DNA of 64,000 nt from positions 2,294,001 through 2,358,000 of the forward strand of contig NZ_CP155552.1 in NCBI RefSeq assembly GCF_036632915.2, in the 5' to 3' direction. The position numbers and the translations under genes are program-made. Source of the stretch: Faecalibacterium taiwanense. Lineage in GTDB: Bacteria > Bacillota > Clostridia > Oscillospirales > Ruminococcaceae. Shown here piece after piece: positions 1 through 64,000 of the stretch (its first letter is position 1; each line of letters begins with the position of its first letter). The notes beneath the pieces are model-generated. The model made no database searches. It was not told the origin of the DNA and worked only from the letters and a program-made list of their open reading frames with translations.

Positions 1-25
1 CAAAAAGTAAAATGGAGTGTGCCGG

Positions 26-955
26 ATGAAACAGTATTTTGGCATTGATATCGGCGGCACAGCCGTCAAGCTGGGCATCGTGGACGAGACCGGCAGGGTG
101 CTGCTCAAGGGCGAAGAGAGCGTGAGCTTTGACGGCTACCAGACGCCTGTTCTCACCACCGTGCGCAGGGCCGCAAAGGAGTTTTTGACTGCAAATTCCA
201 TCCCGGTGGAAAGCCTTGCGGGCATCGGCGTTTCGGCCACCGGTCAGATCGACAGCCGCAAGGGCATCGTGGCCGGTACCTGCGGCAACTTTCCCAATTA
301 CATCGGCAGCCCTATCAAGTCTGCGCTGGAAGAGGACTTCGGCCTGCCCGTCACAGTGGCCAACGACGCCAACTGCATGACACTGGGTGAAGTGTGGGTC
401 GGCGCTGCACAGGGCTATACGGACGTGATCGGTGTGACCCTTGGTACCGGCGTGGGCGGCGGCATCCTGACCGGAGGCCATTTGTTAGAGGGTGCACGGG
501 GCCTTGGCGGTGAGCTGGGTCACTACCGCACTCACGCGCTGGACGGTGTGGACTGTACCTGCGGCGCAAAGGGCTGCTGGGAACGCTACGCTGCCACCAC
601 CGCGCTGGTGCGCGCCGCACAGGAAAAGAACCCCGATTGGAAGGATGGCCGCGCCATCTTTGCCGCAGCCGAAGCAGGCAACGAGACAGTTCTTGCCCTG
701 CTGGACCACTGGACGGACGAGATCGCACAGGGCCTTGCAGGCATGGTGCACATTTTCAACCCGCAGCTCATTCTGATCGGCGGCGGCGTGAGCGCGCAGC
801 AGAAACTGCTGATCGAACCCATTGCCGCAAAGGTGAAAGCATCGGTCATGCCCGCCTTTGCAGAGGGGCTGGAAGTGCGCGCCGCTCAGCTGCACAACGA
901 TGCCGGTATGGTGGGCGCAGTGTACTACTTCCGACAGACCATGGAAAAGGAGTAA
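26..955 (+). CDS. ROK family sugar kinase (glucokinase-like)
   Basis: Predicted cytoplasmic ATP-dependent hexose kinase of the ROK family. The N-terminal phosphate-binding motif DIGGT is at residues 8-12, a conserved ANDAN with the likely catalytic Asp lies near residue 114, the glycine-rich LGTGVGGG follows near 139, and the ROK zinc signature (GHYRTH, then CTCGAKGCWE) lies at about 166-186. The length of 309 aa is typical. I chose ATG at 26 because GGAG at 14-17 is 8 bases upstream; an in-frame GTG at 17 is less likely. The SGNH hydrolase gene follows 6 bases later, so the two are probably cotranscribed. Substrate (glucose, fructose, N-acetylmannosamine) cannot be fixed from sequence alone. 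The promoter lies outside or at the edge of the window. Confidence 0.9.
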   Translation: MKQYFGIDIGGTAVKLGIVDETGRVLLKGEESVSFDGYQTPVLTTVRRAAKEFLTANSIPVESLAGIGVSATGQIDSRKGIVAGTCGNFPNYIGSPIKSALEEDFGLPVTVANDANCMTLGEVWVGAAQGYTDVIGVTLGTGVGGGILTGGHLLEGARGLGGELGHYRTHALDGVDCTCGAKGCWERYAATTALVRAAQEKNPDWKDGRAIFAAAEAGNETVLALLDHWTDEIAQGLAGMVHIFNPQLILIGGGVSAQQKLLIEPIAAKVKASVMPAFAEGLEVRAAQLHNDAGMVGAVYYFRQTMEKE

Positions 956-961
956 TCATAT

Positions 962-1600
962 ATGAAAACACATATCCTCTGTCTGGGCGATTCCAACACC
1001 CACGGCTACTGCGCCGACCCCAACGACTGCGCCGACCACGGCATCCGCTTCAATGAAGAGGAGCGCTGGACCTGCCGCCTGCAGAAGGCGCTGGGCGACG
1101 AATACCTTGTGACCGAAGAGGGACTTTCCGGCCGCACCACCGTATTTGTGGACCCCATCCACGAATCCATGGATGCCCTCAGCGTCATCTATGCCCTGCT
1201 CAAGAGCCACGAGGTCATCGACCTGCTCATCATCATGCTGGGCACGAACGATGTGAAGGAGCGCTTTGGTGCCAATGCCGCCTGCATTGCTGCAGGCATG
1301 GAGCGGCTCATCCTCAAAGCAAAGAGCGTGGACTGCTGGGGCACCAAGCAGCCCAACATTCTGGTGGTGGCACCTCCTCCCATCGGCGCAGGCTTCCACG
1401 ACGCTGTGATGGGCGATGGCTGTGTGGAAAAATCTGCCGGTGTGGCAGAGCAGCTCCGCATCATCTGCGAGCGGCAGGGCGTGCACTTCCTGGACGCAAA
1501 GGACTGCGAGTTCAACAAGGTGGACTTCATGCACCTGACCCGCAAGGGCCACGCACAGCTGGCGGAGCTGCTGGCAAAAGAAGTGCCGGGCCTGATCTGA
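962..1600 (+). CDS. SGNH/GDSL-family hydrolase (arylesterase-like)
   Basis: Esterase or lipase of the SGNH fold, 212 aa, no signal peptide, so probably cytoplasmic. Block I is GDSNTHG with nucleophile Ser11, block III is GTND at 94-97, and block V supplies Asp188 and His191 (DFMHL). It starts 6 bases after the ROK kinase and probably shares its transcript. The natural ester is unknown; cytoplasmic members of this family often act on acetylated sugars or thioesters, which would suit a sugar-kinase neighbour, but that is inference. Confidence 0.88.
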   Translation: MKTHILCLGDSNTHGYCADPNDCADHGIRFNEEERWTCRLQKALGDEYLVTEEGLSGRTTVFVDPIHESMDALSVIYALLKSHEVIDLLIIMLGTNDVKERFGANAACIAAGMERLILKAKSVDCWGTKQPNILVVAPPPIGAGFHDAVMGDGCVEKSAGVAEQLRIICERQGVHFLDAKDCEFNKVDFMHLTRKGHAQLAELLAKEVPGLI

Positions 1601-1608
1601 GCACGATT

Positions 1609-1742
1609 TTAAATGCTCTCCGCTTCGCTCTGAGCATCTTTAGCGGAATTATTATTTTTATTGGGTTCTCAAAAAGCCTGCGGGCTTTTTGAGAACTTTT
1701 TTCACGAAATAGGGTCATAACCACAAACGGCATCAAACTCAC
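1609..1742. repeat. Dispersed intergenic repeat, family 1 (one arm)
   Basis: A hairpin with stem ATGCTC (1613-1618) and GAGCAT (1632-1637) whose loop contains CCGCT (1620-1624), exactly complementary to AGCGG at 1642-1646, so a pseudoknot can form. It is followed by a second long hairpin (1665-1696) with TGCG at its tip and by a TTTTTTCACG box. The same order recurs at 31640-31800, 33112-33260, 38184-38310, 57118-57420 and 60781-60960. Function unknown. Confidence 0.65.
1665..1702 (+). terminator. Rho-independent terminator of the ROK/SGNH unit
   Basis: A perfect 14-bp stem (1665-1678 with 1683-1696), 4-base loop, then six T residues. It lies inside the repeat described at 1609-1742. Confidence 0.8.
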
Positions 1743-1783
1743 AAGCAGCCTATATTTTATTTTTAATTTCCGTTTTGTTCATC

Positions 1784-1812
1784 TTGTAAAACATAGCAGA
1801 ATCGGCTATACT
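1784..1812 (+). promoter_or_regulatory. Predicted sigma-A promoter for the 1847 gene
   Basis: TTGTAA at 1784-1789, a 17-base spacer, then TATACT at 1807-1812, 34 bases before the start codon. Confidence 0.6.
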
Positions 1813-1846
1813 TTCCGCAGAAAGATCCATTGAAAGGAACTGTGCC

Positions 1847-2326
1847 ATGCCTGAACTTTTAAAAGTGCCTGTCACCCCTGCTCAGCAGGCAAGAGATGCC
1901 CTTCTCGGTGCCCTTGTGGGCCTTGCCCGGGCCACCACCAGCGAGCCCAAAACGGACGACACCGACGAGGTGCTGAACGCCGGTCTGCGCCTTGCCGCGC
2001 AGCCGGATGCACCGGAGGAAAGGCTGCAGCGGATGCTTGCCATCGTCCAGACTGAAAAGCACCGCGTTGCCCCGGGCTGCGCCACCTGTGCCATGCCCTG
2101 CGGCAACACGAACGATTACGATTTTGTCCGCCTGTGGGCTGCGCCCGAGAGTATCCGCACCCTCAAGCTGCAAATGCTTTCTGCCGCGTTTGCGCTGGCC
2201 CAAAAGCGCCCGCAGGGTCAGACACAGGCCGCCGTTTATCAGCTGCTGTTCACTCTTGCCGAGGACTGGGACGAGGAGCTTCTTGCCCCTGTTGTGCAAC
2301 GCGCCAAGGAGCTTTGCCGGGAGTAA
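1847..2326 (+). CDS. Hypothetical protein with a CxxCxxxC motif
   Basis: A 159-aa soluble protein I do not recognise. It looks mainly alpha-helical and has the cluster CATCAMPCGNTNDYD near residues 77-91, which could hold a metal or Fe-S centre; no other cysteines are present. Start ATG is preceded by AAAGGA at about 10 bases. It has its own promoter (1784-1812) and seems monocistronic. The cysteine pattern recalls the N-terminal Fe-S region of hydroxylamine reductase-type proteins, but similarity elsewhere is not evident, so no function is assigned. Confidence 0.75.
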   Translation: MPELLKVPVTPAQQARDALLGALVGLARATTSEPKTDDTDEVLNAGLRLAAQPDAPEERLQRMLAIVQTEKHRVAPGCATCAMPCGNTNDYDFVRLWAAPESIRTLKLQMLSAAFALAQKRPQGQTQAAVYQLLFTLAEDWDEELLAPVVQRAKELCRE

Positions 2327-2516
2327 ATCCGGGCCGGAAAGCCGCCGCTTTTACCCGCCGGGTTTGTAGCGGGAGCGTTCCCGGCGCAAACCAGAAAGGT
2401 CCGCCTTTTTTGCGTGTTTTTGTGGCAGTTCCGTAATACTGTTGCATCAAAATGCATTCCAGTGAGTTTCACACCCGATTTCCTGCCTTTTTCCGAAAGT
2501 TTTTTGCAAAAAAGAC

Positions 2517-2545
2517 TTTACAAACCATTTCTAAAAACTTATTAT
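2517..2545 (+). promoter_or_regulatory. Predicted sigma-A promoter for the DUF6465 gene
   Basis: TTTACA at 2517-2522, 17-base spacer, TATTAT at 2540-2545. The 2327-2516 stretch before it shows only a weak GC-rich hairpin and no convincing gene. Confidence 0.6.
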
Positions 2546-2624
2546 ATAAGTAATATATTTCATGGAGCCAATGCTGTGCAGCCCCCTGTGCAGCATTCAA
2601 ATACGATCAAGGAGGGGTTTATCT

Positions 2625-2933
2625 ATGCCCGAAAAGAAAAAGACCGCAGCGGCTGCTCCTGCTGTGGAAGCTCCTGCCGCTGAGGCCAAGGAGTCTAAGA
2701 CCCGTAAATCTGCCAAGGCCCCTGCACGCCGCGGCCGTCCCCCGCTTGCACCGGAGCTGTACGTGGAGTTCAGCGGCAAGCAGTATAACGTGACCGATAT
2801 CATTGACCGTGCCAAGGCCGATTACCGCGCTACCCACAAGGTTGGCGTGCAGTCCTGCAAGGTATACGTCAAGCCCGAGGAAGACGCTGCTTATTACGTG
2901 ATCAACAAAGTCTCCGGCAAGCTGGAGCTGTAA
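2625..2933 (+). CDS. DUF6465 family protein
   Basis: A 102-aa basic protein. Residues 1-45 are an Ala/Lys/Pro-rich low-complexity tail ending in an AT-hook-like ARRGRPPL; the rest is a compact domain (LYVEFSGKQYNVTDIIDRAK, then a strand with VYVKPEEDAAYYVIN). This arrangement matches the DUF6465 family common in Clostridia. The ATG at 2625 is preceded by AAGGAGGGG, a very strong ribosome binding site, suggesting high expression. The RGRPP element hints at DNA or RNA binding; this is inference. It has its own promoter and converges on the metallophosphoesterase. Confidence 0.82.
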   Translation: MPEKKKTAAAAPAVEAPAAEAKESKTRKSAKAPARRGRPPLAPELYVEFSGKQYNVTDIIDRAKADYRATHKVGVQSCKVYVKPEEDAAYYVINKVSGKLEL

Positions 2934-3026
2934 CTTTTCCTGTATTCTTTTCTCCTGCTGCAAAGCACTCCGCACCTGTTTTGCGGCAGGTTGTCCGTTC
3001 CCACACAAGGCTCCATTTTAAACCGT

Positions 3027-3066
3027 AAAAAAGCTGCCCTGCATCCAAAAATGCAAGGCAGCTTTT
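3027..3066. terminator. Bidirectional terminator between convergent genes
   Basis: Stem AAAAGCTGCC with GGCAGCTTTT, plus an inner ATGCA-type extension. The stop codon of the minus-strand metallophosphoesterase (TGA, 3068-3066) runs directly into the hairpin. Confidence 0.8.
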
Positions 3067-3722
3067 CATTTTACATCAAACCATCTTTTCCAGAGCGGAT
3101 AATGCTGGATCACTGGGTCCGGGTCCGGGATCTCGAACACATAGCGCTCGGTAGCGTTGATCACGGTGGTCTTGCCGCGGGTGCATACGCGCGGCAGCTT
3201 TGCATCATAGTTCAGGTGCACATGGCCGTGCACGAACCACTGCGGCTCGTATTCATCCATCAGATCATTGAAGCACGCAAAGCCCTTGTGAGCATGATCC
3301 GTGCTGTCGTTCAGGCCAGCCGCCGGGGAGTGGGTGAGCAGCAGATCGATGCCGCCCACATGATGGGCCTTGCGCCAGAGTTTGCGCACACGGCGGCGCA
3401 TTTCCCTTTCCGTATACTGGAAGCTGTCCTCCCGATTATTGTAGCGGATGCTGCCGCCCAGTCCCATAATGCGCAGGCCCTTCCACACATACACGCTGTC
3501 GTCCACACAAATGCATCCGCCAGGTTCATTTTCCCTGTAACTGCCGTCGTGGTTGCCGTGGACATACAAGATGGGCGCAGCCGTAAAGTTCGTAAGATAT
3601 TCCAGATACTTCTGCGGCAGATCCCCGCAGGAAAGGATCAGGTCGATGCCTTCCAGATGTTCGCGGGTACCGTAGTCCCACAGTGCTTTAGAGGGCACAT
3701 CCGAAATTGCAAGAATTTTCAC
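3066..3722 (-). CDS. Metallophosphoesterase
   Basis: A 218-aa calcineurin-like phosphoesterase. Metal-ligand motifs are in the expected order: ISDVPS near residue 6 (D8; the usual H is missing from the DxH motif), CGDL near 32-35, GNHD near 55-58 and GHVH near the C-terminal third. No signal peptide, so cytoplasmic. Substrate unknown. It lies 37 bases downstream of the larger BMP-like gene and may share its transcript. Confidence 0.85.
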   Translation of the reverse strand: MKILAISDVPSKALWDYGTREHLEGIDLILSCGDLPQKYLEYLTNFTAAPILYVHGNHDGSYRENEPGGCICVDDSVYVWKGLRIMGLGGSIRYNNREDSFQYTEREMRRRVRKLWRKAHHVGGIDLLLTHSPAAGLNDSTDHAHKGFACFNDLMDEYEPQWFVHGHVHLNYDAKLPRVCTRGKTTVINATERYVFEIPDPDPVIQHYPLWKRWFDVK

Positions 3723-3759
3723 ATCGGTTTGCTCCGTTCTCTCTCGGCCTGAGGGCCGC

Positions 3760-5685
3760 TTATTTCACAAACCCTTTCAGGGTATTGAGGCCGTTGATCG
3801 CCATAAGCACATGCGTTTTTACATCCAGTTCATCGTAGTGCGGCAGCGCACCTTCCACGCATTCGTCCAGCCAGTCCATCTCCATCAATTCCTTGGGACT
3901 GTAGACCACGGCCTCCGGCGAGTGCAGCACATGCCCCTGCGCGTACAGGTCTTCCGGGAAGATGCGCAGGTCATCCTCGTGCAGCATCTTTTCCATCAGG
4001 TCCAGCAGCTGTAAAGTGCCTGCGGGCAGGTCTTTGCTGTAATCGATCTCCTCTGCGCCGCTGCGCATGCCCCACCAGTAATTCACGGCTCTGGCTCCCG
4101 CTGCATCGCTGTCCCATGCACCGTCAAAAATGGAACGCACAATCTCGATATAAAACGTATCCCACCGCCACACGGGCAGGCCCAGCGGCTGCAAACTGCC
4201 GTCCGGCATGCGGCGCACAAGGCCGTAATCCCGGTGAGTGCCTTCCGGCTCCCGGTTATCCCGGGCATAGAAGATCTCCACATCCGGCCTGTCAGAGAAA
4301 TCCAGCGGATGTGCCGGGTCCGGCAGGCAGGCCCAGCGCAGCACCACCTTTGCGTCCGGGCGCACGGTCTTCAGGCCCTGCGCATAGGCGTTTACTGCCG
4401 CCGGGATGCCGTACACCGGGTTTGCCGCCACATAGCCTACGCGGTCGGTCTTGGTCAGTACACCGGCCAGAATGCCCAGCAGATAGGTCACTTCATACGT
4501 GCGGGGATAGTAGGTGCGCACCAGCGGGTGCGGCGCGTTGAGCGAGCAGTTCAGGATGCGGGTCTTGGGGTGCTGGGCCGCCACCTTCAGGCAGGCGGTA
4601 TGCATCCGGGCACTTGAGGTGAACACCACATCGGCATTGTCGTGAGCCACATCCTCCAGCACCTGCTCCGCGTCCACCTCAGGCTCGATGTTCTCTTTGC
4701 GGGTGATGAATACCCGGTCCGGGAACGCCTGTTGCAGCGCTTCGATGCCCTTGTCGTGGGCACGCACCCACGCGCTGCTCTCGGCATTGTACTCGTGCAG
4801 GAACACCACCTTCAGCTCGCTGGGCTTTGTAAAGATGTTCAGCTTTGCCAACAGCGGTTCGCCGGGGCCCTGCTTCGGCTCCAGCGAAAGGGCCACGGCC
4901 TGCGGCTCGGTGAGCACCTTCACCTCATCCCACAGCTTTTCCAGATTCTGCTTCATCTGGCTGGGCGTACTCTCGCAGGCATCCGCGTAACGGTAGACCG
5001 ACAGATACACCAGCATGGCATCGCCGGCAGTCAGATTCAGTCCGCCGCCGCCCAGAGCCAGAAACTGCTGGCGGAACATGGTATAGAAGGCGGAAAAGCT
5101 CAGCCGGTCATCATCCGTCCAGCTTTCTCCGCTGGCCTTGCACACCAGCGTCTGCAATTTTGCGTAACCCCCCAGACGGGAGAAATGCACATCGTTGACC
5201 TTGGAGAGCTTGTAAAAATCCAGAAATTCGTAGTAGATACGGTTTTCCAGACTGTCGTTCCGTTCCGGGACGAGCCGCGTGACCGTGCCCGCGATCCTGA
5301 CCGCATCAAAATACTTGAGCACCGATACCCGCTTGTTGCCTTCCTGCACATAGAATTTGTTCAGGAACTCGTAGGCGATGATGGGGGTGTGGATGCCCTC
5401 TTCCAGATGTGCATCGCAGAGGTTTGACCACTTGCCTGCAAACTCGGTGTCCGGCTCCAGCAGGGGCATAAAGTTCGGTGCAAAGGCGGTGTGACGGCCG
5501 CTGGTCTTTGTGCCGACGATGCTTTCCGCCGGGATCTCCACAAGGCCCAGCGGCTCCTGCGCCACGATGTTCACATTGACCAGAATATCGTCCAGCACCG
5601 CAAGATACGGCGACTGGCCGCGCGCCACACAGGCACGGTAAGCACGCTGGCCGCTCTTCAATGCGTTCTTGTAATCTTCCAGCAT
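3760..5685 (-). CDS. ParB-like segment fused to a BMP-type solute-binding domain
   Basis: A 641-aa protein with no signal peptide or lipobox. Residues about 30-140 contain a ParB/Srx-like pattern (IVAQEPLGLVEIPAESIVGT, then YVQEGNKRVSVLKYF at 113-127, the region corresponding to the ParB GxxR box). A helical middle follows (about 140-280). From about residue 290 (LKVVFLHEY) to the end the sequence resembles the BMP/PnrA nucleoside-binding fold, with ARMHTACLKVAAQHP and YLLGILAGVLTKTDRVGYVA as recognisable pieces. A BMP domain without export signal suggests an intracellular ligand sensor. Start ATG at 5685 has AAAAAGGAG upstream. Function not known to me. Confidence 0.75.
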   Translation of the reverse strand: MLEDYKNALKSGQRAYRACVARGQSPYLAVLDDILVNVNIVAQEPLGLVEIPAESIVGTKTSGRHTAFAPNFMPLLEPDTEFAGKWSNLCDAHLEEGIHTPIIAYEFLNKFYVQEGNKRVSVLKYFDAVRIAGTVTRLVPERNDSLENRIYYEFLDFYKLSKVNDVHFSRLGGYAKLQTLVCKASGESWTDDDRLSFSAFYTMFRQQFLALGGGGLNLTAGDAMLVYLSVYRYADACESTPSQMKQNLEKLWDEVKVLTEPQAVALSLEPKQGPGEPLLAKLNIFTKPSELKVVFLHEYNAESSAWVRAHDKGIEALQQAFPDRVFITRKENIEPEVDAEQVLEDVAHDNADVVFTSSARMHTACLKVAAQHPKTRILNCSLNAPHPLVRTYYPRTYEVTYLLGILAGVLTKTDRVGYVAANPVYGIPAAVNAYAQGLKTVRPDAKVVLRWACLPDPAHPLDFSDRPDVEIFYARDNREPEGTHRDYGLVRRMPDGSLQPLGLPVWRWDTFYIEIVRSIFDGAWDSDAAGARAVNYWWGMRSGAEEIDYSKDLPAGTLQLLDLMEKMLHEDDLRIFPEDLYAQGHVLHSPEAVVYSPKELMEMDWLDECVEGALPHYDELDVKTHVLMAINGLNTLKGFVK

Positions 5686-5857
5686 AGTTGCTCCTTTTTC
5701 TCAGCTGCAATGCGCTGCAGCCAGCTGCCGCAGCGTCCTTCTTTAGTATACCATGAAATTTGATTTTATGGGAGGATTTTCCGCACAAAAGAGTTGATTT
5801 ATCCTGCAGTTTCAGGTACGATAATAGAAAGCAAACAATGATAGGAGCATTCTTTCC

Positions 5858-6421
5858 ATGCAGACCGAACAGATCCCCGTACTCAAGGCCGACGAATACC
5901 CCGGCGGCATCTGGTATTACGAGCCGCATACATATCAGCCTTACCGTTACGTACTGGGCCGCGTTGGCACCCACCCGCTGGTATGCATTGGCATCAACCC
6001 CAGCACCGCCCAGCCCGGCGCACTGGACCCCACCCTGAAAAGCGTGGAGCGTCTTGCCGCCGCCAACGGCTTTGACAGCTGGATCATGTTCAACGTGTAT
6101 CCCCAGCGCGCCACCGACCCTAACGATATGGACCGTGTGCCGGACCGCGCCCTGTGTGACGAAAACCTGCGCTGGCTCAAAGCCGTTCTGGCCCAGACCG
6201 AACCCACCATGTGGGCAGCGTGGGGCACGCTGATCGAAAAGCGGGACTATCTGCCCGGCCTCATGCGGGAGATGGTGGCCCTGACGCGGGAGCGGGAGAT
6301 CCCGTGGGTCACCTTTGGCAGGCGCAGCAAAAAGGGCCACCCCCACCACCCGCTGTACCTGCGCAAGGATTCCACCCCGGAACCCTTTGATGTGGAAAAT
6401 TATCTGGACACCTGCTTTTAA
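5858..6421 (+). CDS. DUF1643 domain-containing protein
   Basis: A 187-aa soluble protein. The conserved DUF1643 core is visible: RYVLGR near 31, VCIGINPSTA at 43-52, LDPTLKSVERLAAANGFDSW, then FNVYPQRATDPNDM and TMWAAWGTLIEKR. The family is widespread but has no established biochemistry; the fold is thought to resemble uracil-DNA-glycosylase-type proteins. TAGGAG is 8-10 bases upstream of ATG. A possible promoter (TTGATT 5794, TACGAT 5817) lies just before it. The PAP2 gene follows closely. Confidence 0.85.
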   Translation: MQTEQIPVLKADEYPGGIWYYEPHTYQPYRYVLGRVGTHPLVCIGINPSTAQPGALDPTLKSVERLAAANGFDSWIMFNVYPQRATDPNDMDRVPDRALCDENLRWLKAVLAQTEPTMWAAWGTLIEKRDYLPGLMREMVALTREREIPWVTFGRRSKKGHPHHPLYLRKDSTPEPFDVENYLDTCF

Positions 6422-6453
6422 TTTTTCAGGTGCCCGATGCGGAGGGATCTTTT

Positions 6454-6990
6454 TTGACCGCAGAACATTATCACGCCCTGCACAGCTGGATGGATGCCCA
6501 CCCCACAGCCAAGCGCTGTGTGGTGGCACTGGACCGCTGGCTGCCGCTCATCCCTTTTGTATGTTATCCGGTGCTGCTCTGCCTGCTGAACGTCCGGCTG
6601 TTTCGGCTGCTGGGCAGTCAGCGTCAGGCCGCGCTGGACCTCACCGCCGTCATTGCGCGGACGGTGTTCGTGCCGGGGCTTACCTTCTGGGGCGGCACCA
6701 TCCTGCGGGACAGGCTGAACCTGCCGCGTCCCTATGAACAGCCCGGCTTTGAACCGCTGCGGCACAAGGAGACCCGGGGCCACTCCTTCCCATCCCGCCA
6801 CGCGCTGAGCGCTTCCGTGCTGGCCATGGTATGGATGTATTTCTACCCGAAGGCGGGCTGGGCGATGGTGGGCATCACGGTGCTCATCTGTGTTGGCCGT
6901 GTGCTGACCGGCGTGCACCATATCCGCGATGTCGTGGGCGGAGCCGCGCTTGGCTTTGCTTTGGGCTTTGCGGGCATGTGGCTGCTGTAA
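6454..6990 (+). CDS. PAP2-family membrane phosphatase
   Basis: Integral membrane phosphatase of the PAP2 superfamily, 178 aa with about five membrane segments. The three active-site motifs are present: RDRLNLPRP (KxxxxxxRP-like), GHSFPSRH (PSGH-like) and GRVLTGVHHIRDVVGG (SRxxxxxHxxxD-like). Likely acts on undecaprenyl diphosphate or phosphatidyl substrates. I favour TTG at 6454 because GGAGGGA (6441-6447) is placed correctly for it; a GTG at 6430 has no such site. It starts 32 bases after the DUF1643 stop. Confidence 0.85.
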   Translation: MTAEHYHALHSWMDAHPTAKRCVVALDRWLPLIPFVCYPVLLCLLNVRLFRLLGSQRQAALDLTAVIARTVFVPGLTFWGGTILRDRLNLPRPYEQPGFEPLRHKETRGHSFPSRHALSASVLAMVWMYFYPKAGWAMVGITVLICVGRVLTGVHHIRDVVGGAALGFALGFAGMWLL

Positions 6991-7042
6991 AGCAGTGCTT
7001 TGCGGGCTTTGAAAAAAGAAAAAAGATTTTTGCATTTTTTGC

Positions 7043-7071
7043 TTGACAGAATGGGGCCTGTATGGTATTAT
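7043..7071 (+). promoter_or_regulatory. Strong promoter of the tRNA operon
   Basis: Perfect TTGACA at 7043-7048, a 17-base spacer and TATTAT at 7066-7071, about 60 bases before the first tRNA. Confidence 0.85.
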
Positions 7072-7134
7072 ACTTCTCGCAGCGTGTGCCGACACACAGC
7101 TGCCGCCATAATGGAACCCATGGGATTACAACGT

Positions 7135-7208
<74 letters not shown>

Positions 7209-7215
7209 TCTATGT

Positions 7216-7293
7216 GGTGCCCATAGCGTAGTCGGTTAACGCGCCAGATTGTGGATCTGGAGACCGTGGGTTCGAGTCCCACTGGGCACCCCA
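7216..7293 (+). tRNA. tRNA-His (anticodon GTG)
   Basis: The anticodon arm CCAGATTGTGGATCTGG gives GTG. The acceptor stem has the extra G(-1) opposite C73 that is diagnostic for tRNA-His (G7216 with C7290), and CCA is encoded at 7291-7293. T arm GTGGGTTCGAGTCCCAC. Confidence 0.95.
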
Positions 7294-7298
7294 CCAAA

Positions 7299-7333
7299 AA
7301 TCCGCTGATGCTTTGCATCGGCGGATTTTTTTA
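7299..7333 (+). terminator. Terminator of the tRNA operon
   Basis: Hairpin TCCGCTGATGC/GCATCGGCGGA followed by seven T residues, directly after tRNA-His. Confidence 0.85.
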
Positions 7334-7368
7334 TTTGGCGGGGGTATCCCAGTGGGACTCGAACAGCA
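7321..7368. repeat. 48-bp direct repeat, copy 1, with inverted tRNA-His 3' fragment
   Basis: Matches 7562-7609 with only two mismatches (positions 19-20). The inner part CCCAGTGGGACTCGAAC is the reverse complement of the T arm and acceptor of the neighbouring tRNA-His. Its first bases are the 3' side of the tRNA terminator. Confidence 0.75.
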
Positions 7369-7547
7369 ACGACGACGACCGCGGCCTGCGGCCGAAACAG
7401 GGAGGAGTTGTTGGGGCCGTGTTCTGATTTTTCAAAGCCCTGCCAAGGGGCTGCGGAAAAATCAGCAAACACAACCCGTAAGGCCCTGACCGTCAGATTC
7501 TGCTGCGGGTTCCATCCCTTAGGAATGTCTACCGGGGAACCTTCTGC

Positions 7548-7573
7548 CGCTGTTCAAAACAGCGGATTTTTTT
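7548..7573 (+). terminator. Second terminator, at the end of a non-coding interval
   Basis: CCGCTGTT/AACAGCGG stem, 3-base loop, then ATTTTTTT. It ends the 7369-7547 stretch, which has no gene but holds a long inverted repeat (CTGATTTTTC with GAAAAATCAG around 7425-7464), so a small RNA or a decayed tRNA unit is possible. Confidence 0.6.
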
Positions 7574-7609
7574 ATTTGGTAGGGGTATCCCAGTGGGACT
7601 CGAACAGCA
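7562..7609. repeat. 48-bp direct repeat, copy 2
   Basis: Second copy of the repeat at 7321-7368, 241 bases away and in the same orientation, again carrying the inverted tRNA-His 3' fragment. It lies on the edge of the phage-type module. Confidence 0.75.
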
Positions 7610-7626
7610 CGCCATTATTTTCTGCT

Positions 7627-7689
7627 AAAAAAGCATGTGCAGAACACCTCTGGCCGGAACGGCTCCTGTGTGCTCTGCACATGCTTTTT
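7627..7689. terminator. Long hairpin ending the phage-type module
   Basis: AAAAAAGCATGTGCAGA pairs with TCTGCACATGCTTTTT; the inside is also self-complementary. A/T tracts on both sides allow termination in either direction, fitting the 3' end of the minus-strand module. Confidence 0.75.
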
Positions 7690-7713
7690 ATTGTTTGATA
7701 TCCACCCGCACGG

Positions 7714-9078
7714 TCAGCGCCTCATCTGCTGCAGGATCTGTGCGATCTCTGCGCTGGAATAGCCATCCTGCCGCAGTGCGGTGCTGATGCTGGTATCGCT
7801 CTTGCCCTGGCTGCGCATCAGCATGGCCATGTAGGGTACCGTTACATTCCGGGAGGTGTCACTGCCCAGACGGGTGACAGTGCCCGTGCTGCGGCTGGCT
7901 GTACCGGAGGACGTACTGCCCGTGCCAGTACTGCCAGTCTTACTGCCTGCCGCCGTGCTGCCAGCGCGGCTTGCTTTCTGCGCTGCATTGGACTTTTTCA
8001 GGTTCCACTCGCCCAGTGCGATGTTCAGCTTCTGGCTTGTGACATCGTTGTTGAATTTCTGCTGGTTGAGTTTGTCCTGATACTCCCGCTCGCTCGTCTC
8101 GTTCTCGTAGCGCTGCTGGTTCAGGCTGTCCTGATACTGACGCTCCTGCAGCTTCTGGTTCCACTGAGTGTCCGCACGGTCTGCCTCGTACTGACGGTTG
8201 CCGGAGTAGATGTTGTAGCCGGTATTCAGCAGGCCGCTCAGCATGGAGCCAACGCCCGTGGTGCCGCTGAGAACGATCTGCACCGCATCGCCCAGCACAC
8301 CCAGCACGGTCATCACATTGCTGAACACCTGCTGGCGGCGTGCTGCCTGCTGCTGTTCCTGCGCGGAGTAATAATCGTGCAGGGTGCCCAGCTGGCTCAG
8401 ATAATCCTGATACGCGCCGTAGTCCTGCGCATAGGCGTTGTTGTATGCTTCGCCCTTCTGCTTCAGCTGGGTGTAGTAGTCCGAGAGCTTGTTGTTGTAC
8501 TGCTGCTGGGCATCCTGTTCGCTGTTGTTCAGCTGATCCAGCTGGCTCACCAGCTCGTTGCCGCCGCTTGTATACGTATCCAGTGCCAGACTGTACAGCG
8601 TGGGGATGGCGCTGCTCAGCGCACCGATCTGCTGCTGATACGCCTGCTGGGCGGCGCTCGTGGCATAGCTGGAACCATAACCGCCGGTCAGGGCTGCAGC
8701 CTGCGCCGCAGCATCTGCGCTGGCATTGTGGGCGTTCTGCAAATAGTTCTGCTCGTACTGGCGGTAGAGCGGATCCTTGGTGTAGCTGTACTGGAAGCTC
8801 TCACGCTGCAGCAGCTGGTTCAAAAGCTGGTCGATCCGCTCCTGATAGCTGCTCTGATAATCGCCCGGGCGGTTTGCCTGCCACTCCTTCAGCGCATCTG
8901 CGGCATCCGTCACGGTCTGGCTGGGCTTGTAGCTGGAATTTGCCAGCGCGTTTTCCACCTCCGAGCGGCTGTCCAGTCCTGCCGCCGAATAGCCGCTCTG
9001 CACGGCAGGCTGGCCGCTGCCCTCCGTCTGCGCCTGCACAGCGGCAAGCGCTTCGTCCTTTTTCTTTCTGTTTGCCAT
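7714..9078 (-). CDS. Phage internal/ejection-like protein
   Basis: A 454-aa Gln/Tyr/Ser-rich protein, last gene of the structural module. Residues about 80-250 are long Gln/Tyr-rich helices, a hydrophobic and Gly-rich stretch follows at about 250-285 (VMTVLGVLGDAVQIVLSG, then GVGSMLSGLL), then a heptad-like charged region in which RQYQDSLNQQ and REYQDKLNQQ repeat, a Ser/Thr/Gly linker, and a short C-terminal helical domain. Large helical proteins with a membrane-active segment at this place in short-tailed phage operons are usually internal virion or ejection proteins; tape-measure-like function is the alternative. No family assignment by sequence. Confidence 0.6.
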   Translation of the reverse strand: MANRKKKDEALAAVQAQTEGSGQPAVQSGYSAAGLDSRSEVENALANSSYKPSQTVTDAADALKEWQANRPGDYQSSYQERIDQLLNQLLQRESFQYSYTKDPLYRQYEQNYLQNAHNASADAAAQAAALTGGYGSSYATSAAQQAYQQQIGALSSAIPTLYSLALDTYTSGGNELVSQLDQLNNSEQDAQQQYNNKLSDYYTQLKQKGEAYNNAYAQDYGAYQDYLSQLGTLHDYYSAQEQQQAARRQQVFSNVMTVLGVLGDAVQIVLSGTTGVGSMLSGLLNTGYNIYSGNRQYEADRADTQWNQKLQERQYQDSLNQQRYENETSEREYQDKLNQQKFNNDVTSQKLNIALGEWNLKKSNAAQKASRAGSTAAGSKTGSTGTGSTSSGTASRSTGTVTRLGSDTSRNVTVPYMAMLMRSQGKSDTSISTALRQDGYSSAEIAQILQQMRR

Positions 9079-9092
9079 ATATGATCCTTTCC

Positions 9093-9278
9093 TTATAAAT
9101 TCTGCAGTTTCGTGCGCATCTCGTCGGACATGTTCTCAACGTCCAGATTGCTCAGCACATACTGCAGCTGTTCCTGCATCTGGTACAGGTAGCTGCGCAG
9201 GGCGCGGGCATCCTCCGGGTCCATGTTCTCGCTAAGCTTGGGCAGGCCGATCTTGTTAATGCCCATCACGCTTGCCAT
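9093..9278 (-). CDS. Small phage-module protein
   Basis: A 61-aa acidic helical protein (MDPEDARALRSYLYQMQEQL and following) placed between the nozzle-like and ejection-like genes, with GGGAGG before its ATG and 14-bp spacing to the next gene. No recognised family; a virion connector or chaperone role is only a guess from position. Confidence 0.6.
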   Translation of the reverse strand: MASVMGINKIGLPKLSENMDPEDARALRSYLYQMQEQLQYVLSNLDVENMSDEMRTKLQNL

Positions 9279-9281
9279 TCG

Positions 9282-11165
9282 TCACACCTCCCCGCCTGCA
9301 ATGCCGCCCTTGGCAGCGGCCATTGTTTTTGCAATGCTGCGCAGGGTGATCTGTCCCCTGCCCTTCAGGCGCAGCCGCAGGGTGCCGTGCCTCCGGGGCA
9401 CGAACGGCAAATCAAAGCTGCGCCGCTTGTCCTGTGCCGTCAGGCTTGCCACCGTCTCCCATGGGCCGCCGTCATAGCTGGCGGCCACCTCCACCGTACT
9501 GCTGCACTCGGCATCCAGCCGCAGCGTCAGTCGGGAAAGATATCGGTCCTCGGCCCCGTCCAGCCCAATGTCACCAGTGGTCAGCTCAAAGTTCAGCTTT
9601 TCCTCCACACCGTCGGTGGCCTGCCAGTCCGCTTCACGGCTGGGATCTGCGGCCCACAGTGCCTGCCCGTCCCACAGATAAAGCTGTCCGCCGGTGCTGG
9701 TCATCTCGTAGGAGCACACGTCTTCTTCGCTCCAGAGCGCGCGCTCGGTATCGTACACCAGCAGCCTTGCCGTATTTTCGCCTGCCGCCGTGCGGGCCAC
9801 ATGCAGGTAATAGCGGCCATCCAGCGCACTGCCCACCGCGCTCTGCACATTGGCCAGTCGGCCCGAATCCAACGCGCCGGACACTTTTGTTGGAATGCTG
9901 CCGTCCCATGCCATCACACCGTCCGGCGAAAGATAATAGAGCGTCTCGTTCAGCACACACAGGCTGCGCGCCGCGTTTTTGGCAACGCCCCGGCAGCGCA
10001 GCGAGGTGAGCTGAAAATCCGAAGGCTTGGAGCCATAGAGCTTGTGCAGTGTGTTCTCCTTAAAGAACAGCGCATAGCCCATGCATGTGGCCGCGCCGGT
10101 AAACGCACCATCGCTGCCCACCGTCACTGCGTAGCTGTCTGCCGCAATGCCCCGGTAGGAAAACCAGTTGGTGGGGTCGCCTAAGCGGCAGGCATAGATC
10201 ACGTTTTCCTTGCTGCTGCAGCCCCATACCCGGTTGTCGCACTCGGTAACGTAGTCCAGATCCGGCACGCGGCGTTCCATCCGTACCGGCGTGCTCACCG
10301 CAAAGCTGCGTGTCTCCTTGCCGTCCAAGCTGGTCCACTGGGCGCTCTCGGCGCTCTGCACCAGCGTGCCGTAAACATGATCTCCCTCCGGGCTTACCCG
10401 CACGCGCAGCCCGTTTTCCAGCACATCGTAAACTACCAGATCCCCGTCCAGCTTTGTCCACATGCCAGCCTGCTGTGCTGCCGTGCCCTGCACGGTCACG
10501 GTGTCCCACTGGGCAAATAGCCTCTGCGCGCCCGCCGCTGTGATGCGGCAGTATTCCAGCGGCACTGCCGTCCAGCTGCCGGAGGATGCGCTGTACTCTT
10601 CCAGCGTGCTGGTGCTGGCCCATGGGTGCTCCTCGTCCTCCACCTTCAAAAAGAGCTGTCCGTCTGCAGGCTTCTCCGGTTCCTCCTTGCCGTAACCGCT
10701 CACCTCGTAGGCCTTGCCCGCGGCATCGCAGGGTGCAAACTGCACGCTCTGTCCCTCTGCCTGCCATACAGCTCCCAGTGCCGAAACACTTCCGTCCGCT
10801 GTATCAAAGGCTACCTTGTCCGGGAAGATCAGGATTTTTGTACCAATGCCCACCAGTGCCTTTTTGCCGTCGGTCACTGCCTCGGTGCAGGTCACCGGGT
10901 TCGCGCCGTCGGCATCCGGCGTGTAGATCAGATCCTTCCCGCAGACGGTCAGCAGCCCGTTCAGGTGATACATGCCGTTCAGCCCGGTCAACTCCCTCAG
11001 CTTGCGGCGCGGCTTGCGGGTGCTCAGCGCCGGGAAATCCCGGGCAGAAAAATTCACGCCCGCGCTGTACTCTGCTTCCGAGCAGGCATAGGTCTCGTTC
11101 AGCCCGCCGAATACCCGCACAAGACTGCGGCTGTTCTGCAGCTTCGCTCTGTTTGCCAGAACCAT
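9282..11165 (-). CDS. Phage tail nozzle / stabilisation-like beta-propeller protein
   Basis: A 627-aa beta-rich protein without signal peptide. The N-terminus (NRAKLQNSRSLVRVFGGLNE) and the succession of short strands such as NRVWGCSSKENVIYACRLG, TCMGYALFFKENTLHKLYGS and ETLYYLSPDGVMAWDG match the organisation of short-tailed phage nozzle proteins (T7 gp12 or P22 gp10 type). The C-terminal part (ELTTGDIGLDGAEDRYLSRL, then TVEVAASYDGGPWETVASL) is a beta-sandwich-like region. Position after the adaptor-like gene supports this. Assignment is by organisation and context, not by a specific motif. Confidence 0.65.
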   Translation of the reverse strand: MVLANRAKLQNSRSLVRVFGGLNETYACSEAEYSAGVNFSARDFPALSTRKPRRKLRELTGLNGMYHLNGLLTVCGKDLIYTPDADGANPVTCTEAVTDGKKALVGIGTKILIFPDKVAFDTADGSVSALGAVWQAEGQSVQFAPCDAAGKAYEVSGYGKEEPEKPADGQLFLKVEDEEHPWASTSTLEEYSASSGSWTAVPLEYCRITAAGAQRLFAQWDTVTVQGTAAQQAGMWTKLDGDLVVYDVLENGLRVRVSPEGDHVYGTLVQSAESAQWTSLDGKETRSFAVSTPVRMERRVPDLDYVTECDNRVWGCSSKENVIYACRLGDPTNWFSYRGIAADSYAVTVGSDGAFTGAATCMGYALFFKENTLHKLYGSKPSDFQLTSLRCRGVAKNAARSLCVLNETLYYLSPDGVMAWDGSIPTKVSGALDSGRLANVQSAVGSALDGRYYLHVARTAAGENTARLLVYDTERALWSEEDVCSYEMTSTGGQLYLWDGQALWAADPSREADWQATDGVEEKLNFELTTGDIGLDGAEDRYLSRLTLRLDAECSSTVEVAASYDGGPWETVASLTAQDKRRSFDLPFVPRRHGTLRLRLKGRGQITLRSIAKTMAAAKGGIAGGEV

Positions 11166-11177
11166 GCTCTCACCTCC

Positions 11178-11561
11178 TTACCAGCGCCACTGGGCACCCG
11201 TCAGGGTCGGGTAGCTGCGCCGCAGCCACGCCGCCAGATCTGCCAGCAGACTGTTGTACTGGGCCTGCTCCCCGACGTAGCGGTCGGTCTCACCAAGGGC
11301 CGCATCGGTCATGGCACACAGATAATGCGGATACAGCGCATCAAAAGGTGCCGGTGCCAGCAGCACATCGTCGTCCTGCAGGCTGTCATCCCATGCAAGG
11401 TCTGCGCCCACATCGTCGTATGCATCTGTGATGCTGTTTTTAAAAAAGCGTTCCCGCAGCATCGCGTCTGCTTCTTTCAGCCACGCCTGCCGGGTGGCCA
11501 GCGCAATGCGGCTGCCCGGGCGCAGCTCTTCGGCGCGTTCCAGCGCCTGTCCTACGGTCAT
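11178..11561 (-). CDS. Head-tail adaptor-like phage protein
   Basis: A 127-aa helical protein (MTVGQALERAEELRPGSRIA at the start, LRRSYPTLTGAQWRW at the end). Size, helical character and position between capsid and nozzle genes match gp4/gp11-type adaptors that sit under the portal. CTCCTTTTT upstream of the start (11567-11575) gives a strong ribosome binding site. Confidence 0.6.
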   Translation of the reverse strand: MTVGQALERAEELRPGSRIALATRQAWLKEADAMLRERFFKNSITDAYDDVGADLAWDDSLQDDDVLLAPAPFDALYPHYLCAMTDAALGETDRYVGEQAQYNSLLADLAAWLRRSYPTLTGAQWRW

Positions 11562-11584
11562 ATGCTCACTCTCCTTTTTATAAA

Positions 11585-11621
11585 GGCCCGGCCGGGCAGG
11601 CTTCCCAGCCGGGCTTTTTGT
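11585..11621. terminator. GC-rich hairpin between capsid-accessory and adaptor genes
   Basis: GCCCGGCCGGGCAGGCTTCCCAGCCGGGC followed by TTTTT on the plus strand, only CTTTAT on the minus strand. For the minus-strand operon it is therefore at best a weak attenuator; it would stop antisense transcription. Confidence 0.45.
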
Positions 11622-11632
11622 CTGTTTCGGGT

Positions 11633-11848
11633 TTACTGGGCGGCGTTCTCTGCCGCCGCAATGCGGGCGGCGGTCAGCTCATCCTGCATCTGGCTGTGCT
11701 CCAGCACCTCGGCCACTTCGGGCGGCACTTCCACCTCCACGCCGCGGCGGATCTTATAGTTCACACCGTTCACGCTGACGAACAGATCGCCCTTGTAGCG
11801 GCTGTTATCCTTGAACAGCCGGATGCGCACATTTTTCTTTTCAGCCAT
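11633..11848 (-). CDS. Small capsid-associated phage protein
   Basis: A 71-aa protein, RIRLFKDNSRYKGDLFVSVN then YKIRRGVEVEVPPEVAEVL, placed directly after the major capsid gene. The sequence is typical of the short beta-type proteins that follow major capsid genes in Firmicute phages (capsid decoration or head completion); exact role unknown. Confidence 0.65.
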   Translation of the reverse strand: MAEKKNVRIRLFKDNSRYKGDLFVSVNGVNYKIRRGVEVEVPPEVAEVLEHSQMQDELTAARIAAAENAAQ

Positions 11849-11861
11849 GGTTCACGCCTCC

Positions 11862-12860
11862 TCAGTTTGCAGCAGCGGTGGCGGAATAGCTGGACGCACT
11901 TTCAATGCGCACCATGTACTGCTCCACCAGACGCTCTGCCGCACGCATGCCCTTCCAGCCCACGGAAGCGCGCTGGTTCAGCGGGTCGTCGCCGTAGCCC
12001 AGCTGCTTGACGATGTGCTCCAGACCGCCGCCTTCCAGCTCGGTCACGCCGTAGGCGTGGGCACCCAGCACCAGCGTGCCGAACACAGCCAGACCGTCCG
12101 GGCAGGTGGAATCCTTCCAGATCTTGGCCTCGCTGGTCTCGATGAAGCGGATGTTGCCCAGCTTGCCGATCTCGCCGCGGAACATGGTGTCCGGGTCGGC
12201 GTACTTGTGCACCTCAATGAACTCCTTGCTGGTCTTCAGGTCGTAGGCAGCGTAGGGATGGATGATGGCAATGTAGCTGTCGCCGATGGGGTCGGCGTTC
12301 ATCGCGCCCAGCTGTGCCGCCGCCTGAAAGAACAGCTTCGGGGTCAGGGTGCAGGTCTTGTCCAGTGCCTTGCGGCTGGCAACGGCAGTCTCGGTGCCGC
12401 CTGCGGCCAGCTTGGGCGCATAGATCACATTGGTGCCGCCCGCCAGCACATCGCGGGTAATGCTGTCCATGGTGCGGCCTGCCTGACTTGCCAGCACACG
12501 GGTGGCCTGTACCACATTGTTGTCAATGGCGGTCATCTGCAGCACGTCGGTCAGCGGAGTCCAGCCGCCGTACTGGTGCAGATCGCTGGTGATGGTGGTC
12601 ACATTCAGTGCCTGACCGTTCGGGGTCACGCCCTCGGTCAGCGGAGTGGATGCCTTGGGCAGGCTGTCGTACTTGCGGAACTCAATGGTCTTGCCGCCGT
12701 TCTGGGGCACAGGGTAGTAGTCCGCAAACTGGTCGTGCACCAGACGCGGCTCTGCCTGATCGATGAGACGCTTCTCGTAGAAGGTCTTCATCTCTTTCGA
12801 CATGGTAGCGGTGGTGTTCAGGTTTTCCGCAAACAGCTGGATGTTGAAATTCTTGTTCAT
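11862..12860 (-). CDS. Major capsid protein, N4-gp56 family
   Basis: HK97-fold major capsid protein. The frame opens at 12920, but I place the start at the ATG at 12860, which begins MNKNFNIQLFAENL (MSMN from 12866 is the alternative) and is preceded by GAAAGGAA. The family signature runs through TMSKEMKTFYEKRL, RLVHDQFADYYPVPQNGG, TIEFRKYDSL and YGGWTPLTDVLQMTAIDNN. The N-terminal IQLFA is the recognition motif of Prp protease, so the first residues are probably cleaved during head maturation. About 330 aa, normal for the family. Confidence 0.85.
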   Translation of the reverse strand: MNKNFNIQLFAENLNTTATMSKEMKTFYEKRLIDQAEPRLVHDQFADYYPVPQNGGKTIEFRKYDSLPKASTPLTEGVTPNGQALNVTTITSDLHQYGGWTPLTDVLQMTAIDNNVVQATRVLASQAGRTMDSITRDVLAGGTNVIYAPKLAAGGTETAVASRKALDKTCTLTPKLFFQAAAQLGAMNADPIGDSYIAIIHPYAAYDLKTSKEFIEVHKYADPDTMFRGEIGKLGNIRFIETSEAKIWKDSTCPDGLAVFGTLVLGAHAYGVTELEGGGLEHIVKQLGYGDDPLNQRASVGWKGMRAAERLVEQYMVRIESASSYSATAAAN

Positions 12861-12888
12861 GCTCATATTCCTTTCTCTTGTAAAATAT

Positions 12889-13628
12889 TCACAATTCGAT
12901 CTGTGCCCCGTGGAGCACACGGCGTTCCAGTGCTTCTCGCTGGGCGCGGGTCATGCTGGCTACATCCGGGCGGACGGTAGCCGCGCCGCCGGGCCGGATG
13001 CCGTTTTCGGTGGGCCGTGCGGCCCGCTGCTGAATACGTTCCACCACGCCCTGCTCCACAGCCTGCGCTGCAGTGCGCAGGTTTTCGTCGTAGTGGGCCA
13101 GACGGTACGCATCCCGCACCCTCATGCCGGGCAGCTGCATCAGGCGGCGCATCTCCGGGCTGCGCAGCTCGTTCTGCAGATCAAAATCCGGCTGGCTGCG
13201 GCGCATGGCCGCTTCCTCTGCCGCCCAGCGGGCATGCAGGCTGTGCACAGCAGCCTGTGTGCTGCGGGCAAAGCTGGACAGCGGCGGCAGTTCCGGGCGC
13301 TGCACAGGCAGTTCCTGCCGGGGCTTTTCCGGCTGCAGCTCTACGGTTTTCTCTGCCGAAGCCTGCGGCGCAGCGGGTACTTTTGCTTCGTCCGGCTTCA
13401 TGGTGCCGGAGGCCACCGCCTGCCGGGTCTGCGCTTCGCTCAGGGCAGGGGAGCGGCTTCTCCCTCTGCAAAGAGCTGTAGCATAAAGGTTCCCCACGGG
13501 TTGCGGCTCCCAGCGTCCACTTCGTGCCTTGAGCGGCACTCGTGTTCTGCTGGCCGCTGCCCCAGCCTCGGCTCCCTGTTTCCGCCGCAGGCGGCGGTCG
13601 CCTCCGCTGCAAACAGCTGCAGATCCAT
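12889..13628 (-). pseudogene. Phage scaffold protein, frame broken
   Basis: The C-terminal part (up to about 13480, ALSEAQTRQAVASGTMKPDE to the end) is a Pro/Gln/charged, helical, scaffold-like protein between Prp and the capsid gene. The N-terminal part is in another frame: ATG at 13628 (MDLQLFAAEA), with AAAGGAG before it, reads through a second LQLFA (MLQLFAEGEAAP, around 13480) and stops at 13440. Adding one C to the CCCC run near 13447-13450 joins the frames into about 246 aa. Either a real lesion, a sequencing error or recoding. LQLFA motifs are Prp sites, as in staphylococcal phage scaffolds. Confidence 0.6.
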
Positions 13629-13976
13629 CATGCTCTCCTTTCCTCTGCGGCTCACATCTGCAAAGCGGATATTCTCCGGGTAGCGTTCGGCCATCAGTGC
13701 AAAGCAGGCTTTTGCCAGCTCAAAGGCACCGCGCACCCATTCTTCGCAGGGCGCATCCACGCTCACTGCCAGACGCGGGCCGTCCGGCTCATCAAAGGCT
13801 TCGCTGTGGGCGTTCTCTTCCCCGGCCAGCAGGTACACAAGGCCCTGCATCACGGTGCTGGCTCCTGCACAAACGATGTCCTGCCCGGCAGGCGCATAGC
13901 CTGCATGACCGGCAGCTTCCAGCCGGCAGCTCAGCCCGGCGGGGGTATCCATCTCGCTGTAACAAACTTTCATCAT
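13440..13976 (-). CDS. Prp-family cysteine protease, reading through into scaffold N-terminus
   Basis: Residues 1 to about 110 are a Prp protease: GHAGYAPAGQDIVCAGAS carries the catalytic His and Cys. Prp proteases cut ribosomal protein L27 in Firmicutes and cut phage scaffold and capsid proteins at LQLFA-type sites. ATG at 13976 has AAGGAGG 8 bases upstream. Unusually no stop follows the Prp domain: the frame continues through the scaffold start (13628) to 13440, so a Prp-scaffold leader fusion plus internal initiation is predicted. The position between portal and capsid genes is the normal one for a phage head protease. Confidence 0.75.
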   Translation of the reverse strand: MMKVCYSEMDTPAGLSCRLEAAGHAGYAPAGQDIVCAGASTVMQGLVYLLAGEENAHSEAFDEPDGPRLAVSVDAPCEEWVRGAFELAKACFALMAERYPENIRFADVSRRGKESMMDLQLFAAEATAACGGNREPRLGQRPAEHECRSRHEVDAGSRNPWGTFMLQLFAEGEAAPLP

Positions 13977-13992
13977 AAAATTCACCTCCTTT

Positions 13993-15807
13993 TTAATGGA
14001 TGTTCATGGCACGTGCAGCGGCGGCCACCGGCAGGGCATTGCCAAGGCCCGCCAGCTTTACCGCCTGCCCGTCCTTCTGCGCAGACGCACCGCCTGCACT
14101 GCGGGCCGGTTCGTCAGGCCCGGTGCCCTGCTGGGCGATCACCGCCGCCATCTGTGCCATCTGCTGCTGCATCCTAGCCAGCTGCTGGGCAAGGGTGCCG
14201 TTCTGCCGCACCCTCTGACGCACCTTCTCAATGCCTTCAAAGTCCATCATTTCCAGTGCCGCAAGGGCGGCATCGGCATTTTCAGGCTTGAAAAATCCCA
14301 GCTGATAGCACTCCTTGGCCGTCTCGTTCTGGGAAAGGCGGCTGAAGGTGCTCTTCTTGGCGGCGCTCACCACGATGTCAAAGATCGGCTCCCGGCTGCC
14401 CAGTTCCACGCCGCCCACGCTGCCGCCGGGCACCGCCCGCAGCGCCTGCGCCGAGAAGGGCACGAACCGGCTCTCGCCGCTTTCGCCCACGATACGGAAC
14501 ACCCGCTGCTCGTCGTAGAACTGGCGCATCAGCTCGATGATGAGATAGCACTGCTTTGCAAAAGCACGGTAGGCGCTCTTGAGCATATCGCGGCTGAGTT
14601 TGCTGCCTGCCTCCTGCAAGGCCGCAATGGCGCTGGCTGCGGTCACACCTCCGGCAGTGCCGCCCTGCGTCATGTCCCGGTTGCCGCTGATCTCCTTCAG
14701 CTCTTCAATGCGGCTCTGGCGGTAACTCAGGCTGTTGCCCTGCAGGCCCGCCGTCTGCAGCGGACGGAAACTGTCGTCGTTGAGCCGTCCCACCACATGC
14801 ACGATGTCCCGGCTGAAATCGGCCAGCTCTTCCTCGTTGACCCCTGCCGTGTCGCTGAGCACATACCGCTGCTTTGCACTCAGCAGCACGTTCTCGTCCA
14901 TGGCATGGTTCATCTTATCAATGGCCGTCTGGCAGTCCTTCATCACATCGATGTAGCCAAAGCCCGCCGGGCTGTCCTCCTCCACGAACAGTGGGTCAAA
15001 TACAAAGGGGTACTGTCCGTGGTCATACAGGCCGCTTTCTGCCAGCGCCGGGTCGTTCTGGCTGGCGTACAGCACCACGCCGTTGCAGAACTTGCAGTAG
15101 TGCAGCACCATGCGCCCCGTTTCATCCGGGCGCTTGTAGTACCAGTCCACCACCACGCTCTTGGAGCTGGTGTCCTGCCCTTCATCGTGGATGTACCGGG
15201 GCACGTCCAGCACGCTGGCGGTGTGTCCTGCCAGCTGCGGGTACTGCGCGCACAGCCGGGCCGTGTCCTCAAGGCTCAGGCTGAAAAAGTCCGGCGATGC
15301 CTGAATATCCGCCACGCCCGGCTCCCAGTAGAGCATCAGCAGGTTCACGCTGCGCACCGCAATGTCGCCAATGCCGCCGCGCATTGCAGGGTCCCAGAAG
15401 ATGCCGGTCACGCCGGTGCCCTGTTTGAGCTTGCGCCACCAGCAGTCACTGTACACCTGCTCGTAGTCGGCCTGTTCCAGCACCACCGGCAAAACGCTGG
15501 AAAGTGCCCGTGCGGTGTCCTCGTCATCTGCCTCTCGGGGCAGCACGTTCGGTTCCGGGTAGTTGTCCATGGCATCGGCGTGCTTGTTGGCAATGCTGTT
15601 GAACAGCCACCCGCTGGAAGGCTGAGCCTTGCCGGGCATCATGGGGTTCTGGTAGTTCTTCCAGTGGCCCATGCGGAACCACAGCTCGTTATCCACAATG
15701 CGCTTGTCCAGCGCAGCCTTGCCCGCCTTGTACCGCTGCAAGGTCTGCATGGCCTCGGCCACCTGTGCTTCACCCACGGGCAAAGCTTCGTTCTCGTAAT
15801 CGTCCAT
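13993..15807 (-). CDS. Phage portal protein
   Basis: A 604-aa portal-like protein. The N-terminus (ALDKRIVDNELWFRMGHWKN), SGWLFNSIANKHADAMDNYP, the long helical region EELADFSRDIVHVVGRLNDD, the RQSRIEELKEISGNRDMTQG segment and the Ala-rich GGVTAASAIAALQEAGSKLS are typical of podovirus-type portals of Firmicutes. The C-terminus is a Gln-rich coiled region (RQNGTLAQQLARMQQQMAQM) followed by a Gly/Ala-rich tail. It lies 12 bases after the large terminase gene, as expected in a DNA packaging operon. Confidence 0.82.
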   Translation of the reverse strand: MDDYENEALPVGEAQVAEAMQTLQRYKAGKAALDKRIVDNELWFRMGHWKNYQNPMMPGKAQPSSGWLFNSIANKHADAMDNYPEPNVLPREADDEDTARALSSVLPVVLEQADYEQVYSDCWWRKLKQGTGVTGIFWDPAMRGGIGDIAVRSVNLLMLYWEPGVADIQASPDFFSLSLEDTARLCAQYPQLAGHTASVLDVPRYIHDEGQDTSSKSVVVDWYYKRPDETGRMVLHYCKFCNGVVLYASQNDPALAESGLYDHGQYPFVFDPLFVEEDSPAGFGYIDVMKDCQTAIDKMNHAMDENVLLSAKQRYVLSDTAGVNEEELADFSRDIVHVVGRLNDDSFRPLQTAGLQGNSLSYRQSRIEELKEISGNRDMTQGGTAGGVTAASAIAALQEAGSKLSRDMLKSAYRAFAKQCYLIIELMRQFYDEQRVFRIVGESGESRFVPFSAQALRAVPGGSVGGVELGSREPIFDIVVSAAKKSTFSRLSQNETAKECYQLGFFKPENADAALAALEMMDFEGIEKVRQRVRQNGTLAQQLARMQQQMAQMAAVIAQQGTGPDEPARSAGGASAQKDGQAVKLAGLGNALPVAAAARAMNIH

Positions 15808-15819
15808 TGCGTTTCTCCT

Positions 15820-17307
15820 TTAAATTCTGTAAAATCTTGCCCGCTTGTGCAGGTTCAGCGGGTCGTCGGGCATGGGCGGCGCAGCACAGCGCACCGGCGG
15901 GCTGATAGGGTTCTCCATCAGCACATAGCGGCACTCGTCGTAAATGTGATCCTCCTGCCGGGTGTCGATGTCCTCCACGTTGCTTTCGTCGTACACAAGG
16001 TTCGGGATCGTGCGGATAAAGTGCTTGCAGGTATTGAACACCTGAAACATCGGCCTGCCGTCCGCATCAAAATTCAGCCGGTAGTGGAACTGCATCTTGC
16101 CCGCAAGCCGGGTGTTGTCGCCGGGGGACCAGCGCAGGAAGTTCGGGCTGCGCTCCATCATAGCGGCAATGCTCTCGCCGCGGCTCTCATCAAAGATGGC
16201 CGGATCGGCAATGCCGTGGATCACCCTGCCGCGCAAAAGCGGGTCGTTCTGCTCTGCCTCCCGGATGCGCCGGGCCTGTTCCACCGGGTCGATGCGCAGG
16301 CCCTCGTTCGGCCTGCCGGTGCAGCCGTACAGCTCCTTGATGCGGTACAGCCGCCCCTCCTCGTCCGCTGCGTACCACCCCACCGAGAACGGCTTGGAAA
16401 AGCCAAAGTCGAACCCGCGGTAGAGCTGCCAGTGCTTCGGGATGGTGAACGGTGCGATCACATGGGTCCAGCGCTGGTCTTCGTAGTGGGCCGGGTCGTT
16501 GCGCCATTCGGTAAACACCTGCCCGGAAAAGCTGTCCCAGCTGCCGTAGAGCAGCGCCTGCTTTTCCGCTTCCGGCATACTGGCAAGGCTTGCAAGGTAG
16601 CCGGGGTCGTTTGCCAGCAGGGCGGGGTTATCAAAAATGCTGGAAGGGATGAACACCCGCGCCCGCTGCAGCTTCTGTTCGGTGCCGTCCGGCAGCTTTA
16701 CCGTGTATTCTTCGGTGATAGGCGTGCCGGGCGGTGCAGGCGTGATGAACCGTGCCTTCACCCACCCGTGGCCGATGCCGCCGGGATTGGTGGTGGCCCG
16801 CATGTACACCCGGGTGCCCGGGCCTGTGGGACGGTTGCGGCTCATCATGTAGCTGTACTCTTCCCATTCAAAGTGGGTCAGCTCGTCAAAGCCGATAAAA
16901 TCGAAGGCCTTGCCCTGATAATTGGTACGGTCCTTGGTGTACTGCATGGAGCCAAAGTAAATTTTTGCCCCGCTGGGGAAGTTCCACACATGGGCCGTGG
17001 CGTTGTACTGTGCCTGCGGGAACGCCCTGTGGTAGTACACCTGGCTCTTGTCCACCAGATCAGAAAGCTGCGGGTAGGTCTTGCGCAGGATCAGCGCCCG
17101 GTAGTGTGGAATGTGCACCTGCCGCAGCGCTTCGATCACCAGCGCGTCGCTCTTGCCGCCGCCTGCTGCACCGCCGTACAGCGCTTCCGGTTCCGGGCGG
17201 CTCATAAATTCGGCCTGCCGCGGCTGGGGCCGCCAGACCACCGGCACTCTTGCTTGTACAATGCTCATGGTTCTTCCTCCACCGTCGGCAGCAGCACCAC
17301 GCCGCAC
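15820..17307 (-). CDS. Phage terminase large subunit
   Basis: DNA packaging ATPase and nuclease, 495 aa. The Walker A is GGAAGGGKSDAL near residue 46, Walker B is FIGFDELTHF near 136, and the C-terminal RNase H-like nuclease is marked by YRGFDFGFSKPFSVGWYAAD and by the later DPAIFDESRG. I think translation may begin at the internal MSIVQARVPVVWRPQPRQAE (ATG at about 17268, GGAGGAAGAACC before it), giving about 482 aa; the upstream 13 residues are low-complexity. It would feed DNA through the adjacent portal. Confidence 0.85.
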   Translation of the reverse strand: MRRGAAADGGGRTMSIVQARVPVVWRPQPRQAEFMSRPEPEALYGGAAGGGKSDALVIEALRQVHIPHYRALILRKTYPQLSDLVDKSQVYYHRAFPQAQYNATAHVWNFPSGAKIYFGSMQYTKDRTNYQGKAFDFIGFDELTHFEWEEYSYMMSRNRPTGPGTRVYMRATTNPGGIGHGWVKARFITPAPPGTPITEEYTVKLPDGTEQKLQRARVFIPSSIFDNPALLANDPGYLASLASMPEAEKQALLYGSWDSFSGQVFTEWRNDPAHYEDQRWTHVIAPFTIPKHWQLYRGFDFGFSKPFSVGWYAADEEGRLYRIKELYGCTGRPNEGLRIDPVEQARRIREAEQNDPLLRGRVIHGIADPAIFDESRGESIAAMMERSPNFLRWSPGDNTRLAGKMQFHYRLNFDADGRPMFQVFNTCKHFIRTIPNLVYDESNVEDIDTRQEDHIYDECRYVLMENPISPPVRCAAPPMPDDPLNLHKRARFYRI

Positions 17308-17546
17308 TCCGCTCCTTCTGCCTGTGCCCCCTGATCGTTCAGGGTCTTGGCTACACCGGCCAGATCCTTGAGCACCGCCGTGGCCTCCTTGAGGTCTTTC
17401 ATGGTGCCTGCTTCCGATGCGCCTTCCTTTTTTGCCGCCTTCTGCCGGGCATTCAGTTCCCGCACCTGCTGTGCCAGCAGGGTGCTCAGGGTGTCCGTGG
17501 CTCGGCTCAGGCTGGCCAGCCCTCTGGCCTGTTTTGTCTGCCCCAT
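17265..17546 (-). CDS. Possible small terminase subunit or packaging accessory protein
   Basis: A 93-aa Ala/Lys/Gln-rich helical protein (MGQTKQARGLASLSRATDTL onward) overlapping the start of the terminase gene. Position first in the packaging operon suits a small terminase, but it is short and has no clear HTH. ATG at 17546 has AAAGGAG about 15 bases upstream, so the start is uncertain; a GTG at 17633 opens the frame further upstream. Confidence 0.55.
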   Translation of the reverse strand: MGQTKQARGLASLSRATDTLSTLLAQQVRELNARQKAAKKEGASEAGTMKDLKEATAVLKDLAGVAKTLNDQGAQAEGAECGVVLLPTVEEEP

Positions 17547-17834
17547 GGTGTTGGGTATCAGCTCCTTTCCGCCCTGGTGTGCTGGGCTATGGCAAAAGGA
17601 TACCACTGGTGCTGCTTTCCCAACAGTGTGCACTTTTGCAGGGCCATAGCGTATATTTTAAATTTAAGAATCCGATTCGTATACTTTTGTCCCTTGTAAT
17701 TCATCGCTGTTTCGTATCTTTTCAAAAGCAGTGTTTTTTCTCCATCAAAATTTGTGGCAGACCCGCAGAAAACCTTCAAAGTCATACTCATTTGCGATTT
17801 TTGGACAGAAAATGAAAAAAGTGTGTTTATTCTG

Positions 17835-17864
17835 TGGACAAATGCTTTTGTAAAATGTTACAAT
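17835..17864 (+). promoter_or_regulatory. Predicted promoter of the purine permease gene
   Basis: TGGACA at 17835-17840 and TACAAT at 17859-17864, 18-base spacing, 64 bases from the start. I looked for a purine riboswitch core in 17634-17927 and see none; the rest of this stretch is AT-rich and empty. Confidence 0.5.
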
Positions 17865-17927
17865 AGGTTCTGTTCTTTCTCGTCCCACGCACGGACGGGA
17901 TGTTTTATCTGAATCAGGAGGTTCCTC

Positions 17928-19298
17928 ATGTTAGAAAACATCTTTCATCTGAAGGAGAACCACACCGATGTCAAGACCGAGATCATGGCAGGTATCACCA
18001 CCTTCATGACCATGGCTTACATCCTTGCGGTCAATCCCAACATCCTTTCTGCTTCCGGCATGGATTCGGAAGCCGTTCTGATCGCCACCGCGCTGGCATC
18101 CTTTGTTGGCACTGCGCTTATGGCTCTGCTTGCCAACTATCCGTTTGCACTGGCACCCGGCATGGGCCTGAACGCCTACTTCTCCTACACGGTCGTTCTC
18201 ACCATGGGCTACAGCTGGCAGTTGGCCCTGATGGCCGTCTTTGTAGAGGGCATCATCTTCATCGTGCTGTCCCTCACCAATGTCCGTGAGGGCATCTTCA
18301 ATGCCATCCCCATGACCCTGAAGAGCGCCGTCAGCGTGGGCATCGGCCTGTTCGTTGCTTTCGTTGGCCTGCAGAATGCAAAGCTGATCGTCAACAGCGA
18401 TTCCACCCTCGTCACCTACCAGCACTTCAAGGGCGAGACCTTCTCCAGCGTGGGCATGGGCGCGATCCTTGCCCTGTTGGGTATCGTGATCACCGCCATC
18501 CTGCTGGTAAAGAAGGTCAAGGGCGGCATCCTGTACGGCATTCTTATCACCTGGGTGCTGGGCATCCTCTGCGAGATCGCCGGCATCTATGTTCCCAACC
18601 CCGACGCAGGCATGTACTCCGTCATTCCCACCGCTTTTGTCAGCTTCGACTTCTCCGCGCTGGGCAAGACCTTCGGTCAGGTATTCAAGACCGATTTCTC
18701 CGGCGTTGGCATCCTGAACTTCTTCGCCGTCATGTTCTCCTTCCTGTTCGTTGACCTGTTCGATACTCTGGGCACCCTGATCGGTGTTGCCTCCAAGGCC
18801 GACATGCTGGACGAGGACGGCAAGCTGCCCCACATCAAGGGCGCACTGATGGCCGACTCCATCGCCACCTGCGCAGGCGCTGTGCTGGGCACTTCCACCA
18901 CCACCACCTTCGTCGAGAGTGCTTCCGGCGTTACCGAGGGCGGCCGCACCGGTCTGACCGCTATGACCACCGGCATCCTGTTCCTGCTGGCCACCATCTT
19001 CAGCCCTCTGTTCCTCACCATCCCGTCCTTTGCAACGGCTCCGGCCCTGATTATCGTGGGCTTCTACATGATGGGCTCTGCCGTCAAGATCGACTTCAAT
19101 GACCCCAGCGAGGGCATCCCCGCCTTCCTGACCATTCTGGCCATGCCCACCGCTTACAGCATTTCCGAGGGCATCGCCATCGGCGTGATTTCCTGGACCC
19201 TGATCAATCTAGTCACCGGCAAGGCCAAGGAAAAGAAGATCAGCCCCCTGATGTATGTGCTGACCGTGCTGTTCATCCTCAAGTACGTGTTCCTCTAA
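17928..19298 (+). CDS. NCS2-family purine permease (PbuG/AzgA type)
   Basis: A 456-aa membrane transporter with about 13 membrane segments. Family marks include TEIMAGITTFMTMAYILAVN at the start, APGMGLNAYFSYTVV near 80, LFVDLFDTLGTLIGVA near 265 and the GTSTTTTFVESASGV loop near 325. The sequence is of the guanine/hypoxanthine/adenine proton symporter branch rather than uracil or xanthine branches. ATG has AGGAGG at 8 bases. Monocistronic with its own terminator. Confidence 0.92.
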   Translation: MLENIFHLKENHTDVKTEIMAGITTFMTMAYILAVNPNILSASGMDSEAVLIATALASFVGTALMALLANYPFALAPGMGLNAYFSYTVVLTMGYSWQLALMAVFVEGIIFIVLSLTNVREGIFNAIPMTLKSAVSVGIGLFVAFVGLQNAKLIVNSDSTLVTYQHFKGETFSSVGMGAILALLGIVITAILLVKKVKGGILYGILITWVLGILCEIAGIYVPNPDAGMYSVIPTAFVSFDFSALGKTFGQVFKTDFSGVGILNFFAVMFSFLFVDLFDTLGTLIGVASKADMLDEDGKLPHIKGALMADSIATCAGAVLGTSTTTTFVESASGVTEGGRTGLTAMTTGILFLLATIFSPLFLTIPSFATAPALIIVGFYMMGSAVKIDFNDPSEGIPAFLTILAMPTAYSISEGIAIGVISWTLINLVTGKAKEKKISPLMYVLTVLFILKYVFL

Positions 19299-19317
19299 GC
19301 CGCCGATCTTACCGCAA

Positions 19318-19357
19318 GCAAAAAAGCTCCCGTCCTGATGATGGACGGGAGCTTTTC
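19318..19357 (+). terminator. Terminator of the purine permease gene
   Basis: AAAAGCTCCCGTCC/GGACGGGAGCTTTT stem with a 7-base loop; symmetric tracts make it bidirectional. Confidence 0.85.
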
Positions 19358-19436
19358 TGCTTCCTATGATCCGGAACAGCCTGCGCATTCGCTCCGGGCT
19401 GTCCGGCGTGGAACTATTCTTTTTTAGCAATCGGGG

Positions 19437-19640
19437 TTATTTGCGCCGCGGGTGGATATGCACTTCCGGGATAGCCACGTTATCATAGTGGATCGGCTTA
19501 TCTGCCGCCGGAGTGCCGTCCGCATCCGTATGATGTGCCACCTTGCCGGTATGGATCTCCGGCACGGCCACGGTTTCTTCCTCATGGGGATGCTCCCGCT
19601 TTTTTCCGAGCCACGTTTTCAGATGGTGATAAAGCGACAT
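19437..19640 (-). CDS. Small His-rich protein with an internal duplication
   Basis: A 67-aa soluble protein rich in histidine (12 of 67 residues). The segment VAVPEIHTGK near residue 24 returns as VAIPEVHIHP near 55, so the protein looks like a duplicated short unit. GGAGA precedes the ATG. It lies downstream of gltS on the same strand, 52 bases away. Metal binding is possible but untested. No family recognised. Confidence 0.6.
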   Translation of the reverse strand: MSLYHHLKTWLGKKREHPHEEETVAVPEIHTGKVAHHTDADGTPAADKPIHYDNVAIPEVHIHPRRK

Positions 19641-19692
19641 TTCACGTCTCCTTTCCCGGTGCGGAAGCCCGCCCGAACTGTAAAGATCAGCT

Positions 19693-20880
19693 TCAGATAA
19701 AATTGATGAACACCGTAATGACCAGACTGTTCAAGAAGTCCGCAAACAGACTGCCCACCAGCGGGATCAGCAGATACGCCTTGACCGAGGGCGAATATTT
19801 ATCGCAGATGGCCTGCATGTTGGCCATAGCGTTGGGCGTTGCGCCCATGCCAAAGCCGCAGGTGCCGGATACGATCACCGCCGCGTCGTAATCGCGGCCC
19901 ATGATGTTGAACACTACCAGCACCACATACAGGATCATGAACAGGGTCTGTCCGGCCAGCAGCACGATCAGCGGCAGGGCCAGCTCTGCCAGCTGCCACA
20001 GCTTCAGGGTGATCATGGCCATACCCAGGAACAACGAAAGGCAGATGCCGCCAATGTCATTGATCTCGCCCATATACACGGTGTAGCCGCCTCCATACTC
20101 ACCCACATTGCGGATGATGGCCGCCGCGATCATGGCACCGATATAGATGGGGAAGGTCATGCCCGTCAGGCTCAGAAGTCTGGACAGCACCGTGCCGATG
20201 CCCATGGCGACGATCAGCTGGAAGCTTGCCGCCGGGTACATGGTGGTGTGGCGCTCGTGCTTCATTTCTTCTTCCACCAGCAGGCTGTCATCCTCCGGTA
20301 CCACCGTGGCCAGCAGGTTGTGCCGCTCAATGAGCATCTTACCGATGGGGCCGCCCATCATGCTGCCCGCGATCAGGCCATAGGTGGCCGCTGCCGTACA
20401 CAGGGTGGTGGCCCCCTGAATGCCAAAGTCCTCCAGCACCGGGCCAAAGGCACCGGCGGTGCCGTGACCGCCCACCATGGGGATGGAGCCGGTGCAAAGG
20501 CCCACCAGCGCATCCACGCCCAGCAGCTTTGCCAGCCCCACGGCTACAAAGTTCTGGCTGACGATCAGCACGATGACCACGCCCAGAAACACGATCATCG
20601 CTCTTCCACCGCTTTTCAGCACCTTGAGGTTTGCCTGGAAGCCCACCGAGGTGAAAAACATCACCATGCAGACTTCCTTTAGAATATCATCAAATGCAAA
20701 CTCGGCAACGCCGGTCACATAGCATACACAGGTAAAAATGGCGAACAGCACGCCGCCAATGACCGGAGCCGGAATGCAGAAACGTTCCAGCACCTGCACC
20801 CTTGCCCGCAAAAATTTGCCCAGCATCAGCACCAGCACAGCAACGGCCAGTGTCTGATACATATCCAATTCGATCTTCAT
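19693..20880 (-). CDS. gltS: Sodium/glutamate symporter
   Basis: A 395-aa membrane protein of the GltS (ESS) family. The two inverted-repeat halves each carry a glycine-rich re-entrant loop: GSIPMVGGHGTAGAFGPVLE near 132-150 and SGTCGFGMGATPNAMANMQA near 338. About 10 membrane segments. It moves glutamate with Na+. The gene directly follows a TAXI-type binding protein (14-base gap), an unusual partner because GltS needs no binding protein. Confidence 0.93.
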   Translation of the reverse strand: MKIELDMYQTLAVAVLVLMLGKFLRARVQVLERFCIPAPVIGGVLFAIFTCVCYVTGVAEFAFDDILKEVCMVMFFTSVGFQANLKVLKSGGRAMIVFLGVVIVLIVSQNFVAVGLAKLLGVDALVGLCTGSIPMVGGHGTAGAFGPVLEDFGIQGATTLCTAAATYGLIAGSMMGGPIGKMLIERHNLLATVVPEDDSLLVEEEMKHERHTTMYPAASFQLIVAMGIGTVLSRLLSLTGMTFPIYIGAMIAAAIIRNVGEYGGGYTVYMGEINDIGGICLSLFLGMAMITLKLWQLAELALPLIVLLAGQTLFMILYVVLVVFNIMGRDYDAAVIVSGTCGFGMGATPNAMANMQAICDKYSPSVKAYLLIPLVGSLFADFLNSLVITVFINFI

Positions 20881-20894
20881 TGCTCTACTTTCCC

Positions 20895-21884
20895 TCAGTT
20901 CCCAGCCGCTTCATCGACCGTAATTCCTGCCGCCATATAATATGCGGCCGCGCCCGCATGGAACGGGATGCCAACGCCCTCTACTGCGTTTTCCTCCGGG
21001 TCCAGCGGGATGCCCAGCTGCTCTTCCAGCCCTTCCCGGCTGGAGAACAGAAGCTGTGTCAGCTGCTGCACCTGCTTTGCAGGCAGCGCGTTGCTGGCCA
21101 GCAGAACGGCTTTCACGCCCACCGTCTGCACTTCCTCCGTCTGGCCGGGATAGGTGCCTGCCGGCAGCGTAACGCCGCTGTAGGCGCTGTAAGCGCTCTG
21201 CAGGCGCTGTGCTGCCGCACCGTCCACGTTCAGCAGCCGGATGCCGCACTCGCCTGCCAGAGCGGTCAGCACCGAGCTGGGCGCGCCCACCGTCATAAAG
21301 ATGGCATCCACCCTGCCCGCCTTCAGCTGGGCAGCGGCATCCTCATAGTTCAGGTTTACCATGCTCACCATCTTGTCGTTCAGACCATAGGCAGATAAGA
21401 TCTGCCGTGCGTTCTGCTCCGAACCAGATTCCTCCGCGCCGATGCTCACTGTCCTGCCATGCAGGTCCTCAATGGACTGGATGTCGGAATCCGCCCGCAC
21501 CACCACCTGACAGGTCTCGGTGTACAGCGCTGCCACGGCACCAAAGCCCCGGCTTTCCTCCTCGTCGGCAAAGATGCCGGTCTGGTCATAGGCATCCTGC
21601 ACAAGGTCTGCCTGTGCAATGGCCAGCTGCAGATATTCGCCGGCCAGCAGACGCAGGTTCGCTGCGGAACCGGCGGTAGCCTTCAGCTCCACCTGCCCGT
21701 TGTCCGTCTCATTTTCCAATGCCGCGAACCGCTCACCGAACTCCCGGTAGATGCCGCCCTCGCCAGCCACGCCGAAGCGCAGCCGTTTAACGGTCTCCAC
21801 CGACGAGCATCCGCTCAGCAGTGCTGCTGCCAGCAAAGCTCCGGCCAGCACCGCCGCGAGCCATTTCTTTTTCAAGATCACCAC
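20895..21884 (-). CDS. TAXI-type TRAP solute-binding lipoprotein
   Basis: A 329-aa binding protein. Signal peptide with lipobox LLSGC puts the mature cysteine near residue 26, so it is anchored outside the membrane. The mature part shows RFGVAGEGGIYREFGERFA, TAGSAANLRLLAGEYLQLAI, QVVVRADSDIQSIEDLHGRT and VSIGAEESGSEQNARQIL, the TAXI-family pattern. Normally TAXI proteins serve a 4TM/12TM TRAP permease; none is nearby, and gltS follows instead. Ligand might be glutamate or a related acid; inference. Confidence 0.85.
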   Translation of the reverse strand: MVILKKKWLAAVLAGALLAAALLSGCSSVETVKRLRFGVAGEGGIYREFGERFAALENETDNGQVELKATAGSAANLRLLAGEYLQLAIAQADLVQDAYDQTGIFADEEESRGFGAVAALYTETCQVVVRADSDIQSIEDLHGRTVSIGAEESGSEQNARQILSAYGLNDKMVSMVNLNYEDAAAQLKAGRVDAIFMTVGAPSSVLTALAGECGIRLLNVDGAAAQRLQSAYSAYSGVTLPAGTYPGQTEEVQTVGVKAVLLASNALPAKQVQQLTQLLFSSREGLEEQLGIPLDPEENAVEGVGIPFHAGAAAYYMAAGITVDEAAGN

Positions 21885-21981
21885 TCCTCTTCCTGCCGCC
21901 GCAGTGCGGCAGAGCTTTTATCCTAAATTATACGCACATTGCGGATGAAATGCAATCACCTGCTGCAGAAAAGGAATGCAC

Positions 21982-22302
21982 TTACCCTCCGAACAGCCCG
22001 AAGAAGCTGGTATGGGTCACCCCCAGCACAAGGAACAGTGCGATCAGTGCAAACAGCACTCCGATGATAATATCCATCTGGTGCACGGTCAGCGGAAAAT
22101 GATCATACATCTTTTCTTTCGCATTCACAAAGTTTTTGTCGCCGTTGTTGAGCAGGCTCTTTTTGCCTTCCTCAAAATCCACCTTCTGCGCGGCCAACTC
22201 TGCCTGCTCCTGTGCAAGCTGTTCTTCCCGGGCCGCAAGGGCAGCTTCCCGCCGGGCAAGCTCCTCTGTGAACTGCTCCCTTGTTCGGTTTTCCTGTGCC
22301 AT
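21982..22302 (-). CDS. Coiled-coil protein with one C-terminal membrane segment
   Basis: A 106-aa protein: residues 1-60 form a Glu/Ala/Gln-rich coiled coil (REAALAAREEQLAQEQAELA), then a linker, then one membrane helix near 77-100 (MDIIIGVLFALIALFLVLGV) with a Gly/Phe tail. ATG at 22302 follows AGGAGG by 7 bases. Tail-anchored topology, function unknown. It sits between the mgl operon and the TAXI gene, both on the same strand. Confidence 0.72.
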   Translation of the reverse strand: MAQENRTREQFTEELARREAALAAREEQLAQEQAELAAQKVDFEEGKKSLLNNGDKNFVNAKEKMYDHFPLTVHQMDIIIGVLFALIALFLVLGVTHTSFFGLFGG

Positions 22303-22353
22303 AAGCACACCTCCTGATGGTGTTTTTCTTTATGATACCACACAAATGCAAAT

Positions 22354-22390
22354 AAAAAAAGCGGGCCGTCTGCCCAAAAGCAGACGACCC
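22354..22390 (-). terminator. Terminator of the mgl operon
   Basis: On the minus strand GGGTCGTCTGC/GGCAGACGGCCC stem followed by GCTTTTTTT, shortly after the mglC stop. Confidence 0.82.
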
Positions 22391-22403
22391 ACAGAAAAAG
22401 CTC

Positions 22404-23402
22404 TTACTTCTTTGCCAGATACTTGCGGATATCGATAGCCACAGCCACGATAATGACCAGGCCCTGAACGATGTAGGTGTAGGAGGAGTTCACGTTCATG
22501 AACTGCAGCGCCACCTTCATCAGCTCAAAGACCAGAACGCCGACCAGAACGCCGGGCACAGTGCCGACACCGCCGGTGGTGGAAACACCGCCGATGGTGC
22601 AGGCTGCGATGGCGTCCAGCTCATAGCCCTGTGCGGTGTTGACGGATGCGCCGCCGGACTTTGCAGCCAGCAGGCAGCCTGCCAGACCGAACATGCAGGA
22701 AGCCAGGATGTAGATGCGGATCTTGGTGGCGTTGACGTTGACACCGGCCACCTCAGCAGCAGCCTCGTTGCCGCCGATGGCGTACATGTACTTGCCGTGA
22801 CGGGTCTTGTTGTACAGGAACCAGAAGCACCCGGCCACGATCAGAGCGATCCAGATCAGCACAGGCACACCGATGATAGTGTTGGAGGCCAGAGAGGTGA
22901 AGTTTTTGTTCAAAGAGCCGATGGGGGTACCGCCGGTGTACACAAGGCAGATACCGTAGACCACCTGCTGCATACCCAAGGTAGCAATGAAGGGCTGCAC
23001 CTTCAGGTAGCTGACCACCAGACCATTGCACAGACCCACGATGGCGCAGATGGCAATGACCAGAATGAACACCACCGGGGTGGACAGGGTGGGCATATTG
23101 GGGTAGAACTTGCCGGAAGCGCCTTCGGTCTGCGCAAAAATGCAGGCCAGACATGCGGCAAAACCAGCCAGACGGCCAGCGGACAGATCGTTACCGGTGG
23201 TGATCAGGCAGCCGGAAATGCCCAGCGCGATGATGTAGCGGATGGACACGTTCTTGAACAGGTTGATCATGTTGGTGCCGGAGAAGAAGTTGGGGTGAAT
23301 GATGCCAACGATCAGAGTGATGGCCAGCATCATCATGATAATGGCGTTGTTGCTGAGCCACTTGCCCACAGCCTTGCCATTCAATTTTTTGGTAGCTTCC
23401 AC
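22404..23402 (-). CDS. mglC: Galactose/methyl-galactoside ABC transporter permease
   Basis: A 332-aa permease of the MglC/RbsC family with about 10 membrane segments. The signature region TGGTPIGSLN, GNEAAAEVAGVNVNATKIRI and QGYELDAIAACTIGGVSTTGGVGTVPG-type core (read as YELDAIAACTIGG, then GVGTVPGVLVG) is typical of sugar permeases. It is the third gene of mglB-mglA-mglC, 18 bases after mglA. Confidence 0.92.
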   Translation of the reverse strand: MEATKKLNGKAVGKWLSNNAIIMMMLAITLIVGIIHPNFFSGTNMINLFKNVSIRYIIALGISGCLITTGNDLSAGRLAGFAACLACIFAQTEGASGKFYPNMPTLSTPVVFILVIAICAIVGLCNGLVVSYLKVQPFIATLGMQQVVYGICLVYTGGTPIGSLNKNFTSLASNTIIGVPVLIWIALIVAGCFWFLYNKTRHGKYMYAIGGNEAAAEVAGVNVNATKIRIYILASCMFGLAGCLLAAKSGGASVNTAQGYELDAIAACTIGGVSTTGGVGTVPGVLVGVLVFELMKVALQFMNVNSSYTYIVQGLVIIVAVAIDIRKYLAKK

Positions 23403-23420
23403 GATAGACAGCCTCCTTAA

Positions 23421-24962
23421 TTACTGATTTGCCGCAGCTGCGTCAGGTGCGGTCTCGAACTGGGTAGCCAGCGCCATGATGTTCTCCTGCGTGGCATCCT
23501 TGCCGTCGATAAAGCCGGTGATACGGCCATCGCACATGACCATGACACGGTTGGACATACCGATGATCTCGCTCATTTCAGAGGAAATCATGATAATGCT
23601 CTTGCCCTGCTTGGCCAGATCGGCGATGATGCAGTAGATCTCGTACTTTGCACCAACGTCGATGCCACGGGTAGGCTCGTCCAGAATGAGAACATCGGGG
23701 TTGTTGGCCAGCCACCGGGCGATCAGCACCTTCTGCTGGTTGCCGCCGGAAAGGCTCTTGATCTGGGTCTTGGGGCTGGGCACCTTGATGGCCATCTTTT
23801 CCTTGTTGGTAGCCACCAGATCCAGGATCTTCTTGTCGTCCAGCATGATGGGGCCCTTGCGCAGGGCATCCAGCGATGCAATGGAGATGTTATCCGCAAC
23901 ACTCAGCACACCCATGATGCCGGTGGCACGGCGGTCCTCGGTCAGCAGAGCCACGCTCTTCTGGATGGCGTCGCGGGGCTGCTTGATGTTCACCTCTTCG
24001 CCCTTGATCCACACCTTACCGGAGGTATGGGCACGCAGGCCGAAGATGCCTTCCATCAGCTCGGTGCGCTGTGCGCCCACCAGACCGGCCACGCCCAGGA
24101 TCTCGCCTTTTTTGACCTCGAAGCTGCAGTGGCGGAAGGAGCGCGGATGGATGGAGGTGAAGTCCTCCACCTTCATCATCACCTCGTCCGAGGGATGGTT
24201 CTCCAGCGGGGGATACAGGTTCGACAGCTCACGGCCGACCATCTTTGCAATGATCTCTTCCTTGGTCATGTTGGCAACGTCCCACTTGCCGATGTACTGG
24301 CCATCGCGCATGATGGTGACTTCGTCCGCGATCACCTTGATCTCGTCCATCTTGTGGCTGATATAGACCAGTGCCACGCCCAAAGCCTTCAGCTCGCGCA
24401 TGATGCGGAACAGCGACTCAACTTCGTTTGCGGTCAGTGAGGAAGTGGGTTCGTCCAGGATCAGCACCTTGCAGTTTGCGGAAACAGCCTTTGCAATTTC
24501 CACCATCTGCATCTGTGCGATGCTCAGAGAGCCAAGCTTTGCACGGGGATTGATCTCCAGCTTCAGCTTTTTCAGCAGCTCCTCCGTATCCTTGTACATT
24601 TTGGCGTGATCCACCACCGTAACAGGGCCGTACTTTTTGGTGGGGTAGCGGCCCAGCCAGATGTTCTCGGCCACGGTGCGTGCCGGGATCGGCTGCAGTT
24701 CCTGATGCACCATGGCAATGCCGCGGTTCAGTGCATCCAGAGGGGTGGTGATGGTAACTTTTTCGCCCTCGTATTCAATTTCGCCCTCGTCCATCTTGTA
24801 AATGCCAAACATGCATTTCATCAGTGTGGACTTACCGGCGCCGTTTTCACCCATCAGCGCCATGACCTTACCGGGGCGAAGCTCCAACTGGGCGTGATCC
24901 AGCGCTTTGACGCCGGGGAAGGTCTTGACCACGCCTTTCATTACCAGACGGTATTCTGACAT
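23421..24962 (-). CDS. mglA: Galactose/methyl-galactoside ABC transporter ATP-binding protein
   Basis: A 513-aa protein with two ATPase domains. Domain 1 has GENGAGKSTLMK near 37, LSIAQMQMVEIAKA and LILDEPTSSL; domain 2 has a degenerate A site (GVAGLVGAQRTELMEGIFG) and LSGGNQQKVLIARWL with LILDEPTRGIDVGAK, the usual asymmetry of MglA/RbsA proteins. It energises import through MglC of the sugar delivered by MglB. Confidence 0.93.
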   Translation of the reverse strand: MSEYRLVMKGVVKTFPGVKALDHAQLELRPGKVMALMGENGAGKSTLMKCMFGIYKMDEGEIEYEGEKVTITTPLDALNRGIAMVHQELQPIPARTVAENIWLGRYPTKKYGPVTVVDHAKMYKDTEELLKKLKLEINPRAKLGSLSIAQMQMVEIAKAVSANCKVLILDEPTSSLTANEVESLFRIMRELKALGVALVYISHKMDEIKVIADEVTIMRDGQYIGKWDVANMTKEEIIAKMVGRELSNLYPPLENHPSDEVMMKVEDFTSIHPRSFRHCSFEVKKGEILGVAGLVGAQRTELMEGIFGLRAHTSGKVWIKGEEVNIKQPRDAIQKSVALLTEDRRATGIMGVLSVADNISIASLDALRKGPIMLDDKKILDLVATNKEKMAIKVPSPKTQIKSLSGGNQQKVLIARWLANNPDVLILDEPTRGIDVGAKYEIYCIIADLAKQGKSIIMISSEMSEIIGMSNRVMVMCDGRITGFIDGKDATQENIMALATQFETAPDAAAANQ

Positions 24963-25125
24963 TCCGCAGAGCCTCCTTGTCGTTTATTATAAGGCCGCAG
25001 AAAAACCTTTTTTCAAAACAAGGCGCGTGCGCGGAGAATATTTCTCGCACGCACGCGCTTTATAGCTTTGCTCAAGCCGTCAAGGTCCACTGCGCACCTT
25101 GCATTGTTTCAGGAAAACTTTGGTC

Positions 25126-26178
25126 TTACTTCACGTACTCGGAAGCGTTGTCCTTGGTCACCTTCACATAGTCGACCCAGTAGTACTGCTCGACCTTGGA
25201 GCCTTCAACGTACAGCTTGGTAGCCTCAGCAGCTGCGGTAGCCTGACCCACGTCGTCGTTCAGCACGGTACCGGTCATGTTGCCATCCAGAACGTCCTGA
25301 ACAGCCTCTGCCAGAGCATCGACGCCGACCAGATAGATATCCTTGCCGACGGTGCGGCTTGCCTGCTGGATGGACTGCAGAGCGCCCAGTGCCATTGCGT
25401 CGTTGTTGCAGAAGACAACTTCGATCTTGTCGCCGTACTGAGACAGAGCGTTTGCAACGTCCTGCTGAGCGGTGGTCTGATCCCAGTTGTCCAGGTACTC
25501 GTACAGGCACTCAACTTCCTTGCCTGCATCGGTCAGGGCCTTGATGGAGTACTCGGTGCGGTACTGAGCATCGATGTTCTCGGGGTCGCCCTTGCACATA
25601 ATGTAGGTGATCTTGCCGTCGCCGTTGATATCGCCCTGAGTCTCGGTCTCCAGGATCAGCTCGCCCTGATAAGTACCGGACTGACGTGCGTCAGCACCAA
25701 CGTAGCAGCACTTGTCTGCGTAGGAGTCCAGAACGCTCTTGTCGGGCTCACGGTTGATGAAGACGATAGGAGTCTCAGAGGGCTTGACGGTATCAACGAT
25801 GGTCTGTGCGGAAGTGGTCTGCACGGGGTTGATGACCAGCACGTCCACGCCCTGCTGCAGGAAGGTGTTGATCTGCTCGGTCTGGGTGTTCTGGTCGTTC
25901 TTGCCGTCCATGATGGTGACGGAGTAGCCCATGTCCTTCAGGTACTCTTCCAGATCGGAGCGGTACAGGGTCATGAAGTTATCAGCAAACTGATAGATGC
26001 ACACGCCGATGTTTGCGGAACCGTTGGTTGCAGCAGCGCTGGAAGCAGCAGCAGAAGATGCAGCAACAGAAGAAGCAGCAGTAGAAGTGCTGGAAGAGCC
26101 GCCGCAGGCGGTCATAGCAGCAGTTGCACCAACAACAGCAGATGCCTTCAGGAAGTCACGACGCGAAATCATTTTCAT
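25126..26178 (-). CDS. mglB: Galactose/sugar ABC transporter substrate-binding lipoprotein
   Basis: A 350-aa periplasmic-binding-type lipoprotein. I place the start at ATG 26178 (GAAGGAG upstream); the frame is open 33 codons further but without a site. The signal MKMISRRDFLKASAVVGATA is of twin-arginine type, followed by the lipobox TACG with Cys near 25. The mature protein begins after a Ser/Ala-rich linker and shows NIGVCIYQFADNFMTLYRSD, VLVINPVQTTSAQTIVDTVK and NNDAMALGALQSIQQA, the MglB/RbsB pattern. First gene of the operon; 163 bases separate it from mglA, long enough for an RNA structure that adjusts expression. Confidence 0.9.
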   Translation of the reverse strand: MKMISRRDFLKASAVVGATAAMTACGGSSSTSTAASSVAASSAAASSAAATNGSANIGVCIYQFADNFMTLYRSDLEEYLKDMGYSVTIMDGKNDQNTQTEQINTFLQQGVDVLVINPVQTTSAQTIVDTVKPSETPIVFINREPDKSVLDSYADKCCYVGADARQSGTYQGELILETETQGDINGDGKITYIMCKGDPENIDAQYRTEYSIKALTDAGKEVECLYEYLDNWDQTTAQQDVANALSQYGDKIEVVFCNNDAMALGALQSIQQASRTVGKDIYLVGVDALAEAVQDVLDGNMTGTVLNDDVGQATAAAEATKLYVEGSKVEQYYWVDYVKVTKDNASEYVK

Positions 26179-26254
26179 AATAATGTTCTCCTTCAATTCG
26201 TATCTCAGCATTTTCACAGGAGCAATCTTGCATGCACCTGTAATTCCTGTTCGT

Positions 26255-26284
26255 ATTATACCCTTGCAGCACCCCACTGTTCAA
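26255..26284 (-). promoter_or_regulatory. Promoter of the mgl operon with an overlapping palindrome
   Basis: On the minus strand TTGAAC, 18 bases, TATAAT; the -35 lies in GTTCTCTTGAAC (26279-26290), a perfect inverted repeat that could be an operator. The stretch 26291-26608 is very AT-rich without a gene. Confidence 0.65.
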
Positions 26285-26611
26285 GAGAACAAGTTCACAA
26301 GATTGAAGGAGTTCTTTTGTGCTATTTCAACAAATGCTTTTTGGGCTCGCCAATTTCTTTTCTCGAAACATCACAATTTTTCATACATTTGCAACCTCCC
26401 TACAAAAGCAAAAAAATTATGTCATTTTTCTCTCAAAAAGATTACAAAATGTTGCATCGTCCGGTTTTTGCAGCTTTTTCATTTCTTGTATATCTTGAAA
26501 AATATTTTCAGGAATAGTTCATCCCTGTTCTTCCGCATTTTTTCGCTTCATTTCTGCAATTTTCTGCAAATCGCCTGCCATTCCCGGTTCCTGCCGCCCG
26601 CCTTTTGCAAA

Positions 26612-26648
26612 GAAAATGCCCGGAAGCTTTCCTGAGCCTCCGGGCATC
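26612..26648 (-). terminator. Terminator of mgtE
   Basis: Minus-strand GATGCCCGGA...TCCGGGCATTTTCTTT hairpin just after the mgtE stop. Confidence 0.8.
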
Positions 26649-26664
26649 TCGATCCGAGTATCTT

Positions 26665-28026
26665 TTACAGATGCAGCAGCATCTTTGCAATGTTGAAGTA
26701 GATCAGCAGCGTGGTGGTATCCACAATGGTGGTGATCAGGGGTGAAGCCATCACGGCCGGATCCACATGCAGCTTTTCTGCCGCCACCGGCAGAATGCCG
26801 CCGATGATCTGCGAGAGCAGGATGGTGCAGATCAGGGTCAGACACACCACCAGTGCCACCGGAGCCGCAATGCGGTCAAACACCAGCAGCTTTACAAAGT
26901 TGCATACGGCCAGCGTGCCGCCGCACAGCAGGGCTACGCGGCTCTCGCGCCAGAGGATGCGTGGCAGGTCGTGGGGCTGGATATCGCCCACTGCCATGCC
27001 GCGGATGATGGTGGAAGTGCTCTGGCTGCCCGCGTTGCCGCCTGCGTCGGTCAGCATGGGGATGTATGCAGTCAGCACGGTCACAGCGGCCAGTGCATCC
27101 TCGTATCCGCGGATGACCATGCTGGAGAAGGTGGCGCTGATCATCAGGAACAGCAGCCACGGCGCACGGCTCTTATACAGATCCCACATGCTCTGCTTGA
27201 AGTAGGGCTTGTCGGAGGGGCCGATTGCGTTCATCTTTGCAATATCTTCGCTGGCCTCGTCCTGCAGGATGCTGATAGCATCGTCAATGGTCACGATGCC
27301 CACCAGCCGGTTCTCGGCGTCCACCACCGGAATAGCCAGAAAGCCATATTTCTCGAACAGGTTGGAAACATCCTCCTGATCGGTGGTGGTGCTCACGCTG
27401 ACCACATTGGAATCCATCAGGTCCTTGATAGGCTCTTCTGTGTTCTTTGCCAGCACCAGCGCCCGCAGGGACACCACGCCGATCAGCCTGCGGCTGTCAT
27501 CGGTCACATAGCAGTTGTTGATGGTCTCCTTGTCAAAGCCATTCCTGCGGATGGCCTCCATGGCCTGTGCCACGGTCATGTCCGGCCGCAGCTCCATCAG
27601 CTCGGTGGTCATCACGCCGCCGGCCGAGTCCTCCGGGTACTTGAGCAGCTCGTTGATCATGCGGCGGGTGGTGGGGTCGGCCTGACCCAGAATGCGCTTG
27701 ACCACGTTGGCAGGCATTTCCTCCACAAGGTCGGTGGCATCGTCCACGAACAGTTCGTCCACAACAGCCTTCAGCTCGGTATCGGTCAGGCCGTCGATCA
27801 GCTTCTGCTGGGTCTCAGGGGTCAGTTCGGTGAACACATCTGCGGCCAGATCCTTCGGGCACAGACGGAACAGCACCGGGAGCTTTTCTGCAGGCAGATC
27901 CTCAAATACCGCCGCAAGGTCGGGCGCGGGCAGAGTTTCCATCACATCCCGCAGGCTCTGGTATTTCTTGGCATCGTCCAGATTTGCCAGCATGGTCTTG
28001 AGGGTATCGATCGAGATTTCAGACAT
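26665..28026 (-). CDS. mgtE: Magnesium transporter MgtE
   Basis: A 453-aa Mg2+ channel. The N-terminal MgtE_N superhelix is at about 20-130, two CBS domains at about 135-255 (MELRPDMTVAQAMEAIRRNG, DSNVVSVSTTTDQEDVSNLF), a plug helix, then five membrane segments from about 285; the conserved pore segment PMLTDAGGNAGSQSTSTIIR is near 330-350. The ribosome binding site AAAAGGAGG lies inside a terminator-like hairpin immediately before ATG (28032-28056), implying leader control of expression. Confidence 0.93.
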   Translation of the reverse strand: MSEISIDTLKTMLANLDDAKKYQSLRDVMETLPAPDLAAVFEDLPAEKLPVLFRLCPKDLAADVFTELTPETQQKLIDGLTDTELKAVVDELFVDDATDLVEEMPANVVKRILGQADPTTRRMINELLKYPEDSAGGVMTTELMELRPDMTVAQAMEAIRRNGFDKETINNCYVTDDSRRLIGVVSLRALVLAKNTEEPIKDLMDSNVVSVSTTTDQEDVSNLFEKYGFLAIPVVDAENRLVGIVTIDDAISILQDEASEDIAKMNAIGPSDKPYFKQSMWDLYKSRAPWLLFLMISATFSSMVIRGYEDALAAVTVLTAYIPMLTDAGGNAGSQSTSTIIRGMAVGDIQPHDLPRILWRESRVALLCGGTLAVCNFVKLLVFDRIAAPVALVVCLTLICTILLSQIIGGILPVAAEKLHVDPAVMASPLITTIVDTTTLLIYFNIAKMLLHL

Positions 28027-28056
28027 AAAAAAGCTGCCTCCTTTTCAGTGGCAGCT
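28027..28056 (-). promoter_or_regulatory. Terminator-like hairpin overlapping the mgtE ribosome binding site
   Basis: Read on the minus strand: AGCTGCC (28056-28050), loop with AAAAGGA, GGCAGCT (28038-28032), five T residues, then the ATG of mgtE. The hairpin could end transcription or hide the GGAGG. Confidence 0.6.
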
Positions 28057-28100
28057 CTCGTTTCTTCTTTTCAGGGAACACAAACACGCACCGTGTGCAT

Positions 28101-28196
28101 TCACACACAGCAGGGTCTGCACAAAGCAGAAACGGCGGCTGCCATCATATAAAATAATCGGGGAGAAAGACTGCTGCTACTGCCAGCAGGTTCCAT
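28101..28196 (-). CDS. Possible leader peptide of mgtE (31 aa)
   Basis: A short reading frame MEPAGSSSSLSPRLFYMMAA followed by eleven more residues (ending CRPCCV), with GAGGTGG placed 5 bases before ATG. It ends about 75 bases before mgtE. Ser/Pro/Met-rich leaders are used in Mg2+ transporter control in enterobacteria; that this one is translated is a hypothesis. Confidence 0.35.
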   Translation of the reverse strand: MEPAGSSSSLSPRLFYMMAAAVSALCRPCCV

Positions 28197-28315
28197 GACA
28201 ACCACCTCGTTTTCCTGTTGTAAAAAGACACTTTTTGCCTTTTCCGCCCATTACTTTACCACTGCTTTTTTGCCGCGTCAACCCTGCTTTTTAAATTTTT
28301 CCGTTTCTTTACAAA

Positions 28316-28361
28316 AAGTAAAAGTGCCCGATGACATTTTTCGTATCATCAGGCACTTTTA
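28316..28361. terminator. Terminator after the M16C peptidase gene
   Basis: AAAAAGTGCCCGATGACA pairs with TATCATCAGGCACTTTT; usable on both strands, but lies at the 3' end of the minus-strand peptidase gene. Confidence 0.75.
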
Positions 28362-28403
28362 TCCTGTCAGAGCATGTCCCGGGCGGGATGGAAGGCTCTT
28401 TGC

Positions 28404-31153
28404 TTACAGGGTCTCTACCGTATCAAACAGGTCTTTTGCGGCTTCCACAGCATCCTTGCTGCCAAACACCACCCGCACGCCGTTTGCCATGGCGGCACCC
28501 AGCTCTGCGGCCTGCTCCTTCAGCAGTGCGGCATCCACCGCACACAGGGCCTTGCGGTCTGCCGCCATCATTTCATCAGTGATGCCGCAGAAATACCGAC
28601 GGTCCGTCTCGCGGGCCTCAGCACGCGGCTTGCGGGGGGTGTCCAGCTTGGCCACAGTACCCACAATAAAATCGTTCAGGTCTTTTTCGGTGTACTCCCG
28701 TGCTGCCAGTTCTGCCGGACCTTTTGCAAAGGTGTCGTAGCTTTCCTTTACATGGGGGTCGCGGTAGGTGTACAGGTATTCCACGCCGTCCGAGGAGAGC
28801 ATTCCGGTGCCGTAAGCGCCGCCCACCTCACGGATGTTGTGCCACAGGTATTCGTAGCTCATCACGCGGGCCAGCGCCTTGCGGTCGCTGCGGCGCTCCA
28901 TGGGCCATACCTGTACATCGTAGTTCACACCGCCGTCAATGATAAACGCTTCGTTCACCGGCGGTGTCAGCGGCTCCACATAGGGCTTTGCCGCAGCGCG
29001 GCCCTCGGCAGCAAAGCGGCTGTCCGGCAGCAGAGTGCGCAGCTTTGCAAGGGCATCCTCGCTGCCGTACAGGCTGACCGTCAGCTCCGCGTGCTGCAGC
29101 ACCTCTGTGCGCAGGGCATCCAGCTTTTCGCCCAGTGCTGCCCAATTGCCGCGCTCCTGCACGCCGCACAAGAACTTGTAATAGCTCACACCGCTGCAGC
29201 GTTCACTCACCGCACCGTCCACCGTGTAGTGGGCACTGGCGCGGGTGGCTGCGTATACATTGCCCTGCTGGATGAACTGCTGTTCCATGTTCAACTTCTG
29301 CTGGCTCAGCACCCGTGCAAAAGCAGCTTCTGCCGCCGGGCCGGTAAGGGTGGTATCATACAGCCATTCGCCGCCCAGCTCCACAGCCTTTTCCAGACTG
29401 CGTTCCAGCAGGCTCAGGCACAGGCTCAGCTTGGCATGGCAGGGTGCACCCTCCTGCCGCCCAGTCCAGATGTCCAGCTGGGTGCGGCTGTCGCCCAGCC
29501 ATGTGCTGCGCAGAGTGTTCAGTTGCTGAGCGGTGTGTTCGGTGCTGTCCAGCTCGTCCAGCACATCGGTCAGCAGGTCCAGATACGGCATGTCCTCAGG
29601 CTTCACATTACCAAGGTCATAGTAGAAGTTCAGGTACAGGCTGCCTGCCGAAGGGTGATGCACCAGCTGCGCACCGGCCAGAAGTTCCCGCTCGCCTGGG
29701 GCCGTCCTTGCTCCGTCGCCAAGGTCGGCAACGGTCAGCGGGTGCTCCAGCACAAGCTTGCCGTCGGTGCGGATGGGTTCGCCCTCCTCTTTTTAGGCAG
29801 GGTGGGCACCTGCACCACCTGCACCGGAGCCGGTGCAAACAGCTCACGCAGCAGCTCATCGAACCAGCCATCGGCCATCTTTTCCCGCAGGGAAGCAAAC
29901 AGCCTGTCCGTGTGCAGCAGCAGGGCGGGGTCGCCGGTGTGCAGCCAGCCAGTAGAAGCGTTGATGGCATCCAGCACGCCGTCTGGCAGGGTGCCCGGGC
30001 GCTCCAGCGATGCAAACTCTGCTGCGTTCAGCGAAGCCAACAGCAGTTCCTGCGGGATGCCCTCGGCCAGAATGCCGTCCACCGCCTTGCGCACAGCGGC
30101 AGCAAACTTGCGGGCGCTCTCCTCGGTGGCACCGCGCAGCACCAGTTCCAGCACCGGCTGCAGGGTGCTGTCGTCAAAGCCAATGTCAATATCTGCGCCC
30201 AGCTTTTCGGCCAGCAGCGCCGCCTTCAGCGGGGAGTTATTGGTGCCAAGCAGGGCATCCAGCAGGATCTCCACGCCCAGCTGACGCTCCCGGTCTGCAA
30301 AGGCACCGGTGTACCATGCCAGAGCACACTGCACCTCGTCCGGCTCCGGGTTTTCGGTATAGTAGGGCAGTTCCACGCAGGCACCCGCCTGCTCGTGCTG
30401 CACGGTCAGCTGCGGACGGCTGGTGCCCTTGGGCATTTTTGAAAGATAATCCCTGTCCAGCAGTTCCAGCTTTTCAGCCATATCCATTTTGCCATAGAGG
30501 GTAATGCAGCAGTTGTCGGCGCTGTAGTGGCGGTGATATACTCGCTTATACTTTTCATAGGTCAGCGCCGGGATGCTGGCCGGGTCGCCGCCGGAAACAA
30601 AGCCGTAGGCCGTATCCGGGAACATGGCCCGTTCCAGTGCATTTTCCAACTGAGCATCCGGTGCAGCCAGAGCGCCCTGCATCTCGTTGTACACCACTCC
30701 GCTCACGGTGCCGTCGGCACTGCGGTGCCAGCCCTCCTGCTCAAACACGCTCTTGTCCACCATGGCCAGCGGGCAGAACACCGCGTTCAGGTAGACATCC
30801 ATCAGGTTTTTGAAGTCGGTCTCATTGGGCGTAGCGAACGGGTAGACCGTCTTATCCGGGAAGGTCATCGCATTCAGGAAAGATGCCATGCTGCTTTTGA
30901 GCAGCTGCAAGAACGGCGAGGTCACCGGGTATTTTTCGCTGCCTGCCAGCACCGAGTGCTCCAGAATGTGGAACACGCCGGTGTCATCGGACGGGAAGGT
31001 GCCAAAGCCGATGCCAAACGCCTTGTTGGTATCCTCATTTTCCACCAGCAGCACCGTGGCACCGCTCACATCGTGGGTAAGCACGGTCAGGGTTCCGTGC
31101 TGTTCAGGGCAGTCCTCGGTACGCACGAGGGTATAACCGGGAAATCGTTCCAT
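28404..31153 (-). pseudogene. M16C (presequence-type) metallopeptidase, split by a frameshift
   Basis: The N-terminal half (31153-29735) has the inverted zinc motif HILEH (FHILEHSVLAGSEKYPVTSP, near residue 53) and the later SASINGRS-like region; the C-terminal half is in the next frame from about 29790 to 28404. Joining needs one more A in the AAAAA run at 29793-29797 (LPKK then EEGEPIRTDGKLVLEHP), giving 916 aa, close to the family's usual 970. No signal peptide, so an intracellular oligopeptide-degrading enzyme by family. The break is more likely a single-base indel or read error than decay, since both halves are otherwise intact. Confidence 0.85.
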
Positions 31154-31804
31154 TTCGTTTTCTCCTTTGTGGTTTTGAAATCGTTTGACACTATTGTATC
31201 ATTCGAGGGCAAAAAACACAATTACCGGTTTGTTAATAATAACCAGAAGGACGATTTTCAACCATTTGCTTCCCGTACAGAGCGTTTTCGCGTAGATTGA
31301 GTTTAATGCCTTTTGTAAAAAGCATTACCGCCAGGTATGTTCTCTTTTGGTTGCAAAAGAGAACCAGAAAGGACGGCGGTGCCCGCAGGGCATGAAAGCC
31401 CCAGTGGGGCTTTTAAGCCGCAGACCGGTTTGCGCAGCAAATGCTGTGTGTTCAGCACAGCAAGGTCACAGCGATTTCAACGCGCTGGATCCATGAAAAA
31501 GGGGCTGCTCGCCCCTTTTAGACCCCAAAGCAGTTAGGCTCCATACAAAAAATCCAAGTCGCTGCGCTAAAGGATTTTTTGTGTTCCGCCGATTTTGAGT
31601 CGCTTACGCGACGAGCTGTACGGGTAAGTTTGTGCTTTATCTGCTGCGCGGCTGACAGCGGCAATATGCCGTTTGCCATTGCGCCCTTCCCGTGAAAAAG
31701 GAAACAGGCCGGCCCCGCAGGACTGGCTTGTCTGCAAAATTATAAAATAATATTTCCTCTGATATTGCCAAAGCGAAAGCATCGGCAATTTTAAATCGTA
31801 TTTT
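31154..31804. other. Gene-free interval with repeats
   Basis: 650 bases between the peptidase and the MFS gene. The left part (31340-31560) contains several short inverted repeats (TTCTCTTTTGGTTGCAAAAGAGAA, AAGCCCCAGTGGGGCTT, AAAGGGGCTGCTCGCCCCTTT, AAATCC...GGATTT) and an open frame of 66 codons that I regard as non-coding. The right part is a family 1 repeat. Confidence 0.6.
31640..31800 (-). repeat. Dispersed intergenic repeat, family 1 (minus orientation)
   Basis: Core hairpin ATTGCC (31764-31769)/GGCAAT (31784-31789), followed on the minus strand by AGAGGAAAT, a long hairpin with CTGCGG at its tip (GCCAGTCCTGCGGGGCCGGC) and the TTTTTCACGGGAAGGGC box. Same order as the copy at 38184-38310. 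Confidence 0.6.
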
Positions 31805-33061
31805 TTACACCTGTTTTGCACCCTCAGTCCGGCAGGACACCCGGAACAGCACAAAGCCCACTGCAAACAGCAGCGCCAGCATCCCAATGCCCACATTGGC
31901 GCTGCCGGTCAGCTGGCTGCCCACGCTCACGATCATGGTGCCAAGGAAGGACGCACCCTTGCCGCAGATGTCGAACAGGCCAAAGTATTCGCCGGATTTT
32001 TCAGCCGGGATGATCTTGGCAAAGTGGCTGCGGCTCAGTGCCTGCACGCCGCCCTGGAACATGCCCACCAGCACGGCCAGTACCCAGAACTGCCACTGGC
32101 TGGTCAGGAAGAAGGCAAACACCGCAATGCCGGTGTAGGCTGCGATGCAGACCGGGATAAGCTGGCTGGACGGATATTTTGCGCTCAGCCGACCAAAGAT
32201 CAGCGCCGAAGGGAAGGCTACGATCTGCGTTACCAGCAGGGCCAGCAAAAGGCCGGTGGTCTCCAGCCCCAGTGCCGTGCCGTAGGCGGTGGCCATATCG
32301 ATGATGGTATACACGCCGTCGATGTAGCAGAAGAAGGCCAGCAGGAACCAGAACACCTGCTTATCCTCGCGCAGATGCTTGAGGGTGTGGCCGATGCGCA
32401 CAAAGCTCTGCCGGATGGCGTGCTGCTCTACCTCCACATAGTTGATCTGCTTATAGTTCCGCAGCAGCGGCAGGGTGGTGCCCAGCCACCACACAGCGGT
32501 GATGAGCAGCGCCACGGAAAGGGCGGTCATCTGGCTCAGGCCGATGGCCCCGCTGCCCAGCACCAGCGCCAGACACACCACAAAGGGCACGCAGCTGCCA
32601 ATGTAGCCCCATGCATAGCCCTGCGAAGACACAACATCCATGCGTTCCGGGGTGGTCACATCGCCCAGCATGGAATCGTAGAACACCAGACTGCCCGAAA
32701 AGCCGATCTTTGCAAGGATGAAGATAATCAGGAACGGCAGCCATGTAGTGGCAAGGCCCATAGCACAGCAGCCTGCCACGCCCACGAACAGGCAGAGCAT
32801 GAAGATGGGCTTTTTAAAGCCTCTGGTATCGGCCAGCGTGCCCAAAATCGGCCCCAGCACTGCCGTGATCACCGTGACCACCGAGCTTGCATAGCCCCAG
32901 TAGGCCAGATAGTTCACCGGACTCAATCCCCCGGCCTCGGCCAGCGCATTAAAGAAAATGGGCACCAGTGTGGCGATCATCAGCACAAAGGCCGAGTTGC
33001 CCACATCGTACAGGATCCATGACCGCTCCAGCGGGGTCACCTTGAATTTTTCATGTTTCAT
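31805..33061 (-). CDS. MFS transporter, UMF1 (Atg22-like) family
   Basis: A 418-aa membrane protein with about 12 membrane segments. The N-terminal RSWILYDVGNSAFVLMIATL, then GPILGTLADTRGFKKPIF and SSQGYAWGYIGSCVPFVVCL, are typical of the UMF1 branch. Substrate not known; members are suspected amino-acid or drug exporters. Monocistronic, flanked on both sides by family 1 repeats. Confidence 0.85.
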   Translation of the reverse strand: MKHEKFKVTPLERSWILYDVGNSAFVLMIATLVPIFFNALAEAGGLSPVNYLAYWGYASSVVTVITAVLGPILGTLADTRGFKKPIFMLCLFVGVAGCCAMGLATTWLPFLIIFILAKIGFSGSLVFYDSMLGDVTTPERMDVVSSQGYAWGYIGSCVPFVVCLALVLGSGAIGLSQMTALSVALLITAVWWLGTTLPLLRNYKQINYVEVEQHAIRQSFVRIGHTLKHLREDKQVFWFLLAFFCYIDGVYTIIDMATAYGTALGLETTGLLLALLVTQIVAFPSALIFGRLSAKYPSSQLIPVCIAAYTGIAVFAFFLTSQWQFWVLAVLVGMFQGGVQALSRSHFAKIIPAEKSGEYFGLFDICGKGASFLGTMIVSVGSQLTGSANVGIGMLALLFAVGFVLFRVSCRTEGAKQV

Positions 33062-33111
33062 CTTGTTTCCTCTCGCACCGCCGGGCGGTGCCCCCTCTTT
33101 TAGATTTCACC

Positions 33112-33260
33112 ATTTAAAATGGCCGCCGCATTCGCTTTGGCCATCTACAGCGGAAATTTTGTTTTTATTTTCGTGTTTGTCGCGCTCTGCGGAGCGCTCC
33201 AAACACATTTTCACCAAAAGGGTCGTAGCGGGAAACAGCATCTTTCCCTGCTGGCCTGCA
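33112..33260 (+). repeat. Dispersed intergenic repeat, family 1
   Basis: Core ATGGCC (33119-33124)/GGCCAT (33139-33144), loop CCGC (33126-33129) complementary to GCGG at 33150-33153, then hairpin GTGTTTG...CAAACAC with CTGCGGAG inside, then TTTTCACCAAAAGGG. Confidence 0.62.
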
Positions 33261-33269
33261 TCGACTTGC

Positions 33270-34067
33270 TCAGAACTCCCCGAAGGTGTGGTCAAAGGCC
33301 TTGCTCAGGGGCTGGTCCGTGTCCAGCTTTGCCACAAACTCCAGGATCAGCGTTTCTGCCAGCGGAAGCGCCTGCGCATACAGTTCTTCCAGCCGCTTGC
33401 CGCTCTCCACGCACTTCGGGTTCGGCTGCGGATCTGCCACAAGGCCGTGCAGCATGTCGTATTTGCCCACCACCTTCATGCCGGTCAGCACCACCCATCG
33501 CTTGACAGGATTGGATGCCTGCAGCAGCCTGTGCACTGAGATCATGCCCTTGAGCGAGTCCAGCGCCACCTGCTCCGAGATGCCCTCGTAAAAGGGCGCG
33601 ATCGCCTTTGCATTCTGTTCCGACGGATGGATATGGCTGGCTGTGAAAAACTTCAGCGGGTCGTATCCGTCCCGGCGCAGCAGCATGTTGTCAAACTCGG
33701 TCTCGATCTCGCAGTGGGTCACACCGCTTTCCCGGGTGAACTGCTCCACATACGGGTGGCAGGTGCTGTCCAGCGCAAAGTGGCACACAAAGCCCAGTGC
33801 ATAGGCCAGTGCAGCATCCCGGTCTGCCTCACAGTGCACCACCCTGCGCGCCCGGTCAAAAAAGACCCGCCCCGGCTCCTCGTGCATGGCGTTGCCCAAT
33901 GCACCCACCGGGTTGGACTTGGCAGCATGGTAATAAAACAGCAGGTCCGGCCCGTGCAGGCCGATATCGTAAAGCTCACGGTTCTGTTCCAGCTGAGCAC
34001 GCAGTTCATCCGGCAGATGTTCCAGCACATTGGTGCCAAAGCGGCGGTGTGCATAAGTTGACGGCAT
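33270..34067 (-). CDS. Zinc-dependent phospholipase C family protein
   Basis: A 265-aa helical protein. Zinc ligands are spread in MPSTYAHRRFG, YDIGLHGPDLLFYYH, LGNAMHEEPGR, LGFVCHFALDSTCHPYVEQF and THCEIETEFDNML, the pattern of the zinc-dependent PLC-like family. No signal peptide, unlike secreted PLC toxins, so an intracellular or membrane-associated hydrolase is likely. Substrate unknown. Monocistronic. Confidence 0.85.
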   Translation of the reverse strand: MPSTYAHRRFGTNVLEHLPDELRAQLEQNRELYDIGLHGPDLLFYYHAAKSNPVGALGNAMHEEPGRVFFDRARRVVHCEADRDAALAYALGFVCHFALDSTCHPYVEQFTRESGVTHCEIETEFDNMLLRRDGYDPLKFFTASHIHPSEQNAKAIAPFYEGISEQVALDSLKGMISVHRLLQASNPVKRWVVLTGMKVVGKYDMLHGLVADPQPNPKCVESGKRLEELYAQALPLAETLILEFVAKLDTDQPLSKAFDHTFGEF

Positions 34068-34234
34068 GGCAGATTCCTCTCTTTCTCTCCGACAGGGTGC
34101 ACAAAACGTCCCCCGGTTTTTGCGTTCTGTTTCAGTATAGCAGAAAGTTTCCCGACCTTCTACCCTTTTACGTCTGATTTTGGTAAAAAATTTGAATTAT
34201 TTTGTGTTTTCGGCCAGTGGGCAGGCCGCGCAGC

Positions 34235-34270
34235 AAAAAAGGCACAGCCATCTGCAGACAGCTGTGCCTT
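34235..34270 (-). terminator. Terminator of gpsA
   Basis: Minus-strand AAGGCACAGCTGTCTGCAGATGGCTGTGCCTTTTTT hairpin, 12 bases after the stop codon. Confidence 0.85.
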
Positions 34271-34282
34271 CTCCCTTAAAAT

Positions 34283-35317
34283 TCAGACTTTTTCGTAGCC
34301 CTGCGGCATCTCGTTCTTCCGGTTGCGGTCCATCAGGGTGCGCAGCGCGTCGCTGGCGCTCATGCCCTCCTTCACGATGGCGTTCACCGTCTGCACAATG
34401 GGCATTTCCACATTGTACTTTGCTGCCAGCTCCATAGCGGCAGGCAGTGCATTGATGCCCTCCACCACCATGCCGACCTCCTTCACGGCCTGCTCCGGGC
34501 TTTTGCCCTTGCCGATCAGAATGCCCGCACGATTGTTGCGGCTGTGCATACTGGTCGCCGTCACGATCAGGTCGCCGATACCGGCCAGACCCGCAAAGGT
34601 GTGGATGTTGCAGCCCATGGCCACGCCCAGCCGGGCGATCTCGGCAATGCCGCGGGTGATGAGGGCTGCGCGGGCGTTGTCGCCGTAGCCAAGGCCGGTG
34701 GAGATGCCAACACCCAGCGCAATCACATTCTTCAGCGCGCCGCTCAGCTCCACGCCCTTGATGTCGGCGTTGGTGTACACACGCATACAGGTGTTGCTGA
34801 ACACATCCTGCACATACTCGGCAGCGGCTTCATCCGGGCAGGCCGAAACGATGGTGGTGGGCAGATCCAGCGCCACCTCTTCGGCGTGGGTGGGACCGGA
34901 GAGCGCTACCAGCTTTACCCCTTTGGGGCCGCCCTCACGGTTCAGCTCGTCGGCGATGACCTCGGTCATGGTATATAAGGTGTCCGGCTCCATGCCCTTT
35001 GCAACGTCCACAAGGATCTGGCCGTCCGGGATGTAAGGCCGGGCCTTTGCCGTGGTGGAGCGCACAAATACCGACGGCACTGCAAACAGCAGCACGTCCT
35101 TGCCGGTGCACACTTCCTCAATGCTCTTGGTAAACTGCAGCTCTTCCGGGATCTTCATGCCCGGCAGATTGGGGTGCACCCGCGTAGCGGAAAGGTTCTC
35201 CACCTCAGCCGGAAGCGCCGACCACACCTGCACATCATTGCCGCTGACACACAGCATCCGTGCCAGAGCCATGCCCCAGGTACCTGCACCCAGAACGCCA
35301 ATTTTTTTCTTCGTCAC
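34283..35317 (-). CDS. gpsA: Glycerol-3-phosphate dehydrogenase [NAD(P)+]
   Basis: Makes sn-glycerol 3-phosphate from dihydroxyacetone phosphate for phospholipid synthesis. 344 aa. Rossmann GVLGAGTWGMALARML at residues 7-22, LSGPTHAEEVALDLPTT near 147, catalytic ALKNVIALGVGISTGLGYGD near 200. The start is GTG at 35317, with CGGAGGACAC 8 bases upstream; the frame is open for 75 more codons upstream but the sequence there has no coding character. Confidence 0.93.
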   Translation of the reverse strand: MTKKKIGVLGAGTWGMALARMLCVSGNDVQVWSALPAEVENLSATRVHPNLPGMKIPEELQFTKSIEEVCTGKDVLLFAVPSVFVRSTTAKARPYIPDGQILVDVAKGMEPDTLYTMTEVIADELNREGGPKGVKLVALSGPTHAEEVALDLPTTIVSACPDEAAAEYVQDVFSNTCMRVYTNADIKGVELSGALKNVIALGVGISTGLGYGDNARAALITRGIAEIARLGVAMGCNIHTFAGLAGIGDLIVTATSMHSRNNRAGILIGKGKSPEQAVKEVGMVVEGINALPAAMELAAKYNVEMPIVQTVNAIVKEGMSASDALRTLMDRNRKNEMPQGYEKV

Positions 35318-35521
35318 GTTCGTGTCCTCCGTGTCTGCACCGCGCAAAGGGCACTGCACCCTCTGCGGTGAATTTGCGCCTGTGCCGGGCCAAGCCCGGT
35401 GCGCGTTGTTATGTTCATTGTACACGAAAGCCGGTGCGCCGTCAACCGCTTGCCGCATTGCACAAAGTTTTCCAGATGGGTCGTCCGTTTTTGTACACAT
35501 CACGCGTTTTGAGCAAACCGT

Positions 35522-35550
35522 TTGCACTCCATCCGGATTCATGCTATAGT
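35522..35550 (+). promoter_or_regulatory. Predicted promoter of the amino-acid ABC operon
   Basis: TTGCAC, 17-base spacer, TATAGT. A second candidate (TTGACT 35588, TATAAT 35613, 19-base spacer) lies 60 bases downstream, so two start sites are possible. Confidence 0.55.
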
Positions 35551-35675
35551 ATTCTGGTAGGTTTTGTAGGAATTTTAGAAAAAGCCCTTGACTTCAAGCG
35601 CACTCCAAGCCTTATAATACCTTTGTTCTTACGATTTACAAAGTATTTGAATACCGTTCTGAGGGAACATTTTTC

Positions 35676-36359
35676 ATGTTTGAAGCATTTCTTTCCAACC
35701 GTACGGTCAGCGTGCTGGCGGAGGCCCTGCCCCGTATCCTTACGGCAGGCCTTACCATGACCATCCCGCTCACGCTGGTCTCCTTCTTTTTTGCCATGAT
35801 CATTGCCGTGGCCGTTGCGCTGGTGCAGTACGCCAATGTGCCGGTGCTGCGGCAGATCGCGCGGTTCTACATCTGGGTCATCCGCGGCACACCGCTGCTG
35901 GTGCAGCTGTTCATCATCTTTTATGGTCTGCCCAGCGTGGGCATCATGCTGGACGCTTTCCCTGCTGCGGTCATCGCCTTTGCCTTCAACGAGGGTGCCT
36001 ACTGTGCCGAGACCATGCGCGGCGCACTGGAAAGCGTGCCGCAGGGCCAGCTGGAAGCCGGTTACTGCGTGGGCATGAGCTGGTGGCAGATCATGCGCCG
36101 CATCGTGCTGCCGCAGGCCCTGCGCACCGCAGTGCCCGCCCTCTCCAACTCGCTCATCGGCATGATCAAGGACACCTCGCTTGCGTCCAATATCACAGTA
36201 GCTGAGCTGTTCATGGCCGGTCAGCGCGTGGCCGCCCGCACCTACATCTTCCTGCCCATCTACTGTGAGGTGGCCGTGGTGTATCTGCTGTTCTGCACGG
36301 TCATCACCAAGCTGCAGGCACTGCTGGAGCGTCGGCTCAACGCCCACGGCTTCCAGTAA
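35676..36359 (+). CDS. Amino-acid ABC transporter permease
   Basis: A 227-aa permease of the polar amino-acid (HisMQ/GlnP) family: five or so membrane segments and the ATPase-contacting loop GMSWWQIMRRIVLPQALRTA near 135-154. Its N-terminus (ALPRILTAGLTMTIPLTLVS) is usual for the family. It forms an operon with the ATPase (9-base gap) and the binding lipoprotein. Ligand, perhaps cystine or glutamine, cannot be set. Confidence 0.92.
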   Translation: MFEAFLSNRTVSVLAEALPRILTAGLTMTIPLTLVSFFFAMIIAVAVALVQYANVPVLRQIARFYIWVIRGTPLLVQLFIIFYGLPSVGIMLDAFPAAVIAFAFNEGAYCAETMRGALESVPQGQLEAGYCVGMSWWQIMRRIVLPQALRTAVPALSNSLIGMIKDTSLASNITVAELFMAGQRVAARTYIFLPIYCEVAVVYLLFCTVITKLQALLERRLNAHGFQ

Positions 36360-36377
36360 GAAAGGAGTGTGGCAACC

Positions 36378-37190
36378 ATGTCCATGTTAGAGATCAAAAA
36401 CGTCCACAAATCCTTTTTCACCTACACAAAGCCCCGCCTGCAGGCAAGCATCTTCCACCGGCCCGGTGCACGCAAAGTGACCAGCGAGCTGCAGGTGCTG
36501 CGCGGCGTGGACCTGACCGTGGAAAAGGGCGATGTGGTGGCCATCCTCGGCCCCTCCGGCTCCGGCAAGACCACCCTGCTGCGCTGTCTGAACTTTCTGG
36601 AGACTGCCGACGCAGGCCAGCTCACCTTTGACGGTGAGACGTTCGACCTTGCCCAGGCCAGCCGTGCCGACATTGCCCGGCTGCGCAAAAAGACGGCCTT
36701 TGTGTTCCAGAGCTACAATCTGTTCCGCAACAAGACTGCCCTGCAGAACGTGACCGAGGGCCTCATCATTGCCCGCAAAATGCCCAAAGAGCAGGCGGAT
36801 ACCGTTGGCATGAAGATGCTGGAAAAGGTGGGCCTTGCCGACCGAGCCGACTACTATCCGCGCCAGCTTTCCGGCGGCCAGCAGCAGCGCGTGGCCATTG
36901 CCCGGGCACTGGCCTCCGACCCGGAGATCATCTATTTTGACGAGCCGACTTCGGCCCTTGACCCGGAGCTGACTGGCGAAGTGCTGGCCGTGATGCGGCA
37001 GCTGGCCGAAGAGGGCATGACCATGCTGGTTGTCACCCACGAGATGGGCTTTGCCCGCAATGTTTCCTCCAAGACCGTTTTCATGGAGAACGGCGTGGTA
37101 GTGGAGCAGGCTCCCTCGCATGAGTTTTTCGCCAACCCCAAAGAGGAGCGTACCCGCGAATTTTTGCGGAAGATCGCTCACACCGAGTGA
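36378..37190 (+). CDS. Amino-acid ABC transporter ATP-binding protein
   Basis: A 270-aa ATPase: Walker A GPSGSGKTTLLR, Q-loop FQSYNLFRNKTALQNV, signature LSGGQQQRVAIARAL, Walker B IIYFDEPTSALDPE, H-loop VVTHEMGFAR. An insertion of about 20 residues before the Walker A (residues 18-40, HRPGARKVTSELQVLRGVDL) is longer than in GlnQ. Start ATG 36378 has AAAGGAG 10 bases upstream. Confidence 0.92.
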   Translation: MSMLEIKNVHKSFFTYTKPRLQASIFHRPGARKVTSELQVLRGVDLTVEKGDVVAILGPSGSGKTTLLRCLNFLETADAGQLTFDGETFDLAQASRADIARLRKKTAFVFQSYNLFRNKTALQNVTEGLIIARKMPKEQADTVGMKMLEKVGLADRADYYPRQLSGGQQQRVAIARALASDPEIIYFDEPTSALDPELTGEVLAVMRQLAEEGMTMLVVTHEMGFARNVSSKTVFMENGVVVEQAPSHEFFANPKEERTREFLRKIAHTE

Positions 37191-37197
37191 GGTTTAA

Positions 37198-37262
37198 CCA
37201 ACTCCCCCAGTCTGCTTCGCAGACAGCCCCCTCCGGGATGGGGCCTTTGGCAAAACCAGAAA
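37198..37262 (-). repeat. Dispersed repeat, family 2
   Basis: On the minus strand: GCCAAAGGCCCC, GGAGGGGGCTGTCTGCGAAGCAGACTGGGGGAGTTGG. It resembles the copies at 38352, 53650 and 53741 in layout (G-rich hairpin, short GC hairpin, terminal box) and lies between the ATPase and the binding-protein genes. Confidence 0.5.
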
Positions 37263-37327
37263 GTCTCCCTCTTTGCCTGAAGGAGTTTATTTCACAAATA
37301 TTTTTATAGAGAAAAGGGAATCCAACT

Positions 37328-38176
37328 ATGAAACGCAGAACTTTTATTTCTCTTATGAGCGTCATGGCCGCTGCCGGCGTGCTGACTCTGTCCGGCTGCT
37401 CCAATTCTTCCGGCAGCACCGCTGCTTCCGGCACGGCCGCCTCTGTGGCTCCTGCTGCCGGCGACCAGCTGTCCAACATCCAGTCCAGCGGCAAGCTGAT
37501 CGTCGCCCTGGAAGGCGCATGGCAGCCCTGGAGCTACCACGACGAATCCGATACTCTGGTGGGCTACGATGTGGAAGTCTCCCGCGCCATTGCCGAAAAG
37601 CTGGGCGTGGAGCCGGAGTACGTCGAAAGCGACTGGGACAGCCTGTTTGCCGGTCTGGACGCAGGCCGCTACGACATCGTGTGCAACGGCGTGGAAGTGA
37701 CCGACGAGCGCGCCAAGACCTATGATTTCACCGAGCCCTACGGCTACATCCACACTGCCCTTGCCGTCCGCAAGGATAACGACGAGATCACCAGCTTTGA
37801 GGACCTGAAGGGCAAGACCACCGCCAACAGCCTTGCTTCCACCTACATGGAACTGGCCGAGAGCTATGGTGCCACCGTACAGGGCATCGACACGCTGGAA
37901 GAGACCATCCAGCTGCTCACCGCAGGCCGCATCGACGCCACCCTGAACGCTGATGTTTCCTTCTACGATTACCTGAACGTCCATCCGGACGCAGATTTCA
38001 AGCTGGTGGCCCAGACCGAGGACGCCTCCCACGTTGCCATTCCTCTGCGCAAGGGCGATGCCAGCGCCACCCTGCTGGATGCTATCAACACCGCCATTGA
38101 GGAGCTGCGTGCCGATGGCACCCTGAAGGAGCTGAGCGAGAAGTATTTCGGTCAGGATATTTCTGCGGAGAACTGA
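37328..38176 (+). CDS. Amino-acid ABC transporter substrate-binding lipoprotein
   Basis: A 282-aa family 3 binding protein. Signal peptide with a KRR start and lipobox TLSGC (Cys24), then a Ser/Ala/Gly linker, then the ligand-binding domain from about 48 (SSGKLIVALEGAWQPWSYHD; DTLVGYDVEVSRAIAEKLGV; DSLFAGLDAGRYDIVCNGVE). The operon partner of the two genes upstream; a 137-base gap with repeat and AAGGAG-type sites precedes it, which could raise its level over the membrane parts. Confidence 0.92.
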   Translation: MKRRTFISLMSVMAAAGVLTLSGCSNSSGSTAASGTAASVAPAAGDQLSNIQSSGKLIVALEGAWQPWSYHDESDTLVGYDVEVSRAIAEKLGVEPEYVESDWDSLFAGLDAGRYDIVCNGVEVTDERAKTYDFTEPYGYIHTALAVRKDNDEITSFEDLKGKTTANSLASTYMELAESYGATVQGIDTLEETIQLLTAGRIDATLNADVSFYDYLNVHPDADFKLVAQTEDASHVAIPLRKGDASATLLDAINTAIEELRADGTLKELSEKYFGQDISAEN

Positions 38177-38183
38177 ATCATTT

Positions 38184-38310
38184 GAATGCCCTCCGCTTTG
38201 CTCTGGGCATTTTCAGCGGTAAATTTATTTTAATATTGCAAACCCCGGCAGACTGCGGTCTGCCGGGGTTTGCCTTTTCACGGGAAGGGCCATAACTGGC
38301 AAATGCATCA
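38184..38310 (+). repeat. Dispersed intergenic repeat, family 1
   Basis: Core ATGCCC (38186-38191)/GGGCAT (38205-38210), loop CCGCT (38193-38197) complementary to AGCGG (38215-38219), then the terminator hairpin at 38239-38272 and the TTTTCACGGGAAGGGC box. Confidence 0.68.
38239..38278 (+). terminator. Terminator of the amino-acid ABC operon
   Basis: CAAACCCCGGCAGA/TCTGCCGGGGTTTG, a perfect 14-bp stem around CTGCGG, followed by CCTTTTC. Part of a family 1 repeat. Confidence 0.75.
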
Positions 38311-38351
38311 ATCGCGTTTTTTCAGCTCTGCACATTCATTGCATCTGAATG

Positions 38352-38407
38352 CAAAAAGCTCTCCCTTTCGGGAGAGCTGGCATCGCGCAGCGATGACTGA
38401 GAGGGTT
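38352..38407. repeat. Dispersed repeat, family 2, forming the uvrC terminator
   Basis: AAAAAGCTCTCCC/GGGAGAGCT hairpin (38353-38379) followed by a short CATCGCGCAGCGATG hairpin and GACTGAGAGGGTTTT that abuts the uvrC stop. On the minus strand it gives a hairpin followed by TTTTT, a terminator for uvrC. Confidence 0.65.
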
Positions 38408-40254
38408 TTATGCGTGAAAATATGCGTAGATGATCTGTGCCGTCTGTTTGCCCACGCCGGGGGTATTTTCCAGCTGGTCAGGCGTGGCTTCCTTCACCGC
38501 GCCCACGCTCTTGAACTGGGCCATCAGTGCCTTTGCCGTTTTGGGGCCGATGCCGGGGATCTCCGTCAGGGTGGAGGAATAACTCTTCTGCTTCATCTGC
38601 TGCTTGCGATAGGCATTGGCAAAGCGATGGGTCTCGTCCTGAATGGCCGTGATAAAGGTAAAGGTGCCCCGGTTCATGTTGATGGCAATTTCCCGGCCGT
38701 CGCTGTCCACAATGGCGCGGGTGCGGTGGTGGTCATCCTTCACCATGCCGTAGAGCGGCACATCCGCAAGGGCAGTCCCGGCCAGTGCATCTTTTGCCGC
38801 GCTCACCTGCCCCCTGCCGCCGTCCATCAAAAGCAGATCCGGCTTCTGCCCGAACCAGTTGCTGCAGGGTTCTCCCTTTTTGCAAGCTCTGCGTACTTTT
38901 CGTACTCTGCTGCCCGCCGGGAGACAGTCTCTGCCAGTGATGCATAGTCGTCAGTGCCCGCAACGGTCTTCATCTTGAACTTGCGGTAGCCCGCCTTGTA
39001 GGGCTTGCCGTCCTTGAAGGTGACCATGCCGCACACGCTGGAGCCATCGCCCCAGTTGGAGATATCGTAGCTCTCAATGGCACGGGGCGGCTTTGCAAGG
39101 CCCAGCACCTGCGCCAGCTCGTCCAGCAGCTTTTCCTCCCGGGCATAGCGGCCGCTCTCCCGGGCAAGACGCTCCACCGCATTGGTGTGGGCCATCTCCA
39201 CCAGATGGGCCTTATCGCCGCGCTGGGGCACGTACAGCTGCACCTCATTGCCGCGCTTTTCGTTCAGCGCCTGCTGCAAAGCGTCGCTGTCCGGCGGCAG
39301 CTCGTCCACCGCAATGATCTTGGGGATCTGTTCGTCATCCAGATAATACCGGGGCAGAAATTCCTCCCGCACGGCGGCAATGTCCGAGGTATCGTGGAAC
39401 AAAAACTCCCGCTTATCGGTCAGCCGTCCGTCCCGGAAGCGCAGCACCGCCGCACACACGCTGTCCGGCGTGCCTGCCAGCGCCACCACATCCATCTCCA
39501 CATCCGGGTCCACAATGACCTTCTGCCCGGCGCTCACCTTGGTGATGGCTGCGATCTGGTCCCGCAGCAGGGCCGCCGTCTCAAATTCCAGCCGGTCCGA
39601 GGCCTCCTGCATCCGCTCGTTGAGGATCTTCAGGATGTCCTTTTTGCCATAGCGAATCAGGTGCACGGCGCTCTTGACGGCCTGATTGTAGTTTTCGCAG
39701 CTGATCCTGCCGCTGCACACTGCCATGCACTTGCCGATGTGCGCATTCAGGCAGGGGCGTCCTTTGCCGATCTCCTGCGGGAAGCGCTTATTGCACCTTG
39801 GCAGCAGAAAGGCATCCATGGCGGTTTCTGCCATCTGCCGCGCCGCAAAGCTGGAGGTATAGGGGCCGATATACTCGGCATCGTCCTCCTCCTTTTGCAG
39901 CACGAAGGAGAGCCGGGGCCATGGCTCCTTTGTCACCTTGATATAGCTGTAGCCTTTATCATCCTTGAGCAGGATGTTATACTTCGGCGTGTGGGCCTTG
40001 ATCTGGCTGGCTTCCAGCACCAGCGCTTCAAACTCGCTCTGGCAGACGATCACGTCAAAGGCATAGGCATGGGCGATCATCTGGCTGACCTTGTTGTCGT
40101 GGGGCACGCCCTCGCGGAAATACTGGCTCACCCGGATGCGCAGCCGCTTTGCCTTGCCTATATAAATGATGGTGTCCGTCTTATCCCGGATGATATACAC
40201 GCCGGGCAGCAGCGGCAGCATACAGGCTTTCTGATACAGTTCAGCTTTGGTCAT
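38408..40254 (-). pseudogene. uvrC: Excinuclease ABC subunit C, split by a frameshift
   Basis: UvrC makes the two incisions in nucleotide-excision repair. The first frame (40254 to about 38885) covers the GIY-YIG domain (PGVYIIRDKTDTIIYIGKAK), the UVR motif (LNERMQEASDRLEFETAALL) and the start of the RNase H-type C-terminal nuclease (ESYDISNWGDGSSVCGMVTF). The second frame (to 38408) holds MDGGRGQ and a helix-hairpin-helix pair (IPGIGPKTAKALMAQF; TPGVGKQTAQ). One additional A in the AAAAA run at 38881-38885 (reading AKKGEPCSNWFGQKPDLLL) restores a 615-aa UvrC. Start ATG at 40254 has AAGGAG. Read error is likely because uvrC is rarely lost. Confidence 0.88.
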
Positions 40255-40315
40255 GGATTCTCCTTGAAAAACAAAAAGCGGCAGGTTCCCCCGCCGCTCC
40301 ATTTATAGACACAAA

Positions 40316-40579
40316 TTACTCAGCAAAACCGGACTCCACCAGCTTGATCAGGCCGTCAACAGCAGCCTGCTCATCAGCGCCGTCAGCGATGATGCGGATG
40401 GTGGTACCGCCCACGATGCCCAGAGACAGAACGCCCAGCAGGCTCTTTGCGTTCACGCGGCGTTCTTCCTTCTCGACCCAGATGGAAGACTTGAACTCGT
40501 TAGCCTTCTGGATGAAGAAGGTAGCCGGACGAGCGTGCAGACCAACCTGATTTTCAACGGTAACTTCTTTCACGTACAT
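40316..40579 (-). CDS. ptsH: HPr phosphocarrier protein
   Basis: Phosphate carrier of the sugar phosphotransferase system and, in Firmicutes, carbon-catabolite signal. 87 aa. Phospho-acceptor His15 in VGLHARPA and regulatory Ser46 in NAKSLLGVLSLGI are both present, so HPr kinase control is possible. Encoded without enzyme I beside it. A promoter fits at 40649-40677 on the minus strand. Confidence 0.92.
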   Translation of the reverse strand: MYVKEVTVENQVGLHARPATFFIQKANEFKSSIWVEKEERRVNAKSLLGVLSLGIVGGTTIRIIADGADEQAAVDGLIKLVESGFAE

Positions 40580-40648
40580 AGTAAAGCGCTCCTATCTAAT
40601 ATCGTTTTGGGTATAGAATCTGTATCCTGTGCCTGTTGCGTTACGATT

Positions 40649-40677
40649 ATTTTAGCGCAAGTCGAAACGGTTGTACA
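40649..40677 (-). promoter_or_regulatory. Predicted promoter of ptsH
   Basis: Minus-strand TGTACA, 17-base spacer, TAAAAT, 70 bases before the start. The rest of 40580-40920 is AT-rich, gene-free and shows no clear terminator for trmD. Confidence 0.5.
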
Positions 40678-40920
40678 GCCCCCCGGCGCATTTTTGGCGG
40701 TTTCTCCAATGAAAAGCGGCCCATTTTTCATTATTTATACAAAGATAATAAAATTATTCCCCGAAGGTTAGAGGGTAGATACAAAAGTTTTCAACATTTT
40801 TTCGACCGTCGGGCAATATCTCGGCCGTTTTTGTGCGTTTCCAGCACCATACCCTCTGGCCCGAGCATCCATTTTCGTGCCTTTTTCGCTGTCCGATGCA
40901 CCTGCAGCTGCCGCCCGGAG

Positions 40921-42168
40921 TTACTTCTGTGCGCTGCCCTCGTACCGCATCCAGACCAGAGCACACTTTTTCACCACAGCCGGATATTGCTCCGGCGTGA
41001 ACTCCAGCTCGGTGCCGCTGGTCAGCTTCCAGCCCATGCGGGTGTAAAGCGCTATGGCGCGGGTGTTGGTGTTCAGCACGCTCAGCACCGGGTGCGGGTG
41101 CTCCGGCAGCTTCCTGCGGGCAAAGTCCAGCATCTTCATGCCAATGCCCCTGCCGCGGGCTTTTTCAGTGACGAACAGATGTTCGATGTGCCCCACCTTG
41201 TGGTTGATGCTCACGATGCCGTCCGGCACATCCTTGGTGGTGTGCAGGTAGCACACCCAGCCTGCGGCCTTTTCCTGCCGCAGCTGCAAAAGATATTCTT
41301 CCTCGTTGAGGCTGGCACAGTATTCCGGGGTCCAGTTCTCGGCACAGGTGGTGCGGCGGCCCTCCACAAAGATGCGGGCGGCAGCAGCAAACTGCTCGTC
41401 GGTCTTGACAAGGCGCATGTTCTCGCCGCGCTTCCACTTGGGCAACTCGGTCACAGGGTGGGTCTCACACCACTTCTCGTACAGCTCCGGGCGGCGCAGG
41501 CGGGTGCGCTCCCGGCTCCGTTCCCCGCGCCATGCATCGATCTTCTGGTGGTCGCCGCCCAGCAGCACCTGCGGCACGGCGCGGCCTTCCCACACCTCGG
41601 GGCGGGTGTATTGGGGATACTCCAGCAGGCCGTCCCAGTAGCTTTCTTCCTCGTAGCCCTTCTGCTCAGCCAGCACGCCGGGCTTCAGGCGCAGCACACT
41701 GTCCGCCACCACAAGGCTGGCCAGCTCGCCGCCGGTGAGGATGTAGTCACCGATGGAGATCTCTTCATCCGCAAAAGCATCGATCACACGCTCGTCGATG
41801 CCCTCATAGTGGCCGCATACCAGTGTCAGGTTATCGTACTGGGCCAGCCGCTTTGCGTGCTCCTCGGTGTAGCGCTGGCCGCCTGCCGTCAGGAACACGA
41901 TATGCGGGGCCGGACGGCCCTGTGAAGCCACTTCCTGCTGCACAGCACGCAGGCAGTCTGCGATGGGCTGAGCGTACAGCACCATGCCGCAGCCGCCGCC
42001 GTAGGGGTAATCGTCGGTCTGCTTCTGTTTGTTCAGGGTGTAGTCCCGGATCTGGTGGCAGTGGGTCTCAATAAAGCCCTTCTTTGCCGCGCGCCCGATG
42101 ATGCTGGCATCCAGCACCTGCTGGCACATTTCCGGGAACAGGGTCACGATGTCCACACGCATTCCCAT
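40921..42168 (-). CDS. trmD: TrmD tRNA(m1G37) methyltransferase fused to a GNAT acetyltransferase
   Basis: Residues 1 to about 245 are TrmD, which methylates G37 next to the anticodon: RVDIVTLFPEM, YPYGGGCGMVLYAQP, LVCGHYEGIDERV and ISIGDYILTGGELASLV (the SAM trefoil knot). From about residue 247 (MRLVKTDEQFAAAARIFVEG) there is a complete GNAT N-acetyltransferase with IEHLFVTEKARGRGIGMKML as the acetyl-CoA motif and ALYTRMGWKL. No stop or shift separates them; an internal ATG at the junction has only a weak site (GGCGAG). Last gene of the ylxM-ffh-rpsP-khpA-rimM-trmD operon. GNAT target unknown. Confidence 0.9.
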   Translation of the reverse strand: MGMRVDIVTLFPEMCQQVLDASIIGRAAKKGFIETHCHQIRDYTLNKQKQTDDYPYGGGCGMVLYAQPIADCLRAVQQEVASQGRPAPHIVFLTAGGQRYTEEHAKRLAQYDNLTLVCGHYEGIDERVIDAFADEEISIGDYILTGGELASLVVADSVLRLKPGVLAEQKGYEEESYWDGLLEYPQYTRPEVWEGRAVPQVLLGGDHQKIDAWRGERSRERTRLRRPELYEKWCETHPVTELPKWKRGENMRLVKTDEQFAAAARIFVEGRRTTCAENWTPEYCASLNEEEYLLQLRQEKAAGWVCYLHTTKDVPDGIVSINHKVGHIEHLFVTEKARGRGIGMKMLDFARRKLPEHPHPVLSVLNTNTRAIALYTRMGWKLTSGTELEFTPEQYPAVVKKCALVWMRYEGSAQK

Positions 42169-42171
42169 GGC

Positions 42172-42708
42172 TCACTCTTCCTCCCGTTCGCTGTCAAAGT
42201 CATCGTCCAGCAGGCCCGGAATGGGGGTAACGAGGAGATAGCCCTCCGGCGGGTTGCGCTCTTTCAGAAAAGCATCCACGCCCGGGAACATGTATTCCTT
42301 GCCGTTCGATGCTTTGACGGTGTAGATATCCTGTGCACCGGGGTGATCCACGCTGGTCACAACGCCGTACACCCTGCCGGTGTCAGCATCCCGCACTTCG
42401 CACCCGATCAGGTCGGCCACATACCAGCGGCCTGCGGGCAGGGTGGCATCATTGCGGTCAAAGTAGAACACCTGCCCCCGCAGCGCACGGGCAGCATCCA
42501 TATCGTCCACGCCTTCCAGCTGCAGCAGAGCCATCTGGCCCTGTGCGCGGATGGACACGATCTTATAGGCCCTGCCGCCCTGTGCCGAGGGGTACAGCCT
42601 GCCCACCTTTTTCAGAAAGTTGACGCCGTCGCACCAAAGCTCCAGCTTCATTTCGCCGCGCACGCCGTGGGTGGTCACGACCTTGCCCGCTTCCAGATAT
42701 TGCTGCAT
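42172..42708 (-). CDS. rimM: 16S rRNA processing protein RimM
   Basis: Ribosome maturation factor that helps form the 30S head. 178 aa: N-terminal RimM domain (EAGKVVTTHGVRGEMKLELW, then DDMDAARALRGQVFYFDRND) and C-terminal PRC barrel (ADLIGCEVRDADTGRVYGVV; MFPGVDAFLKER). The 4-base gap to trmD is typical. Confidence 0.93.
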   Translation of the reverse strand: MQQYLEAGKVVTTHGVRGEMKLELWCDGVNFLKKVGRLYPSAQGGRAYKIVSIRAQGQMALLQLEGVDDMDAARALRGQVFYFDRNDATLPAGRWYVADLIGCEVRDADTGRVYGVVTSVDHPGAQDIYTVKASNGKEYMFPGVDAFLKERNPPEGYLLVTPIPGLLDDDFDSEREEE

Positions 42709-42726
42709 AATCTTGCTCCTATAATC

Positions 42727-42764
42727 AAAAAGGCCCCTTGCCGCAAGGGCAAAGGGCCTGTAGG
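42727..42764 (-). terminator. Hairpin between khpA and rimM
   Basis: Minus-strand AGGCCCTTTGCCCTTGCGGCAAGGGGCCTTTTTG: a good stem and T-run inside the operon, so it may attenuate rimM-trmD relative to rpsP-khpA. Confidence 0.65.
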
Positions 42765-42768
42765 GTGC

Positions 42769-43002
42769 TCAGTCGATCTCAACAAGGACCTTTTCATCGA
42801 CCCGCACAGCAGCCGCGCGCATCACCACACGAATGGCTTTTGCGATCCGGCCCTGCTTGCCGATGACACGGCCCATATCTCCCTCTGCCACGCTCAGGTG
42901 GTAGACGATGGTGCCGTCCTCGCGAGGCTCGTCCACCGTGACCTTAACGGCTTCCTTATCCTCCACGAGACCGCGGGCAACTGCCAGCAACAGCTCCTGC
43001 AT
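42769..43002 (-). CDS. khpA: KH-domain RNA-binding protein
   Basis: A 77-aa single KH domain with the GxxG loop in VIGKQGRIAKAIRVVMRAAA. In Firmicutes KhpA pairs with KhpB/Jag and binds many RNAs, including in control of cell division. Always found between rpsP and rimM in this group, as here. Confidence 0.9.
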   Translation of the reverse strand: MQELLLAVARGLVEDKEAVKVTVDEPREDGTIVYHLSVAEGDMGRVIGKQGRIAKAIRVVMRAAAVRVDEKVLVEID

Positions 43003-43019
43003 GAGTCAGCCCTCCCTAC

Positions 43020-43262
43020 TTACAGAACGTTGGACTTCTTCAGCAGGACGCGAACGGTATCAGTGGGCTGTGCGCCGTTGGCGATCCACTGCTTTGCCTT
43101 CTCAGCGTCGATCTTGATCTCGGAAGGCTCCTTGTTGGGATCGTAGGTGCCGATCTCTTCGATGAAACGGCCGTCACGGGGGAAGCGGCTGTCAGCAACA
43201 ACAACACGATAGAAGGGAGCCTTCTTGGCGCCAACGCGGCGCAGACGAATCTTAACTGCCAT
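43020..43262 (-). CDS. rpsP: 30S ribosomal protein S16
   Basis: 80 aa: [20 protein letters not shown], then [21 protein letters not shown] start at ATG 43262 (GGAGG 6-9 bases upstream) rather than at the far upstream GTG/ATG codons, because the upstream residues do not match S16. Confidence 0.96.
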
Positions 43263-43354
43263 GGTAAATATCCTCCAAAAATTGTTTTGTGCGGCCCTTG
43301 CGGGCGCATGTTGATTATATTGTACAAACCCGCAAGGGGGTTGTATCACAAAAA

Positions 43355-44710
43355 TTATTTCAGTCCGCGGAAGGCATTGGGGTTGCCCATCATGCCGCCC
43401 AGGCGGCGAGCAAAGCCCTTGGGGCTTTTCTTGAACTGCTTCATCATCTTCTGCATCATTTCAAACTGCTTGAGCAGCTTGTTCACGTCGGCCACGGTGG
43501 TACCGCTGCCTGCTGCAATGCGGCGCTTGCGCTTGGGGTTGATGATGGAGGGCTTCTCGCGTTCTTCCTTGGTCATGGAATAGATCATGGCCTCGATGCG
43601 GTCGAACGCCTTTTCATCGACCTGACTGGGATCGATGCCGCTGCCGCCAGGCAGCATGCTCAGCATCGCGCCTGCACCGCCCATCTTGCGGATCTGTGCG
43701 AACTGGTCCAGCATGTCGTTCATGTCGAACTTGTTCTCCATCATCCGCTTTGCGGTCTCTTCGGCTGCCTTTTCGTCGGCCGTCTCCTGCGCACGCTCGA
43801 TCAGGCTCAGCACATCGCCCATGCCAAGGATGCGGCTTGCCATGCGGTCCGGGTGGAACACATCCAGATCGTCCAGCTTTTCGCCGGTGCCCTGGAACTT
43901 GATGGGCTTCCCGGTGACGGCCAGCACCGAAAGTGCCGCACCGCCGCGGGTATCGCCGTCGGTCTTGGTGAGGATGATGCCGTCGATGCTCACCTTCTCG
44001 TTGAAGGTCTTGGCAACGTTCACGGCATCCTGACCAGCCATGGCATCCACCACCAGCAGGGTCTCGTCCACAGGAACGGCTTCCTTGATATCCACCAGCT
44101 CCTGCATGAGCACATCGTCGATCTGCAGACGGCCGGCGGTATCCAGGATCACGATATCATTGCCGTAATCCTTGGCGTGTGCCAGCGCCTTCTTTGCAAT
44201 TTCCGGCGGCTTTGCGCCCGGCAGGGTGAACACCGGTGCGCCCGCCTGTTTGCCCACCACCTGCAGCTGATCGATGGCCGCAGGGCGGTAAATATCGCAG
44301 GCCACCAGCATGGGGCGGCGGCCCTGTTTGATAAAGTACTTTGCCAGCTTTGCGGCGTGGGTGGTTTTACCGTTGCCCTGCAGGCCGCAGAGCATGATGA
44401 TCGTCTGGCCCTTGTTCTTGATGTTCAGGCGGGCCGCTTCGCTGCCGCCCATCAGAGCAACCAGCTCTTCGTTGACGATCTTGACCACCTGCTGTGCCGG
44501 GGTCAGGCTTTCCATGACCTCCTGACCCATGGCGCGCTCGGACACCTTTGCACAGAAGTCCTTGGCAACCTTGTAGTTGACATCGGCTTCCAGCAGGGCC
44601 ATGCGCACCTCACGCATCGCGGCCTTGATATCTGCCTCGGTCAGCTTGCCGTGACCGCGCAGCTTTTTGAACACACCGGCAAGGCGGTCGGTAAGGGATT
44701 CAAATGCCAT
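43355..44710 (-). CDS. ffh: Signal recognition particle protein Ffh
   Basis: SRP GTPase that targets nascent membrane proteins. 451 aa: N domain 1-85, G domain with [15 protein letters not shown] near 106, DTAGRL near 187 and [15 protein letters not shown] near 246, then the Met-rich M domain ([20 protein letters not shown]). Usual order ylxM-ffh-rpsP. Confidence 0.96.
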
Positions 44711-44734
44711 TGTACGGTGCTCCTTTCACAGGTT

Positions 44735-45115
44735 TCAGCTCTCGTTTGCTTCGTCGATGGAGCGGATGAGCTTTAACATTTTGGTCAGCTGGTGTTCGTA
44801 CTCTGTGGTGGTCAGGCCCTGCGGGCCGGTGCACTCGAACCGTGCATCGATCACCATTTGCTCCAGCTCTTCCAGCTTCTGCTGCACGCGGCGGTAACGC
44901 GCCGCAAAGCCGACCTTTTCCTCCAGCTCCTTCAGCGCGTTCTCGCCATGCTTGATGGCATCCCGCGCACCCTGACGGGTGATGCCGAAGTTCTCGCCGA
45001 TCTCGCTCAGCGAAAGGTCATCGTTGTAATACTGGCGCAGCATTTCGCGCTGTTTCTCGGTGAGCACCTCGCCGTAAAAGTCCAGCAGATAGCCCATTTC
45101 CAGATCTTTTGCCAT
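44735..45115 (-). CDS. ylxM: YlxM family DNA-binding protein
   Basis: A 126-aa sigma-70 region 4-like helix-turn-helix protein (LTEKQREMLRQYYNDDLSLS, then EIGENFGITRQGARDAIKHG), always next to ffh and thought to modulate the SRP pathway. ATG at 45115; GGGGG about 10 bases upstream. It is the first gene of the six-gene operon on this strand. Confidence 0.9.
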   Translation of the reverse strand: MAKDLEMGYLLDFYGEVLTEKQREMLRQYYNDDLSLSEIGENFGITRQGARDAIKHGENALKELEEKVGFAARYRRVQQKLEELEQMVIDARFECTGPQGLTTTEYEHQLTKMLKLIRSIDEANES

Positions 45116-45339
45116 CCTCTGATCCCCCGGTTTTGTGCCTGTACTTTCGAGAAGTGATGTAAAGTTCATTTGCTTTACGGATGAAGTATAGCAGATGCAC
45201 CGCATCCTGTCAAGAGCCTTTCGGAGATTTTTCCAGAAAATCTGCCAAAAATTCGCCGTTTTTGCTAAAACGCATCTTGACGCGCGCAGTCCTTTTGCGT
45301 TAGGATAATATTGTTGTATCCCATGAAAGGAGGGTCTTC

Positions 45340-46254
45340 GTGCCGATCTACCCCAATTTTTACCAGACGCTCAGCGCCTGCCCCATCGTGGAGCTGCGCG
45401 GCTATGCTGCCGCCTGCGGGCTGAAGGGACGGCTGTATGCCTATCTGGACTTTGCAGGCCCCACCGGCACGGCCCGGGACGGCCTTGCCGAAGGGATGCT
45501 GGCCCTTGCCATTGAAAAAAAGAAGCTGATCTCCGGTCAGCCCATCATTGAAGCGGCCTCCGGCCCGTTTGCCGCTGCGCTCACGCTGGCGGGCCTGACC
45601 GCCGGTCACCCGGTGGTTCTGGTGATGCCGGAGGATGCCCCCGCCCTGCGGCAGGAGACCCTGCTGCGGCTGGGTGCGCAGATCCGCCACAGCCCGGCCC
45701 GCAGCGGTGTGAACGGTGCCCGCCGTCTGGCGGCACAGACCGCCGCCGCCAACGGCTGGTACTACATGGACTGGCTTGCCAACGATGATAACCCGGAGTA
45801 CCACCGCCGCGTTACCGGCCCTGCCATTGTGCAGAGCATCGCGCGGGAGGGCAAAAGCGCCGTGGATGCTATCGTGATCGGCGTGGGCAGCGGCGGCACC
45901 GTGACCGGTGTGGGCGAGACCATCAAGGCATGGACGAACGATGTGCGCATCGCCGCCGTGGAGCCTTACGAATCGCAGGCGCTGGGCGGCGGCCTGACCG
46001 GCCCCCACGGCATCAGCGATCTGGGCTACGGCTTTGTGCCGGAAAACTTCAACGCCTATGTGGTGGACAACGTGGTGGCGGTGAACACCACCGACGCGCA
46101 GCGGGCCGCGCAAAAGGTGCTGCGCACCGATGCCATCCCGGCTTCGGTGGCATCCGGTGCCGTTTTGCAGGCGGCCGCACAGCTCATCCATGTAGGTGCC
46201 AGCCGCTCTGCCCTTGCCATCCTGCCCGGACGGCAGATCGTAAATACATTATAA
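45340..46254 (+). CDS. Cysteine-synthase-like protein lacking the PLP lysine
   Basis: A 304-aa protein of fold-type II PLP enzymes. The glycine loop that holds the PLP phosphate is intact (VIGVGSGGTVTGVGE, near 185-199), but the segment that normally reads GGSVKDR is GPTGTARDGLAEG (41-53), with Arg46 where the Schiff-base lysine should be, and the substrate loop TSGNTG is ASGPFA (73-78). Classical beta-replacement is therefore unlikely. GTG start with AAAGGAGGG. Possibly a pseudoenzyme or partner protein; the MATE gene follows in the same direction. Confidence 0.8.
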   Translation: MPIYPNFYQTLSACPIVELRGYAAACGLKGRLYAYLDFAGPTGTARDGLAEGMLALAIEKKKLISGQPIIEAASGPFAAALTLAGLTAGHPVVLVMPEDAPALRQETLLRLGAQIRHSPARSGVNGARRLAAQTAAANGWYYMDWLANDDNPEYHRRVTGPAIVQSIAREGKSAVDAIVIGVGSGGTVTGVGETIKAWTNDVRIAAVEPYESQALGGGLTGPHGISDLGYGFVPENFNAYVVDNVVAVNTTDAQRAAQKVLRTDAIPASVASGAVLQAAAQLIHVGASRSALAILPGRQIVNTL

Positions 46255-46274
46255 GGAGAAATCATAGCGTTCCC

Positions 46275-47609
46275 ATGACAAACGACATGACAAAGGGAGC
46301 CATTACACCGCTCCTGATCCGTTTTACCATTCCGCTGGTACTTGGCAACCTGTTCCAGCTCACCTACAACGCCGCCGACAGCATCATCGTGGGCAAGTTC
46401 GTGGGCGAGGAAGCTCTTGCCGCCGTCGGCACTTCCAACCCGCTCATGACTCTGGCCATCCTGTTTATCAACGGCATGTGTCTGGGTGCCGGCATTCTGG
46501 TCAGTACCGCATTCGGTGCCGGTAATGCCCAGCTGATGGAGCGTCAGGTATCCACCACCGCCATTGCAGGCACCGTGTTCTCGCTGGCATTCTCGGCGCT
46601 GTGCGTCATTCTGGCCACGCCCCTGCTGCAGCTGATGCAGGTGCCCGCCGATATCCTGCCCATTGCGGTCAGCTACCTGCGCATCGTGTTTGCAGGCCTG
46701 ATCTTCACCTTCTTCTATAACTTCCTTGCCGCCACCATGCGTGCACTGGGCGACAGCAAGAGTGCCTTGTATTTCCTGATGATCAGCTCTGTGCTGAACA
46801 TCGGCGGCGACCTGTTCTTTGTGCAGGTGCTGAACTGGGGCAGCAACGGCTGCGCCCTTTCCACCGTGGTCAGCGAAGCACTGTGCTGCGTGCTGTGCGT
46901 ACTGTACATCCGCTGGAAGGTGCCCATCCTGCAGCTGGGCAGGCGCTGGCTGGTGTTTGACGGCAAGCTGCTGCGCAAAACGGTCAGCTACGGCTGGGCC
47001 AGCGCCATGCAGCAAGCCACCGTGCAGCTTGGCAAGATCGCGGTGCAGGCCATCGTGAACACCATGGGTGTCAACGCTATGGCTGCCTTTACCGCTGCTT
47101 CCCGCATTGACGACTTTGCCTATACCCCGCAGCAGAACATCGGCCACGCCATGACCACCCTCATGGCGCAGAACCGGGGTGCCGGCAAGCACGACCGTGT
47201 GAAGCAGGGCTTCCACTGCGGTATGCGCATCGAGGCCGCTTACGGCGTGCTGATCGCCGTTGTATGCTTTGCCGGTGCGCCCTTTATCATGAAGCTGTTC
47301 GTCACCGACCCGGAGGTCGTCCATCTGGGCGTGCGCTTCCTGCGCACGGTTTCCCTGTTCTACCTGATGCCCGCTTTCACCAACGGCATTCAGGGCTTCT
47401 TCCGCGGCATTGGCGATCTGAAGGTCACGCTGGTGTCCAGCACCTTCAACATGGTGTTCCGTGTGGCGGCAGCTGCGGTGTTCGTGCTGGTGTGGAAAAT
47501 GGAGATCGAAGCTCTGCCTTACAGCTATGCGGTGGGCTGGGTCGTCATGCTGCTCTACGAGCTGCCCATGCTGGTTCGGTATCTGCGCAGCCATGGAGAC
47601 GAATTATAA
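46275..47609 (+). CDS. MATE family efflux transporter
   Basis: A 444-aa cation-driven multidrug exporter with about 12 membrane segments. Typical pieces: ITPLLIRFTIPLVLGNLFQL, YNAADSIIVGKFVGEEALAA, NPLMTLAILFINGMCLGAGI in the first half and ASAMQQATVQLGKIAVQAIV, NTMGVNAMAAFTAASRIDDF in the second. AAGGAG lies 20 bases upstream of ATG, so MTKG at 46287 is a less likely alternative. Cotranscribed with the PLP-like gene. Confidence 0.9.
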   Translation: MTNDMTKGAITPLLIRFTIPLVLGNLFQLTYNAADSIIVGKFVGEEALAAVGTSNPLMTLAILFINGMCLGAGILVSTAFGAGNAQLMERQVSTTAIAGTVFSLAFSALCVILATPLLQLMQVPADILPIAVSYLRIVFAGLIFTFFYNFLAATMRALGDSKSALYFLMISSVLNIGGDLFFVQVLNWGSNGCALSTVVSEALCCVLCVLYIRWKVPILQLGRRWLVFDGKLLRKTVSYGWASAMQQATVQLGKIAVQAIVNTMGVNAMAAFTAASRIDDFAYTPQQNIGHAMTTLMAQNRGAGKHDRVKQGFHCGMRIEAAYGVLIAVVCFAGAPFIMKLFVTDPEVVHLGVRFLRTVSLFYLMPAFTNGIQGFFRGIGDLKVTLVSSTFNMVFRVAAAAVFVLVWKMEIEALPYSYAVGWVVMLLYELPMLVRYLRSHGDEL

Positions 47610-47631
47610 TCGTTTTATTTGATTTGTGATA

Positions 47632-47674
47632 CGAAAAAGGCTCTGCATCGCAAGGATGCAGAGCCTTTTTTCGT
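47632..47674. terminator. Bidirectional terminator between MATE and PRPP synthetase genes
   Basis: ACGAAAAAGGCTCTGCATC/GATGCAGAGCCTTTTTTCGT around a short loop, serving both convergent genes. Confidence 0.88.
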
Positions 47675-47681
47675 ATTAAAC

Positions 47682-48830
47682 TTACTTGCGGCTTGCCAGC
47701 AGATTCTCGATCTTCTTCAGCGGGTCGATAATGCTGGAAACAGACATGTCGTGGTTCAGAGCCACCACAAAGTATGCAGCGTACTTGGAAACATCCACAT
47801 CCACATACCAGTCGCGGGTGAGCAGCTCAGGCATCCGGTAGGTCAGGTTGGTGCCCACAACATAGGTCAGCTTGCCCTCGGCCACAGCCTTGTCGAACTT
47901 GTCCAGACCGCTGGTGAACAGGGGGAAGGTGGCGTTGGCGATGATGTTGGCAGCGCCGCGCTCCTTCAGGTTGCTGGCGACCTCCAGCATGCTCTCGCCG
48001 GAAGCAATGATGTCGTCTGCGATAAAGACGGTCTTGCCTTCCACGCTCTCGCCCAGATACTCGTGGGCAACGATGGGGTTACGGCCATTCACCACGCGGG
48101 TGTAATCGCGGCGCTTGTAGAACATGCCCAGATTGCAGCCCAGCACGCTGGAGAAGTACATGTTGCGGTTCATGGCGCCCTCGTCCGGGCTGACCACGGT
48201 AAACTTGCTCTTATCAAAGGACAGGTCCGGGTCCTTCTTCAGCAGGCTCTTCAGCACCTGATAGGTGGGCATTGCGTTATCAAAGCTCATCAGCGGCACA
48301 GCGTTCTGCACGCGGGGGTCATGAGCATCAAAGGTGATGATGTTGCGCACACCCATGGTCTGCAGCTCCTGCAGGGCCACAGCGCAGTCCAGACTTTCGC
48401 GCACCACACGGCGGTGCTGACGGCCGCCGTACAGGCTGGGCATAATGACCGACACACGGTGTGCCTTGCCGGCCACTGCCTGGATCAGGCGCTTCAGGTT
48501 GGCGAAGTGATCGTCCGGAGACATGTGGTTCTCGTAGTTGAACAGCTTGTAGGTCACACTGTAGTTGCCGGGATCGACCACGATGAAGATATCGTCGCCG
48601 CGCACCGACTCCTTCACCAGACCCTTGGCATCGCCACTCTGGAAGCGGGGGCAGTCGCAAGGAATAATGAAGGTCTCTTTGTCAATTCCGGCAGCCTTGG
48701 CCCAGCGGACCAGATGCTTGTCGATCAGGCCGGTCAGTTCCTCTGCACCGGGGCAGGAGATCAGCCGCATATCTGCCACGCTGGGCTGCTCAAAGAACGA
48801 CTTCGGGGAAATTTCAATAGACATAGTCAT
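47682..48830 (-). CDS. prs: Ribose-phosphate pyrophosphokinase
   Basis: Makes PRPP for nucleotide, histidine and NAD synthesis. 382 aa, longer than the usual 315 because of an N-terminal extension and an insertion. Family marks: MPSLYGGRQHRRVVRESLDC, FDAHDPRVQNAVPLMSFDNA, TVVSPDEGAMNRNMYFSSVL and the PRPP loop FIADDIIASGES near 278. Upstream, 48831-49175 contains only AT-rich sequence and the probable promoter. Confidence 0.88.
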   Translation of the reverse strand: MTMSIEISPKSFFEQPSVADMRLISCPGAEELTGLIDKHLVRWAKAAGIDKETFIIPCDCPRFQSGDAKGLVKESVRGDDIFIVVDPGNYSVTYKLFNYENHMSPDDHFANLKRLIQAVAGKAHRVSVIMPSLYGGRQHRRVVRESLDCAVALQELQTMGVRNIITFDAHDPRVQNAVPLMSFDNAMPTYQVLKSLLKKDPDLSFDKSKFTVVSPDEGAMNRNMYFSSVLGCNLGMFYKRRDYTRVVNGRNPIVAHEYLGESVEGKTVFIADDIIASGESMLEVASNLKERGAANIIANATFPLFTSGLDKFDKAVAEGKLTYVVGTNLTYRMPELLTRDWYVDVDVSKYAAYFVVALNHDMSVSSIIDPLKKIENLLASRK

Positions 48831-49175
48831 AACTCCTTATTGCTGTTTACGATCCGTATCATGCACACAAGAGCGCATATCTGGTTTTATTTTATCACAT
48901 TTCGTCGATTCTGCCATATCAATTTGTTTCATGTCAGGATTTTCTGCGCCTTGCACAGCTGTTTTTCTTTTTTCTCAAAGAGAATGTGTGTTTTCGACAA
49001 AAAGACAGCCGATTCTTTGCCATTTCGCAAATTTCGGCTGATTTCCGTGGAAAAGTAAGACTTTTCTTTGTCTGAGCAGTCTCCCGGGATCGCTCTTCCG
49101 GGAGATAAAAATGCAGTGTGCCGGGCAGCGGAGATGCTGCTGTTTTCGCTCGTTCGCCCTCCCCGGCAGAGCCGC

Positions 49176-49248
49176 AAAAACAAAGGCATCTGCAACAAAT
49201 TTGCTGAGCTTCAGAAGCTCAGCAGCGATCGTTGCAGATGCCTTCTTA
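49176..49248 (-). terminator. Terminator of metK
   Basis: AAGGCATCTGCAACGATCGC...GTTGCAGATGCCTTTGTTTTT on the minus strand, with an inner GCTGAGCTTCTGAAGCTCAGC stem; very strong two-part hairpin. Confidence 0.82.
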
Positions 49249-49283
49249 TTTTATATGATTGCGATAGATGCTTTGTGTTCCGC

Positions 49284-50438
<1,155 letters not shown>

Positions 50439-50512
50439 TTGTTTTGCCTCCTAAAGTTTTTACAGCAGGGTGTGTATTTCTTGCTCCAACATTCCGTTCA
50501 AGCTTTTTTGCG

Positions 50513-50556
50513 CGAAAAACAAAAGCGCCCAGAGCCCGAAAGCTCTGAGCGTTGCA
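50513..50556 (-). terminator. Riboswitch-controlled terminator of metK
   Basis: Minus-strand AACGCTCAGAGC/GCTCTGGGCGCTTTTGTTTTT around TTTCGG; located between aptamer and gene. Confidence 0.85.
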
Positions 50557-50656
50557 CTCTTATCTCTCGGTTTCCCGCAGGATTTGGCACCTTGCGCTCA
50601 CGCGCAGGTTGTCGGGCTTCACAGGGCCTATCCCCTCAGCCGCTCTTGATAAGTCG
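50557..50656 (-). ncRNA. SAM-I (S-box) riboswitch aptamer
   Basis: Read on the minus strand: CTTATCAAGAGCGGCTGAGG at the start, GGGATAGGCCCTGTGAAGCC, CGGCAACC-type segment (CGACAACCTGC), AAGGTGCCAAATCCTGC, then GAGATAAGAG closing stem P1. These are the conserved S-box blocks in the right order. Confidence 0.95.
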
Positions 50657-50731
50657 GTATTCAGTTGGTACGTTCAGTATTCTATCATTGCTTCGTCAGA
50701 TTGTCAAGAAGAGTATCACTCTTTTTAGACA

Positions 50732-51907
50732 TTATTCTGAAATTGATGGAGCGTTCCCCTGCTCCGGTACGGCATAGCCGTTCCGGGCGGCGTGGAAGGC
50801 GCGCTTTTCCGCATACATCCGCTCGTCCAGTTCCGCCAGAAATTTCTCCACGCTGCCGCCCTCATACTTTGCCACACCGGTGGAGAAAGACAGCTGAAAG
50901 CTGCCCGCCGGGGCGGCGGCGTTATAGCGCTGCACCCGCTGCTCGATGGCGGCACAGATCTTATTCAGGATCTCCTCCGAGCCGTGCCGGATCAGCACCA
51001 TGAACTCATCGCCGCTTATGCGGATAGCTACCGAGTTTGCCGCCAGCGCTCCGGACAGGATGTGACCGATCTCCTGAATGGCGCGGTCGCCCGCACCATG
51101 ACCGTAGGTGTCGTTGATCTCCTTGAAGCAGTTCACGTCCATCATGATGCCGTAAACATCCTTTTCCTGCGTGGCGTGGATGCGCTCCAGACAGTAGTTC
51201 ATGTACTTGCGGCCAAACAGACCGGACAGCTCGTCGAGATAGCTGCGCAGACTGCGGAGCTGACTGTCCACAAACACAAAGGCGATGGCCACCGACAGCC
51301 AGCCGAAGGCCATACCGTAGAACGCACCCTGCAGCACCGTGCCCACCGCACAGGTGATCACAAAGTAGTACACCGAGAAAAACTCCACCGTAACGCCATC
51401 GCGCTTGGCCTTATGCACCTGCCACACGCTCTCGGCATAATAGCCGAACAGCAGCAGGTAAAGCAAACTGTTCAGCGGACCGCGATGGTAAACGTTGTCC
51501 GCGGAGATGGTAAAGATCCATCCTGTGCCGAAAAGGTTCGCCGCCAGCAGCGCCAGAACAGCCAGCAGCGGCGCGCCCAGAAACAGATGCCTTCTGCGCA
51601 GGCGTCCGGTGCTGCGGTAGACCCGGAAGTCCACATACAAACACCACGCAAAGCCCACGCTCACGGTAGCGCCGGTGCAGACGGTGTTCATGAGGTACAG
51701 CCAGAACCGGCTTGCCGCACCGGGCACGCCGTCCAGCAGAAAGCTGATCGTCTCTGTCGCCTGTGCCAGCAGAGTCACCACCAGCATCTGGCAGAACAGC
51801 TCACTTCCAACACTGTTTTTACTCTCGCCGCGCACCCGCAGCAGAAACAGAAAGCATACCAGCACCGCCCCTGTGCCATTGGCCACAAGGATCTCGGGTA
51901 TATTCAT
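50732..51907 (-). CDS. Membrane diguanylate cyclase-like (GGDEF) protein
   Basis: 391 aa: seven or eight membrane segments (1-215) of 7TM sensor type, then a GGDEF domain (about 225-385) with DELSGLFGRKYMNYCLERIH and ISGDEFMVL, i.e. SGDEF, an active-type variant. An RxxD inhibitory site is not seen before it. Predicted to make cyclic di-GMP in response to a membrane signal. ATG 51907 has GGGAGG; the frame is open 33 codons further but not convincing. Confidence 0.85.
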   Translation of the reverse strand: MNIPEILVANGTGAVLVCFLFLLRVRGESKNSVGSELFCQMLVVTLLAQATETISFLLDGVPGAASRFWLYLMNTVCTGATVSVGFAWCLYVDFRVYRSTGRLRRRHLFLGAPLLAVLALLAANLFGTGWIFTISADNVYHRGPLNSLLYLLLFGYYAESVWQVHKAKRDGVTVEFFSVYYFVITCAVGTVLQGAFYGMAFGWLSVAIAFVFVDSQLRSLRSYLDELSGLFGRKYMNYCLERIHATQEKDVYGIMMDVNCFKEINDTYGHGAGDRAIQEIGHILSGALAANSVAIRISGDEFMVLIRHGSEEILNKICAAIEQRVQRYNAAAPAGSFQLSFSTGVAKYEGGSVEKFLAELDERMYAEKRAFHAARNGYAVPEQGNAPSISE

Positions 51908-52017
51908 TGCATTTCCTCCCCTGCCCGCCTTATCCCACAAGGCAGACAGCCCCTGTTTTATACAGTATCTGTTTGTATTATATACCCTGCCGCGCCCCGC
52001 TTGCAAGGCTTGGCATC

Positions 52018-52057
52018 AAAAAGGGCCGCTGCACAGCAATTTGTGCAGCGGCCCTTG
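52018..52057 (-). terminator. Terminator of an upstream minus-strand unit (deoC side)
   Basis: Minus-strand AAGGGCCGCTGCACAAATTGCTGTGCAGCGGCCCTTTTTG: perfect 14-bp stem plus T-run, about 90 bases after the deoC stop. Confidence 0.85.
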
Positions 52058-52069
52058 GGAAAACCAGAC

Positions 52070-52125
52070 GATCCAGAACAGCCTTCGCGTGCGCTCTGGT
52101 TCTGTTCTGCGGAAATATTATTTAT
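52070..52125 (+). repeat. Possible family 1 core repeat
   Basis: CAGAACAG...CTGTTCTG hairpin with loop CCTTCGCGTGCGCTCTG and downstream TTCTGCGGAAATATTATTT. It follows the family layout with a different stem sequence; no second hairpin or TTTTCACG box follows. Confidence 0.4.
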
Positions 52126-52147
52126 AATTGCTTTTTTCGCAGAAAGA

Positions 52148-52813
52148 TCAATAGCCCTTTGCCTGCTCGCCGTTCAGAATTTTGACAGCGCGGGAGGTGC
52201 CCAGACGGTCAGCACCCAGCGCAAGGAAGGTCTCCATGTCCTCCACGGTAGAAATGCCGCCGGCAGCCTTGACCTTGCAGCGGCCATGCACGCCCTTGAC
52301 CATCAGCTCCACATCGTGGAAGTTTGCGCCTGCGGTGGAGAAGCCGGTGCTGGTCTTGATGTAGTCCGCGCCTGCCTCGCAGACGATATCGCACATCTTT
52401 TCCTTTTCCTCGTCGGTCAGCAGGCAGGTCTCGATGATGACCTTCAGGACCTTGTCGCCCACCGCCTGCTTCACGGCGCGGATGTCCTCGCGCACGGCAT
52501 CGTACTCCTTGTTCTTCAGGCGACCGATGTTGATAACCATATCCACCTCGGCGGCACCATTCTCAATGGCAGTCTTGGCTTCAAACGCCTTGCTGGCGGT
52601 ATCCATGGCACCCAGAGGGAAGCCTACCACGCAGCATACCGGGATGCGGCCCGCCATATACTCCACCGCCTGCCTGACGTAGCAGGTGTTGATGCAGATG
52701 GATGCGGTGTGGTTTGCAATGGCTTCGTCACACAGGGTCTGGATCTGGGGCCAGGTGGCCTCCGGCTTCAGCAGGGTGTGATCGACATGGGAGAGAATTT
52801 CTTCACGAGTCAT
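52148..52813 (-). CDS. deoC: Deoxyribose-phosphate aldolase
   Basis: Splits deoxyribose 5-phosphate into glyceraldehyde 3-phosphate and acetaldehyde in deoxynucleoside use. 221 aa; Schiff-base Lys in ADYIKTSTGFS near 150, conserved CVVGFPLGAMDTASKAFEAK near 60 and VKAAGGISTVEDMETFLALG near 180. It lies just after a 44-aa membrane peptide gene. Confidence 0.95.
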   Translation of the reverse strand: MTREEILSHVDHTLLKPEATWPQIQTLCDEAIANHTASICINTCYVRQAVEYMAGRIPVCCVVGFPLGAMDTASKAFEAKTAIENGAAEVDMVINIGRLKNKEYDAVREDIRAVKQAVGDKVLKVIIETCLLTDEEKEKMCDIVCEAGADYIKTSTGFSTAGANFHDVELMVKGVHGRCKVKAAGGISTVEDMETFLALGADRLGTSRAVKILNGEQAKGY

Positions 52814-52827
52814 GTTTTTTCTCCTTT

Positions 52828-52962
52828 TTACTTGCTGGCACGGCGCACCTTTGCCATGCCGACAGCACTCAGGGCAATTGCAGTTGCAGAGACCGTTGCA
52901 CCAATGATGCCCAGCACCAGACCGGAGACCAGAAATGCAAAACCTTTCAGACCACGCTTCAT
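52828..52962 (-). CDS. Small membrane protein (44 aa)
   Basis: Too short for routine gene finding but with a good AGGAGG site 9 bases before ATG. Sequence starts MKRGLKGFAFLVSGLVLGII, one long hydrophobic helix (about 8-34), and ends KVRRASK. It ends 15 bases before deoC and probably shares its transcript. No family recognised. Confidence 0.7.
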   Translation of the reverse strand: MKRGLKGFAFLVSGLVLGIIGATVSATAIALSAVGMAKVRRASK

Positions 52963-53021
52963 AAAACCGTACCTCCTAAATTATATTGGATATTTTCTCC
53001 GCCTGCGGCGGAGAGAATATC

Positions 53022-53642
53022 TCACTTGCGATTTTTAAAGATGATCAGCTTGCTGAACACATAGTTCAGCACAATCACCAGTACATTGGAAAAGACCTTC
53101 ACGGCAAGGCCCCACAGTGCCTGCGCATTGTAGCGGCTGGTAACGAAGATCGCCGTGGGGCCGTCTGCACCGCCGATGACGGCAATAGCGGCAGAGCCAT
53201 CCGTGACCCCCGCCGGTGTGCCGGCATAGGAGGCTGCCATCTGGATGGCCGTATCCGGGCCAAGCCAGTGGGCCACCACGCTCAGCACCCCCTGCATCAG
53301 CTCGTCCATCAGCGCTGCACCCTGCGCAGCCAGCAGATTGCCCAGCACCAGCATAATTGCAGTGTCCAGCAGCATTGTACCCAGACGACAGGTGACGAAT
53401 GCACCAAATTCTCTCGCCATGGCCTTGCCCTGCGTTTTGCTGCGGAACACAAAGGCGCGGTTGGTGCAGTAGGCAAACAGGATGCAGATGATGTTATCCA
53501 GTACATTGCCCCAGCTGTTGGCGGCTGTATAGCCAAACAGCTTGTTGAACAGCGCATACAGCACAATGTTCAGCAGGGTGCACAGCACGCCGAAAACCAG
53601 ATAGCTCAGCACTTCCCAGTGTTTCTTGAAAAAATTTATCAT
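53022..53642 (-). CDS. GtrA family membrane protein with an IGGADGPT insertion
   Basis: 206 aa. Four membrane helices of the GtrA/DPMS flippase-like family at about 10-32, 44-63, 82-104 and 177-201, with TNRAFVFRSKTQGKAMAREF as the family signature. Between helices 3 and 4 there is an insertion of about 65 residues (110-175) that contains IAVIGGADGPTAIFVTSR (153-170), a motif typical of Na+-translocating decarboxylase beta subunits (OadB family). Likely role in lipid-linked sugar flipping, by family; role of the insertion unknown. Confidence 0.8.
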   Translation of the reverse strand: MINFFKKHWEVLSYLVFGVLCTLLNIVLYALFNKLFGYTAANSWGNVLDNIICILFAYCTNRAFVFRSKTQGKAMAREFGAFVTCRLGTMLLDTAIMLVLGNLLAAQGAALMDELMQGVLSVVAHWLGPDTAIQMAASYAGTPAGVTDGSAAIAVIGGADGPTAIFVTSRYNAQALWGLAVKVFSNVLVIVLNYVFSKLIIFKNRK

Positions 53643-53649
53643 AGTTCGT

Positions 53650-53791
53650 CAAACCCTCTCCGTCCGCTCGCGCTGCTCGCGTCCACCTCTCCCGAAGGGC
53701 GAGGTTTTATTGCGGGCGCGGCGAGCCTGCCCTCTTTTGCCAAAAGCTCTCCCCTTCGGGGGAGCTGTCACCGCAGGTGACTGAGAGGGTT
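53650..53791. repeat. Inverted pair of family 2 repeats (about 140 bp)
   Basis: AACCCTCTC at 53652 and GAGAGGGTT at the right end, each followed inward by a GC hairpin and a CTCTCCCGAAGGGCGAG- or CTCTCCCCTTCGGGGGAG-type hairpin. Two opposed copies separated by 36 bases, so the whole has imperfect terminal inverted repeats. Confidence 0.6.
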
Positions 53792-53801
53792 CTCTCCTTA
53801 A

Positions 53802-53842
53802 CAAAAACAGCCCCGCCGCCGTTTTCCCGGCAACGGGGCTGT
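53802..53842 (-). terminator. Terminator of the HI0933-cmk-plsC-ispH/S1 unit
   Basis: Minus-strand ACAGCCCCG...GCGGGGCTGTTTTTGTT hairpin, 45 bases after the ispH-S1 stop. Confidence 0.82.
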
Positions 53843-53886
53843 TGATCGCATTGTGTCAGAAGCTTTTCTTCCGAACGAAAGGCTGA

Positions 53887-55797
53887 TTACTCAGCGTCGT
53901 CGTTCAGCAGGGCCTTCATAGACAGGCTGATGCGCTTCTTGTCGAAGTCGACATCCAGCAGCTTCACATCGACCATATCGCCGACCTTCAGTACGTCAGA
54001 GACCTTCTCAACGCGGTCATTGCTGATCTCGCTGATGTGGACCAGACCATCAACACCCGGCAGGATGCGGACGAATGCACCGAACTTGGTCAGGGAGACG
54101 ACCGGAGCATGGAAGGTGCTGCCGATGGGGTAGTTGTTCTTCAGCTGCTCCCAGGGGTTGTCCTCGGCCTTCTTGTAGCCCAGAGAGACCTTGTGGTTCT
54201 CGGTGTCGATGTCCTTCACATACACTTCGATGGTGTCACCAACGGAGACGACCTCGGAGGGATGCTTGATGCGGTTCCAGCTCAGCTCGCTGATGTGGCA
54301 CAGACCGTCCACACCGCCGATATCGACGAATGCACCGTAAGAAGTCAGGCTCTTGACAACGCCGGTGTAGGTCTTGCCCACCTCAACGTTTGCCCAGAAC
54401 TCTTCACGCTTTGCCTTGTTCTGCTCAGCGGTCACCTTGTTGATGCTGCCGACGATCTTGCGGCCGGAGCACTCGGTGACAACCAGCTGAACGTGCTGGC
54501 CAACCAGAGCGGTGTAGTCCTCATCACGGCGCATAGTAGCCTGAGAACGAGGAACGAACACCTTGACGCCCTTGACGTTGACCACAACGCCGCCCTTGTT
54601 GAACTCGGTGACATCGCCTTCGACGACCTCGCCGGACTCAGCGGCCTTAGCGATCTCTTCCATGCCCTTGCGAGATGCGAGCTTCTTGCGGGAGAGCTGG
54701 ATGACGCCATCCTGATCCATAACCTTCTCGACGATGAGGTCCAGCTCATCGCCAACCTTCACCAGGTCTTCGACCTTGGCGGAGGAATCATCGGTCAGCT
54801 CGCTCAGCTTGACAAAGCCGGTCTGCTTCGCTCCGATATCCACCTGGATCTCGTTGGCAGAGATGCTGGTCACGATTCCTTTCACAATACTGCCTGCATG
54901 AACACGCTTTTCCTCGGATGCATTCAGCATCTCCTCAAAGCTCATGCTGTCATTGATTTCTGCGCTCATACTGTTAAGTACCTCCTCAATAATAGACGAT
55001 GGCGTTGAAGCCCCGGCTGTCACGCCCGCCACTTTAACATCTGCAAACCATTCCGGCCGAAGTTCGCTCGCTGTCTCGACCGTTACGGCACGCGTGTGTT
55101 TTGCGGCGACCTGTACCAGCTTTTGGGTATTGGAAGAATGATGACCGCCAATGACAACAATGATGTCGCATTTTTGGCTGAGGTCTTCCGCTTCCTGTTG
55201 CCTCGCCCACGTCGCATTACATATTGTATCAAAAATTCGGGCGTTTGTATAGGCTTTTTTGAGAAACTCCGAACTTTCTTGCCATTTTGTAACCTGAAAT
55301 GTGGTCTGTGCAACTGCAAACAGGGGTTTTTGCGGGTCAGAGGGGCCTTTCCATGCCTTCAACTCGGCCAGATCGGCAAAAACGAACACCTCTCCGCGGG
55401 TGTGGCCCACGATTCCCTGCACCTCCGGATGGGTCTTGTCGCCTGCCACCAGCAGCACCGCCCCCGCCTTTTCGGCCTCGGCGGCAATGCGCTGGATCTT
55501 CTGCACGAAGGGACAGGTGGCATCATGGTAGGTGATGCCGCGCGCATCCAGCTCGTCGTACACGGTGCGCGGCACGCCGTGGCTGCGGATGACCACCTCG
55601 TACCCGGCGGGCACATCGGCGATGGCATCCGCCACAAGGGCACCCTTTTTCTGCATATCCTCCACAGCCTGCGGGTTATGGATCAGCGGGCCGAGGGTGG
55701 CCACCTTGCAGCCTTCGTTCAGCAGGCCATAGGTCAGATCCACCGCCCGCTTGACACCAAAGCAGAACCCCGCCGTTTTGGCAACTCGGATCTCCAT
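53887..55797 (-). CDS. ispH: IspH fused to ribosomal protein S1-type domains
   Basis: Residues 1-285 are IspH (HMBPP reductase, last step of the MEP isoprenoid path), an Fe-S enzyme with Cys ligands in [12 protein letters not shown] (Cys12), [10 protein letters not shown] (near 96) and [14 protein letters not shown] (near 193). Residues about 310-630 hold four S1 RNA-binding domains, the last two best conserved ([40 protein letters not shown]). 636 aa. This fusion is established in Clostridia; here it lies 3 bases after plsC and is cotranscribed with it. Confidence 0.95.
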
Positions 55798-55800
55798 CTT

Positions 55801-56412
55801 TTACGCCCCCATCTTTTCCCACGCATCCAGCAGGGCCTGCTTGTTGGCACGCAGCTTTTTGGTGTCGCGGCGGCTCTCCATGGCAAACTGCTCTGCAGGC
55901 ATCGGCTCGCCGTAGATCACCCGTACTTTGCAGAACAGGTGCATTTTTCCATCCGGCGTATCGTACAGGATGCGGCAGGGCACTACGTCCACCCCGGCCC
56001 CCGCCGCAATGACAAACAGTCCGCTCTTGGGCGGCAGAAGCTTCCCGTCCTTTTCGCGGGTGCCCTCCGGGAAGATGAGCAGTGTTTCGCCGTTTCTGCA
56101 CTTTTCTACGGTCTGCTCAATGGCAGCCATTTCATCCTTTGTGCCGCGCACGCACACCGCGCCGCAGCACCGGAAGAACCATGTCAGGAAGCCGTTGATC
56201 TCGAACAGTTCCTTCTTGGCAAATACGACCATCCGCCTGCTCCACCGGGTGACCACGATGAACACCGGGTCGATGGCGGAGACATGGGTGGGCGCAAGGA
56301 TGCAGCCCTTTGTCTGCACCTTTTTCAGGTTTTCGCGTCCCTCTACATGGATGCGGAAACCGATATGCCACAAAAGCCACGCAAAGGGTACTAAGATGTA
56401 ATATAATATCAT
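55801..56412 (-). CDS. plsC: 1-acyl-sn-glycerol-3-phosphate acyltransferase
   Basis: Makes phosphatidic acid. 203 aa, one N-terminal membrane helix, catalytic HVSAIDP (HxxxxD) near 43 and FPEGTREKDGKLLP near 119. Start overlaps the cmk stop by 4 bases (ATGA). Confidence 0.93.
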   Translation of the reverse strand: MILYYILVPFAWLLWHIGFRIHVEGRENLKKVQTKGCILAPTHVSAIDPVFIVVTRWSRRMVVFAKKELFEINGFLTWFFRCCGAVCVRGTKDEMAAIEQTVEKCRNGETLLIFPEGTREKDGKLLPPKSGLFVIAAGAGVDVVPCRILYDTPDGKMHLFCKVRVIYGEPMPAEQFAMESRRDTKKLRANKQALLDAWEKMGA

Positions 56413-57086
56413 TTTATCGTTTTATTCACTTTCTCCGCAATGATCTTCTTCATTGCAGCAAGGCTCTGTTCAAAATCCAGCTCCGAAGTATCCAGCAGCA
56501 CGGCATCGTCCGCCTGCTTCAGGGGCGCAGCGGCACGGTGGGTGTCCTGATAGTCCCGCTGCTTCACGTCGGCCAGCACCTCTTCATAGGGAGTATCGAT
56601 GCCCTTGGCCTGATACTCTTTCCACCTGCGTGTGGCGCGGGCTTCCGGCGTGGCGGTGAGGAAGATCTTCACCGTGGCATCCGGCAGCACCACCGTGCCG
56701 ATGTCGCGGCCGTCCATCAGCACGTCCTGCTTTTTGGCCATATCCCGCTGCAGTTCCAGCAGAAAGGCGCGCACAGCCGGGTTTGCGCCCACGGCAGAGG
56801 CAGCCATACCTGCGGCCTCGGTGCGGATGGCGGTGCTCACATCCTCTTCCTTTAAATAAATGTGCTGCTCGCCCTCAATGGAGGCCAGCCGCAGCTCGAT
56901 CTGGGGAAGCAGCGCGTTCACTGCGTCGTTGTCCTTGGGGTCCTTGCCTGCGCGCAGGGCATACAGGCCGATGGCGCGGTACATGGCACCGGTATCCACA
57001 TAAATATAGCCCATTTCAGCCGCCAAACGGCGTGCCAGCGTAGATTTGCCTGCACCTGCAGGCCCGTCGATCGCAACAGATACCAT
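56409..57086 (-). CDS. cmk: Cytidylate kinase
   Basis: Phosphorylates CMP and dCMP. 225 aa: P-loop IDGPAGAGKSTLARRLA near 6, CMP-binding MDGRDIGTVVLPDATVKIFL near 145, and LID-type TATPEARATRRWKEY. Overlaps plsC by 4 bases. Upstream is a 350-base repeat region. Confidence 0.94.
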   Translation of the reverse strand: MVSVAIDGPAGAGKSTLARRLAAEMGYIYVDTGAMYRAIGLYALRAGKDPKDNDAVNALLPQIELRLASIEGEQHIYLKEEDVSTAIRTEAAGMAASAVGANPAVRAFLLELQRDMAKKQDVLMDGRDIGTVVLPDATVKIFLTATPEARATRRWKEYQAKGIDTPYEEVLADVKQRDYQDTHRAAAPLKQADDAVLLDTSELDFEQSLAAMKKIIAEKVNKTIK

Positions 57087-57112
57087 TTTATATCTTCTCC
57101 TTTTTTGAACTG

Positions 57113-57425
57113 AACGATTTAAAATGGCCTCTGCTCACGCTCTGGCCATCTTCAGCGGAAAATCATTTTAAATATTTACAAATCTGGAAAATCTGCGGAT
57201 TTTCCAGATTTGATTTTTCACAAGCGGGGCCGCAACGGCCAACTGAATTTGCTGCTCGTTCCCTTTGGGAACAGTTGCGCAGTGGTCTGTGAGACTATCC
57301 CGGCAACAACCCTTTTTGTGAAAACGTATTTTGAAAACGACCGCAGTCGTTTTCAAAATACAAATCAAAAAAATCTATTCCTATAAATATGCCCAGAGCA
57401 GCGCGGAGGGCATTTAAAATTGTTT
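57113..57425. mobile_element. Candidate small non-autonomous element: two inverted family 1 repeat arms
   Basis: Left arm: core ATGGCC (57124-57129)/GGCCAT (57144-57149), AGCGG (57154-57158), hairpin AATCTGGAAAATCTGCGGATTTTCCAGATT, TTTTTCACAAGCGGGG. Right arm, inverted: core ATGCCC/GGGCAT (57389-57413), hairpin with CTGCGG between ATTTTGAAAACGA and TCGTTTTCAAAAT, TTTTCACAAAAAGGG. Centre about 80 bases with GTTCCCTTTGGGAAC. No ORF, so any transposition would depend on proteins elsewhere. Confidence 0.6.
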
Positions 57426-57434
57426 TATCTGTAA

Positions 57435-58726
57435 TTACAGATTATTTGCAAACGCCTGTGCGGTGCAGAAGGCGATCTGCAGGTTGTAGCCGCCGGTATA
57501 GGCATCCACATCCAGCACTTCGCCTGCAAAGTAAAGGCCCATCGCCTTTTTGCTCTGCATGGTTTTGGGGTCCACCTCCCGCACGGACACGCCGCCGCTG
57601 GTGATCACCGCGTGGGCCAGATCGCCCCGGGCATCAATGGACACCCGCCAGTGCTTCATCAGCTGCACCAGCTCCCTCTTCTGCTCCCGGGTGATTTGGT
57701 TTGCCTTGGTAGCCGGGTCGATGCCCCAGCGCGCCACCATCACCGGCTGCATACTGGACGGCAAAAGCTTTACCAGCGCGCCCTGCGCCGCATGGTTTGC
57801 CAGCAGGGCAAAATCCCGCGTGATTCGGTCATAAAGCTGCTCCTCGCTGAGAGCGGGCTTGAGGTCGATCTCCGCATGATACTTGTGTTTTTTCATGTCG
57901 CCCAGATGGCTGGATGCGCTCAAAGTCAGCGGGCCGCTGATGCCAAAATGAGTGAACAGCATTTCGCCCTGCTCGTCAAAAATGGCCTTGCTGTCCTCGA
58001 ACAGGGTCAGGGTGACGTTTTTCAGCGCCAAGCCCATCATCTTTTTGCAGTCCGCGTCATGGCTCACAAGACTGACCAGACTGGGCACCGGCTCGATGAG
58101 GGTGTGCCCGGCCTGCTGGGCCAGTTTGTAGCCGTCGCCGGTAGAGCCGGTGGTGGGATAGCTCACGCCGCCGGTGGCCACCAGCACGGCATCCGCCCGG
58201 TACTCCCGGCCGGAGGTGCCCCGCACACCGATGCACCGCAGTGCCGGGCCTGCCTTTTTCTTTTGGGGTGGCGCGGGTTTTCCGGTGCGGCGGGAGCTGC
58301 TTCCGGCTCCGGTGTTACCTCTTCCAATAGCAGCTTTTTCGCGCCGTCATGCACGAGTTCAGCATCCTGCGCATAGCGCAAAAGAGCCTGCCGGATCTCC
58401 TCGGCCTTGTCCGATACTGGAAACACCCGGCGGCCGCGCTCCACCTTCAGCTCCACGCCAAGGCCCTCGAACAGTTCCATGGTCTTTGCCGGTGGAAAGG
58501 CCCCCAGCGACGAATACAGAAAGCGCGGGTTCGTGCGCACATGGCGCAGAAATTCCTCTGCCGGGCAGTCGTTGGTCACATTGCAGCGGCCCTTGCCGGT
58601 GACAAGGATCTTCTGGCCGGGCTTGTCCATGTGTTCCAGCACCGTCACCTGATGCCCCTGACGCACGGCGGCACCCGCCGCCATCAGTCCTGCCGCGCCT
58701 GCGCCGACGATCAATACTTTCGCCAT
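57435..58726 (-). pseudogene. HI0933-type NAD(P)/FAD oxidoreductase, split by a frameshift
   Basis: The N-terminal frame (58726 to about 58263) has the FAD site VLIVGAGAAGLMAAGAAVRQ, and GKGRCNVTND; the C-terminal frame (to 57435) has YPTTGSTGDGYKLAQQAGHT, THFGISGPLTLSASS, ITSGGVSVREVDPKTMQSKK and GYNLQIAFCTAQAFANN, all typical of the HI0933/YhiN family. One additional A in the AAAAA run at 58255-58259 rejoins them into 430 aa, the usual length. Function of the family is unsettled. Sits upstream of cmk, a common Firmicute order. Confidence 0.88.
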
Positions 58727-58812
58727 CCGTTTTCTCTCCCATCGCCTAATAATACGAGTATATCATACCAGAATCGACACTCAAAAGCAATGTGTTGCCG
58801 TATTTCTGCCAA

Positions 58813-59895
58813 TTACAACAGCTGGGCAAGGATGCTGTTCTGCACGATGAGGCCCGCCGGGGTCAGGGCAAGGGTGCGGCCGTCAAAGCTTGCATAGCCC
58901 GCCCGGACGCAGTTTTGCACAAAGGCCAGCTGTGCGGTGGAGAATTCTTTCCCGTAAAGTTTTTTGTATGCATCCAGCGAAAGGCCTTTGCGCAGACGCA
59001 GCTGTAAAATAAGGTAGTCCTCTGCGCCGCAACTGCCGTCCATCACCGGGGCGGCGGCATCGTTCAGGAAAGCGGCGGTGTCCGGCGGGTAGTAGAACCG
59101 TCTGCCGCCCATGCAGGAGTGCGCCGCCGGGCCAAGGCCCAGATAGTCGCCGCAGTCCCAGTAGATGAGGTTGTGTCTGCCCTCATAGCCGGGCTTTGCA
59201 AAGTTGGAGATCTCGTACTGTTTGTAGCCGTGGTGTTCCAGCTGTTCCACTGCATAAAGGTAAAAATCGGCGGCTTCATCGCCGGTGGGCAGGCCTTCGG
59301 GCGGATGTTTACCAAAGGCCGAATCCGGCTCGATCTTCAGCAGATATGCCGAAATATGGGTAGCCCCACCACCCTCGATCAGTTCCAGCGTTTCGTCAAA
59401 CTCGGCTTCGGTGTAGTGCGGCAGTGCCAGCATGATGTCGCCGCTGATGTTCGCAAAGCCTGCGCGCCGCGCGGCGGCAAATGCAGCCCGCGCCTGCTTT
59501 GCCGTGTGCGGCCTGCCCAGTGTGCGCAGCTGGGTATCCCGGGCAGACTGCACCCCGAAAGAGATGCGGTTCACACCCGCCTCCCGGAAGCCTGCAAGGC
59601 TTTCTTCCGTCACCGTCTCCGGGTTTGCTTCCAGTGTGATCTCGGCCCCCGGCATCGGCCGGGCCGCATCGATCAGCCGTTTTGCCTGCTCCGGGCGCAG
59701 CAGGCTGGGCGTGCCGCCGCCAAAATAAAGGGTGTCCGGCTGCAGAGGTACTTCCGGCGCAAAGCGGGAAAGCTCCCGCACAAGAGCATCCACATAAGCT
59801 TCCGGTACGCCGCGCTCACCGGGATGGGAATAGAAATCGCAGTATCTGCATTTGGAAAAACAGTAGGGTATGTGTAAATAAAGCCCAAGAGACAT
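58813..59895 (-). CDS. hemW: HemW-like radical SAM protein
   Basis: 360 aa. The radical-SAM cluster motif CFSKCRYCDF follows LYLHIPY at the N-terminus; FGGGTPSLLRPEQAKRLI, TLEANPETVTEESLAGFREA and NRISFGVQSARDTQLRTLGR are the HemW pattern. By family it is a heme chaperone or coproporphyrinogen-type protein, not a proven oxidase. Divergent from the BAX-inhibitor-type gene. Confidence 0.92.
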   Translation of the reverse strand: MSLGLYLHIPYCFSKCRYCDFYSHPGERGVPEAYVDALVRELSRFAPEVPLQPDTLYFGGGTPSLLRPEQAKRLIDAARPMPGAEITLEANPETVTEESLAGFREAGVNRISFGVQSARDTQLRTLGRPHTAKQARAAFAAARRAGFANISGDIMLALPHYTEAEFDETLELIEGGGATHISAYLLKIEPDSAFGKHPPEGLPTGDEAADFYLYAVEQLEHHGYKQYEISNFAKPGYEGRHNLIYWDCGDYLGLGPAAHSCMGGRRFYYPPDTAAFLNDAAAPVMDGSCGAEDYLILQLRLRKGLSLDAYKKLYGKEFSTAQLAFVQNCVRAGYASFDGRTLALTPAGLIVQNSILAQLL

Positions 59896-60006
59896 ACAAT
59901 ATCACAGCCTTTTTCATGAAACGTTCATTTCTATGCAGTATACTATATTCCGTAGACCGGAGCAAGGAAAAAGTGTTCCGGCAGAAAGAGACTGGAGGAG
60001 TCCCAT

Positions 60007-60717
60007 ATGGATTACAATTACAATGGTTACGATCGAGGATACACGGAGCCTGCCATGACCTCGGCTGACTATATGAACCGCACCTACCGCTGGATGGCGG
60101 TAGGCCTGCTCATCACCTTTGCCGCGGCGTTCGTTACAGCCGCTACCCCGCTGCTGTACGTTGTCAACTCGCTGTATCTGGTGTTCACCATCGCAGAGTT
60201 GGTGCTGGTGTATGTGCTCAGCTCCCGCGTGCAGAACATGTCGGTGGGCGGTGCAAGAGCCACATTCTTTGCCTATGCGCTGCTCAACGGCATGGTGCTG
60301 AGCTACTACTTCCTGATATTTGATCTGGGCACTCTGGTGCTGGCCTTCCTTGCCACCTCGCTGTACTTCGGCCTGATGGCGGTCTACGGCACTACTACCC
60401 ACAAGGATCTGTCCGGTTGGGGTCCCAAGCTGATGATGGGCCTGTTCGCGCTCATCATCACCGGCTTTGTGGGCATGCTGTTCGGCATGAGTTTCCTCAC
60501 CACGGTGCTGTACAGCGCTGTCGGTCTGGTGGTGTTCATGCTGCTGACCGCCTACGACACCCAGAAACTGAGCCAGATGTTCTCCTACTACGCCTATGAC
60601 GGCGAGCTGGCTGAGAAGGCTTCCATCTACGGCGCACTGACGTTGTATCTGGACTTCATCAACATCTTCCTGTATGTTGTGCGCCTGCTGGGCATGAACA
60701 GCCGCCGCCGCAACTGA
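60007..60717 (+). CDS. Bax inhibitor-1/YccA family membrane protein
   Basis: 236 aa with seven membrane segments. Family region: MNRTYRWMAVGLLITFAAAF near 20, EAEL-type core and the C-terminal GLVVFMLLTAYDTQKLSQMF with YGALTLYLDFINIFLYVVRL, as in YetJ-type proteins, a pH-gated calcium leak channel in Bacillus. GGAGG lies 6 bases before ATG. Confidence 0.92.
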   Translation: MDYNYNGYDRGYTEPAMTSADYMNRTYRWMAVGLLITFAAAFVTAATPLLYVVNSLYLVFTIAELVLVYVLSSRVQNMSVGGARATFFAYALLNGMVLSYYFLIFDLGTLVLAFLATSLYFGLMAVYGTTTHKDLSGWGPKLMMGLFALIITGFVGMLFGMSFLTTVLYSAVGLVVFMLLTAYDTQKLSQMFSYYAYDGELAEKASIYGALTLYLDFINIFLYVVRLLGMNSRRRN

Positions 60718-60729
60718 TTTTTGATCTGC

Positions 60730-60762
60730 AAAGGCTCTCCCGAAAAGGGAGAGCCTTTTTGT
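60730..60762 (+). terminator. Terminator of the BAX-inhibitor-type gene
   Basis: AAAGGCTCTCCC/GGGAGAGCCTTTTTG, 5-base loop. Confidence 0.88.
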
Positions 60763-60767
60763 TTGGT

Positions 60768-60962
60768 AATATCATTTAGAATATCCTCCGCTTCACTCTG
60801 GGTATCAGCACAGAAGGCCACAGAGGGAAGATGCATTTTCCGGCTGCGGCCCTTCCCGTGAAAGTGCAGGCCAGCCAGACCCGCAGGTCTGGCTGGGCTG
60901 CTATATTACAAAATATCATTTCCTCTAAATATGCCCAGAGCAACGCGGAGGGCATTTAAATA
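60768..60962. mobile_element. Second candidate inverted-arm element of family 1
   Basis: The right end, read on the minus strand, is core ATGCCC/GGGCAT (60955-60931), AGAGGAAAT, a hairpin CCAGCCAGACCTGCGGGTCTGGCTGG and TTTCACGGGAAGGGCC; the left end is a diverged inverted core ATATCC/GGGTAT (60781-60805). About 195 bp, shorter than the 57113 element because the left arm has only the core. Confidence 0.58.
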
Positions 60963-61046
60963 AAAGAATGCATAAAACCTGCCCTGCTGTCCCACACTAA
61001 GCCCAGAAGCAATGCGTACACAATGCAGCAGATGGGAGTAACGACA

Positions 61047-61805
61047 ATGGAGCAGATCAAAAAGTTTTTGCGCAGCAGGGGCTTTACACTGGCACTGCTG
61101 GCCTGTCTCGTCGCAGCCGCAGCGGCGGGCGTGTGGGCAGTGCGCACCGTGCGGGATGAACTGAAAAAGAGCTACGACGACCTGACGACCCCGCAGGAAG
61201 AACCTGCACCGGAGCCGCAGCTCACCCTTGACCCACAGGAGGACGATGTATGGCAGCAGCCCGTGACCGACGCCGCAGAATCTGCGGCAAATGTACCCAA
61301 GCCCGCATCCTCTGCGTCCTCTTCTGGGGCGCAGTCTGGCTCTGGTTTGGTGCACGAACCCTCCGCACTGCAGGGCGCATCCTCGCCTGCCAGCAGTTCA
61401 GCTGCGCCTGCCTCCACGCAGCCCGTCTCGGGCAAGGTCTTGAACGCCTACAGCGGCGATGAGCTGGTGTACAGCAGCACCCTTGGCGACTGGCGCACCC
61501 ACAACGGTGTGGACTACGCCTGTGCGCAGGATGCACAGGTGTGTGCTCCCGCCGCCGGTAAGGTGACCGCCGTGGACACCGATAGCCGCTGGGGCAGTGT
61601 GGTGTGCATCGAGGACAGCGCCGGGCACCTGTGGCGGGTGTGCGGCACTGCCGACCCCACGGTGCAGACCGGCGATGAAGTGAGTGTGGGTCAGATACTT
61701 GGCCGTGCAGGCAGCATTCCCAACGAATGCGCCGAGGAGACGCATATCCATCTGGAAGTACTGCAGGGTGAGCAGTATCTTGACCCGGCAAAGCTGCTGA
61801 ACTGA
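61047..61805 (+). CDS. M23 peptidase-like membrane protein (SpoIIQ-like)
   Basis: 252 aa: one N-terminal membrane helix (about 15-37), a Pro/Ser/Ala-rich stalk (70-130), and a C-terminal LytM domain from about 145. VYSSTLGDWRTHNGVDYACA keeps His and Asp of the first zinc motif and ETHIHLEVLQG keeps the HxH motif; the arrangement DELVYSSTLGDWRTHNGVD is very like SpoIIQ of spore formers. Faces the cell wall. GGGAG is 8 bases before ATG 61047. Confidence 0.83.
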   Translation: MEQIKKFLRSRGFTLALLACLVAAAAAGVWAVRTVRDELKKSYDDLTTPQEEPAPEPQLTLDPQEDDVWQQPVTDAAESAANVPKPASSASSSGAQSGSGLVHEPSALQGASSPASSSAAPASTQPVSGKVLNAYSGDELVYSSTLGDWRTHNGVDYACAQDAQVCAPAAGKVTAVDTDSRWGSVVCIEDSAGHLWRVCGTADPTVQTGDEVSVGQILGRAGSIPNECAEETHIHLEVLQGEQYLDPAKLLN

Positions 61806-61917
61806 TGCAGTTCGCCGTATCCCCTGCGTATTTTTCAGTAAAATATTCCAAGCAGCAAAAAATCGGAAAGGCCGTTCTGGTCTTTCCGATTTTTCATTCT
61901 ATAGGATAGATGCAGGC

Positions 61918-62493
61918 TCAGGCATTTTCCAGCTCAACCACCGGCCAGCCCAGAAGGCGGATGGCTTCGCGGTCGTGGGTAGCCAGCAAGACAGGCTTTT
62001 CTCCGCGGCGCTCCCGCAGCAGCGCCGCAGCAGCGGCAAGGGTGTCCGGGTCCATTCCGGTAAAGGGTTCGTCTAACAGCAGCGTATCGCTGGCGGCCCA
62101 CAAAGCCCGCAGCAGAGCCGTGCGGCGCTTCTGTCCGCCGGAAAGCCGTGCTGCAGGCAGGGCCAGTGCGGCAGCATCCATGCCAAGCTGTTGAAAATCT
62201 TCTATAATTTGCTCCTTGTATTGTTCTGCACTGCCGGGCAATACCAGCGTCACGTTCTGCACAGCTGTCAGCTGCGGGCAGAGCCGGTCTTCCTGAAACA
62301 CTGCTGCCACCCGGCCAACGTCCTGTACTATGCCAGAAGTGGGTTCTTCCAGCCCCATGAGGATGCGCAGCAATGTGGTCTTGCCCCAGCCGCTGGGTGC
62401 CCACAGCACCGCCGGGCCTTTCACCGTGAGGCACAGGTCCCGGAACAGCGTTTTCTTCCCGAACTGTTTTGTCAGATGCTCGATGGTCAGCAT
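61918..62493 (-). CDS. ABC transporter ATP-binding protein (nitrate/sulfonate/taurine type)
   Basis: 191 aa, short for the class. Walker A is APSGWGKTTLL, signature LSGGQKRRTALLRAL, Walker B TLLLDEPFTGMD, H-loop LATHDREA. It overlaps the permease gene by 7 bases, so translation is coupled. Confidence 0.88.
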   Translation of the reverse strand: MLTIEHLTKQFGKKTLFRDLCLTVKGPAVLWAPSGWGKTTLLRILMGLEEPTSGIVQDVGRVAAVFQEDRLCPQLTAVQNVTLVLPGSAEQYKEQIIEDFQQLGMDAAALALPAARLSGGQKRRTALLRALWAASDTLLLDEPFTGMDPDTLAAAAALLRERRGEKPVLLATHDREAIRLLGWPVVELENA

Positions 62494-63254
62494 TGCGGCA
62501 CCTCCCCGGTCACGGCGCGGGTCACGCAGTCCAGAAGCAGCAGGAACAGCTTTTCAAACCCGGCGCTGAGCAGGATGATCACAAACGTCCATGCGAACAG
62601 CTCCCCGGTGGAAAGGGTGATCTTGGCCCGGTAGAGTGCATCGCCGATGCTGCCATTGGGCAGGCCGATCACCTCAGCGGCAACGCCGCTCTTCCAGCAG
62701 ATGCCAAGGGCCACGCTGCATCCCTGCCGGAAGGCTGGCAGCACCGCAGGCAGCCACACCGCCCGCAGCCGTCGGCCCAGCGGAAGGTGAAACACCTTCG
62801 TCATCTCCAACAGCTGTGGGTCTGCGCTCTGGATGCCGGTGCGCACCGCACCGTACAGCACGGGCAGCACCATTAAAAAGCTGATGAGCACCGAAAGCGA
62901 TGCCCCCCGCACCCACACCAGCGCCAGAATGATAAAGCTTGCCACCGGCGTGGCTTTGACCAGCTGCAGCACCGGAGCAAGCAGCACATCTGCCGTGTGC
63001 CACGCCTGTGCGGCCACAGCCAGCACGATGCTTACGGCCACGCCCAGCCCAAAACCCAGCAGAATGCGCCCGGAGCTGAAACCCACCCGCTGCCAGAACT
63101 CTGCCTGCGGCAAAAGCTGCAAAAGAGTGCGCACCGCCTGCACCGGCGAAACAAGGAACACCTCCTGTCCCACCGCCATGGCGGCGCACTGCCACACCGC
63201 CAGCCAGAAGGCCGCAGCGCCCAGCCGCTGAAAAAATTGTTTATGTCGCTTCAT
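62487..63254 (-). CDS. ABC transporter permease (nitrate/sulfonate/taurine type)
   Basis: 255 aa with about six membrane segments; binding-protein-dependent permease core (GRILLGFGLGVAVSIVLAVA, then EMTKVFHLPLGRRLRAVWLP). A binding protein is not present in the window next to it, so it must be encoded elsewhere. GGAGCAGGTAAGTTT precedes ATG. Confidence 0.86.
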   Translation of the reverse strand: MKRHKQFFQRLGAAAFWLAVWQCAAMAVGQEVFLVSPVQAVRTLLQLLPQAEFWQRVGFSSGRILLGFGLGVAVSIVLAVAAQAWHTADVLLAPVLQLVKATPVASFIILALVWVRGASLSVLISFLMVLPVLYGAVRTGIQSADPQLLEMTKVFHLPLGRRLRAVWLPAVLPAFRQGCSVALGICWKSGVAAEVIGLPNGSIGDALYRAKITLSTGELFAWTFVIILLSAGFEKLFLLLLDCVTRAVTGEVPQC

Positions 63255-63329
63255 AAACTTACCTGCTCCTGATTACAAATAAATGCAGGACGGCAGGGAA
63301 TTTCTTCAGCGAATGATCCGAGGATAGGA

Positions 63330-63353
63330 CCCTGTTGCCATAAGGCAACAGGG
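63330..63353 (-). promoter_or_regulatory. Structured leader hairpin upstream of the ABC pair
   Basis: Perfect 10-bp stem CCCTGTTGCC/GGCAACAGGG with a 4-base loop, no T-run, about 80-100 bases before the permease start. The 63255-63420 stretch is G/C-rich and may be an untranslated regulatory leader; I could not match it to a known riboswitch. Confidence 0.4.
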
Positions 63354-63520
63354 CGGGAGCTGGAAGCCCCGAATTTCGCGGAGAAAGCGCCCTGATGGCC
63401 TGCCCAGTTCTACATTATACATTATAATACCATATCTCTTTCCAAACGCCAATGACCCGTGCATCATGATGCATAAGAGCTTATCATGCCTGTCATTACT
63501 TTTCTTCATGTTTTTCTTTC

Positions 63521-63549
63521 TTGACATGAAATCAATAAAACGATAAACT
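63521..63549 (+). promoter_or_regulatory. Promoter of brnQ
   Basis: TTGACA, 17-base spacer, TAAACT; 57 bases before the start. Confidence 0.7.
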
Positions 63550-63605
63550 GAACTGTATGAATCTCTGTCATCTTTGATGCAAGAAAGAAATGAGGTGTCT
63601 GTCCT

Positions 63606-64000
63606 ATGCAGAAGCTTTCCGGCAAAAATCTGCTTCTGGTCGGCTTTACACTGTTTTCCATGTTTTTTGGTGCAGGCAATCTGATCTTCCCGCCGCATCT
63701 GGGCGCACAGGCCGGTACCAGCCTCTGGCCTGCCTTTGCGGGCCTTGCCGTCAGCGCCGTCGGCCTGCCCATTGCGGGCGTGGTGGCTGTGGCACGGGCA
63801 GGCGGTCTGGACAGGCTTGCCGGCCGGGTGCATCCGGTGTTCGCCATGGTGTTCACAATTTTAGTGTATCTTTCCATCGGCCCGTGCCTTGCCATCCCCC
63901 GCACCGCCAGTACCTCCTTCCAGATGCTGGTGCCGCTGATAGGCGGCGGTACCGGGCTGCAGCTGGCCTACTCGGTGCTGTTTTTTGCAGCGGCCTTTCT
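63606..64000 (+). CDS. brnQ: Branched-chain amino-acid transport system II carrier (partial)
   Basis: Only the first 131 codons are in the window. LVGFTLFSMFFGAGNLIFPP, followed by PAFAGLAVSAVGLPIAGVVA, is the hallmark N-terminus of the BrnQ family of Na+ or H+-coupled Leu/Ile/Val carriers; about 430 aa are expected in full. GAGGTG is 8 bases before ATG. Confidence 0.93.
   Translation, partial: MQKLSGKNLLLVGFTLFSMFFGAGNLIFPPHLGAQAGTSLWPAFAGLAVSAVGLPIAGVVAVARAGGLDRLAGRVHPVFAMVFTILVYLSIGPCLAIPRTASTSFQMLVPLIGGGTGLQLAYSVLFFAAAF

Follow-up and report, generated by a model that had tools for sequence, protein, structure and literature searches.

The gene transfer agent (GTA) of Rhodobacter, RcGTA, comprises a domesticated phage head cluster with raised GC content that is inherited vertically and has its release genes at other loci. 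These features are shared by FpGTA, the GTA of Faecalibacterium, although RcGTA has a tail of the siphovirus type and a distinct protease, whereas in FpGTA the portal is P22-type and the protease is Prp. FpGTA was described in January 2026 by Borodovich et al., whose study covers particles, proteomics and packaged DNA (PMC12946183). According to the accessible parts of that paper, strains other than the one studied here yield ~40-nm particles containing 8.4-8.9-kb fragments of host DNA, with capsid and portal present in the particle proteome, and DNA delivery is left by its authors to be determined. The FpGTA I/II gene set given there includes a putative terminase small subunit (TerS) lacking a DNA-binding domain, the terminase large subunit (TerL), portal, scaffold, major capsid protein (MCP) and short-tail proteins.

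Within the 64-kb stretch of F. taiwanense DNA analysed here, termed the window, the minus-strand region 7714-17546 is identified, with a probability of about 0.93, as FpGTA I, the Faecalibacterium GTA operon for head, portal, packaging and short tail. The published FpGTA I/II, in its accessible description, and the window operon are alike in genus, gene set and size, and the operon measures 9.8 kb as against the 8.4-8.9 kb of packaged DNA published for the genus (PMC12946183). An earlier note on this DNA had proposed a decayed prophage, a satellite that borrows functions or a domesticated particle-forming system of the GTA kind; the third option is supported and had already been published for the genus. 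To this known system are added here second-locus data, a common promoter-like element and co-inheritance with the host. The accessible text of PMC12946183 contains no mention of the Prp-scaffold fusion, the common promoter-like element, congruence with the host tree, the sister prophage or the one-locus relatives.

Gene content and surroundings of the operon

The window carries the ~10-kb order TerS-TerL-portal-scaffold-MCP-short-tail of FpGTA I in Faecalibacterium, and PHROG and Pfam matches for TerL, portal, Prp, MCP and the nozzle/internal virion protein confirm the structural module described in the earlier note. The putative TerS (93 residues, 17265-17546) has weak PHROG and Pfam matches only, with no HTH family among them, and ends in the C-terminal tail GVVLLP, a type of tail present in 30/30 TerS copies of the genus. 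When compared with HTH-bearing TerS, this tail reaches an hhalign probability of 64.6 on 18 columns only, and homology between the TerS proteins of FpGTA and prophages is not significant (2.7 bits; hhalign probability 0.1). TerL (15820-17307, likely start near 17247; phrog_979, 1.4e-61) contains the motif GGAAGGGKS, which we take to be Walker A, and its residues D300, D368 and D457 are invariant in the columns of six aligned relatives. The portal protein (13993-15807) matches phrog_156 (4.4e-79) and PF16510, P22_portal (1.6e-34).

The Prp cysteine protease (13440-13985; PF04327, 2.1e-11) and the scaffold (12889-13539; phrog_13908, 1.3e-19, a family of unknown function) are parts of one gene, which in most relatives is a single fused ORF, recognised by its length (24 long ORFs). 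In the window strain a frameshift splits the two: frame comparison with G028 and MT836324 revealed that the Prp ORF ends early and that the scaffold part lies in a shifted frame. Thus, the ten genes counted in the earlier note are right only if Prp and scaffold are taken as one, since 11 minus-strand ORFs fill 7714-17546. As judged from the reading frames, the split may make the window strain a non-producer of particles.

The MCP (11862-12866; phrog_1357, 2e-85; PF25209, 8.6e-12) displays the N-terminal Prp-type site FNIQLFA, and such a site is found in 25/25 sequences listed, two of which are prophage copies. It is followed by a small head protein of 71 residues (11633-11848; phrog_15239, 9.1e-23) and a head-tail adaptor-like protein of 127 residues (11178-11561; phrog_12105, 1.8e-17), whose role is suggested by its position; both families are of unknown function. 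The 627-residue product of 9282-11165 is a putative tail nozzle or internal virion-like protein, named nozzle in the earlier note and supported by its match to phrog_511 (2.5e-47). A small conserved protein of 61 residues (9093-9278; median dN/dS 0.225) precedes the last gene (7714-9078), the position of which suggests an ejection-like or internal virion protein. This 454-residue protein has no convincing family match in PHROG or Pfam; its gene is a complete ORF in 26/27 loci with a match, with best alignments of at least 80% coverage in only 16/27.

The edges are as previously described, with tRNA-Arg(TCT) and tRNA-His(GTG) on the plus strand at the downstream side (7134-7293; ARAGORN) and a purine permease (17928-19298) at the other. 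The proposed search for the same locus in other genomes revealed the tRNA pair at 13/14 loci of the F. prausnitzii clade and at 0/13 scanned loci of other clades. In contrast to the host-like GC content reported earlier, the operon has 61.9% GC, compared with 57.7% outside, and 73 overlapping segments of equal length beyond 17927 all remain at or below 59.3%. The PHROG scan outside the operon covered 50 of the gene calls and matched 31 families at 1e-10; integrase, terminase and replication families are absent from the 25 of these that were listed. The earlier statement that the window holds no recognised integrase or replication genes is thus upheld by gene calls and PHROG scan, and no repressor of a temperate prophage was recognised among the gene calls. 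One family named “endolysin” in the same scan corresponds to a peptidase gene standing alone at 61047-61805, and a further family (phrog_27398) bears the name “tail protein”.

Conservation, selection and inheritance

TerL is present in 31/31 genus genomes searched, most of which contain one full-length copy. Across 33 loci, a test that is blind to frameshifts, and that passed the Prp-scaffold split of the window strain, found the best alignment of every gene copy free of internal stops, in agreement with the reported intactness of terminase, portal, capsid and nozzle. Best alignments reach at least 80% coverage for TerL in 32/33 copies, portal in 31/32, MCP in 27/29, and adaptor and nozzle in 27/27 each; two in-frame TGA codons in TerL (G024 and G019) precede the conserved start.

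The earlier note had named dN/dS near 1 as a refuting value, and the medians are well below 1 for every gene, extending from 0.13 to 0.47 (small head protein 0.128, TerL 0.153, MCP 0.181, portal 0.241, nozzle 0.369, ejection-like gene 0.432 and TerS 0.470; 0.098 for the comparison gene rpoB). Single pairs above 1 occur in TerS, Prp, scaffold, the 61-residue gene and the ejection-like gene (maxima 1.03-1.22). The operon and rpoB trees, built for 23 of the 31 genomes, have 18/20 splits in common, including all splits at 95 or more (9 in rpoB and 13 in the operon), compared with at most 3 common splits in 500 label shuffles. These data show that the operon is conserved genus-wide, inherited with the host and under purifying selection, with no recognised linked integrase or replication genes. 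Purifying selection on intact structural genes, the Prp-scaffold split being the exception, vertical inheritance and a lack of linked integration or replication genes are features of a GTA. GTAs in general are also characterised by a TerS that does not bind DNA sequence-specifically, by packaging of random host DNA in pieces too short for the entire gene cluster and by DNA delivery to recipients.

The second locus and a common promoter-like element

FpGTA also has a separate fibre-holin-endolysin locus in the accessible part of PMC12946183, as does the window genome, where fibre and lysis genes lie at G000:C1:2870469-2873336, unlinked to operon I. Lysis genes, accompanied by a fibre gene in some genomes, are located at a second site in 21/21 genomes examined, the window genome included: one site in 14/14 genomes and another in 7/7 genomes of another clade. 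In these two clades, 3/14 and 7/7 genomes, respectively, lack a recognised fibre gene, and 2/14 lack a recognised endolysin. The locus was found with holin alignment A2, which also picks up prophage holins (L327, L337), and a holin homologue is present in 26/31 genus genomes. Other probes were less useful. Holin family PF05105, searched in the window's own genome, gave 0/1; a prophage holin as query matched 3/31 genomes, the window's own not among them; and the phrog_372 fibre matched 4/31. As markers, GH25 (13/13 genomes, with the own-genome match among cellular genes), Amidase_2 (2/13, with the own-genome match inside another prophage) and Amidase_3 (13/13, adjoining a mutS2-like gene in three short loci inspected) were rejected.

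The accessible text of PMC12946183 reports FpGTA II in 5/12 strains and leaves open whether strains lacking a detected second operon have lost it or carry a divergent version. F. hattorii APC922/41-1 and APC923/61-1, outside the FpGTA II positives given there, contain only endolysin and holin at the second site. We favour a divergent version over loss, because lysis genes occupy fixed sites in each of the 21 genomes examined.

Operon I and the second locus have in common a promoter-like element comprising AAAAGTRYRYACTG and TAnnnT separated by 21 bp. Its copy in the window (17597-17637, minus strand) consists of AAAAGTGCACACTG (17637-17624), a 21-bp spacer and TATCCT (17602-17597). Scored with a matrix to which this site contributed, it is the sole match in the 64 kb that reaches at least 10 bits and is followed by TAnnnT at a distance of 19-25 bp. 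When built from 15 operon I sites alone, with spacing and -10 pattern fixed after both operons had been seen, the matrix recovers 11/14 second-locus upstream regions at 8 bits against 0.004 expected, and gives 1 background match in 482 kb, both strands. A clear match is absent from 3/14 second-locus regions in one clade and 3/7 in the other. Exact 8-10-mers common to both upstream regions were uninformative.

Related prophages, one-locus elements and viral contigs

Two genus genomes, APC923/61-1 (G016) and CNCM I-4541 (G012), contain, as a separate locus, a prophage that appears complete and has FpGTA-type head genes (L208/L056/L209 and L210/L055/L211, respectively). These prophages resemble FpGTA I in TerL (77-78%), MCP (67-70%) and gene order (portal, Prp-scaffold fusion, MCP, small head protein, adaptor, nozzle, 61-residue gene). 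They differ in being 38-39-kb units extending from lysis genes to integrase, with an excisionase-like gene, a replication initiator, a 3306-3610-residue protein and, in the TerS position, an HTH protein of 233-236 residues. Integrase, repressor and replication genes, none of which was recognised in the window, are present in the separate G016 prophage. A complete prophage containing the module in related strains had been named as a refutation; an apparently complete one does exist in two genomes, but it is separate and divergent and lies beside an ordinary FpGTA I. The prophages branch within the genus tree as sister to the main clade of FpGTA I, and a single, simple domestication is therefore not proved.

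A one-locus arrangement is kept in some deep-branching species and in some genomes of a related genus, g16. The g16 elements (MT835662.1/G161) share with FpGTA I ~65-70% TerL identity, the same gene order and cellular genes outside, and no integrase was seen near them among 25 of 63 Pfam families listed (52 upstream proteins, 7 loci). In contrast to FpGTA I, their single locus also encodes fibre, holin and GH25 endolysin, and they have an HTH-bearing TerS and divergent XRE and M78-type genes. These elements are not claimed as GTAs, given the HTH in TerS, their patchy distribution (TerL in only 12/60 genomes) and the possible presence of an integrase farther out. A search with the MT835662 fibre returned many relatives and no hosts. 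Among the 80 best IMG/VR contigs, all 6 with TerL identity of at least 82% are at most 13.1 kb long and 6/9 with 74-79% exceed 27 kb, lengths to which trimming by the collection could contribute. Contamination by host DNA could account for contigs from virus-like particles (VLPs) in which host sequence flanks the operon.

Proposed mechanism and alternative explanations

In the proposed mechanism, one regulator would switch on operon I and the second locus, and the capsid protein would assemble on scaffold made as a Prp-scaffold fusion. Prp would cut at LQLFA-type sites, both in the capsid N-terminus and where Prp joins the scaffold. TerS, with its conserved C-terminal tail, may guide TerL, which, as TerS appears to lack a DNA-recognition domain, would fill heads with arbitrary host DNA. 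Release would proceed through the endolysin and holin of the second locus.

FpGTA I could instead be PBSX- or tailocin-like, packaging host DNA that is not delivered, a reading compatible with the identification above and concerning the last step only. We consider it rather unlikely: delivery is left to be determined in the accessible text of PMC12946183 and several species have variable or no recognised fibre genes, but purifying selection keeps the nozzle and ejection-like proteins.

That the operon is a decayed prophage, a structural block left after loss of other phage genes, is very improbable. It would fit the lack of recognised integrase and replication genes nearby, the Prp-scaffold split in the window strain and the apparently complete related prophages, but is contradicted by purifying selection on aligned genes that are intact genus-wide, by the rpoB-like tree, and by the second locus with its common promoter-like element. 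Even less credible is a satellite borrowing replication and lysis from a helper. Capsid, portal and TerL are functions that satellites normally borrow. The ~10-kb length, restriction to structural genes and related prophages in the genus suit a satellite; however, the operon encodes its own capsid, portal, TerL and scaffold, no integrase, repressor or replication gene was recognised in the window, inheritance is vertical and the lysis genes occupy a second fixed site. Equally implausible is a short-tailed phage or plasmid-like element that moves actively and is by chance in all strains: related head genes do occur in VLP contigs and a prophage clade, but the operon tree is congruent with rpoB and the 6 closest of the 80 best IMG/VR contigs stay at or below 13.1 kb.

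Possible evolution and significance of FpGTA

Taking the operon as FpGTA I, we tentatively suggest a two-part, co-regulated GTA with unlinked loci and a dedicated common promoter. Its ancestor might have been a one-locus, XRE/M78-controlled element with HTH-bearing TerS, as in related Ruminococcaceae. The DNA-recognition domain would have been lost no later than the base of the genus. Fibre and lysis genes would subsequently have moved away to a second site, and the GTA and a temperate phage lineage within the genus would have head genes in common through exchange. If true, this would provide a stepwise record of the path from a short-tailed phage to a GTA. With the one-locus relatives and the sister prophage, that path can be tested in a Gram-positive lineage. 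The common promoter-like element offers a way to track down the regulator and the other members of the regulon. Few genera are more common in the human gut than Faecalibacterium, and if each of its species inherits a particle that packages DNA, this would constitute a permanent channel for gene flow.

The operon in the window is FpGTA I

A row of closely spaced ORFs on the minus strand of the window (7714-17546) encodes the small and large terminase subunits (TerS and TerL), portal, the cysteine protease Prp, scaffold, the major capsid protein (MCP), a small head protein and an adaptor, together with a nozzle, a 61-aa protein and an ejection-like protein. The structural module described in the earlier note, with packaging, head, connector and ejection-like functions, is real. 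It is the operon published as FpGTA I by Borodovich et al. (PMC12946183); the accessible part of that article presents ten ORFs over 10.5 kb in 12/12 Faecalibacterium genomes and describes particles of ~40 nm, packaged DNA fragments measuring 8.4-8.9 kb and proteomics dominated by the operon products. A full-text literature search for "FpGTA" returned no paper besides this one.

The operon (operon I) is bordered downstream by tRNA-Arg and tRNA-His and upstream by a permease gene, and the remaining gene calls of the window appear cellular on inspection by eye. The stated lack of integration and replication genes holds as far as a PHROG scan of 50 of the gene calls outside the operon reaches: 31 families matched at 1e-10, and the 25 of 31 listed include no integrase, terminase or replication family. 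The lone "endolysin"-named match is an isolated peptidase gene (61047-61805), and phrog_27398, among the families listed, is a "tail protein" known by family name only. The claim that GC content resembles that of the host did not hold, the operon having 61.9% GC against 57.7% elsewhere in the window, with a maximum of 59.3% in overlapping operon-length windows beyond 17927 (0/73 above). Alphaproteobacterial gene transfer agents display a GC shift in the same direction, that is, raised. Elsewhere in the window, a SAM riboswitch (RF00162, 69.6 bits; 50557-50655) lies just upstream of a gene that appears metK-like by eye (49284-50438).

Operon I is conserved and inherited with the host

TerL is present in 31/31 genomes of the genus, with 76-99% identity in the 30 genomes other than that of the window, one of these copies being a fragment. 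Across a comparison set of 33 loci, two of which are prophage copies, no gene copy has an internal stop within its best alignment, copies without a start or cut by contig ends having been set aside (6/33 for TerL). Because this test is blind to frameshifts, alignment coverage was also counted, and reaches at least 80% in 32/33 copies of TerL, 31/32 of portal, 27/29 of MCP and 27/27 each of adaptor and nozzle, but in only 12/29 copies of Prp and 16/27 of the ejection gene. The dN/dS comparison proposed in the earlier note, made on pairs with dS of 0.02-1, gave median pairwise values of 0.128 to 0.470 for the operon genes, with 0.098 for rpoB and single pairs above 1 for five genes. Trees of six concatenated operon proteins and of rpoB have 18/20 splits in common over 23 genomes, including every split with support of at least 95 (9 in the rpoB tree, 13 in the operon tree); 500 label shuffles gave at most 3 common splits. 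G004 and G023, whose rpoB was not usable, were left out of this comparison, as were six genomes in which the operon is truncated and both prophage copies. The tRNA-Arg/His pair lies beside the operon in 13/14 F. prausnitzii-clade loci and 0/13 of the other loci scanned, so that, among these loci, the tRNA-His position named in the earlier note is confined to that clade; several rearrangements among loci were observed at the opposite flank.

Operons of the FpGTA type also occur in five GenBank entries labelled "Bacteriophage sp." that derive from Mexican faecal samples (MT836324.1, MT838161.1, MT838973.1, MT836159.1 and MT835662.1; L002-L006), with recognisable bacterial flanks in 4/5 (exception MT838973.1). 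Of the GenBank "phage" records MT836324.1 is the closest; it is a linear piece that resembles chromosomal DNA and runs into the permease. IMG/VR holds 355 contigs encoding relatives; among the best 80 of these, the six contigs with TerL identity of at least 82% measure 9.4-13.1 kb, and 6/9 contigs at 74-79% identity exceed 27 kb. Such a size pattern would be expected of a main-clade operon that is not part of a larger phage genome, although collection trimming could contribute to it. Virome contigs with the operon could represent host contamination.

Prp-scaffold fusion and cleavage sites

Prp and scaffold are fused in most relatives, forming a single ORF of 306-324 aa in 20/24 complete copies and, measured stop to stop, of at least 310 codons in 24/28 loci; a separate Prp (145-151 codons) was found in all three deep species examined. 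In the window this ORF is split by a frameshift adjoining an insert of ~120 bp that is missing in a conspecific genome, and the 99%-identical VLP contig MT836324 contains the insert with the frame open. Possibly the window strain produces no particles; alternatively, the frameshift could be a sequencing error. A 42-bp stretch of the insert (13559-13600) displays 83% identity, inverted, to intergenic DNA near the tRNAs (7376-7417), which suggests a small dispersed repeat element. LQLFA-type sites were identified in 25/25 capsid N-termini listed (two from prophage copies) and at 22/24 Prp-scaffold junctions. Both motif and targets resemble those published for phage 80alpha, where Prp acts on capsid and scaffold, as described in the accessible part of that report (PMC9405229).

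A second locus and a shared promoter-like element

An alignment-based search (A2) revealed a holin homologue in 26/31 genus genomes, with no match in G006, G019, G020, G021 and G027. In the window's own genome the holin (C1:2873097-2873330) belongs to a second locus (C1 2870469-2873336), about 559 kb from operon I. Besides the holin, which is of SPP1 type, this locus encodes an M15 endolysin, a fibre-like protein that contains a Gp10_C domain, and two proteins of 130 and 75 aa. The locus was examined in 14 F. prausnitzii-clade and 7 second-clade genomes, leaving out holin-positive G010, G011, G023, G025 and G026. In the former, the holin adjoins the same G5 and glgB-like genes in 14/14, lepA, alr or rplM-rpsI also fall within the fetched stretch in 10/14, and an endolysin and a fibre gene were recognised in 12/14 and 11/14, respectively. 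In all seven second-clade genomes, endolysin and holin are flanked by MATE and LysR genes, with gene names checked on one locus each, and no fibre gene was recognised at this site. In its accessible part, PMC12946183 describes a second operon of 5.5 kb that encodes fibre, holin and endolysin and was detected in 5 strains but not in 7 others. The strains it lists as positive include APC923/51-1 (G009) and ATCC 27768 (G014), in which the second locus occupies the same site, and the locus is therefore very probably FpGTA II. F. hattorii APC922/41-1 (G008) and APC923/61-1 (G016), not among the positive strains in that part of the article, both encode an endolysin and a holin here. The endolysin is of M15 or GH25 type depending on the genome, which may be why clustering missed the locus. 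Another phage-like cluster of tail, GH25 and holin genes, beside a mutS2-like gene in G015 (L290; G015:C1:1556001-1576000), is not the second locus.

Upstream alignments of operon I contain a conserved AAAAGTRYRYACTG, 21 bp ahead of TATCCT. When only operon I sites (15 of them) went into a matrix and a TAnnnT hexamer was required 20-22 bp further downstream, 11/14 second-locus upstream regions matched at 4, 6 and 8 bits (no match in G009, G018 and G029) and 7/14 at 10 bits. These counts are not independent events, because the species are relatives of one another and the spacing and hexamer pattern were picked after inspection of both operons. At 8 bits, 0.004 matches were expected, and 482 kb of background, both strands included, gave one. 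In the second clade, a candidate element lies directly ahead of the endolysin gene at 4/7 loci (20.6, 11.3, 7.2 and 6.0 bits) and was not found at three. The operon I site is the sole match in the window, and the element is present in 4/6 virome/VLP contigs with enough upstream DNA, one of which (L002) is nearly identical to the window.

Sister prophages, one-locus relatives and origin

Apparently complete prophages of 38-39 kb were identified in G016 (contig C8, about 173-211 kb; L208, L056, L209) and G012 (C11, about 591-631 kb; L210, L055, L211). By family, the former encodes an integrase, an excisionase-like gene, a repressor, a replication initiator, fibres, a holin and an M15 endolysin; the genes of the latter were recognised through similarity to it. 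Both have head genes in common with FpGTA I and encode a protein of 3306-3610 aa. No element match of at least 7 bits precedes the gene at the terS position in either, and that of G012 has a match ahead of its fibre-lysis cassette. The earlier note had named a complete prophage with these genes as evidence against an orphan module; such prophages do exist, apparently complete, but are additional to FpGTA I in their genomes. In a 42-taxon tree the main FpGTA I clade is their sister group, with a support of 96, and they lie within the Faecalibacterium group (99), with the four deep species outside. This position would imply either that the phage owes its head genes to the FpGTA lineage, or that domestication was not a single event. 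The window's own genome has a separate prophage (L281; G000:C1:636001-656000) with an Amidase_2 endolysin and with genes that, judged by eye, are tail-like.

Among the deep species, G020 (L218) has fibre, GH25, small protein and phage holin genes within the head-gene locus, and in G027 (L060) head genes, fibre and GH25 are present before the stretch ends. G021 (L059) contradicts a simple one-locus rule, since its operon includes a fibre gene and no lysis genes, and the ejection gene is immediately followed by one that resembles trigger factor; the G019 locus is too fragmentary for a call. In the related genus g16, TerL was found in 12/60 genomes. VLP contig MT835662.1, about 94-97% identical in DNA to g16 genome G161, displays the entire gene set at a single locus, after which come cellular genes. 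In 9/9 g16-type one-locus elements a small M78-type gene and an XRE gene are divergent from terS (L094, L097, L098, L100, L106, L107, L114, L116, L212 upstream, about 8.2-9.1 kb), families being called from one protein of each scanned singly; the pair is presumably ImmR/ImmA-like. An XRE gene occupies the corresponding place in deep Faecalibacterium (L057, L058, L060). Further out, among 52 proteins of seven g16 loci, no integrase appears in the 25 of 63 Pfam families listed, so that a linked integrase may still be present.

The g16 TerS has a G-V-V-x-L-P-type tail in 9/9 and an HTH in the one scanned, FpGTA TerS has the tail in 30/30 without a recognised HTH part, and the prophage proteins at this position have an HTH-like part and lack the tail (0/2); the tail pattern was picked by eye and the g16/FpGTA alignment spans 18 columns only. 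Loss of the DNA-recognition part of TerS would fit a step to unspecific packaging. A stepwise origin can tentatively be proposed, in which a one-locus ancestor with HTH-bearing TerS gave rise to a two-locus, co-regulated gene transfer agent with a shared promoter, with head-gene exchange with phage. We give it roughly one chance in three, and no more, because the one-locus form is found in only 2/4 deep species and an integrase may still lie near the g16 elements.

The module is real and already published, and judged from its genes it passes the gene-transfer-agent operon tests made here, apart from that of TerS DNA binding, which gave no clear result. To the published FpGTA are added a second locus in all genomes examined, a shared promoter-like element and host-like inheritance, as well as the Prp-scaffold fusion, a sister prophage and one-locus relatives.
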